A stretch of DNA of 34,044 bases from Dehalococcoidia bacterium. GTDB lineage: Bacteria > Chloroflexota > Dehalococcoidia > DSTF01 > JACRBR01. Positions 1 through 34,044 of the stretch are shown piece after piece. Every line of letters starts with the position of its first letter. Position 1 is the stretch's first letter. The stretch is taken from the NCBI GenBank assembly GCA_040902535.1, contig JBBDXD010000012.1, forward strand, positions 1 through 34,044. The letters run 5' to 3'. The translations under genes were made by a program, and so were the position numbers. Below the pieces are notes generated by a model. It had not been told where the DNA came from, made no database searches, and worked only from the letters and a program-made list of their open reading frames with translations.

Positions 1-51
1 CGCAACATCCAGCTTGGAAGGCTAGCGCTCTACCAATTGAGCTACCCCCGC
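1..51 (-). tRNA. tRNA-Gly(TCC), 3' part cut by window edge
   Basis: Read on the minus strand, the 7-nt acceptor strand GCGGGGG is followed by TA, a D-arm (GCTC...GAGC) and an anticodon stem with loop CTTCCAA, which gives anticodon TCC (glycine). The T-arm and 3' acceptor strand lie beyond position 1. It follows the lipoprotein gene on the same strand and has its own -10-like element just upstream. Confidence 0.93.
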
Positions 52-70
52 TCGCGGTGCGTACGCACGG

Positions 71-76
71 AGTATA
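71..76 (-). promoter_or_regulatory. -10 element for tRNA-Gly
   Basis: TATACT on the minus strand lies about 20 nt before the tRNA-Gly 5' end, which suits a short tRNA leader. The same hexamer precedes tRNA-Ala in this window. The -35 position (CGGAGT) is poor, so this is an extended guess from the -10 alone. Confidence 0.35.
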
Positions 77-91
77 TCGAACCGCCGCGCG

Positions 92-748
92 CTACTCCGA
101 TGCCGTCGGCGTGGCCTGCGGCTGCAGCGCGGCGGCGATCGCGTCTTCGAGGCGCAGCCAGTTCTCGGCGGCCCAGCCGCTGAAGCCGTCGCCGGCGATC
201 CGCCACCACGTGAACGTCTCCGCTTCCTCCGGCCCCTCCTGGACGATCGCGCGCGTGCCATCGGGCATGCAGTTCGTTCGTTCTCCCGTCTGCGATGGAT
301 CCTGGCGGATGCTCAGGCAGTCGCCCTCGCCCAGGCCAATCACGATGACGCGGTCGCCGCCCTGCAGCGGCCAGGGAATGCCCGGAATCTCGCCCTGGCT
401 GGGGTCGCGGTTCTGGACGGAGAGGATCTCCCAGCCGTCGGGCTTTTCTTCCAAGATCGCGAGCGCCGTCGGCTCGGAGAAGGTCGGGCCGAGAGCGAAC
501 GCCCGGCGTGTGCCGCGCTCGCCGATGAGCGTCGCACAAAGCTTGCCGACGTCGATGCCGTCCTTCGCTTCGTTGCAGTTGGGGATGAAGTTGATGTTGC
601 GATTCGCGGCGACCCACTCGCCGAGGATTTGCTCGGGGCCCGGACGCTCCGGCGTCGGCGTCGCATCGGGCGTACCATCGCCGCCGCCGCACGCGGCGAG
701 CAGGATCGAGACCGCCGCTAGCGATGCGAGAAGGTAAGTGCGAACCAT
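92..748 (-). CDS. Small lipoprotein with SH3-like C-terminal region
   Basis: A 218-residue protein. It starts with a signal peptide ending in a lipobox (LLAAC, Cys20), so it should be lipid-anchored on the outer face of the membrane, followed by a short Gly/Asp/Pro/Thr linker. The body has no recognised enzyme motif. Its second half (about 125-205) has alternating beta-type segments, paired cysteines (CLSI...NCMP) and a 'WWRIAGDGFSGWAAENWL' stretch typical of bacterial SH3 (SH3b) domains, in which a Trp-rich strand closes the barrel. An SD-like GAGGGAG lies upstream of the ATG. It follows the phosphatase gene by 36 nt and is probably co-transcribed. Role unknown; cell-wall or ligand binding is inferred only from the SH3b resemblance. 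Confidence 0.8.
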   Translation of the reverse strand: MVRTYLLASLAAVSILLAACGGGDGTPDATPTPERPGPEQILGEWVAANRNINFIPNCNEAKDGIDVGKLCATLIGERGTRRAFALGPTFSEPTALAILEEKPDGWEILSVQNRDPSQGEIPGIPWPLQGGDRVIVIGLGEGDCLSIRQDPSQTGERTNCMPDGTRAIVQEGPEEAETFTWWRIAGDGFSGWAAENWLRLEDAIAAALQPQATPTASE

Positions 749-784
749 GGGCGTCGTTGCTCCCTCACAAACCCCGCCCTGCTC

Positions 785-1585
785 CTACGCGTACCGGGAC
801 ATGAAGTCGTCATGCACCAGTTTGCCGCCCGCTGCGAACGCTTTGCTCGTGAGCAGCATCGGACCGCCCGATCGGTCGGATGCCGCGCCACCGGCTTCGC
901 GCACCAACAGCATACCAGCAGCAACGTCCCACGGTGCCACGTTGAGATGCGTGAACAAGTCAAGCCGTCCGCACGCCGCGTATGCAAACGCGAGCGCCGC
1001 GCTGCCGAGGATGCGGATCGACTGCACGTTCGGAAATATGTGTGACATGAGTTCGATTTGCCGGCTGCCGAGCGCGTCTTCGTAACCGAGATCGACGCCG
1101 ATGATGCTCGATGCGACGTCGGGGCGATCGGACGCCGCGATCGGCTGCTCGTTCACGAATGCGCCCTGCCCGGTGATGCCCCAGAACGCCTCCTGGTGTA
1201 CTGCGTCGAAGGTGATGCCGAGCACCGGTTCGGCATCGAAGCAGAGCGCGACGTTCGTACACCAGACGGGAATGCCCATCGAGTAATTCTTCGTGCCATC
1301 GATCGGATCGATCACCCACGTCCAGCCGGACGAGGGATCGGTGTCCGCGGCCGTCTCTTCGGAGAGGATCTTGTGCGGCGGAAACTCGAAGTGAAGGATG
1401 TCCTTGATCCGCAGTTCGACCTCGACGTCCGCCTCCGTGACGACGTTGCCACGCCCTTTCACCGCGACGGCGTGCGCGCCATGAAAGCGCCCGAGCGCGA
1501 TCTCGCCTGCGGCGCGCACGCACTTCCACGCGACTTCGATCGCTTCGTCGCCGGACGTGCTTCGTGGCAGGGGCGGGTTTGTCAT
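785..1585 (-). CDS. Inositol monophosphatase family protein
   Basis: A 266-residue Mg2+-dependent sugar or inositol phosphatase. The family hydrolyses inositol phosphate, histidinol phosphate, fructose-1,6-bisphosphate or PAP. Visible motifs: the metal-binding SEE (residues 75-77), DPIDGT (93-98) and the C-terminal WDVAAG (219-224), all in the usual order and spacing, so it should be active. The open frame continues 107 codons further upstream, but that part is a shadow of the hydrolase gene; the ATG at 1585 has GGAAG at SD distance and gives the normal family length. It lies 28 nt after the hydrolase and 36 nt before the lipoprotein, in the same direction. Substrate cannot be decided from sequence: IMPase (SuhB-like), HisN-type and CysQ-type remain possible. 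Confidence 0.93.
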   Translation of the reverse strand: MTNPPLPRSTSGDEAIEVAWKCVRAAGEIALGRFHGAHAVAVKGRGNVVTEADVEVELRIKDILHFEFPPHKILSEETAADTDPSSGWTWVIDPIDGTKNYSMGIPVWCTNVALCFDAEPVLGITFDAVHQEAFWGITGQGAFVNEQPIAASDRPDVASSIIGVDLGYEDALGSRQIELMSHIFPNVQSIRILGSAALAFAYAACGRLDLFTHLNVAPWDVAAGMLLVREAGGAASDRSGGPMLLTSKAFAAGGKLVHDDFMSRYA

Positions 1586-1613
1586 GCGATCGATGCTTCC
1601 AGCATTGGGCGGC

Positions 1614-2309
1614 CTAATTCGGGCTGATCGGCGGTGCGCACCCGGCGATCTCGACGAGCCACAACGCGAGCAGTTCCTCGAGATCGGACGCTGCTTGTGC
1701 GAGCGAGTGGCCTGCTTCGGCGTACAGCACGATCCGCTTCGGTTCCAATGCACGCGCATGGATGTCTTCGCTCGCTGCGTAGTCGAGGACGGTGTCGCGC
1801 ATGCCGTGCACGAGCAACAGTGGCTTGCCGAGGCGCTCGACGGTGCGCGTGCCGAAGAGCTGCGGCGACAACGCGGCGACGCCGGCGACCGCTTCGGAAA
1901 GCTCACCCGCTTTCATCACGACAGCGCCGCCGAACGAGTGCCCCACAAGCGCAATCGGCCCTGCCCCGAGCCCACGCAGGAACGACACGCCGGCGAGCAC
2001 ATCGAGCACGCACTCCTCGAACTCGCCCGGAACGCGATAGTGCAGGCGCAGGCCGCTGAGTTGCGGCCGCAGGCGGTTCGCGAGCCGGCCGTAGATGTCG
2101 TTCGCGGGCCCCTCGAATCCGCCCATCGCGCCGCCGACGTAGATGGCCGCTCCGGGCGCCTCCGAGCACGAGTGCAATACGGCGCGAAGCTCGCCGCGCG
2201 TCGTCGCGATGAGGACGCGCAGGTTGCCATCAGGTTCGGGGTGCGCGGCAACCCCTTCGATCCCAAGCTCAAGGTCGCGTCCTTCGTCGGACGCCTGTTC
2301 ATGCAACAC
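1614..2309 (-). CDS. Alpha/beta hydrolase (dienelactone-hydrolase-like)
   Basis: A 231-residue cytosolic alpha/beta-hydrolase. The nucleophile elbow GHSFGG (123-128, Ser125), the acidic residue in VHGMRDTVL (Asp172) and AGHSL (His201) give a complete Ser-Asp-His triad. An oxyanion-type 'GGAMGGFEGP' segment sits near residue 60. No signal peptide. The start is a GTG at 2309 with no clear SD, and a start a few codons downstream is possible. First gene of a probable hydrolase-phosphatase-lipoprotein operon. The substrate is unknown; the fold covers esterases, lipases and dienelactone hydrolases. Confidence 0.87.
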   Translation of the reverse strand: MLHEQASDEGRDLELGIEGVAAHPEPDGNLRVLIATTRGELRAVLHSCSEAPGAAIYVGGAMGGFEGPANDIYGRLANRLRPQLSGLRLHYRVPGEFEECVLDVLAGVSFLRGLGAGPIALVGHSFGGAVVMKAGELSEAVAGVAALSPQLFGTRTVERLGKPLLLVHGMRDTVLDYAASEDIHARALEPKRIVLYAEAGHSLAQAASDLEELLALWLVEIAGCAPPISPN

Positions 2310-2349
2310 GGCTCAGCTTACACGGGGGCGATGCGCAGACTGCGCGAAC

Positions 2350-2383
2350 CAAGAAACGCCTCCGTCCGGGCGACGGAGGCGTT
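2350..2383 (-). terminator. Intrinsic terminator after tRNA-Ala
   Basis: A perfect 12-bp inverted repeat (arms 2355-2366 and 2372-2383, AACGCCTCCGTC against its complement) with a 5-nt loop. On the minus strand the stem runs into GTTTCTTGG. It begins 10 nt after the CCA end of tRNA-Ala, so it ends that transcript before the hydrolase gene. Confidence 0.8.
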
Positions 2384-2392
2384 GGTGCCCGG

Positions 2393-2468
<76 letters not shown>

Positions 2469-2479
2469 TTGACGCCGCC

Positions 2480-2509
2480 AGTATAGCGAGGCGACCTGTG
2501 ACGGCTCAA
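2480..2509 (-). promoter_or_regulatory. Promoter of tRNA-Ala
   Basis: TTGAGC (2509-2504), an 18-nt spacer, and TATACT (2485-2480) on the minus strand, 11 nt before the mature tRNA 5' end. It closely matches the housekeeping sigma-70 consensus. Confidence 0.65.
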
Positions 2510-2529
2510 TCGAGGGCATCCGTGCGTTG

Positions 2530-2553
2530 AATATGCGCGCGATCGCGCATATT
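2530..2553. repeat. 24-nt palindrome, possible operator
   Basis: Perfect inverted repeat with 10-bp arms (AATATGCGCG at 2530-2539 and CGCGCATATT at 2544-2553) around CGAT. It stands alone between the tRNA-Ala promoter and the helix-turn-helix gene on the plus strand. Lack of a T-run argues against a terminator. The symmetric arms suit a dimeric DNA-binding protein. Confidence 0.6.
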
Positions 2554-2806
2554 ATCAGGGTTGGGGAGAGTCATTGCCGGAAGGGAAGCCGTTCTTCACG
2601 CTGTCGTGTATCGAAGTGCTGACGTGCGACGGGATCCAGCTGGAACAGGCGGAATCGGACTTCGCAGCCGGGGTAGACGTGGATCTGGCGGCGGGCCGGT
2701 GTTCCGTGCAGGACAATTGGGATTGTACGAATACCGCGAAGTCATCGCGTTCGGGCAACGTGATTTCGTGGTTGAGCAGGTGTGGGTTAGAGAGTGACGT
2801 AAGAGC
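2554..2806 (+). other. Unresolved stretch, possible decayed gene
   Basis: Two overlapping plus-strand frames are open here and neither is convincing. The frame starting with TTG at 2574 has GC-rich third positions to about 2690. The frame ending with a stop at 2797 looks more protein-like near its end (EYREVIAF...VVEQVWVRE), just before the helix-turn-helix gene. A gene that switched frame near 2690 would explain both, but no family is recognised and no start with an SD is seen. Confidence 0.25.
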
Positions 2807-3202
2807 ATGGCAGCCAGAAAGGACCCCCGCACGCCGGCGAAGAGGCGTACATCGCGAAGGATCTCGATTCCTCTCAGCGAGAAGGGCATTGCGCGCACAG
2901 TGACCGACACGGAGAGCGACGTTATCCTTCACTACGCCGATGACGGTTCCCTCGTGCGGATCGAGGTCATATCTGGTCGCAGGAGGCCGCGGCCGCTGCC
3001 GTCACCTGAGAACATGTTTATGAGCCTCAAGAACGCCGCAGAACGGATCGGTACCCATCCTTCGACGGTTCGGCGGGCGGCGGGAAGCGGCATGCTGCGC
3101 GCGTTGCCTATCAATGGCCAGTGGATCACAACGCCGGTATGGCTTGAGGAGTACAAGAAGCGGCGCCGCGGGCCAGGGCGGCCGCGCAAGCAGCCTGGCT
3201 AG
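2807..3202 (+). CDS. Small helix-turn-helix protein with DUF2283-like segment
   Basis: A 131-residue basic protein. Residues 1-30 are Arg/Lys-rich. Residues 38-58 ([19 protein letters not shown]) resemble the beta-hairpin core of DUF2283 proteins, often found in toxin-antitoxin-like pairs. Residues 72-110 ([34 protein letters not shown]) form an excisionase/MerR-like helix-turn-helix with a wing, followed by an AT-hook-like basic tail (RRGPGRPRK). It is probably a DNA-binding regulator. The SD is weak. A palindrome at 2530-2553 is a candidate target. Its stop codon overlaps the stop of the convergent sigma-factor gene by 3 nt. Confidence 0.72.
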
Positions 3203-4449
3203 CCAGCATCATTCACTTCATGCAGGCGTCGCGTGAGATACGCGCGCTCGACGTCGTTCGTACACATCGAGAGCGCCGTGCGATACGCATCGGCTGCGTC
3301 ATGCATGCGACCGGCACGGCGCAGCAAATCGGCGCGGGCGGCGTGAAACAGGTGATACTCTTGGAGTTCGCCGCGGATGGCGAGTTCATCGAGCAGCCAG
3401 AGTCCGTCAGCGGGCGACGTCGCCATTGCGACGGCGGCGGCGCGATTCAGTTCGATGATCGGCGTGGGATGCAGCGCGTACAGCTCATCGTACAGCGCGA
3501 CGATCTGCGCCCAGTCGGTGTCCTGTGGCCGCACGGCAGCGCCGTGCACCGCTGCGATCGCTGCCTGAAGTTGATACGCCCCCGGACGCCGCATGCGCAA
3601 CGCCCGTTCGACGAGCGCGACGCCTTCATCGATTTGCGCGCGGTGCCAGCGGCTGCGATCCTGCGCCTCGAGCACGACGAGCGCACCGTCGTCGTCGGTG
3701 CGGGCATCGCGGCGTGCGTCCTGGACCAGCATCAGCGCGAGCAGGCCGAGCGCCTCGGGTTCGTCGGGCATCAACTCCACGAGGAGCTTGCCGAGCCGGA
3801 TCGCTTCGGCGCAGAGTTCGCGCCGGATCAGCGCCTCGCCTGCGGTAGCCGCGTAGCCCTCGTTGAAGACGAGGTAGATCACTGCGAGCACGCTCGATGT
3901 GCGCTCCGGGAGCATGTGGTCGGGCGGCACGCGATACGGGATCTTCGCATCGCGGATCTTGCGTTTCACGCGCACGATGCGTTGGGCCATGGTCTGCTCT
4001 GAGACCAGGAACGCGCGGGCGATCTCGGGCGTCGTCAGGCCGCACAGCGTGCGCAAGGTCAGGGCAATCTGCCCTTCGACGGCGATCGCGGGATGGCAGC
4101 ACGTAAAGATGAGCCGTAGGCGATCGTCCACGACGCCCATGGTGGTCGTCTCCTCGCTCTGTCCCTGGGCATCCAGTTCGGCGATCGCCCGGATCTGCTC
4201 CTGCTTGTCCGCGAGCACCTGTTCGCGTCGGAGCCGGTCGATCGCCCTGCGGCGCGCGGTCGTCGTCAGCCAGGCTCCGGGGTTGTTGGGCACGCCGTCG
4301 CTAGGCCAGCGGTCGAGCGCGATGGCGAGCGCGTCTTGCAGCGCATCTTCGGCCACATCGAAGTCGCGGCACCAACGGATCAGCGTCGCGACGATGCGCC
4401 CCGACTCCTCGCGGACAATCCGATCGATCGTTTCGTGCAGGTCAGTCAT
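3199..4449 (-). CDS. ECF42-type RNA polymerase sigma factor with TPR-like C-terminal extension
   Basis: A 416-residue sigma-70 family protein. Sigma region 2 lies at about 10-80 (...[19 protein letters not shown]... then [14 protein letters not shown]). Sigma region 4, with its helix-turn-helix ([31 protein letters not shown]), lies at about 125-185. A long helical, TPR-like C-terminal domain covers about 190-416. This length, the tail and the two upstream DGPF proteins match the ECF42 group. Known for the family: no dedicated anti-sigma factor, and the tail is needed for activity. The start at 4449 (MTDLHE) is preferred because the family begins there; the frame is open a further 45 codons upstream but would overlap the DGPF gene. 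Last gene of the module, 53 nt after the second DGPF gene. Confidence 0.92.
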
Positions 4450-4502
4450 ATGGACGCTTGCAGCCTCGCTGGATGGTTGCGTCCAGTCTTGCACAGAGAC
4501 CA

Positions 4503-4889
4503 TCAGCCCGTCCCATCCGGCGCGTGCAGTCCGATTTTCTCGTCCCATCCCGCGATCTCGAAGACGGGGCGAATCTCGACGCACGCCTCGCGCGCCTGTG
4601 GAAGCGCCGCTGCATAGGCGATCGCCTGGTCCAGGTCCCGGCAGTCGAGAAGGTAGTAGCCGCCGAGCGCCTCCTTCGTCTCGGAGAACGGGCCGTCGGT
4701 CACCGTGGCGTTGTCACCGCGCACACGGACGGTTGTGGCGGTGGGCGTCAGGCGCAGCGGGCTCGCCGCAACGTATGCGCCGTCCGCGACAGTCCGGCGA
4801 GCAACTGCGATGTGCTCCTTGATGTTCTGTTCGCCGTGCGTCCGTTCCGGATCTGCCTCGTCCTGGTAGAGAAGGAGCATGTACTTCAT
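4503..4889 (-). CDS. DGPF/YCII-domain protein (second copy)
   Basis: A 128-residue YCII-related protein with a ferredoxin-like fold. It shows the N-terminal [11 protein letters not shown] strand, the conserved DGPF (65-68) followed by [10 protein letters not shown], and the C-terminal VEIRPVFE strand. The ATG at 4889 has GAGGAG at good SD distance, so the seven codons upstream are excluded. It is a tandem paralogue of the 4920-5339 protein. DGPF proteins are the classic partners of ECF42 sigma factors. Their biochemical activity is not settled; YCII proteins elsewhere include lyase or dehalogenase-like enzymes. Confidence 0.9.
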
Positions 4890-4919
4890 TCGTAATCTCC
4901 TCGGGCGCAACGGCGCCGA

Positions 4920-5339
4920 TCACGTCCGCACAACCTTCGGCGTTTCTCCTTCTTGCGACGCCGCCGGTTGCTGACGTAGTCCGATCGCTTCGTCCCAATC
5001 CGGTATCTCGAACAGCGGGCGGATCTCCACCGATCCGACGCGCGCGGGCGGGATGCGCGACGCATACGCGATGGCTTCGTCGAGGTCACGGCACTCCATG
5101 ATGTAGTAGCCGCCGAGCGCCTCCTTTGTTTCGGCGAAGGGGCCATCGGACACGACGGTCCGGCCGTCGCGGACGCGCACCGTCGTCGCCTTCGAGGTGA
5201 CTTCGAGGGCGTTGCATGCGACGTACGCGCCTTTCGCCACCGCCTCCCTGGCCAGTGCGATGTGCTCGGAAATGTTCTCCTCGCTCCCTTCGCGTTCCGG
5301 GAGCGATTCGTCCACGTACAGCAGGAACATGTAGCGCAT
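4920..5339 (-). CDS. DGPF/YCII-domain protein (first copy)
   Basis: A 139-residue YCII-related protein, first gene of the ECF42 module. It has an N-terminal MRYMFLLYVDE strand, DGPF at 65-68 in the same register as its neighbour, [10 protein letters not shown], and a VEIRPLFE strand, then a short unstructured tail absent from the second copy. GGAGGA precedes the ATG. The intergenic gap to the second copy is 30 nt. The two copies are clearly related yet diverged, so the duplication is old or the pair forms a heteromer. Function unknown; a link to the sigma factor's output is inferred from genomic association. Confidence 0.9.
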   Translation of the reverse strand: MRYMFLLYVDESLPEREGSEENISEHIALAREAVAKGAYVACNALEVTSKATTVRVRDGRTVVSDGPFAETKEALGGYYIMECRDLDEAIAYASRIPPARVGSVEIRPLFEIPDWDEAIGLRQQPAASQEGETPKVVRT

Positions 5340-5405
5340 CTCGTCCTCCAGTCAGGTCCGCAGTCCCCGAGCGATCACGCGGTCGAGGCGCGCGTTCAGT
5401 ATGAC

Positions 5406-5432
5406 GACGGCCGGATGATGCAGAAATCGACA
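5406..5432 (-). promoter_or_regulatory. Candidate ECF42-dependent promoter
   Basis: On the minus strand TGTCGA (5432-5427), 17 nt, then CGTC (5409-5406) sits about 65 nt before the first DGPF start codon in the 104-nt gap after rimM. From memory of published work on Streptomyces ECF42, the target promoter is TGTCGA at -35 and CG(A/T)C at -10, so both elements match with sensible spacing. This predicts autoregulation of the module. Confidence 0.55.
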
Positions 5433-5443
5433 GCGCGCAGACG

Positions 5444-6076
5444 TTATCGCCAGTCGGGCGGGTCGACGACCATGCGCTTCGCCTCGAGGTCGATCGATAC
5501 GACGACGTCCTGCAGCGCTGGAATGAGGATCTCGCCATCGTCGGCCGTCCGGACGCGATAGACGTCGTTGGCGCCCGTTTCGAGCACCTCTTCGACCGTG
5601 CCCAGCGCGGCGCCGGCGCGGTCGAACACGGCGAGCCCGACGAGTTGGAACCGGTAAAACTCGCCTTCGGGCAGGGGCGGCAGGTCGCCCTCCGGCACCT
5701 GCACGATAGCCCCGCGAAAGTGCTCGATGGAGGAGCGGTCGGTGAAGCCCTTGAGGGTTAGGTAGACATAACCTTGTGCCTCTCGCGACCGCACAACGCT
5801 TACCGGCTGTGTGCCCAACCAGAGCTTCGAGCGGGGAGCGAAGCGCTTCGGGTTGTCGGAGAGGCTCTGGACTCGCAGTTCACCCTTGAGGCCGAAGGCA
5901 CCCAGCACGCGGCCGACGGCAACGAATCCAGCATCGGGATCGCGCTGCGGTTTGGGTCGCGACGGCTGAGGTTCGTTCGCCGAGGGCGCCTCCGGCGGCG
6001 GCGAGGGTGCATGGCGAGGCACTGCGGCGCTGGATGTCGACTTGCTTCGAGGACGGCGTGTGGGCCGGGGCGGCAA
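5444..6076 (-). CDS. rimM: Ribosome maturation factor RimM
   Basis: A 210-residue 16S rRNA processing protein that binds the 30S head and ribosomal protein S19 during assembly. After a Pro/Ser/Arg-rich N-terminal extension of about 45 residues, the RimM beta-barrel begins at FVAVGRVLGAFGLKGELRV and ends with the PRC-type barrel (GEFYRFQLVGLAVF...LIPALQDVVVSIDLEAKRMVVDPP). Those are the family signatures; the N-terminal extension is unusual and low complexity, so a later start is possible. Last gene of ffh-rpsP-khpA-rimM, 6 nt after khpA. Confidence 0.95.
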   Translation of the reverse strand: MPPRPTRRPRSKSTSSAAVPRHAPSPPPEAPSANEPQPSRPKPQRDPDAGFVAVGRVLGAFGLKGELRVQSLSDNPKRFAPRSKLWLGTQPVSVVRSREAQGYVYLTLKGFTDRSSIEHFRGAIVQVPEGDLPPLPEGEFYRFQLVGLAVFDRAGAALGTVEEVLETGANDVYRVRTADDGEILIPALQDVVVSIDLEAKRMVVDPPDWR

Positions 6077-6082
6077 GGCGCG

Positions 6083-6313
6083 TTAGTCGCCGATCTCGAG
6101 CGAGGCGTATTCGTTGTGGCGCACCGCGGACACCTTGAGCAGCGCGCGCATCGCCTGGGCGATCCGGCCGCCCTTGCCGATCACCTTGCCGTAATCGTCC
6201 TCGGCCACTTCCAGGCGGACGACGACACGGCCGCGTTCCTCCACCTCGGAGACCTTCACTTCGTCCGGCTTGTCAACGAGGGCCTTCGCAATGTACTCGA
6301 CGAGTTCCTTCAT
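6083..6313 (-). CDS. khpA: KH-domain RNA-binding protein KhpA
   Basis: A 76-residue single KH domain. It begins MKELVEYIAKALVDKPDEV and carries the RNA-gripping loop GKGG within VIGKGGRIAQAMRALL. This size and the position between rpsP and rimM are typical of KhpA (YlqC), which works with KhpB/Jag as an RNA chaperone linked to cell-size control in Firmicutes. The ATG at 6313 follows the rpsP stop by only 5 nt, so translation is probably coupled. Confidence 0.95.
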   Translation of the reverse strand: MKELVEYIAKALVDKPDEVKVSEVEERGRVVVRLEVAEDDYGKVIGKGGRIAQAMRALLKVSAVRHNEYASLEIGD

Positions 6314-6318
6314 CGAGC

Positions 6319-6807
6319 CTACGCCTCTGCTTCTTCCGCGGCCGCCTCTGGTTCCGCGGCAGACGCCTCTGGTTCCGTGGCCGCCTCTGGTTCCGCGGCC
6401 GCCTCTGGTTCCGCCGATGCCTGTGGTTCGGCGGCTGGTTCCTCTGGCGCGGCAGGCGCTTCGGCGACGGCTGCAGCCGATTCCGCAGGCGCGGCTGCTG
6501 CGGGCGCCGCGGCTTCTGGGTCTGGCGCCGGCTTCTCCTGCTTTGCCTTCGGCGTGAACTTCGGCGGCTCGCACAGCCCTCGCTCGGACAGGATCTTGGC
6601 GGCGCGGTCCGAGGGCACGGCGCCCTTGCCGATCCACTCGCGCACCCGCTCTTCCTTGACCGTGATGGTTGCCGGCTGCGTCAGCGGGTTGTACGTGCCG
6701 ACGGTCTCGATGAACGCGCCGTCACGCGGCGAGTGCGAGTCCGCGACCACGAGACGGTAGTTCGGCTGCTTCTTCTTGCCTACGCGGCGAAGTCGGATTC
6801 TGAGCAC
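6319..6807 (-). CDS. rpsP: 30S ribosomal protein S16 with long acidic tail
   Basis: A 162-residue protein. Residues 1 to about 88 are canonical S16 ([43 protein letters not shown]). The remaining 75 residues are an Ala/Glu/Pro-rich tail of low complexity, built partly from a DNA tandem repeat. Ordinary S16 is 80-90 residues. S16 sits in the 30S body and is needed for assembly. The ffh stop is 3 nt upstream, so the two genes are probably translated together. The tail keeps the frame and ends just before khpA, so it is likely real rather than a frameshift product. Confidence 0.96.
6340..6434 (-). repeat. 18-nt tandem repeats in the rpsP tail
   Basis: About five copies of GCCTCTGGTTCCGCGGCC-like units (starting near 6344, 6365, 6383, 6401 and 6419), with one 21-nt spacing and a diverged last copy. 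On the coding strand each unit encodes EPEAA with A/S/T variants. The repeat length is a multiple of three, so copy-number change would only lengthen or shorten the S16 tail. Confidence 0.8.
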
Positions 6808-6810
6808 TGC

Positions 6811-8148
6811 TTACCTTCCTCCGAGGCCCCCGAAGATGTTCAGGAAGCCAGAACGATTGCCGGCGAAGGTCTGCATGATCTTCTTCGCCTCTTTCCACTG
6901 GTTGAGAAGCTGGTTCACCTCTTGCGGCGTCGTGCCGCTGCCCTTCGCGATCCGGCGCTTGCGGCTGCCGTTGATCGTCTCGGGATGGCGGCGCTCCTCC
7001 GGCGTCATAGAGTACACGACGGATTCGGCCTTGTTCCAGAAGGTGTCGTCGAACGAGTCGACTTTCATCTGTCGCTTGACCTGCGACATGCCCGGGATCA
7101 TGTCGACGATCTGGTTCAGCGGCCCCATCTTCTTGATGCGCTGGAACTGCGTGATGAAGTCCTCCAGGTCGAGGCTCTTGGATTTCATCTTCTTTTCGAT
7201 GGCGTCGACGTCTTGCTCGCTGATCGCTTCCTTCGCGCGCTCGATCAGCCCGAGCATGTCGCCCATGCCCAGAATCCGCGAAGCGAAGCGGTCGGGGTAG
7301 AACGTCTCCAGCGCGTCGGCCTTTTCGCCGGTGCCCATGAACTTCACGGGCAGCCCGCTCACGGCGCGGATCGAGAGCACGGCGCCGCCACGCGCGTCGC
7401 CGTCCATCTTCGAGACGACGATGCCGGTGACGCCGAGCTGGTCGTGGAACTCCTGCGCCACGTTCACGGCTTCCTGGCCGGTCATCGCATCCACGACGAG
7501 GATGATCTCGTCCGGCTTCAGCGCCGTGCGCATGGCCGAGACCTCATCCATCATCTCGCCGTCGATCGTCGAGCGGCCCGCCGTGTCGACGATGATCACG
7601 CTCGCGCCCTGGCGCTGCGCCTCCTTGAGCGATGCGGTGCACAGGTCGGTGAGCTTCTGGCCTTCGTCGCCGGCGTACACGTACATGTTGAGCTGGCGCG
7701 CGAGCGACTTCAGTTGTTCGCTGCCGGCGACACGATAGGGGTCGGCCGCGACGAGCATCGGCTTCTGGCCATTCTTGCGCAGGTGGAGGGCGAGCTTGGC
7801 GGCGGTCGTCGTCTTGCCGGAGCCCTTGAGCCCGACGAGCATGATCACCGTCGGCTTCGACGAAAGATTCAGGTGCGACTCACTGCCGCCCAGGATGTTC
7901 ACCAGCTCATCGCTGACGATGCTGATGACCTGCTGGGGGCCGGTCAGGCTCTGCAGCACCTCGCTCCCAAGAGCCCGCTCGCGCACCGACGCGATGAACT
8001 GACGGACCACCTTGAAGTTGACGTCCGCTTCGAGCAGCGCGATGCGGACCTCGCGCATTGCGTCGTCGAGGTCCTTTTCGCTGATGGTGCCGTGTGATCC
8101 GAGCTTCTGGAAGACGCCAGAAAGCTTGTCGGAGAGGGCTTCAAGCAT
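6811..8148 (-). CDS. ffh: Signal recognition particle protein Ffh
   Basis: A 445-residue SRP54-type GTPase that binds signal sequences on nascent chains and delivers ribosomes to FtsY. An N domain (1-90) is followed by the G domain with GLKGSGKTT (106-114), ADPYRVAGSEQ, DTAGR, and SKMDGDARGG, then the Met-rich M domain (about 300-440) with MGPLNQIVDMIPGM and RIAKGSGTTPQEVNQLL. Full length and intact. The ATG at 8148 is the family's normal start but has no SD; a TACAAT -10 sits only 10 nt upstream, which suggests a leaderless mRNA. First gene of a four-gene operon. Confidence 0.98.
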   Translation of the reverse strand: MLEALSDKLSGVFQKLGSHGTISEKDLDDAMREVRIALLEADVNFKVVRQFIASVRERALGSEVLQSLTGPQQVISIVSDELVNILGGSESHLNLSSKPTVIMLVGLKGSGKTTTAAKLALHLRKNGQKPMLVAADPYRVAGSEQLKSLARQLNMYVYAGDEGQKLTDLCTASLKEAQRQGASVIIVDTAGRSTIDGEMMDEVSAMRTALKPDEIILVVDAMTGQEAVNVAQEFHDQLGVTGIVVSKMDGDARGGAVLSIRAVSGLPVKFMGTGEKADALETFYPDRFASRILGMGDMLGLIERAKEAISEQDVDAIEKKMKSKSLDLEDFITQFQRIKKMGPLNQIVDMIPGMSQVKRQMKVDSFDDTFWNKAESVVYSMTPEERRHPETINGSRKRRIAKGSGTTPQEVNQLLNQWKEAKKIMQTFAGNRSGFLNIFGGLGGR

Positions 8149-8157
8149 AGATGGGGC

Positions 8158-8163
8158 ATTGTA
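8158..8163 (-). promoter_or_regulatory. -10 element of the ffh operon
   Basis: TACAAT on the minus strand ends 9 nt before the ffh ATG. A start about 7 nt downstream would leave a leader of only 2-4 nt. The -35 region is weak. It overlaps the end of the beta-propeller remnant on the plus strand. Confidence 0.45.
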
Positions 8164-8310
8164 TCAGGTTGGACGCGGGCGGCCTGGTCGCCGGACGGCG
8201 AATGGCTGGCGTACGTCGGCGATGACGGCACGTTGCGCGTGCTGAACGTCGATTCAGGTGGAATCGTCAGGCTGCCCATTGAGGGCGATCAGGTGCATTG
8301 GGTTCCGTAG
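8161..8310 (+). pseudogene. Remnant of a PD40/TolB-type beta-propeller gene
   Basis: A plus-strand frame reads ...WTRAAWSPDGEWLAYVGDD, then GTLRVLNVDSGG and a C-terminus ending HWVP before a TAG at 8308. The SPDGxWLAY motif is the hallmark of PD40/WD40-like blades (TolB, DPP-IV-type proteins). There is no ATG, and the frame runs back into the ffh start, so only the last blade of a once larger gene survives. The truncation point lies at the ffh promoter. Confidence 0.6.
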
Positions 8311-8359
8311 TGTCATCGCACGTTGAGGCGATACCATGAGGAGACGCCGGAGGGACCTG

Positions 8360-8587
8360 ATGGCCGATACTCGACAGCTGACAGCCGTTATCCACCGCGA
8401 AGGCGACTGCTACGTGGCGCTTTGCCCCGAACTTGACGTCGTGAGTCAGGGGATCACTATCGACGAGGCGCGACGCAATCTCATCGAAGCACTTGAGCTT
8501 TTCTTTGAAGGTGCCTCACAGCAAGAGATCGACCGTCGGCTCGACTCAGAATTCTACGTTACGAGCGTTAGCATCGCAGTTGGCTAA
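8360..8587 (+). CDS. hicB: HicB-like antitoxin
   Basis: A 75-residue protein with the partial RNase-H-like HicB fold: TAVIHREGDCYVALCPELDVVSQGITIDEARRNLIEALELFFE. The CPELDVVSQG segment is typical. The longer HicB type carries a C-terminal DNA-binding domain, which is absent here. The ATG at 8360 has GGAGGG upstream, so the preceding Arg-rich codons are excluded. Its stop overlaps the hicA start by 8 nt, giving the hicB-hicA order and translational coupling. Its toxin partner is frameshifted, so this may be an orphan antitoxin. Confidence 0.85.
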   Translation: MADTRQLTAVIHREGDCYVALCPELDVVSQGITIDEARRNLIEALELFFEGASQQEIDRRLDSEFYVTSVSIAVG

Positions 8588-8800
8588 GCTCCGCGTTCTC
8601 TCGGGTGAACAGATTTGCCGCATACTTGAGAGCGTCGGATTCCTTCGCGTCAGACAACGTGGCAGTCACGTATGCTGCAAAGAAGACTCGAGAATGACAC
8701 CGTAACGGTGGTCGTGCCGAACCACAGCACGATAGCGACTGGCACGTTGTTGTCCATCATTCGACAGGCGGGTGTCGAGCGTACACTCTTCGAAGCGTGA
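8580..8800 (+). pseudogene. hicA: HicA-like mRNA interferase, frameshifted
   Basis: From a TTG at 8580 the frame gives AKLRVLSGEQICRILESVGF then RVRQRGSHV, the HicA dsRBD-like fold with its catalytic-region GSH. It then runs to an early stop at 8705. One base earlier in phase, from 8672, the same gene continues MLQRRLENDTVTVVVPNHST...GTLLSIIRQAGV and stops at 8800, exactly the missing HicA C-terminal half. A single base is missing at about 8670-8671, where family members have GSHV-(V/I)-M. It is either a real inactivating deletion or a sequencing error. The protein would be about 73 residues. Confidence 0.8.
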
Positions 8801-8814
8801 GTTCCATCGACGCA

Positions 8815-11800
8815 TCAGCGCCGGGCAGCCTGCAACTCATCCTCTGAAATGACGTGCCAGATCTGCACCGCCGGGTTTTCGTACGCAAGCTCCAGGCGGC
8901 CGCCGATGCCGTTCTGGAACTTCGCGAGCCCCGAGTCCTCGTAGTACGCCCGCTCGACGCTGCCGACGATCACCCATTCGACGTCGTATTTGTCGATCAG
9001 CTCTCGTGCGCGCGCCATGTTGGTCGTGGAGTAGAACTCCTTCACATCGGCCTGGCGCACGGCCACGACCTGTGCCGCGAGCCTGGCGCGTTGTTGCGTC
9101 TGGTGCCAATCCCATCCCGCGACCGTCGGCAGGCCCGTGTACATGGAGATGCGGCTGCCGAGCCGATAGAACGGCGTGACGGCTTCGATCGTGGTCGGTG
9201 AACCTTCGACGTGTTCGCGCAGCCAGTAGATCGCGTCGCGTTCGTACGACAGCTCGTGTTCCGCCGCTACGCCGGTCGCCTCGACCTGTTCCCTGTATAC
9301 CGCGTCGTCCATGTACGCCATGCCGTTGTTCGAGGTGCCGAGCGCCGGGTTGAAGCGTTCGTGGAAGCGCGCGCGCGAACCGACGTACGGGAACACCAGC
9401 GCGCAGACCACGAGCAGCACCGCGAACGATGCGAATGCGTAGCGCGGCACGCGCACCAGCGACGCGTCGATGCGCGAGGCGCGACGCAGGAAGGCTTCCT
9501 GCGGTCGCATGACGCCGAAGAGATACCACGCGCTGAACGCGCCGACGACGCCCCAGAGCATCCAGACGTGGAGGTAGAACTTGAACACGGTGTTCATGCG
9601 GCCGATATCGCCGTCGAGCGTGATCGTCTCGACGCCGCCGCTAAGGCCGAAGCCGAGCGCGGCCATCGCGTAGACGAACAGCAGGATCGGGGCGGTCGGC
9701 GTCGGGCTGCGCACTTCGCGCCACGCGACCAGTGCCACGGTGACGAGCCCCACGGCAGCCAGCGCGATGACACCCCAGCGTTGTACCGTCGCCGCGCCGA
9801 TGAGCAACGACGCGGCGACAAGCAGCGAGAGGATCACCGGGGCGGTTTCGACGGGCTGGCGCCTTCGCGCAGAGCCGAAGAAGATCGCCCGCACGGCGTT
9901 GTTGCGCGTGACGACGCGGTTGAGCGCGAACACGAGGAACCCGCTCATCAGGAACAGCAGCAGCCCGAAGTGACTCAGGTAGTCGCCCAGCGCGGACGTC
10001 TGCGTCGACTGCTCGAAGCCGGAGTAGAACATGTCGTAGTTCTTCGCAAACGGCGCGAAGAAGGCGAACGACAGCGCCGCCATGACCAGGCCCTTGAGCA
10101 GGCCGATCGAGAGCGTCTTGAGCGTGAACTCCCCGTCCTTCGCGCGCTCGCCGACGATCAATGCGGCGGCCGCGAGCAGCAGGAACGGCGGGTAGTCCCA
10201 GGAGTTGATCCAGCGCAGCGCGCCGACGACGAGTCCCAGCAACACGACCATCGCCCAACTCATCATCTCGCGGCTGCCCATGAACGAACGAAGGCCCGCG
10301 GATGCCCGCGATACCGGGTTGAGACGCGTGAAGTTCAACACGGCCGCCAGCGCGATGCCGGCGACCGTCATCGAAAACGGGATCGCCATCAAGTGCGCGT
10401 GCAGGTCGGCAAACAGGAACGTCCAGAACGGAAACTCCGTGATCGGCAGGACTTCGCTTGAGTCGCTCACGCGCACCGCGCGGCTGGGCTCCCACCAGTT
10501 GTAGCCGTACACGACCTGACGCACGGTCGCATCGCCGAAAATGATCTCCTTGAAGCCCCCCACGAGCGTCACGATGCCGCCGACCACGGGGATATCGCTG
10601 TGCCACGGGCTGATGCGCGTCATGTTGTTGTTGAGTTCGTCGACGGCGCGCAGGTTGCCGGAGAACAGCACCAGGAAAACGCCGCCGAGCCCCGCGAAGA
10701 TCGGACCGAGCGGATTGATCGGCAGGCCGCCGGGCCGCCGTCGCATGAGCCGCCGCGTCGCTTCGGCCAGGTTGTAGGTGACGGAGAACGTCGCGGCCGC
10801 CGAGAGCGCCCAGAACATCGGCACGATCAGGTTGTACGCCACCTCCGGCACGATGCCCGTAAGCTTCGTCACCGTCGCGCCGATGAACTGGCCGTAGTAG
10901 TAGTAGTTCAGGTAGCCGCCGGCGTTCCACGGGTCGATCGGCCCCTGCGTGAGGTCCGTCGTCTTGATGACGCCGATCAGGTACGTCAGGTCCATCGGCT
11001 TCTCGCCGCCCCGCGACGGATGCCACAGGTCGGGGTTCTGGATGCGTATCCAGTACGTCAGCGCGAAGATCACGAGGAAGAACGCCTCGGCGAAGACCAG
11101 GAAGCGCCAGCGCTCACGCACCCAGGCGATCAACGGCTCGCGCCATATGTACGCCGTTGCGGCGCCGACGGCGATCAGCACGCCGAGCGCGACGGCGATC
11201 TCGGCGCGCGTGTAATCGATGCCGGCGAAGGCCGCGGGCGCGTATGCCATGTATGCGAGCGCGAATACGCCGAGCGGCTTCGTAAGCAGAAATCCGCGAT
11301 CGGGGAGCGCGCGAAACAGCATGAACGCGAGCGGGACCAGCGCGAACGCCGCCAGTTCGATCGTAAGCACCCAGACGAGCAACGGGTGGTCGTTCGCGAA
11401 GCTGTCCGCGTCGAAGATGTCGCTCCACGTGCCGCCCGCCTTCTGTTCGGCTGCGACATCGGGCGTGAACTGCACCCCGTTTGTGCCGGCGTAGCCGGGC
11501 AGCAGCGAAAGGCCGGAGACGAAGGCGTCGGCGCCGAGCACCTCGCGCGCCCGCTGCGACGAGTAAACGCCGGTCTTCTCGTAGACGACGACCTTCGGGT
11601 GGTCGTAGACCGAGAACGACTCTTCCGCGCCCGTGTCATCGAACTCGATGCCGAAGACCTCGGGATATGAGGTGAATTCCTCGGCCTTCCGGAAACCGAG
11701 TTCGCCGGACTCCAGCGCCTCGTAGTAGCGCGTCGTGATTGGCCAGACGGCCGGCGCGCGCGTGATCGTGCCCGAAAGCCGCGCGCTGCTCAGAGCGATG

Positions 11801-13677
11801 TAATCGACCTGGTCGATGTTCGCGAGGAGCGCTTCTACCTTCTCGGGCGTGTCTGTCTCGTAGTTATTGAACGTGACGTGCTCGTACTCGCGGACCTCGA
11901 CGCCCGGCACGCCGTAGGGCACCTGGTCGTCCCAGTGCTCGTGCCCGATTGTCGAGCCCGCGGGCACGTTTTCGAACATCCAGCGCGACGCTTCGACGCG
12001 CGTCACGTCGCTGCGATAGATGTTGTAGAACGCGAAGCCCGCAAGCAGCGTCATGACAGCGACGATCGTCACGGCGGCGCGCGTGACGTATGGGAGCGCG
12101 GGCTTCGCCGGCTCGAGCCGCGCGCCAAGGCGTCCCAACGATCCGAACGGATCCTTCGAGACGCCCCACTCGGCCGTCTTGAAGAGCAGCGCCGCGGCGA
12201 ATACGGCGAGCACCGGGTAGAGCGGCAGGAAGTAGCGCATGTACAGCGAAAACTGCGCGCCCATGAAGATGAAGTAGCCGACGATCCACGCGAGCGGCAC
12301 GAGCCAGACGCCCGCGCGTCGCCGGATCGCGTACACCGCCGCGAAGGCGACGCCGAGCCACGCGACGATGCCGAGCGCCGGCCCCATGCCCCAGGCGATC
12401 ATCTGCTGCGCGGGCCAAACCCAGCCGGTGCGGCCGATCCACTGCACGTTCGGCGGGAATGCGGCGTCCCCGCTCAGCAGGTTCTGTTGGTCGACCTGGT
12501 CGCCGATCCAGTGCTGATTCATGATGTCCGGGTACACCGTGGGCATGCGCCACAACTGGCCCGTCCGCAACGAGAAGAAGTCGCCGAGATTCGGCGCATT
12601 GAACGCGTACGGCATCGCGATGCGGAACGCGATGAAGCCCGCCAGCAACGCCACGAGCGACCCGAGCACGATCGTCGCGACGGATCGGTCGAGCGCCGGG
12701 CCGTCCTGTTGCGGTTGGTAGGGCCGGCTGTCGCCCTTCCACCATCCCGCGATGAAGGGCTTGATGCCTGGCCACGCATACACGCCGATCGCGAGCACGA
12801 CGACGGGCAACAGCGAAACAGCCGTGATCTTGCACGCCGCGGCAAGACCGGCGCCGGCGCCGGCGATCGCGAAGTTGCGATAACCGCCGTCGAGGGCGCT
12901 GCGGATGGCGTAATACACCGTCAGCGTCGCGAAGAACGTCACGTACGGGTCGACGATGTAAAAGTGCGTGTTCTGTATCGGGAACGGCGCGACGGCGTAC
13001 AGGAACGACGCCAGCAGCCCGGTGTTCGTATTCATCAGCCGCCGGCCGATGAGGAAGATGAAGACGATCGTCCCCAGGTCGAACAGCCCGGCGAGCACGC
13101 GGCCGACGAGGTGCCCCTCGTAACCGCCATCGAAGATCAGCCGGCCGCCGTCCCGTTCGAGGTCAAAGCCGACGGCGGAGATGGCGCCGCGCACGACCTT
13201 CGCATGCCAGGGGCTCGTGTATACGGTCTCGCCGTCGCTGTTCGTGCGCTGGTCTTCGTCGAGCCATTCGCCGACGGTCTTGGTGATGAAGAGCGGGAGC
13301 GTGCCGTAGACGAACGTCGTCTGGCGCTCGCCGTTGGCGCGTTCGATGTTGTACGGGTTCAGCCCCGACGTTTCCGTATCGAAATAGTTCGCGGGGCTCG
13401 ATGGGAACGACGTGTCATTGGTGATCTGGGCGAGGAAACGCTCGTCGGGGTGCAGGTGGCCGCTGCTCGTGCCGGCGCCGGGCGAGTCCCAGTTGATGTG
13501 CGTGAAGCGAAGGAACGACGCGAGCGCAAGGATCGCCACCAGCGTGGCGATCGCCAGCACGCGTGCCCAATCGATCGATGCGGTGGCGATGCCGATCTGA
13601 GGGAGGAAGCGGGGAGACGCCTGCGCCGGCGCGGCGGACGACGAATCGTGGTGCAACGGCGAGGTCTGTTCGCTCAT
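8815..13677 (-). CDS. Giant membrane protein: GT-C glycosyltransferase fused to DUF2298 (YYY) domain
   Basis: A 1620-residue polytopic membrane protein. The N-terminal half (to about 750) looks like a PMT/ArnT-type (GT-C) glycosyltransferase: a first membrane segment at about 37-58, an extracytoplasmic acidic motif HPDER (about 76-80), many further helices, and a soluble segment with WMFENVPAGSTIGHEHWDD at about 570. The C-terminal half begins with further helices and has the Chlor_Arch_YYY hallmarks RGGEKPMDLTYL and NYYYYGQF (about 885-930). It ends with a soluble region (WLREHVEGSPTTIEAVTPFY, then VGSVERAYY). GT-C enzymes use polyprenyl-linked sugars on the outer face; the YYY family has no proven function. 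Stand-alone copies of each half are the usual form; this is one frame without internal stop. It converges with hicA (14-nt gap). Confidence 0.92.
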   Translation of the reverse strand: MSEQTSPLHHDSSSAAPAQASPRFLPQIGIATASIDWARVLAIATLVAILALASFLRFTHINWDSPGAGTSSGHLHPDERFLAQITNDTSFPSSPANYFDTETSGLNPYNIERANGERQTTFVYGTLPLFITKTVGEWLDEDQRTNSDGETVYTSPWHAKVVRGAISAVGFDLERDGGRLIFDGGYEGHLVGRVLAGLFDLGTIVFIFLIGRRLMNTNTGLLASFLYAVAPFPIQNTHFYIVDPYVTFFATLTVYYAIRSALDGGYRNFAIAGAGAGLAAACKITAVSLLPVVVLAIGVYAWPGIKPFIAGWWKGDSRPYQPQQDGPALDRSVATIVLGSLVALLAGFIAFRIAMPYAFNAPNLGDFFSLRTGQLWRMPTVYPDIMNQHWIGDQVDQQNLLSGDAAFPPNVQWIGRTGWVWPAQQMIAWGMGPALGIVAWLGVAFAAVYAIRRRAGVWLVPLAWIVGYFIFMGAQFSLYMRYFLPLYPVLAVFAAALLFKTAEWGVSKDPFGSLGRLGARLEPAKPALPYVTRAAVTIVAVMTLLAGFAFYNIYRSDVTRVEASRWMFENVPAGSTIGHEHWDDQVPYGVPGVEVREYEHVTFNNYETDTPEKVEALLANIDQVDYIALSSARLSGTITRAPAVWPITTRYYEALESGELGFRKAEEFTSYPEVFGIEFDDTGAEESFSVYDHPKVVVYEKTGVYSSQRAREVLGADAFVSGLSLLPGYAGTNGVQFTPDVAAEQKAGGTWSDIFDADSFANDHPLLVWVLTIELAAFALVPLAFMLFRALPDRGFLLTKPLGVFALAYMAYAPAAFAGIDYTRAEIAVALGVLIAVGAATAYIWREPLIAWVRERWRFLVFAEAFFLVIFALTYWIRIQNPDLWHPSRGGEKPMDLTYLIGVIKTTDLTQGPIDPWNAGGYLNYYYYGQFIGATVTKLTGIVPEVAYNLIVPMFWALSAAATFSVTYNLAEATRRLMRRRPGGLPINPLGPIFAGLGGVFLVLFSGNLRAVDELNNNMTRISPWHSDIPVVGGIVTLVGGFKEIIFGDATVRQVVYGYNWWEPSRAVRVSDSSEVLPITEFPFWTFLFADLHAHLMAIPFSMTVAGIALAAVLNFTRLNPVSRASAGLRSFMGSREMMSWAMVVLLGLVVGALRWINSWDYPPFLLLAAAALIVGERAKDGEFTLKTLSIGLLKGLVMAALSFAFFAPFAKNYDMFYSGFEQSTQTSALGDYLSHFGLLLFLMSGFLVFALNRVVTRNNAVRAIFFGSARRRQPVETAPVILSLLVAASLLIGAATVQRWGVIALAAVGLVTVALVAWREVRSPTPTAPILLFVYAMAALGFGLSGGVETITLDGDIGRMNTVFKFYLHVWMLWGVVGAFSAWYLFGVMRPQEAFLRRASRIDASLVRVPRYAFASFAVLLVVCALVFPYVGSRARFHERFNPALGTSNNGMAYMDDAVYREQVEATGVAAEHELSYERDAIYWLREHVEGSPTTIEAVTPFYRLGSRISMYTGLPTVAGWDWHQTQQRARLAAQVVAVRQADVKEFYSTTNMARARELIDKYDVEWVIVGSVERAYYEDSGLAKFQNGIGGRLELAYENPAVQIWHVISEDELQAARR

Positions 13678-13727
13678 ACCTTCATGTTCGTCGGGAGTTG
13701 GATTCCGGCTGCCGCCGAGTGCACGGC

Positions 13728-13733
13728 ATCATA
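13728..13733 (-). promoter_or_regulatory. -10-like element upstream of the giant membrane protein
   Basis: TATGAT on the minus strand lies about 50 nt before the start codon of the membrane protein, in the 296-nt gap shared with the divergent ABC operon. No good -35 is seen. The rest of the gap shows nothing else I can support apart from a TATCAT at 13925-13930, a possible -10 for the ABC operon. Confidence 0.3.
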
Positions 13734-13973
13734 GCAGAACCACGTTTCGTTATGTCGGCATCGTGCGCCCGTGACCGCGCCCGGCGCGATGCGTGTTCTC
13801 GTAGGGCTACGCCGCTGAATCGGCGCCGGATTCGCCTTGCATCGGGGATCGCCCGCAGTCCGCGCGGCCCGTGCATGCCCCACACTCCAACGAGCGCCTC
13901 AATGCGGGCGAAATTAGCCTCTGTTATCATCCGTAGCGCTGCGGGAGGATGGCGGGGAAGTGAGGGAGAACCG

Positions 13974-15653
13974 ATGAGCAACAGGCTCACCCTGGGCATT
14001 GTGGGCGTCGCGGCGGTCCTCGTCCTCGCGCTCGCCGGCTTTCTCGTCCTGGTCGTCGCCGGCGGCGATGACGATGATGACGGCTCGACGACCAGCGGCC
14101 AAAACGGCGAAGAACCCGGCAACGACGACGGAGATGGCGACGACGACGGAGACGATAGCGAGCCCGCATCGGGCGAACTGCGGCTGCGCGGCGAGGATCC
14201 GCTCGTCCTCGATCCGGCCATCGCGCAGGATGCCGGCTCGGCGAACTACATCGTCGAGATCTTCTCCGGTCTCGTCCGCCTTGACACCAACCTCGACGTG
14301 CAGCCAGACGTTGCTGAGCGCTATGAGACCAGCGACGACGGCACCGTCTATACCTTCCACCTGCACCCGAGTGCGAGCTTCCAGGACGGCCGGCCGGTAC
14401 TCGCCGAAGACGTAAAGTATTCCTTCGAACGCGCGCTCAACCCGGATACCGGGTCGATCGTCGCAGAAAACTTTCTCGGCGATATCGTCGGCGCGCGCGA
14501 CGTCTCGCGCGGGCGCGCGACGGAACTCAGCGGACTGCGCGTCGTGGACGATGCGACAGTCGAGATCACGATCGATGCGCCCAAGCCGTACTTCATCTAC
14601 AAGCTGACTTACCCGACGGCGTTCATCGTTGACGAGCGGCAGATCACGGCGAATCCGAGCCGCTGGACGCAGAAGCCCAACGGCACCGGCCCCTACGAAC
14701 TCGGTGAGTGGCGGCTGGGCGAGCGTATCGTCCTGCAGGCGTACGAGCGGCATCACCTGGGCCCGCCGAAGCTCAAGACGGTGCGTTTCGAGCTCTCCGG
14801 CGGTTCGTCGCTCGTGGCGTACCAGGACGGCGATATCGACGTTACCGGCATCGGGCTCGACGACCTGTCGCGCATCCAGGATCCCGGCGACCCGCTTCAT
14901 GCCGAGTACGTCGAGACGACGCAACAGCTCATCGACTACATCGGCTTCAACGTAAACGTGCCGCCGTTCGACGACCCCGACGTGCGCCGGGCGTTCGCGC
15001 TTGCCATCGACCGCCAGAAGATCGCGGAAGTGATCTTGGAGGATGCGATTCCAGTGGCGAACGGGATCATTCCTCCGGGCGTGCCGGGTCACACCGACGA
15101 GGACAAGACGTTCCCGTACGATCCGGAGCGCGCCCGCCAACTCATCGCGGGATCGCAGTACGGAAATGACTTGCCGGAGATCACACTCGCCGAAAGCGGC
15201 GCCGGCGCCACTGTCGGCCCTACCACCGAAGCGATCGTGCAGATGTGGCGCGACGAACTGGGTGTCGACGTACGTATCCAGCACGCGGAGAGCGGGACGT
15301 TCTTCAGTGATGTAGACCAGGGCCGCTACCAGATGTTCCACCTGGGCTGGATCATGGACTACCCGGATCCTGAGAACGTGCTCGACCTGCTCTTCCACGG
15401 CGAAAGCAGGCAGAATAACACGCGATACGACAACCCGGACGTCAACGCGAAGCTGGAGCAAGCGCGTGTCGAACAGGACAGCGAGGCGCGCTTGCGTCTC
15501 TACCAGGAAGTCGAGCGGACGTTGATCGAGGACGCCGCGTGGGTGCCGTTGTTCTTCGACCGGTCGTACATCCTGGTAAAGCCGTACGTGCAGGGCTTCA
15601 CGCTGCCGCCAACGGTCGTCGAACGATTCCGCGACGTGGAAGTCAACCGATAA
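13974..15653 (+). CDS. Peptide-type ABC transporter substrate-binding protein (SBP family 5)
   Basis: A 559-residue extracytoplasmic solute-binding protein. Residues 5-31 are a hydrophobic signal or anchor segment lacking a lipobox Cys, then an Asp/Gly/Glu-rich acidic linker (about 33-60). The mature part has the SBP_bac_5 pattern: GLVRLDTNLDVQPDVAERYE, the signature YTFHLHPSASFQDGRPVLAEDVKYSFERAL, and a C-terminal lobe with IQHAESGTFFSDV, GWIMDYPDP and the NNTRYDNPDVN motif. GAGGGAG precedes the ATG. Likely ligands are peptides, nickel or other oligomers. First gene of a four-gene operon with 17 nt to the permease. Anchoring by a membrane helix rather than a lipid is notable. Confidence 0.93.
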   Translation: MSNRLTLGIVGVAAVLVLALAGFLVLVVAGGDDDDDGSTTSGQNGEEPGNDDGDGDDDGDDSEPASGELRLRGEDPLVLDPAIAQDAGSANYIVEIFSGLVRLDTNLDVQPDVAERYETSDDGTVYTFHLHPSASFQDGRPVLAEDVKYSFERALNPDTGSIVAENFLGDIVGARDVSRGRATELSGLRVVDDATVEITIDAPKPYFIYKLTYPTAFIVDERQITANPSRWTQKPNGTGPYELGEWRLGERIVLQAYERHHLGPPKLKTVRFELSGGSSLVAYQDGDIDVTGIGLDDLSRIQDPGDPLHAEYVETTQQLIDYIGFNVNVPPFDDPDVRRAFALAIDRQKIAEVILEDAIPVANGIIPPGVPGHTDEDKTFPYDPERARQLIAGSQYGNDLPEITLAESGAGATVGPTTEAIVQMWRDELGVDVRIQHAESGTFFSDVDQGRYQMFHLGWIMDYPDPENVLDLLFHGESRQNNTRYDNPDVNAKLEQARVEQDSEARLRLYQEVERTLIEDAAWVPLFFDRSYILVKPYVQGFTLPPTVVERFRDVEVNR

Positions 15654-15670
15654 CGACAGGACGGTAGGTC

Positions 15671-16633
15671 ATGGAAGGGTTAGCCGGCTACGTCCTGCGT
15701 CGCCTGCTGTTTCTTCCGATCACGCTCCTCATCGTCTCGTTCGCGACGTTCTACATCACACGCTGGGGCCCCGGCGACCCCGTGCGTGTGTACGCCGATG
15801 CTGGTTACAGCGATCCCGAAGCGCTCGACCGTGTGCGCGACAAGTACGGCCTCGATGAGCCAATCATCGTGCAGTACGGCGTCTGGCTGGAAGACATCGT
15901 CACCGAAGGCGATATGGGCGTCAGCTTGCGCTATCGCGATCGCCCCGTCACCGAGATCATCGGCCCCAAGATCTGGGTGTCGATGCAACTCGGGCTCTGG
16001 GCGTTCATCCTCACGTTCCTGGTCGGCATTCCGGCAGGCGTGTACGCGGCGGTCCGCCAGGGGACGTGGCGCGACCCGACGCTGATCAGCTTCTTTCTGT
16101 TCTTCCAGTCGATCCCCGTGCTCGTGTCGGTGCCGGTATTGGTGTTGGTGTTTGCCGCAAAGCTCCACTGGCTGCCCGCGGGCGGGTTCGACGGCTTGTT
16201 TTCGAAGTCCATCATTATTCCCACGCTCGCGCTGTCGCTGCCGGGGATCGCCGGCGTTGCGCGGCTCGCTCGCGCGGCGACGCTCGGCACCCTGCACGAG
16301 GACTTCGTGCGCACGGCGCGCGCGAAAGGGCTCGGCGAGCCGGTCGTGATCTCCCGCCACGTCGCACGCAACTCGCTGGTGCCCGTGATGACGACTGTCA
16401 TTGGACTGTCGCTCGTCGGTCTTGTCGAAGGAGCGATCATCACCGAGACGTTGCTCGGCATCCCGGGCATCGGGCGATTCGTCTTCGAGTCTGTGAACGG
16501 CCGCGACTACAACGTGATCATGGCGATCGTCGTGCTGATCACGACGCTGTTCGTGCTCGCCAACCTGCTCGTCGACCTGTTGTTGCTCGTCATCGATCCG
16601 CGCATCAGGGCGTCGAGGAGCGAGCTGGGATGA
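15671..16633 (+). CDS. ABC transporter permease, DppB/OppB type
   Basis: A 320-residue inner-membrane permease of the peptide/nickel family. It starts YVLRRLLFLPITLLIVSFATFYITRWGPGDP, the standard first helix followed by the PGDP motif, and has an extracytoplasmic loop with DKYGLDEPI. The cytoplasmic EAA loop (DFVRTARAKGLGEPVVISRHVARNSLVPV) couples to the ATPase. The C-terminal helices contain ETLLGIPGIGRF. It is full length. Its stop overlaps the start of the next permease (ATGA), so the two are translationally coupled and will pair as heterodimer halves. Confidence 0.96.
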   Translation: MEGLAGYVLRRLLFLPITLLIVSFATFYITRWGPGDPVRVYADAGYSDPEALDRVRDKYGLDEPIIVQYGVWLEDIVTEGDMGVSLRYRDRPVTEIIGPKIWVSMQLGLWAFILTFLVGIPAGVYAAVRQGTWRDPTLISFFLFFQSIPVLVSVPVLVLVFAAKLHWLPAGGFDGLFSKSIIIPTLALSLPGIAGVARLARAATLGTLHEDFVRTARAKGLGEPVVISRHVARNSLVPVMTTVIGLSLVGLVEGAIITETLLGIPGIGRFVFESVNGRDYNVIMAIVVLITTLFVLANLLVDLLLLVIDPRIRASRSELG

Positions 16634-17679
16634 CGTCAACCACCCACGACGACATCCTGCTGGCCGACACGCAGGTCCGCTTGGTGCAAGGCGAAAGTCC
16701 GGGCCGCCGCACGTTCAGGCGGCTGATGCGGAAACGCGTCGCTGTCGTGTGCCTGGCCGTCATCCTGGCGATCTACACGTTGGGCATTCTCGCGCCGTGG
16801 ATCGCGCCGTACGGCTATTCGGAGCAGAACCTGGACGCGTCGTTCGAGGGCCCATCGTGGGACCATTGGCTCGGTACGGACCGCAACGGCCGCGACACGT
16901 TGAGCCGCAACCTCTTCGCTGCGCGCACCACGGTCATCGTCACCATCGCGACGGTTGCCACGGGCAGCGTGTTGTTGCCGCTCTCGCTGGGACTGCTGGC
17001 GGGCTATCGCGGCGGCTGGGTGGACGGCGCCATCAACCGCGTCGGCGAGATCCTGGCGTCGCTGCCGGGCTTGCCGATGCTCGTGCTGATTTCCGTCACG
17101 CTCCGGCCGAAGGTCAGTGGCTGGCTGGAAAACGCCGAGACCATCTTCATCGCCGACTGGATGACGCCCGGGATGAAGTTGCTGCGCCTCTGCGGTACGG
17201 CGGACGCGATCTCCAACTGCGACAATCCGCTCACGGACTCCGCCTTCGACGACTACTTCCTGATCTTCTTCGTGCTGTCGCTGTTCGGCTGGGTCGGCGG
17301 TATGCGGCTGATCCGCGCGCAGACCCTGACGCTGCGCAACTCGGAGTACGTGATCGCGGCGCGCGCCAGCGGCGCTTCGACGGCGCGCATTCTGTACCGC
17401 CACCTGCTGCCGAACACGCTGCCGCTGATCATCGTCGGCATCTCCGCCGGATTGGGCGCCGTCGCCGGATCCGAGATCGCGCTCACGTTCCTCGGGGTCG
17501 GCATCCAGCCGCCGGGCGCGAGCTTCGGGGCGCTGATCACCGAAGGCGCCAGCCGTATCGCGCTGGAGAACCATCCTGAACTGCTGCTCGTCCCCGCGAC
17601 CATCGTCGCGTTGCTGATTTTCGCGTTTAATCTGCTGGGCGATGCCGTCAACGACGTCATCACACCCGGAGCACGATGA
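16630..17679 (+). CDS. ABC transporter permease, DppC/OppC type
   Basis: A 349-residue permease, partner of the gene before it. The N-terminal OppC_N helix (RVAVVCLAVILAIYTLGILAPWIAPYGY) is followed by the family motif HWLGTDRNGRDTLSRNLFAARTT, the EAA loop (NSEYVIAARASGASTARILYRHLLPN) and the LTFLGVGIQPPGASFGALI segment. A roughly 50-residue extracytoplasmic insertion at about 155-205 (GWLENAETIFIADWMTPGM, with two Cys) separates two helices, larger than usual. The ATG at 16630 overlaps the upstream stop; longer open frames upstream are shadows of the first permease. No ATPase gene follows, so energising subunits must come from elsewhere. Confidence 0.95.
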   Translation: MTSTTHDDILLADTQVRLVQGESPGRRTFRRLMRKRVAVVCLAVILAIYTLGILAPWIAPYGYSEQNLDASFEGPSWDHWLGTDRNGRDTLSRNLFAARTTVIVTIATVATGSVLLPLSLGLLAGYRGGWVDGAINRVGEILASLPGLPMLVLISVTLRPKVSGWLENAETIFIADWMTPGMKLLRLCGTADAISNCDNPLTDSAFDDYFLIFFVLSLFGWVGGMRLIRAQTLTLRNSEYVIAARASGASTARILYRHLLPNTLPLIIVGISAGLGAVAGSEIALTFLGVGIQPPGASFGALITEGASRIALENHPELLLVPATIVALLIFAFNLLGDAVNDVITPGAR

Positions 17680-18380
17680 TGCTCGAGCACCTCGATGCCC
17701 GCGCGCACCGAGAGTTCAGCGATTTCACGTTCCGGACGCTGCCCTCGGCTGATCTGGTCGCCGCCGACATCGATGTGATCATGGCGCTGTTCGAGGCGAA
17801 CTACCGCGAAGCCAACCGCGCGTACCTCGAACGATCGCTCGGCAAGCTCAAATACACGACGATCGCGACGCACGCCCGCACGCCCGCAGCCTTCGCGCTC
17901 GGCGAGGCGCGCGTGATCGATCTGCCGCGTCTTCCGGCGCAAATCGTCACGCTCGCCGGCATCTGCTGCGTATCGCCGCGATTCCGGCGTCGCGGCTTGT
18001 TCGCGGAAGTCGAAGCGAGATCGATTCGCGCCAGCGACGTCGCGCTGCCTCCCGGCCGCCGCTTCCTGACCTGCGGCCGGATGGCGCATCCGGCGTCCTT
18101 TCGGCTCATGGCGCGCAATCCTGCTGTCGTCCCCAGGCCGGGCGCCGCGCCGACGGAATGGCACCAGGCCGTCGGCATCGCCATCGCCGGGGCGTACGGT
18201 GTGCCCGAGTTCGATGCGCAGACGTTCGTGTGCAAGGGCACCGGCGTGCCGATCGGCTATCCCGTGATGGAGGTGGACGCGACGCCCGAAGAGTGGGAGA
18301 TGTTCCGTTACGTCGACCGATCGCGCGGCGACTCGCTGCTCGGCATCGCCTGGGCGCCCGACGCGCCGGAAGGGTGGTAG
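17676..18380 (+). CDS. GNAT-like acetyltransferase-type protein
   Basis: A 234-residue cytosolic protein whose start overlaps the upstream permease stop by 4 nt, so it belongs to the transporter operon. Residues 92-118 (TLAGICCVSPRFRRRGLFAEVEARSI) match the GNAT acetyl-CoA-binding motif A (beta4 strand, V-x-P-x-x-R-x-x-G). Residues 25-60 and the C-terminal half are less typical; the tail with PVMEVDATPEEWEMFRYVD and WAPDAPEGW is unfamiliar. Substrate unknown; modification of an imported compound is one inference from the operon. The second ATG at 17679 is an equally good start. Confidence 0.65.
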   Translation: MMLEHLDARAHREFSDFTFRTLPSADLVAADIDVIMALFEANYREANRAYLERSLGKLKYTTIATHARTPAAFALGEARVIDLPRLPAQIVTLAGICCVSPRFRRRGLFAEVEARSIRASDVALPPGRRFLTCGRMAHPASFRLMARNPAVVPRPGAAPTEWHQAVGIAIAGAYGVPEFDAQTFVCKGTGVPIGYPVMEVDATPEEWEMFRYVDRSRGDSLLGIAWAPDAPEGW

Positions 18381-18385
18381 GCGCA

Positions 18386-18415
18386 TCGCTGTCAGCGGAA
18401 ACCCCTTGCTATACT
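18386..18415 (+). promoter_or_regulatory. Promoter of tig
   Basis: TATACT at 18410-18415 with TCGCTG 18 nt upstream (a poor -35). A start near 18422 would give a leader of about 97 nt to the TTG start. That leader contains an 8-bp hairpin with arms GCGGCGCT and AGCGCCGC around GCAG. Confidence 0.45.
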
Positions 18416-18518
18416 TTCCACTGCGACGAACATCATGGCAACCACGTTCCCGGCGGCGCTGCAGAGCGCCGCGACGTTTCCCGGTGGCCCGCAGCGCGTC
18501 GCAGAGGTTGGCGCACGC

Positions 18519-19937
18519 TTGAAGATTTCGACCGAGAAGATCCCCGACTCACAGGTGGTCATGACCATCGAGGTTGAGGCGGAGCGGCTGGACAAGGCCC
18601 GCGACAAGGCCGTCCGTAAGCTCTCACCGAAGGCGAAGGTGCCGGGATTTCGCCCCGGCAAGGCGCCGCCGGCGATGGTCCGCCGCTACTTCGGCGAGGA
18701 ACGCATCCTCGACGAGGCGCTCGATGACCTGGTGCCCGACCTGTACCGCGAGGCGATCGAACACGACGAGAGCATCGTCCCGATCGCCCGCCCGCAGCTT
18801 GTCGTGGAGACCACCGAGCCGCTCGTCGTGAAGGCGACGATCCCGGTGCGCCCGACGATCGAGCTGGGCGACTACAAGTCCGTGCGCGTCAAGACGGAGG
18901 ACGTCTCCGTCGAAGAGTCACGCGTCGAAGACACGCTCGTCGCACTCCAGCGACGCGCGTCCACGCTCGAGCCCGTCGATCGCGAGGTCGGATGGCGTGA
19001 CGTCGTCCGCATCGACGTCAGGGCGACCGTCGACGGCGAGACGCTGATCGAGCCGCAGGAAGCCGAAGTCCAACTGGTCGAGGATCGCGACATCCTGTTC
19101 GAGGGCTTCGAGGAGGCCGTGCTCGGCAAGAAGAAGGGCGATGAGGTCGAGTTCGACCTCGCCGTCCCCGAGAGTCTGCCCAACGAGAAGTTCGCCGGCA
19201 CCACGGCGCACTTCACCGTGAAGATGCTCGAGACGAAGGAAGAGGTGCTGCCGGCGCTCGACGAGGAGTTCACGAAGGCCGTCGGTGAGGGCTACGAGAG
19301 CATCGATGCGCTCCGTGTGCGTATCCGCGAGGACATCGAGCGCGTCGAGCAGGAGCAGATCACGAACCGCTACCACGACGAGATCCTCGGCGAACTCACC
19401 GAACGCGCTACGATCGAGTATCCGCCCGTAATGGTCGAGGCGGAGGCGGAGCGCCTGCTGCACGACCAGGCCGGGCGCGTCGAGCACGGGCCGGAGATGG
19501 ACCGCTACCTTGCGTCCATCGGGAAGACCGAGGAAGAAGTCCGCGAAGAACTGCGTCCGATCGCGGAGACACGCCTAAGGCGATCGCTGGTGCTGTCGCA
19601 GGTCGCCGAAGCCGAGCATATAGAGGCATCCGACACGGATATCGATGCGGAGATCGAAGCGATGACGGCGTCGGCGGGACCGCAGGGCGAGCAGTTGCGC
19701 CAGCTCTTCGACAGCGAGAACGGGCGCGACACGATCCGGCGAAACCTGGTGACGCGTAAGACGCTGGAGCGCCTGGTCGAGATCGCGACGCAGGACGGCG
19801 CCAGCGCCGCACCGACGGCGGAGCAAGAGCAACCGGCCGCGAAGAAGCGAACGAGGAAGCCAAAATCGAAGGCCGCGACGCCGGCAAAGGCCGGTGCCGA
19901 AGCACCGGCGGAGACGAAAGAAGTTCCCGGGGAGTAA
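18519..19937 (+). CDS. tig: Trigger factor (ribosome-associated chaperone and PPIase)
   Basis: A 472-residue protein. Trigger factor docks at the ribosomal exit tunnel and shields nascent chains. Counted from the TTG at 18519, the ribosome-binding signature GFRPGKAP falls at 43-50, as in E. coli trigger factor, and the preceding LKISTEKIPDS matches the family N-terminus. AGAGG lies upstream. The frame is open to an ATG at 18435, but those 28 residues have no counterpart in the family and no SD, so TTG is preferred. The PPIase region is about 145-235; the C-terminal chaperone arms follow; the last 40 residues are a Lys/Ala/Pro-rich tail. clpP follows after 24 nt, a common arrangement. Confidence 0.96.
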   Translation: MKISTEKIPDSQVVMTIEVEAERLDKARDKAVRKLSPKAKVPGFRPGKAPPAMVRRYFGEERILDEALDDLVPDLYREAIEHDESIVPIARPQLVVETTEPLVVKATIPVRPTIELGDYKSVRVKTEDVSVEESRVEDTLVALQRRASTLEPVDREVGWRDVVRIDVRATVDGETLIEPQEAEVQLVEDRDILFEGFEEAVLGKKKGDEVEFDLAVPESLPNEKFAGTTAHFTVKMLETKEEVLPALDEEFTKAVGEGYESIDALRVRIREDIERVEQEQITNRYHDEILGELTERATIEYPPVMVEAEAERLLHDQAGRVEHGPEMDRYLASIGKTEEEVREELRPIAETRLRRSLVLSQVAEAEHIEASDTDIDAEIEAMTASAGPQGEQLRQLFDSENGRDTIRRNLVTRKTLERLVEIATQDGASAAPTAEQEQPAAKKRTRKPKSKAATPAKAGAEAPAETKEVPGE

Positions 19938-19961
19938 CCGGAGCCGAGAGAGGACAAGATC

Positions 19962-20552
19962 GTGATCATCCCATCCGTCATCGAAACCAGCGCCCGCGGC
20001 GAGCGCGCATTCGACATCTACTCGCTGCTGCTGCGCGAGCGCATCATCTTCCTGGGGACCGGCATCGACGACCAGGTCGCGAACCTGATCATCGCCCAAC
20101 TGCTCTACCTGGAGCGCGAGGACCCCGACAAGGACATCAACCTGTACGTACACTCGCCGGGCGGACAGATCACGGCGGGCCTGGCGATCTACGACACGAT
20201 GCAACTCGTCCGTCCCGACATCGCCACGTACGCGGTGGGGATGACGGCGAGCATGGGGACGGTGCTGTTGTGCTCCGGCACGCCCGGCAAGCGCTACTGC
20301 ATGCCCAACGCGACGATCCACATGCACCAGGCGCTCGGTGGGGCGCGCGGCCAGGCCGCGGACATTGAGATCCAGGCGCGTGAGATCCTGCGCGAGAACG
20401 ACATCATCCGGAGCATCCTGGTGAAGCACACCGGCCAGTCCGACGAGCGCATCCGGCGGGATTTCGACCGCGACTTCTACATGAACCCGGAACAGGCGAA
20501 AGAGTACGGAATGCTGGACGAAATCCTGTCGAAGCGGGAATCAGCGAGTTAG
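19962..20552 (+). CDS. clpP: ATP-dependent Clp protease proteolytic subunit
   Basis: A 196-residue serine protease that forms the two-ring proteolytic barrel fed by ClpX. The catalytic triad is complete: Ser97 in MTASMG, His122 in IHMHQALGG, and Asp171 in [44 protein letters not shown] and the SPGG oxyanion motif match the family. GTG start with AGAGAGGA upstream. It sits between tig and clpX, the usual proteostasis cluster. No propeptide is apparent beyond the first about 12 residues. Confidence 0.98.
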
Positions 20553-20680
20553 AGGGCTCTCCGTGGGCCAGGTTCGGTTATATAGGGGTTTGGCCATCGT
20601 TAAGGCCTAAAGAGGGACTCGCAGATTCCCGAAAACCGTTTTAGAGGCGCCGTTCGGCCCCGCAATCTCGGGAAGTCAAG

Positions 20681-20710
20681 CTGACAATTCGGCAGCGGGT
20701 GGCGTAGAAT
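20681..20710 (+). promoter_or_regulatory. Promoter of clpX
   Basis: CTGACA (20681-20686), an 18-nt spacer and TAGAAT (20705-20710), about 60 nt before the clpX ATG. It is close to the sigma-70 consensus. This suggests clpX can be expressed apart from clpP although both point the same way. Confidence 0.6.
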
Positions 20711-20770
20711 CGGCAGACCGGGGCGGCAGGACCCCTGTGGAGCCCCGCGACTGGCAGAGGAAATCGATTC

Positions 20771-22087
20771 ATGGCCAACAGTCGGACGACGCGCGTTCAG
20801 TACCACTGCTCCTTCTGCGGCAAAAACCAGGATCAGGTCAAGCGCCTGATCGCCGGCCCGGGCGCGGTGTACATCTGCGACGAGTGCGTCGAACTCTGCC
20901 GCGAGATCATCGATGAAGAGGCCGCGGGGCCGTCCAAGACGAAGGTCACCGGACAGCGCGTGCCGCCGCCGAAGCAGATCTTCGATCACCTCAGCGAGTA
21001 CGTCGTCGGCCAGGAGCAGGCCAAGAAGGTCCTCTCCGTCGCCGTCTACAACCACTACAAGCGCATCGGCGCCGTCGGCCCGAACCCGGACGGCGTCGAA
21101 CTCGAGAAGAGCAACATCCTGCTCCTCGGCCCCACCGGCTCCGGCAAGACGCTTTTCGCCCGCACGCTGGCGAAGATCCTTGACGTGCCATTCACGATCG
21201 CCGACGCGACGGCCCTCACCGAGGCCGGGTACGTCGGTGAGGACGTCGAGAACATCCTGCTGCATCTCATCCAGGCTGCTGACTTCGATGTGCAGCGTGC
21301 CGAGCGGGGCATCGTCTACGTCGACGAGATTGACAAGATCGCGCGCAAGTCCGACAACCCGTCGATCACGCGCGACGTCTCCGGCGAGGGCGTGCAGCAG
21401 GCGCTGCTGAAAATCATCGAAGGCACGACGGCGAACGTGCCGCCGCAGGGCGGACGCAAGCACCCGCACCAGGACTTCATCCAGATCAACACGGCGAACA
21501 TCTTGTTCATCTGCGGCGGCGCCTTCGAAGGCCTCGACAAGATCGCCGAGAGGCGGCTGGGCCGCGACAAGCGCTCGCTCGGCTTCGGTGCCGAGCTGCG
21601 GGCGCTCGACGGGCAGAAGAAGTCCGACGCGCTGCTGAAGCAGGTCACGCACGACGACCTGCTCCAGTACGGCCTGATCCCGGAGTTCGTCGGCCGCCTG
21701 CCGATGGTCGTCTCGCTCGACGCCCTCGATGCGGACGCGCTGTTGCGGATTCTCACCGAGCCGAAGAACGCGCTCGCCCGCCAGTTCCAGCGCTTCTTCT
21801 CGCTGGACAACGTCGAACTGCAGTTCACAGACGACGGCCTGCGCGCTGCCGCCGAGGAGGCGATCCTGCACAAGACGGGCGCCCGCGGCCTCCGCACCGT
21901 GCTCGAAGACACGCTCATGGAAGTGATGTACGAGATCCCGTCGCGGACCGACATCAAGAAGTGCATCGTCAGCGGCGACACGATCCGCAGCCGCAAGCGC
22001 CCCCTGCTGATGACCCGCTCCGGCCAGAGCGTCGAAGTCGACGACGTGGTCGAAGAGGGGGAAGACGTCAAAGACGTCTCTGCTTAG
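20771..22087 (+). CDS. clpX: ATP-dependent Clp protease ATP-binding subunit ClpX
   Basis: A 438-residue AAA+ unfoldase that recognises substrates and threads them into ClpP. The N-terminal zinc domain has Cys13, Cys16, Cys36 and Cys39 (CSFC...CDEC). The AAA+ core shows Walker A GPTGSGKT (about 120-127), the YVGEDVENI pore region, Walker [11 protein letters not shown], the second pore loop [10 protein letters not shown], and sensor-type [11 protein letters not shown]. The C-terminal domain with [22 protein letters not shown] is complete. The start is the ATG at 20771 with a purine-rich AGAGGAA upstream. A hairpin terminator follows at 22114-22141. Confidence 0.98.
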
Positions 22088-22113
22088 CTTCGGCGAACCT
22101 TGAACGCGATCGA

Positions 22114-22141
22114 GAGGCCCGTCGGGGCCTTGCTCGTTTCT
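22114..22141 (+). terminator. Terminator after clpX
   Basis: Stem AGGCCC (22115-22120), loop GTCG, GGGCCT (22125-22130), extended by a G-T pair, then the T-rich TGCTCGTTTCT. It lies 27 nt after the clpX stop. Confidence 0.6.
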
Positions 22142-22147
22142 GCTACG

Positions 22148-22168
22148 TTGACATAGGAACGGACGTTC
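22148..22168 (+). promoter_or_regulatory. TTGACA -35 with overlapping LexA-type (GAAC-N4-GTTC) box
   Basis: Consensus TTGACA at 22148-22153 is followed by GAAC (22157-22160), GGAC, GTTC (22165-22168), an exact core of the Gram-positive LexA/DinR box. A repressor there would occlude the promoter spacer. The -10 is not clear: AACGCT stands at the ideal spacing. It lies about 30 nt before the radical SAM start codon. Confidence 0.5.
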
Positions 22169-22198
22169 TAAACGCTTTGAGCGGAGTACCATGCGGTC

Positions 22199-23086
22199 AT
22201 GACGGGAGAACAGCTGGACCTATTCGCAGTCACGAAGCCGCCCGCTGAGCGCCCGACCGACCTCGGTCCCGCAGCAGTGACCTATGTTGACGCGAAGACC
22301 GTCCTTACGCCTGCGACGGGCTTCATGGAGAACTACGACTTCACGCTGAATCCATACAGCGGCTGTGGCTTCGGTTGCGAGTACTGTTACGCGCGGTTCT
22401 TCGCGCCTTCTGAGCATGAGCGAGATACCTGGGGCCAATGGGTGAAGGTGAAAGAAAACGCCATTGACGTCATCCGGCGAGCGGCACGGTCGAAGGGGAA
22501 GCACCCGCTCGCTCGCGGCTCGAAGATCTACATGTCCAGCGTCACCGATCCGTACCAGCCGATCGAGAAGCGGCTCAGACTCACGCGGCGGATCCTCGAA
22601 GTTCTCGTTGAGTTCCAGCCCCGTCTCACGGTTCAAACACGGAGCCCCATCGTGACGCGCGACATCGACCTGCTTTCGCGGTTCGAGCGCGTCCGCGTCA
22701 ACATGACGATTCCGACTGACAATGAAGCAACCCGTCTGCGTTACGAACCTCACTGTCCGAGCATTGACGTGAGGTTCGAAGCCATCCGTGAGGTTCGCGA
22801 CGCCGGAATTCCCATTGGAGTGTCAATCAGCCCCATGTTGCCTCTCCGAGATCCACGACGATTCGGGGAACGTCTAGCAACACTTGATGCAGCCGAATAT
22901 GTCAGTCAGTTCATGAAGGGCAACAGGTCCCGCTTTCGGGCTGGCAGCACGATTGATGCGCTGAGGAAGATGCGGGAAGATCGATGGGATACAGACAATT
23001 ATGATCGAGCCCGGGATTGCGTGCAGCATGCACTAGGCAGCCGGCCGTTACTCGAGAGCGAGGACGGGTACAGACCTGCAGAGTAA
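22199..23086 (+). CDS. Radical SAM protein, spore-photoproduct-lyase-like (SPL/Rv2578c group)
   Basis: A 295-residue radical SAM enzyme. The [4Fe-4S]-binding motif is NPYSGCGFGCEYCYARFF, with Cys56, Cys60 and Cys63 (CxxxCxxC). The sequence before it (FTLNPYSGC) and the following KIYMSSVTDPYQPIE, TVQTRSP and RVRVNMTIPT segments are typical of this SPL-related family, which has no settled substrate; true spore photoproduct lyases repair UV-damaged thymines. ATG start; SD weak. Codon use is less GC-biased than in neighbouring genes, hinting at acquisition by transfer. A LexA-type box lies upstream, so damage induction is a plausible inference. A methyltransferase frame overlaps or abuts its 3' end. 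Confidence 0.9.
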   Translation: MTGEQLDLFAVTKPPAERPTDLGPAAVTYVDAKTVLTPATGFMENYDFTLNPYSGCGFGCEYCYARFFAPSEHERDTWGQWVKVKENAIDVIRRAARSKGKHPLARGSKIYMSSVTDPYQPIEKRLRLTRRILEVLVEFQPRLTVQTRSPIVTRDIDLLSRFERVRVNMTIPTDNEATRLRYEPHCPSIDVRFEAIREVRDAGIPIGVSISPMLPLRDPRRFGERLATLDAAEYVSQFMKGNRSRFRAGSTIDALRKMREDRWDTDNYDRARDCVQHALGSRPLLESEDGYRPAE

Positions 23087-23963
23087 CTGGCATGCGCTCT
23101 GTGGTGATCTCGATCTCTCCATCTCAGAAAGGACGAGATCGTTTCACACCAGACACTCGCCGGGGCCACAAGCCATTTCGCGTGCATATAACGAGCTTCG
23201 GCGCGATCTGCGATCACGAGAACCTGACTACCGCAGACCGGAGGTCGCGATCGCCTATTCGTTCGCTTACCTACCCCAAAGAACGCTCTCAATCATCGGA
23301 TCACTACAAAAACTAAGCGAACTCGCTCATCTAGATGCGCCAATTCGGCGTGTACTTGATATCGGGTGCGGATCCGGCGCAACGAGTCTGGCGATTGAAC
23401 TGCTCTCGATGCACGGCGACCGCCTATTCGCGAAGGACACTCCCGTCATCTTGTTAGGTATCGATCCTTCAAACGAAATGCTGGAATACGCGCAGCTGCT
23501 CAACACGCCTAGGCTCGCGAAGGTTCTGCGGCAAGGCGCTTGGCGCTCGCTATCGGAGCACACTCGAGATAGAGAAGGATACTTCGACCTCGTGGTGATG
23601 TCTGCCTGTCTTCCGTATGGATGCGATGAGCCATCCTCTCCGCAATTTTGGTCAGAATCGGCATGGTCTAGAGCAGCCAACGCCCTGGCGGCCGCTACTC
23701 ACGCGGAGAGCGCCATGATTGCGATCCAGCCCTTCGCAAAGAAATCGCTGCTTGATTTGTCCGCGAGTTGGTTTTGCAGCGGGTCGCTGAGGAAGTTTGG
23801 ATTGAACAGCTCGTCATTTCCTTCCTACATTCGGGCGCCCGTCACTTTGCCGAAGACGACAGCGCTGTTTAAGGCGCACTGCCCTCATTCCTGGTCGATT
23901 GACTCGTGGAATCCGACGCGGTCGGATGAGATTCGGCTCCTCCTACCCCGTTCGCGACGTTAG
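23076..23963 (+). CDS. SAM-dependent methyltransferase, start codon unclear
   Basis: A class I methyltransferase frame of roughly 295 codons. The SAM-binding motif I is VLDIGCGSGATS (about 93-104 counted from 23076), motif II is ILLGIDPSNEML, and motif IV is YFDLVVMSACLPYG. The upstream part (AYNELRRDLRSREPDYRRPE, then AYSFAYLPQ) is also protein-like; the spacing of a Leu/Tyr-rich segment before motif I recalls Rsm22/METTL17-type enzymes, only tentatively. From the last upstream stop (23036) to the ATG at 23409, this frame has no ATG, GTG or TTG. CTG at 23076 is a guess, and 23409 would delete motif I. Either a rare start or a frameshift from the radical SAM gene is needed. GC is lower than around it. 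Confidence 0.6.
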   Translation: MQSNWHALCGDLDLSISERTRSFHTRHSPGPQAISRAYNELRRDLRSREPDYRRPEVAIAYSFAYLPQRTLSIIGSLQKLSELAHLDAPIRRVLDIGCGSGATSLAIELLSMHGDRLFAKDTPVILLGIDPSNEMLEYAQLLNTPRLAKVLRQGAWRSLSEHTRDREGYFDLVVMSACLPYGCDEPSSPQFWSESAWSRAANALAAATHAESAMIAIQPFAKKSLLDLSASWFCSGSLRKFGLNSSSFPSYIRAPVTLPKTTALFKAHCPHSWSIDSWNPTRSDEIRLLLPRSRR

Positions 23964-24013
23964 TCCTCGTGTCTCGCTCGAATCTCCGCGCTTTCTTCCT
24001 GATCTGAGCGGCA

Positions 24014-24044
24014 TATAATCGCAGCCATGAGGGCTGCGCGATGA
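24014..24044 (+). promoter_or_regulatory. Promoter and mini-ORF before the STAND regulator
   Basis: Consensus TATAAT at 24014-24019 has a poor -35 (CTTTCT). A start near 24026 would place ATG AGG GCT GCG CGA TGA (24027-24044) at the very 5' end. This five-codon frame ends on a TGA overlapping the regulator's ATG, and contains its SD (GAGGG). Confidence 0.45.
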
Positions 24045-27000
24045 ATCCCCGGCCGGGCGGCGTTTCCGTCGCGACGTCGAAGTTCGCCGTGCCGCGCCGC
24101 CGGCCCGATATCGTGCGGCGCTCGCGCCTCAACGCCTTCATCGATGCGGCGGTCGGCGCCAAAGGCATCCTGGTGGCGGCGCCGGCGGGCTACGGCAAGA
24201 CGACGCTGATCACCGACTGGCTAGAGACCTCCGACCTCAGCATCGTCTGGCTGTCGCTCGATACGTGGGACGCCGATCTGCCTGCGTTCACCGGCGCGCT
24301 TGCGGAGGCGATCCGCCTGGGCCTCGGCATCGACGTCGCGCTCGGCGACGAGCGCTTCTGGCAGCCCCGCACCATCGGCACCGTCATCGTCAACGGCATC
24401 GCCGCTCACGACGACTATGTCGTGCTCGTGCTCGACGACGTGCACACCGTCGATGCGTCGGAAGACATCATGGCAACGCTCGGCTTCATCCTCGAACGGG
24501 CGCCGGAGAACCTGCACCTCGTCATGACGTCGCGCACGCGCCCGCCGATCCCGTCGTTGTCGCGGCTGATCGCCCGCCGCGATGTCGCCACAATCGGCGT
24601 TGCAGACCTGGCGTTCACGCCGCGCGAGATCCGCGAGTTGCTCGGCACGCTCGGTCGCGACGTGTCCGAAGACGAAGCCGATGCGTTGTACGAGCGCACC
24701 GAGGGATGGGCGGCCGCGCTGATCCTCGGCGCCGGCGGCGACCGGCGCCCGGGGCGGACGAACGTCGAAGGAGAGGAAGCGACGGGTGGCGCTGGCAGCA
24801 TCGCGGGGCCAAACGTCGGCTTGTCGCTCGCTGACTACGCGCAGGGAGAAGCGCTGGAGGGCGTCCCCGACGACCTGCGCGCGTTCCTGCGCAAAATCTC
24901 GCTGCTGCCCGTATGGACGCCGGCGCTCTGCAACGATGTCACCGGCCGCAGCGACAGCGAACGCTTGCTGCGCGACGCCGCGTCGCGCGTGCTGTTCGTC
25001 TCGCAGCACGCCGACGATCCGCCGATGTACCGCTGCCACCAGCTCATGCGGTCGCTGCTGATGCAGCAGTTTCGCCGTGAGGACCCCGATGGCTACGCGA
25101 CGGCCGGCCGTGCAGCCGCGGAGACGTTGTCGAACTTCGGGTTGCTGAACGAGGCCGTCGACCTGCTGTTTGAACTCGAAGCATGGGACGAGGCCGCGAA
25201 GATGCTGGAGGACGTCGCGCCCAGGCTCATCCAGCAGGGACAGGCGCGTGGCCTCGGCGAATGGATCGACCGCCTGCCGCCGGGCTCGCAGTCGTCCCGA
25301 CCGCACCTGCAGTTGTGGCGCTCGCGCGCCGCACTCAAGCTCAAGGAGTTCGACGAAGCGCTGCGCATCATCGAGGATGCGATCCGGACGCTCCGCCCCG
25401 CGAACGAAACGCGGCGGCTGGTCCAGGCGCTCTTCGTGCGCGGCGAAGCGCAGCGCCTCAAAGGCTACTACGACGAGTCGCTCGCCGCGTTCCGCGAGGC
25501 ACGCGCCCTCATCGAAACGAGCGACGAAGGCGATGTCCAACTCGCCGGTGACGCGCTGCGAAATATAGGCGTCGCGCATACGATCACCGGCGACCTCGAC
25601 GCAGCGATCGGTGAGCTGGAAGAAGCGCGTAAGCTGTTCGAGCAGGCGGGCGACCTGCAGGGCATCGGCAACACGTGCGCTTCGCTGGCGCAGTGCTACA
25701 GCATGCGCGGCCAGCCGATGCTCGCGCTCGACGCGCTACAGCGCGCGCAATCCGCGTTCGAGCGCGCGGGCAACACGTTTGACCTCTGCCTGACGCTCAA
25801 CAACACCGGCATGGTCTATTACACGCTCGGCGAGTACGAACAGGCGGTGCAGGTGTACGAGCGCGGCCTGCGCGTCGTGCGCGGCACGGGCAACGTGGCG
25901 TACGAGGCGTTCATGACGGCGGGCATGGCGGAGACGTATCGCGCCATGGGCCGGTTCGATGAGAGCCTGGCCGCCTACAACGCGGCGCAACCGCTCGTCG
26001 ATGGATTGCAGATCGCGTACCTGGCGCAAGAGTTGAGCGAGGGTATGGCGTTGACGCGGCTGGGGCTCGGCCAGGGCGAAGACGCCGTGCAGATGCTGAA
26101 GCGCATCGCGCCCGGCGCATCGGACCCGCCGGCGCGCCTCGCGGCGCACGCGGTGACGGAAGCGCAGGTGCAACTCGAACGCGGCGATGCGGGAAGCGCG
26201 CTGAAATCCATCGACTTCGCGTGGCGTCACTTCGAATCGGTCGATGACCGGCACGATATGGCGATCGCGGCGTTCTTGCGCGCTCGCGCGCTGTTCGACA
26301 GCCATCAACCGCGGAAGGCGATGGCCGAATTGGGGCGCGTCGCCCGGCTCTGCGAGCGCCTCGGCTACAAGAAGTTTCTTCGGCCCCACGTCTCGCGGGC
26401 GCACGAGATGGTCGAATACGCGCTGGTGCGCCACGTCGAGGACGCGTTGCTTGCGGACCTCGTCGCGCCGCAAGCAACGCCCCGCCCGGACGACGAGCGG
26501 GCAGGGCGCCATGCCCCTGCTTCCGACATGTTGCCCGCTGTCCGCGCCTTCGCCTTCGGCCGCGGCAGCGTGCTCGTAGGCGAACGTCCGGTGTCCGACT
26601 TGGAGTGGCGGAGCGAGAAGAGCAAGGAGATGTTTTTCTTCCTGCTCACGAAGCAGGACTCCGTCGGCAAGGAGGAGATGTTCGCGGCCCTCTGGCCCGA
26701 CCTGCCCGAGTCCAAGTGCAACAGCAACTTCCACTCCAGCCTCTATCGCCTCCGGCGAGCGCTGTTCCACGAGTGCGTCATTCGCGAGCCCGACGGGAGC
26801 TACGGCCTGAACCAGCGCGGCGTCTTCGAATCCGACGTCTCCGGCTTCAACAGGGCGATGCTGGCAGCCGACGTCGCGAAGGACGACGACGAAAGAATGG
26901 CGCGGCTCGAAGAAGCGGTCGCTCTCTACAAGGGGCCGTTTATGAGCGCGACCTACAGCGACTGGGTGGAGCCCGTGCGGCGCGAGCTGGAGGAACGCTA

Positions 27001-27265
27001 TATCGAGGCGCTGAACGAGCTCGGCGCGCGAAAGCTCAAGGACGGCGCGTTCGAGGAAGGGCTGGTGCTGTTCAAGTCGCTTGAGTCCGTCGACCCGTAT
27101 AGCGAGGCGGCGACGTTCGGCGTCATGCGGTGCCATCTCGGGCTCAACGACGGTCCGGCGGCCGCCCGCCAGTATCGCCGCTTCCGGCAGCTCCTCCGCG
27201 ACGAACTTGAAGAAGAGCCGTCGGAACGGCTGCAGCAGCTCTACAAGGAGGCCTCGACTCGCTAG
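24041..27265 (+). CDS. MalT-like STAND NTPase regulator with TPRs and C-terminal winged helix plus BTAD
   Basis: A 1074-residue transcription regulator. The N-terminal STAND NTPase domain has Walker A APAGYGKTT (47-55), Walker B VVLVLDDVH (about 126-134), a MTSRTRPP sensor and the LYERTEGWAAALIL motif of the MalT/LuxR group. Then a TPR-rich middle (about 360-790; repeats such as GDALRNIGVAHTITGDLDAA and LNNTGMVYYTLGEYEQAV). At about 830-930 comes a winged helix (EWRSEKSKEMFFFLLTKQD, EEMFAALWPD), and 935-1074 is a BTAD, as in SARP activators. MalT proteins end in a LuxR helix-turn-helix instead; here DNA binding sits in the winged helix. It probably switches on ligand and ATP binding. SD GAGGG. 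It converges with the next gene across 7 nt. Confidence 0.93.
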   Translation: MNPRPGGVSVATSKFAVPRRRPDIVRRSRLNAFIDAAVGAKGILVAAPAGYGKTTLITDWLETSDLSIVWLSLDTWDADLPAFTGALAEAIRLGLGIDVALGDERFWQPRTIGTVIVNGIAAHDDYVVLVLDDVHTVDASEDIMATLGFILERAPENLHLVMTSRTRPPIPSLSRLIARRDVATIGVADLAFTPREIRELLGTLGRDVSEDEADALYERTEGWAAALILGAGGDRRPGRTNVEGEEATGGAGSIAGPNVGLSLADYAQGEALEGVPDDLRAFLRKISLLPVWTPALCNDVTGRSDSERLLRDAASRVLFVSQHADDPPMYRCHQLMRSLLMQQFRREDPDGYATAGRAAAETLSNFGLLNEAVDLLFELEAWDEAAKMLEDVAPRLIQQGQARGLGEWIDRLPPGSQSSRPHLQLWRSRAALKLKEFDEALRIIEDAIRTLRPANETRRLVQALFVRGEAQRLKGYYDESLAAFREARALIETSDEGDVQLAGDALRNIGVAHTITGDLDAAIGELEEARKLFEQAGDLQGIGNTCASLAQCYSMRGQPMLALDALQRAQSAFERAGNTFDLCLTLNNTGMVYYTLGEYEQAVQVYERGLRVVRGTGNVAYEAFMTAGMAETYRAMGRFDESLAAYNAAQPLVDGLQIAYLAQELSEGMALTRLGLGQGEDAVQMLKRIAPGASDPPARLAAHAVTEAQVQLERGDAGSALKSIDFAWRHFESVDDRHDMAIAAFLRARALFDSHQPRKAMAELGRVARLCERLGYKKFLRPHVSRAHEMVEYALVRHVEDALLADLVAPQATPRPDDERAGRHAPASDMLPAVRAFAFGRGSVLVGERPVSDLEWRSEKSKEMFFFLLTKQDSVGKEEMFAALWPDLPESKCNSNFHSSLYRLRRALFHECVIREPDGSYGLNQRGVFESDVSGFNRAMLAADVAKDDDERMARLEEAVALYKGPFMSATYSDWVEPVRRELEERYIEALNELGARKLKDGAFEEGLVLFKSLESVDPYSEAATFGVMRCHLGLNDGPAAARQYRRFRQLLRDELEEEPSERLQQLYKEASTR

Positions 27266-27272
27266 ATCCCGG

Positions 27273-27737
27273 TCAGCTGGCCTTCGCGGCGACGGCGCGG
27301 GCGCTGTTCAGGGGCTTCGCGGCGCTCAGGCCCTTCGCACGGCGCTGCTTCTCCAGGTCGACCTCCGGGAACTCCGTGTGGAGACCCGCGCAGTAGACCC
27401 GCATCTGGGCGATCTTGTCGCCCTTGACCGTGCCCAAATAGACCTGGTGGAGGATGCGGGGCTGGTCGTCCGGCGGCGCCTTCCAGGTGACCTCGAGCTC
27501 CAGCAGGAAGGAATTGCGGCCGATCGCTGCTTCGCTCGAATGGAGGATCTGGTTAGTGACGCCGGGCGAGTACCAGACTTCGACGACCTTGGCGACCGTC
27601 GGGCCGTCGTTGGCGACCCAGTGGCCGGTCGGAGTCCAGGCCTGGAAGTCGACGCCCGGCGCGCACAGCCGCCCGACCGACGTGAATTTGCGGCCTTTGA
27701 TGGCGTTCAGCAGTTGCGCGGAGACATTACTTGCCAT
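27273..27737 (-). CDS. NTF2/SnoaL-like protein
   Basis: A 154-residue protein with the cone-shaped NTF2-like pattern: N-terminal helices (SAQLLNAIKGRKFTSVGRLCAP), FQAWTPTGHWVANDGPTVAKVVEVWY, and a paired beta section (LLELEVTWKAP, RILHQVYLGTVKGDKIAQMRVYC). SnoaL-type proteins bind small hydrophobic ligands or act as cyclases; no catalytic residues can be assigned. GAGGGC lies before the ATG at 27737, so the 34 upstream codons are excluded. The C-terminal tail is Lys/Ala-rich. It converges with the STAND regulator. Confidence 0.7.
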   Translation of the reverse strand: MASNVSAQLLNAIKGRKFTSVGRLCAPGVDFQAWTPTGHWVANDGPTVAKVVEVWYSPGVTNQILHSSEAAIGRNSFLLELEVTWKAPPDDQPRILHQVYLGTVKGDKIAQMRVYCAGLHTEFPEVDLEKQRRAKGLSAAKPLNSARAVAAKAS

Positions 27738-27855
27738 AACCAGTGCCCTCGCTGGTCCGACCCGGCGGGTACCAAGAGCGTGTACGTCAGACCAAAATAG
27801 TATCGCAATCAGGCGATGTTGCGCGAGTGCGAGGTTCACGACCTAACCAGAGCGT

Positions 27856-28170
27856 CTAGGACAGGTGCTGAAGCCGTTTGAAGAGGCGCGTCTTGTTACG
27901 CTCCTGCGCTCGGAACACGCTCTGCCCCTCACGCGGGGGCGGAGTCTGCAAGCCAGCCAGCGCGCGATTGAGCGCATCCAGTTCGGACTGTGCGATTTTC
28001 ACCGTGCGGCCATCGAAGTCGCGATCCCGGAGCGCCGGCAGGCCGGCGAGGTCGGTGCTCGCACGGGAGTACAAGCGGCGATAGTCCGACTGCCGTTCCT
28101 TACCGAGCGTCACTGCCACCTTCCCGGGCGGGAAGCGCACCGGCCTGCCTTCGATCGGGCGATGTTCCAT
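27856..28170 (-). CDS. Small hypothetical protein
   Basis: A 104-residue, basic, unrecognised protein. It starts MEHRPIEGRPVRFPPGKVAVTLGKERQ and ends with a helical Arg/Lys-rich tail (AQERNKTRLFKRLQHL). No membrane segment or enzyme motif is visible. A TATTCT -10-like element lies 16-22 nt upstream; the SD is weak. The frame is also open to a TTG at 28206. It is on the opposite strand to the GGDEF-like gene beside it. The function is unknown. Confidence 0.5.
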   Translation of the reverse strand: MEHRPIEGRPVRFPPGKVAVTLGKERQSDYRRLYSRASTDLAGLPALRDRDFDGRTVKIAQSELDALNRALAGLQTPPPREGQSVFRAQERNKTRLFKRLQHLS

Positions 28171-28269
28171 GCCTGAGAGCTTAGAATATGCCCCGCGCGC
28201 GGGCAATCAGCGGCACACACGACATAACAGAGTGCATCGGAGGCACGCTCCGGCCGACAATCTCTGTGA

Positions 28270-28728
28270 ATGGACGAGAGCTGGATCCTCATCGACCCTG
28301 ACTCGGGCCTGCACGTCGGCTGGTATTTCTGGCTTCGCGTGCTGGACGAGGCGAACCGGTCGGCCCGCTACGGCCATCCGTTTGGCCTCGTGCTGCTCGA
28401 AGCCGAGCCGAAGCCCGGTGCCCCGGCGCGGACCATCGACGAAGCGACGTCGCGGGTACCGGCCGCCATTCGCGCGACCGACCTCGGCGGGCAGTTGGGT
28501 GCGGGGCGCGCGGGCGTCGTCCTGCCGCACCAGGACGCCGCCTCGGCAGAAGCGGCCACCGAACGCATCATCGATCGCCTTGCGCACGGGAACCCGGGCG
28601 GGGTGGTCTGGCACGCTCGTTTGCTCTGCTATCCGGGAGACGCCGCAGAGATCTCGAACTTGCTGACGGTCGGGTGGACCGAACGCCGAACGACCGATGG
28701 CCGTTCAAACGTCGAGCTTCCCGCCTGA
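28270..28728 (+). CDS. Degenerate GGDEF-like domain protein
   Basis: A 152-residue protein that follows the layout of a diguanylate cyclase domain without its active site. The opening DPDSGLHVGWYFWLRVLDEANRSARYGHPFGLVLLEAEP aligns by pattern to the GGDEF N-terminus (DPLTGLxNRRxF...ARRYGxPxSLxLLD). LGGQLGAGRAGVVLPHQDAASAEAATERI stands where the signature GGDEF and its following helix should be. The GGDEF loop is replaced by GAGRA, so no cyclase activity is expected; it may bind a nucleotide or act structurally. The SD is poor. It stands alone, without sensor domains. Confidence 0.6.
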   Translation: MDESWILIDPDSGLHVGWYFWLRVLDEANRSARYGHPFGLVLLEAEPKPGAPARTIDEATSRVPAAIRATDLGGQLGAGRAGVVLPHQDAASAEAATERIIDRLAHGNPGGVVWHARLLCYPGDAAEISNLLTVGWTERRTTDGRSNVELPA

Positions 28729-28774
28729 TCCCGAGTTCTTGATCCATCACCGGGGCCGATGATGGGAACAGGGG

Positions 28775-29221
28775 TTGGCCTTGGCTGAAGACTGGAAGGC
28801 CCGGATTCTTCACGCGCGCCAGACATCGGAACTGCGCCGCAGTAGCATCAACGTGCGCACGGAAATGGCGCAGGTCTTTCGTCGCATGATCCAGACCATC
28901 CTCGACCCTGCCTTCCGCGAGGTCGTCGAATTCGCGGCGGAGCAGGGCGTCACCTGCACGGTGGAGTCCGAACTGGGAGGCGTCCAACCACGGGCGATGT
29001 TTGTCATCCGCCCCTCGGGACGCTCGATCCGCTACGAGCTCGACCCAAGCGGCACGGTCGTCCGCGAGATCGAAGGGGTATATCACCGCCCGATGGGACA
29101 GCGGATGGTCTGGTACGACCCCTCCGAGCTTCAGCGCCAGCTTACCGCCGGGTATACGCGGGCCGCCGCGGCCGCCATCGTGCAGGACCACTTCCGGTCG
29201 ATCGAGTCGGCTGCGCGCTAG
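28775..29221 (+). CDS. Hypothetical protein
   Basis: A 148-residue unrecognised cytosolic protein. The N-terminal half is helical (INVRTEMAQVFRRMIQTILDPAFREVVEFA), the middle is beta-rich (TCTVESELGGVQPRAMFVIRPSGRSIRYELDPSG), and the C-terminal part is helical (LQRQLTAGYTRAAAAAIVQ). No signal peptide. The start is TTG at 28775 after a purine-rich GGGAACAGGGG, with a second TTG at 28781. It follows the GGDEF-like gene by 46 nt in the same direction. Confidence 0.6.
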   Translation: MALAEDWKARILHARQTSELRRSSINVRTEMAQVFRRMIQTILDPAFREVVEFAAEQGVTCTVESELGGVQPRAMFVIRPSGRSIRYELDPSGTVVREIEGVYHRPMGQRMVWYDPSELQRQLTAGYTRAAAAAIVQDHFRSIESAAR

Positions 29222-29286
29222 CCTGAAGCCGATATGCGAGGGGCGCCAGCCGTCGTGCGGGGATCGCCTGATAGCCCCGCCCCGCG

Positions 29287-30399
29287 ATGCGTACCGATAC
29301 TCCGGACGTGTACACGGCCGAACACCCTCGAAGGTCAGAGCGGCTTCCCCGCATCGTGCTTGCCGGCGCCTACGTCGATGTGCTGGGCGCGCGGAGCGAT
29401 GCCCTGTCGCGCGAACTGGCGCAGGTCGCCCATGTGCGCCACGTGGCGGGGCGCTCGATGCTTTCGGTCTACCGTGTGGCTGCCCGGGCGCTCTCGCGCG
29501 ACGGCTTCGAAGCCGTGCATCTCCTCGATGCGCGACTGGCGCCCGTCGGCGCGATGCTCCGGGCGCGACAAGGGGTCCCGGTGAGTGCCACGGTAAACCC
29601 GGCTCGCGTCGCGGGCCGCGGCATTGGCTCGCACCTCGCGCGGCGTGCGCTGGACCGCCTGGACCAGGGATTTGCCAGTGACCACGGGACGGTGAGGTTC
29701 CTGCGCGAGCACGCCCGACGTTTGCCCGTCGTGCTGACGCCGGCGGGATCGGCGCCGCCGCAAGAACCGGCGCCGCGCAAGCTCTCGTCGATCAGCCGTC
29801 TGCTGCGCGACGTCGTGCCCGGACGGCCCGTCGTAGGCGTGCCGTGGACGGCGGATATCGATTACATGCGCTGGCACCGGGATGCCGTCGCGCCGCTGCT
29901 CACGGGTAACCCGCTCTGCCTGCTGCTCGGGGCGCCGAGTAGCCGCCAGGCGCGCCTCGTCTTCGGCGCAAATGGGGTGCAGGCCGACTACCGCGTGCAC
30001 ACGGGCGCGCTCGATGCGGAGACGCTGGCCGCCGCGGCGCGCTGCGTCGACGTCTTCGTCGTCGCCGGCGCGCCCGCGCGTCCGCAGATCGAGCCGGACA
30101 TGCTGATGGCCATGGCGGCGAGCCGAGTGCCTCTCGTCGTGGGCGGCGGCCTGCGATCGAGCATCCTGCGGCACGAAGCGAACGCGTTCATCGCCACCGC
30201 GGGCGATCCGCTGAGCCTCGTCTCTACGTTGAACCAGGTCCTGGCGCTGCCGGCGATTCAGCGGCACTGCCTCGGCGAGCAGTTCGCGGATTACACGCTC
30301 CTGCAGCACACCTGGGAGCACGCCGCTTCGGTCTACGCCGAGCGCTTCGCGGTGATGGTTGGGCGGCCGCCGATCCCCGCCGACCTCCGCGCCGCCTGA
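29287..30399 (+). CDS. GT-B-like (GT4-type) protein, probably degenerate
   Basis: A 370-residue protein whose C-terminal third follows the GT4 pattern. LVVGGGLRSSILRHEANAF, then GDPLSLVSTLNQVLALPAIQRHCLGEQFADYT and a C-terminal TWEHAASVYAERF correspond to the usual donor-sugar domain. In active GT4 enzymes the donor motif has two glutamates seven residues apart (E-x7-E). Here QIEPDMLMAMAASRVP keeps only the first. The N-terminal acceptor domain is short. It may be a non-catalytic paralogue or bind a nucleotide sugar. It precedes the GH3-winged-helix gene by about 125 nt in the same direction; a functional link is speculative. Confidence 0.6.
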   Translation: MRTDTPDVYTAEHPRRSERLPRIVLAGAYVDVLGARSDALSRELAQVAHVRHVAGRSMLSVYRVAARALSRDGFEAVHLLDARLAPVGAMLRARQGVPVSATVNPARVAGRGIGSHLARRALDRLDQGFASDHGTVRFLREHARRLPVVLTPAGSAPPQEPAPRKLSSISRLLRDVVPGRPVVGVPWTADIDYMRWHRDAVAPLLTGNPLCLLLGAPSSRQARLVFGANGVQADYRVHTGALDAETLAAAARCVDVFVVAGAPARPQIEPDMLMAMAASRVPLVVGGGLRSSILRHEANAFIATAGDPLSLVSTLNQVLALPAIQRHCLGEQFADYTLLQHTWEHAASVYAERFAVMVGRPPIPADLRAA

Positions 30400-30462
30400 A
30401 CGTCCTGAAATCGACGGTAAACCTTTGCCCCGCGACCGGCGTTTGATCATGCACGCCGCGGT

Positions 30463-30492
30463 CTGTCATAGAGGCCCGTCAGGCCGCATAAT
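30463..30492 (+). promoter_or_regulatory. Promoter of the GH3-winged-helix gene
   Basis: CTGTCA (30463-30468), an 18-nt spacer and CATAAT (30487-30492), 32 nt before the ATG at 30525. Moderate match to the sigma-70 consensus; each hexamer has one or two mismatches. Confidence 0.45.
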
Positions 30493-30524
30493 CGTGTCCG
30501 GGCGCAGGGATGGAGTTGCCAGGG

Positions 30525-33386
30525 ATGAGGGGTACCGCTCGAGCCGCTTCGCTCCGAACGGCGTGCGTCGCTGTGCTCCTGCTTGCCGCGCTCTTCGCCC
30601 CGCTTTCGGCAGGTCGCCCGTCGGCGGCACGAGCCGGCGAGCCTGACCCGGCGTTCCTCGATCGCGTCATCGCGTCGCTGACTATCGACGAGCGTGTCGG
30701 CCAGCTCGTCATGGTCAACTTCGTCGGCGATGACGTCTCATCTGAATCCGAGGTCGCGTCGCTGGTCGAGGACTTCAAAGTGGGGTCCGTCCTCGTCACC
30801 GCGAGCAACGGCAACGTCGTGAACCGCGACGACACGGCGGCGCAACTTGCCGATCTGACGAACGGCTTGCAGCAGCGGGCGCACGAAGCCAACGCCCGCC
30901 TCGACGCCGGGACGGAGTACTTCGTCCCGCTCTTCATCGCCACCGACAACGAGGGCGATCTGTTTCCGTTCACGAATGTGACGCACGACTTCACGTCGAT
31001 CCCGAACAACATGACGATCGGCGCGACGTGGAAGAAGGAGCACGCGCAGACAACCGGCGAGATCGTCGGACGGGAGCTGTCCGCCGCCGGCATCAACATG
31101 CTTCTGGGGCCCGTCGTCGACGTGCTCGACAATCCGCGCGCCGGCGGCCGCGGCGACATCGGCATTCGGTCGTTCGGCGGCAATGCGACGTGGGTGGGCA
31201 TGCTCGGACGCGCGTATGTCCGTGGCATCCACGATGGCAGCGCAGGGCGCATGATCGCCGTCGCGAAGCATTTCCCCGGCCACGGCGGCAGCGACCGCTC
31301 GACGGATAACGAAGTGCCAACGGTCATCAAGTCGCTGCCTCAGTTGCGCGCGTCGGAGCTTGCGCCGTTCGCGGAGTTGGTGCGCATCGACGACGACGAT
31401 CCGGAGGGCGCCGTCGACGCGATGATGGTGTCGCACATCCGTTATCGCAATTTCCTCGAGGGCGGCGGCGGATCGTTCACGCCGCCGATCTCGCTGGACC
31501 GCGCCGCCTTCAACGGATTCATGGGGCTGCCGGAGTTCGCGTCGTGGCGTGAGGACCACCTGGTGATGGCCGATTCGCTCGGCGTGCCCGCCGTCAAGCA
31601 ATGGTACGCGCGCGAGGAAGGGCAGCCCGCGTTTCCGAGCCGCACGGTCGTCCGCGACGCGCTGCTGGCGGGCAACGACCTGCTGCCGCTCATCGAGTTC
31701 TATGTTGACTCCGCGAACCGCGGCTGGTCGGAATACCAACTGCCGGTGATCCAGGACTCGATCATCTTCATGCGGGAACAGTACGCATCGGACCCGGAGT
31801 TTCGCCGTCGCGCCGATGATGCGCTCCGCCACGTGATCGCGGCGAAGATGCGGCTGTACCCCAGCCTGACGCTCGAAAGCGTGCTCGTCGATCCGGTGAA
31901 CGCAACGGCCGTCGCCGGCGGCGGCGAAGAAGCGATGCAGGCACTGGCGGTTGACGCGTTGACGCTGATGCATCCATCGTCGGTCGAGGAACTGCAGGCG
32001 CGGCTGCCACGCGGCCCCGTCGCGCCGGACAAGGTGCTCATCGTCGAGTGCTGGAGCGACTGCTACCCGTACCGCGTGATGACGCAGTTGGCGCTCCAGG
32101 AGCAACTCCTGGCGATGTACGGCGCCGCGGGCAACGGACGCTTGCGCGACGAAGACGTCGGCACGATCAGTTTCGGCGACCTGGACGCATGGCTTGCCGC
32201 CCCCGACGATCCCGCCAACGCTTCGACGAGCACCGCGGTCGGTGACGCCCAATGGATCATTTTCGCGATCTCCGAGTACGTTCCGGATGCACGCCCGGCA
32301 TCGGCCGCCGTGCGCCGCTTCCTGGACGACACACCGGTCGACCTGCGGAACAAGTACCTGATCGGGCTGGCGTTCAACGCGCCGTACTACCTCGACTCGA
32401 CGGAGATCAGCAAGCTGTCCGCCTACTTTGCGGTGTACAGCAAAACGGCTCCGTCAATCGAGGCGGCGTTCAAAGCGCTGTTCGGCGATGCGATCCCCGG
32501 CGGCCAGCCGCCGGTCAACGTGAGCGGCATCTTCTACGATGTCGGCGACGCGACACAGCCCGACGCCGCGCAGCAGATCAACATTGCCGTCTTCGGCTAC
32601 GACGCATCCGCAGTGCCGGACGAAGGCGCGCTCGGTCTGGTCGCCGGGCCGATCGTCGATCGCAACGGCAATCCCGTCATCGATGGCACGACGGTGTCGT
32701 TCACGCTCGCGAAGGACGATGCCGTGCCGCTGTCAGCGAGCGGACGCACGGTCGATGGTTTCGCGGGCGCGCAACTGGCGCTCGATGGTGGCGGCAGTTA
32801 TGTCGCATCGGCGAGTGTTGCGGGCATCGTCACGTCGCCGCTCGCCATCACCGTCGTCGGTGATGGCGGCTCCGGCCCGGATCTCGATCCTTCGCCTATC
32901 GATGATGCGGGCGGCGACGGCATCAGCCCACTCGTCCTCGCGCTCGCCATCGGCGTGCCCTCGGGCGCAGCGATCGTCGCCGCGGGCGGCGCTGCCGGCG
33001 TGGTGCTCATGCGACGCCGCCGTCGCGAGGGCGCACCTGATGTCCCGTCGCCGGCCCTTGCGGCCGAACCCGTAGCAGAGGCGCCGCGCGCCGTGCTGCG
33101 CGTCGAAGGCGATACGCGTCGCGTCTACGTGAAGGGCGCCGAAGCGAAACCGCCGCTGTCCAACGAACAATTCCGGTTGTTGCACTACCTCTACGAACGC
33201 TCGGGCAAGGTGATCTCGCGCGAGGAACTCATCGCGCACGTCTGGCCCGACGATCACGCGGAAGGCGTGTCCGAGGAGGCGCTGGATGCGCTCGTGCGAC
33301 GCGTGCGGGAGCGCATCGCGCAGGCTGGCGGCGAGCGCACGTACATCGTGACGCTGCGTGGGCAGGGATTCCGGCTGGAGATATGA
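30525..33386 (+). CDS. GH3 glycosidase domain fused through a membrane helix to an OmpR-type winged helix
   Basis: A 953-residue protein from the ATG at 30525 (GGAG at SD distance; 30510 is an alternative). A signal peptide ends near residue 40. A glycoside hydrolase family 3 domain follows (about 45-430): VGQLVMVNF, FIATDNEGD, KHFPGHGGSD (from K248) and VMADSL with the candidate nucleophile Asp350. The NagZ-type D-S-H acid/base motif after KHFPGHG is replaced by S-T-D. After an unassigned region and a beta-sandwich-like segment (about 690-790) comes one hydrophobic helix (about 800-828) ending in RRRRR, so the C-terminus is cytoplasmic. The last 90 residues are an OmpR/PhoB winged helix (EQFRLLHYLYERSGKVISRE...RTYIVTLRGQGFRLE). 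It appears to sense a glycan outside and regulate DNA inside. Confidence 0.93.
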   Translation: MRGTARAASLRTACVAVLLLAALFAPLSAGRPSAARAGEPDPAFLDRVIASLTIDERVGQLVMVNFVGDDVSSESEVASLVEDFKVGSVLVTASNGNVVNRDDTAAQLADLTNGLQQRAHEANARLDAGTEYFVPLFIATDNEGDLFPFTNVTHDFTSIPNNMTIGATWKKEHAQTTGEIVGRELSAAGINMLLGPVVDVLDNPRAGGRGDIGIRSFGGNATWVGMLGRAYVRGIHDGSAGRMIAVAKHFPGHGGSDRSTDNEVPTVIKSLPQLRASELAPFAELVRIDDDDPEGAVDAMMVSHIRYRNFLEGGGGSFTPPISLDRAAFNGFMGLPEFASWREDHLVMADSLGVPAVKQWYAREEGQPAFPSRTVVRDALLAGNDLLPLIEFYVDSANRGWSEYQLPVIQDSIIFMREQYASDPEFRRRADDALRHVIAAKMRLYPSLTLESVLVDPVNATAVAGGGEEAMQALAVDALTLMHPSSVEELQARLPRGPVAPDKVLIVECWSDCYPYRVMTQLALQEQLLAMYGAAGNGRLRDEDVGTISFGDLDAWLAAPDDPANASTSTAVGDAQWIIFAISEYVPDARPASAAVRRFLDDTPVDLRNKYLIGLAFNAPYYLDSTEISKLSAYFAVYSKTAPSIEAAFKALFGDAIPGGQPPVNVSGIFYDVGDATQPDAAQQINIAVFGYDASAVPDEGALGLVAGPIVDRNGNPVIDGTTVSFTLAKDDAVPLSASGRTVDGFAGAQLALDGGGSYVASASVAGIVTSPLAITVVGDGGSGPDLDPSPIDDAGGDGISPLVLALAIGVPSGAAIVAAGGAAGVVLMRRRRREGAPDVPSPALAAEPVAEAPRAVLRVEGDTRRVYVKGAEAKPPLSNEQFRLLHYLYERSGKVISREELIAHVWPDDHAEGVSEEALDALVRRVRERIAQAGGERTYIVTLRGQGFRLEI

Positions 33387-33409
33387 TCGTCTCGCTCAGA
33401 CGGCGGAAG

Positions 33410-33485
33410 TGGTGGGCGATACAGGACTTGAACCTGTGACCTCTTCCGTGTGAAGGAAGCGCTCTTCCAGCTGAGCTAATCGCCC
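33410..33485 (-). tRNA. tRNA-Val(CAC)
   Basis: Minus-strand cloverleaf: acceptor GGGCGAT with ATCGCCC, D-arm GCTC/GAGC, anticodon stem CTTCC/GGAAG with loop TTCACAC (anticodon CAC), T-arm ACAGG-TTCAAGT-CCTGT, discriminator A and an encoded CCA. It converges with the GH3 gene across 23 nt. Confidence 0.96.
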
Positions 33486-33497
33486 GTGGGGCAACGC

Positions 33498-33526
33498 ATT
33501 CTAACAATGGCCATGATCGCCCTCAA
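33498..33526 (-). promoter_or_regulatory. Promoter of tRNA-Val
   Basis: TTGAGG (33526-33521), a 17-nt spacer and TAGAAT (33503-33498) on the minus strand, 12 nt before the tRNA 5' end. It is a near-consensus sigma-70 promoter. Confidence 0.7.
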
Positions 33527-33548
33527 CTAGCTGCAGGCGCATACTCGC

Positions 33549-33578
33549 TTGTCGCGCGATCCGGTCGATTGTTACAAT
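33549..33578 (+). promoter_or_regulatory. Promoter of the tRNA-Leu/Arg/CAU cluster
   Basis: TTGTCG (33549-33554), an 18-nt spacer and TACAAT (33573-33578), about 80 nt before tRNA-Leu. The three following tRNAs are close together (18 and 7 nt apart) on the same strand, so one transcript is likely. Confidence 0.6.
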
Positions 33579-33658
33579 TCGTCGGCCTTTCGTGTTGGGC
33601 TCCGGCGCCTCCGCAGGGCGTCCGCGAGTCCGCTGCCATGCGCGCGAGGTGCAAACAC

Positions 33659-33744
33659 GCCGAGGTGGCGGAACGGCAGACGCGCTACGTTCAGGGCGTA
33701 GTGTCCGCAAGGGCGTGCGGGTTCAAATCCCGCCCTCGGCACCA
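33659..33744 (+). tRNA. tRNA-Leu(CAG)
   Basis: Class II tRNA: acceptor GCCGAGG with CCTCGGC, anticodon stem CTACG/CGTAG with loop TTCAGGG (anticodon CAG), a long variable arm TGTCCGCAAGGGCGT, T-arm GCGGG-TTCAAAT-CCCGC, discriminator A and an encoded CCA. Confidence 0.96.
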
Positions 33745-33762
33745 GTACAACTGCATATGCAC

Positions 33763-33838
33763 GCGCTTGTAGCTCAGTGGATAGAGCGCTACCCTGCGGA
33801 GGTAGAGGCCGTGGGTTCGAGTCCCGCCAAGCGCGCCA
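33763..33838 (+). tRNA. tRNA-Arg(GCG)
   Basis: Acceptor GCGCTTG with CAAGCGC, D-arm with the arginine-type A20, anticodon stem CTACC/GGTAG with loop CTGCGGA, so anticodon GCG reading CGC and CGT. T-arm GTGGG-TTCGAGT-CCCGC, discriminator G and an encoded CCA. Most bacteria read these codons with ACG (inosine). Confidence 0.9.
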
Positions 33839-33845
33839 TTCATCC

Positions 33846-33921
33846 GGCAGCGTAGCTCAGGGGTTAGAGCAACCGGCTCATAATCGGTAGGTCGTTGGTT
33901 CGAATCCAACCGCTGCTACCA
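33846..33921 (+). tRNA. tRNA with CAT anticodon, elongator Met or Ile2
   Basis: Acceptor GGCAGCG with CGCTGCT (G1-U72 pair), D-arm GCTC/GAGC, anticodon stem ACCGG/TCGGT with loop CTCATAA, T-arm GTTGG-TTCGAAT-CCAAC, discriminator A and an encoded CCA. It is not the initiator, which has a 1-72 mismatch and three GC pairs in the anticodon stem. The acceptor stem, including the G1-U72 pair, resembles the elongator methionine tRNA of Bacillus, so Met is favoured; TilS-modified Ile2 cannot be excluded. Confidence 0.9.
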
Positions 33922-33988
33922 TACGACGCATCAGAGAGCGGCCATCACGGTCGCTCTTGTCGATCCTCGCGAACTTCCCACAATCCCG

Positions 33989-34044
<56 letters not shown>

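Follow-up and report, generated by a model that had tools for sequence, protein, structure and literature searches.

A GH3-type ectodomain joined to an OmpR/PhoB-type winged helix in a single membrane protein of Dehalococcoidia: a candidate one-component receptor related to a kinase and FHA-factor gene set

The fusion gene and its surroundings

The window analysed here is an entire contig of 34,044 bases (C12), part of a 3.18-Mb draft genome of a Dehalococcoidia bacterium. Towards its end lies a single open frame of 958 codons, from an ATG at 30510 to a stop at 33386. The first-pass annotation of this DNA had used a second ATG at 30525, which shifts residue numbering by five; its Asp350 is Asp355 when numbered from ATG 30510, as is done throughout. 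Two Pfam domains were matched far over cut-off at opposite ends of the frame, Glyco_hydro_3 (PF00933, residues 58-336, 2.5e-39) and Trans_reg_C (PF00486, residues 882-956, 3.4e-18). The features of the gene, with the evidence for each, are the following.

30510..33386, +, GH3-winged-helix fusion protein, 958 aa (open frame, Pfam, intact orthologues in four other genomes)
30510..30638, +, putative signal peptide region, residues 1-43 (hydrophobic stretch, then an Ala-x-Ala-type end)
30639..31904, +, GH3 barrel, residues 44-465 (Pfam, AF2 ectodomain model, best PDB matches)
31266..31286, +, KHFPGHG motif, residues 253-259 (sequence, conservation table)
31299..31307, +, S264-T265-D266, at the site of the NagZ D-S-H acid/base triplet (conservation table)
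31572..31574, +, Asp355, the expected GH3 nucleophile, retained (alignment)
31905..32579, +, alpha/beta second domain of two-domain GH3 enzymes, residues 466-690 (AF2 model, B. subtilis NagZ alignment)
32580..32861, +, Ig-like beta sandwich, residues 691-784 (model strands, weak Big_1 match)
32925..33023, +, predicted single membrane helix, residues ~806-838, running into an Arg cluster, positive-inside (hydropathy from sequence)
33024..33095, +, flexible Ala/Pro-rich cytoplasmic tether, residues 839-862 (low pLDDT)
33096..33383, +, OmpR/PhoB-type winged helix, residues 863-958 (Pfam 882-956, family identity, tree placement)

The signal peptide region is hydrophobic across all orthologues and poorly conserved in sequence. 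The Ig-like segment forms a beta sandwich in the model, and its Pfam Big_1 match is weak (E 0.34). The membrane helix, about 20-30 hydrophobic residues, was read from the sequence at ~806-838 and is followed by RRRRR; it is also a helix in the full-length model, at 818-838, where confidence is low, and the Arg cluster is found in all orthologues. By Pfam, the fusion protein has no receiver domain before the winged helix, no histidine kinase domain and no FHA domain, the last being present in the split relatives described below. The parts that had been proposed for this frame, namely a signal peptide, a GH3 domain, a beta sandwich, one membrane helix with Arg-rich residues and a C-terminal winged helix, are all present, as are the KHFPGHG motif and the S-T-D at the triplet; the segment of about 466-690, which had been left without a name, is the GH3 alpha/beta second domain.

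Gene order around the fusion shows little conservation across genomes, and no partner is common to all of them. Directly upstream (29287-30399, +) is a gene for a 370-aa protein without a Pfam match, a homologue of which is also found upstream in genome G007. Further upstream (24041-27265, +) is a gene for a 1074-aa MalT-like TPR protein with a C-terminal BTAD, and its homologue adjoins the fusion gene in G004. A 1620-aa membrane protein with DUF2298 and PMT_2 glycosyltransferase-type domains is encoded at 8815-13677 (-), and a tRNA cluster follows the fusion gene. No PADLOC match to a defence system was found. The very end of the contig (33989-34044) consists of a perfect 7-base tandem repeat, GACCGCT, in 8 copies, and the assembly probably broke inside a longer array of this repeat.

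Conservation of the fusion

Searches of related genomes recovered full-length, single-frame orthologues in G007 (65% identity), G006 (63%), G004 (62%) and G009 (40%), the last from another family of the same order. Copies cut by contig ends are present in G005 and G130. The copy in G116 (L154 / L040), a 57%-complete genome, carries three in-frame stops, which may reflect decay or sequencing errors. In all, the fusion was found in 8 of the 393 genomes of the class sample, and the five intact fusions known all fall within one class. Of all domains, the winged helix has the highest conservation within the fusion family (76-82% identity), and the stretch of membrane helix and tether ranks among the most variable parts (30-34%). 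Most nucleotide changes in the winged helix are silent, with dN of 0.12-0.15 versus dS of 0.68-1.06.

The first-pass annotation had pointed to an assembly join near 32900-33100, and to a homologue survey in which the winged helix is never fused to GH3, as results that would speak against its reading. The intact orthologues in four other genomes answer the first point, and the 8 of 393 class genomes answer the second. That a GH3 gene was joined to the end of a response regulator by assembly or gene prediction is hardly credible. Such joins do happen in draft metagenome-built genomes; however, an identical junction and frame occur in five assemblies from at least four genera and the winged helix is under constraint, and on these two grounds the artefact was rejected. 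The fusion protein is real and conserved.

The ectodomain and its altered active site

An AF2 model of the ectodomain, built from 37 sequences, reached a pLDDT of 90.2 and a pTM of 0.93; the full-length model (10 rows) was weak, with a pLDDT of 65.7, in particular over the membrane helix and the winged helix. The best PDB relatives of the ectodomain are two-domain GH3 beta-N-acetylglucosaminidases with Z scores of 43-47 (4zm6, 47.1; Paenibacillus 6k5j, 45.3; B. subtilis NagZ 3bmx/4gyj, 42.8), and the same enzymes made up the top rows of a Foldseek search. The fusion shares the two-domain GH3 fold of B. subtilis NagZ (YbbD) and the Paenibacillus GH3 N-acetylglucosaminidase, with an rmsd of 2.4-2.8 A over 511-550 residues, and the alignment with B. 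subtilis NagZ spans both domains of that enzyme. It differs from these two enzymes in the added Ig domain, membrane helix and winged helix, and in the active site: the barrel, the second alpha/beta domain and the nucleophile Asp are there, but the Asp-x-His dyad is missing.

This difference lies in the loop after KHFPGHG, which reads D-S-H in the 13 other GH3 rows and S/G/W-T/V-D/E in the five intact fusions, none of which has the D-x-H dyad. Most family members have Asp or Glu in place of the NagZ His, and D-S-H was found in none of the split-family loops listed in the conservation table. All five intact fusions have Asp at the nucleophile position (Asp355) and retain the pocket residues D146, R220, K253, H254 and H309. 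Among the split relatives, many no longer have D146, R220 or the Lys-His pair. Because the Asp-His dyad is absent family-wide and the sugar-pocket residues are kept in the fusion branch, these comparisons suggest that the ectodomain of the fusion is a ligand-binding near-enzyme. Loss of enzyme activity is likely, although an acid/base role could still fall to the Asp or Glu that stands where NagZ has His. The earlier proposal that the changed GH3 site is better suited to binding than to canonical cleavage gains support from the loss of D-x-H in the family and its retention in the outgroup. Mur ligases are encoded in all six fusion genomes tested and are absent from two small genomes of the same class; a peptidoglycan-derived ligand is therefore possible for the fusions.

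Split relatives with a Ser/Thr kinase and an FHA factor

The same ectodomain, without the winged helix, was found in 46 of 400 sampled Chloroflexota genomes. These lie outside the window's own family, and the named records of the group are mostly Anaerolineae. In this split form the GH3 protein ends in about three membrane helices, and its gene clusters with two recurrent neighbours, one for a protein identified by Pfam as a Ser/Thr protein kinase and one for a protein of roughly 220 aa in which Pfam finds an FHA domain followed by Trans_reg_C. This FHA-winged-helix factor is present in all 46 ectodomain genomes, and at similar strength it occurs without the ectodomain in only 6 genomes of the phylum sample. 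At 25 loci in 24 genomes it is adjacent to the GH3 gene, always downstream on the same strand across a gap of 1.5-3 kb, which holds the kinase in the loci with enough sequence. In 27 of 30 loci the kinase and FHA genes are neighbours, including loci whose GH3 gene lies elsewhere. The kinase has a single membrane helix at its C-terminal end, in most cases followed by 0-7 residues, and so has almost no ectodomain. The residues by which FHA domains bind pThr (Gly-Arg, Ser-Arg-x-His, Lys-Asn-Gly) are visible in the 27 matched sequences of the FHA factor.

Loci with the three-gene set in Anaerolineae include L160 (G583), L161, L162, L045-L049, L158-L159, L166 and L168, the last in a genome (G506) with two GH3-membrane genes that each have their own FHA factor nearby. 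We consider the three-gene set of Anaerolineae a candidate for an undescribed signalling pathway in its own right. The kinase/FHA intergenic regions contain a recurring TATATTATAAACG block that resembles overlapping divergent promoters. Across L169-L198 these regions show a recurring CTATATTATAAACGTCTTT block together with a TTTCGGCGTG element, and the two are probably overlapping divergent promoters. A search of the kinase/FHA intergenic regions gave no clear operator, and by eye the intergenic block had no match upstream of the fusion genes. In the class to which the fusion belongs, a few other genomes carry standalone FHA-winged-helix genes. At one locus of this class (L223, 1883-3511, genome G191) the FHA-winged-helix gene is flanked by genes for a Ser/Thr kinase and a PP2C phosphatase, and the three make up a full phospho-switch module.

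Origin of the fused winged helix

The fused winged helix is 47-52% identical to the FHA factor; its identity to most of the other winged helices that these genomes encode is 28-39%. In the trees the fusions form one clade (100/99). The fusions and FHA factors stand apart from the response regulators of the same genomes (100/100), and the fusions and GH3-linked FHA factors stand apart from the other FHA factors of the same class (100/98). An AU test did not reject one clade of GH3-linked factors (p 0.30); the fusions may lie either inside or beside them. In the tree of the ectodomain, one fusion clade was neither supported nor rejected (AU p 0.32), and G009 formed a long branch. An origin from the genome's own response regulators was rejected on the score gap and the tree. 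Judged from these sequence comparisons, the fused winged helix belongs to the FHA-factor subfamily and not to the two-component regulators.

No close copy of the split-set kinase was found in the eight fusion genomes, where the best other kinases are 28-36% identical, and a search of G000 and G004 with the FHA factor matched only the fusions themselves. On the best reading, the fusion protein is a phospho-relay of three proteins that has been reduced to one receptor. In such an event the DNA-binding domain of an FHA-winged-helix factor would have been fused to the GH3 ectodomain, replacing the membrane bundle, the FHA domain would have been lost, and the partner kinase was apparently lost too. 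The idea of a one-polypeptide sensor in the first-pass annotation stands in this light, but the probable descent from a GH3 / Ser-Thr kinase / FHA-winged-helix gene set could not be read from that DNA by itself.

Comparison with known systems

Transmembrane transcription regulators are defined by a DNA-binding domain and at least one membrane helix in one protein (PMC10269533). With its winged helix and predicted membrane helix, the fusion is one of these by definition. Like the ToxR/CadC type, it would combine an extracytoplasmic sensor, one membrane helix and a cytoplasmic OmpR-type winged helix in one polypeptide. DNA binding comes first in the ToxR family (PMC5936718), the reverse of the order in the fusion, where the sensor is N-terminal, DNA binding is C-terminal and a signal peptide is present; the fusion differs further in its GH3-fold sensor and in a winged helix that comes from FHA factors. 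It had been claimed that known tethered regulators have the opposite order, and this is correct for the ToxR family (PMC5936718) but too broad, as hybrid transmembrane regulators are known in Bacteroidota and Chloroflexota (PMC10269533). The HTCS type of Bacteroides, like the fusion in its predicted topology, has its sensor outside and DNA binding inside on one polypeptide, but is built with histidine-kinase and receiver domains and without GH3. The hybrid regulators of Bacteroides carry DNA binding at the C-terminus.

The first-pass annotation also knew of no described family with a GH3 enzyme as its sensor; a glycoside-hydrolase sensor has a precedent in RsgI6 of Clostridium thermocellum, whose GH10 domain has very low activity and serves as an extracellular polysaccharide sensor (PMC4711584). 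RsgI6 and, by its predicted topology, the fusion both place a glycoside-hydrolase-type domain outside the cell on a single-pass protein; however, RsgI6 is an anti-sigma factor with a cytoplasmic N-terminus, does not bind DNA, and uses GH10 rather than GH3. For the split relatives the closest parallel is EmbR/PknH of Mycobacterium tuberculosis, the pair in which control of an OmpR-type factor with an FHA domain by a kinase has been studied (PMC4601284). Both pair a Ser/Thr kinase with an FHA-containing OmpR-type transcription factor, although EmbR is arranged as winged helix-BTA-FHA and the Chloroflexota factor as FHA-winged helix. PknH has its own ectodomain, unlike the split-set kinase, and the fusion has neither FHA domain nor kinase. 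In the open-licence literature we found no description of a GH3-winged-helix receptor or an FHA/winged-helix system in Chloroflexi, nor of a GH3/kinase/FHA-factor set.

Proposed mechanism and alternative explanations

We think it probable that the window protein is a membrane-tethered one-component receptor, with the GH3 ectodomain outside and the winged helix inside, derived by fusion from an FHA-winged-helix factor. By its predicted topology the GH3-type ectodomain would face outwards, and the old NagZ-like pocket, lacking the acid/base dyad, would hold a ligand, for which a wall or environmental glycan with amino sugars is the likeliest candidate. The signal would pass via the one membrane helix to the cytoplasmic winged helix on its flexible tether, which would then activate or repress genes. 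Switching by dimerisation of the ToxR type, by reorientation or by proteolytic release would all be compatible with this layout. On the broader proposal we are evenly divided: in an Anaerolineae-led Chloroflexota pathway, a catalytically degenerate GH3 protein would sense wall or environmental glycans and pass the signal to the tail-anchored kinase and on to the FHA factor, and the window protein would be this pathway collapsed into a phosphorylation-free form. In the split pathway the GH3 membrane bundle would control the Ser/Thr kinase, which is itself almost without a sensor part.

Several other readings were weighed against the receptor. The protein could be mainly a wall-anchored glycosidase, its winged helix a passive or auto-regulatory tail with little part in signalling, and its fold, close to active beta-N-acetylglucosaminidases, the retained Asp355 and sugar-pocket residues, and the Asp or Glu that has replaced the His and could act as an acid/base speak for this reading. 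We regard this as unlikely, given that the winged helix, at 76-82% within the family, is the most conserved domain of all and that the acid/base dyad is lost family-wide; moreover, the split relatives drop more pocket residues yet keep the gene, and they co-occur with the kinase and the FHA factor. Equally improbable is that the fused form is ancestral and that Anaerolineae split it and gained the FHA domain. The ectodomain tree gives no order of the two forms, and simple one-clade alternatives were rejected by neither tree test, but the fusions form one derived-looking clade, and distant standalone FHA-winged-helix proteins fall outside the clade of fusions and GH3-linked factors. Because these distant proteins lie outside, the FHA domain appears to be the older state for this winged helix, and because the outer standalone factors have it, its loss in the fusion is the simplest reading.

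A variant of the receptor itself invokes regulated proteolysis, in which the ligand would expose a cut site, a site-2-type protease would cut the helix and the winged helix would diffuse to DNA. The single membrane helix, the Arg stop and the long flexible tether suit this variant, and the cutting of RsgI by RseP in the membrane, in a glycan-sensing system, is described in PMC12203970. The view taken of membrane-tethered regulators in PMC10269533 is nevertheless that they work in place and are not released, and we put the variant forward tentatively. The membrane-tethered receptor, by whichever mode of switching, is the reading that we carry forward.

Biological implications

Such a receptor would be an uncommon example, in nature, of a relay pathway condensed into a single protein. 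With both states alive in one phylum and a recognition domain that is conserved, it would offer a natural test of how a multi-protein phospho-relay becomes a one-component receptor. The finding provides a possible sensor for Ser/Thr kinases without an ectodomain, and a candidate circuit for sensing the wall or glycans in a phylum for which genetic tools are few. As a single chain, the putative glycan receptor of the window may be amenable to study in laboratory strains.
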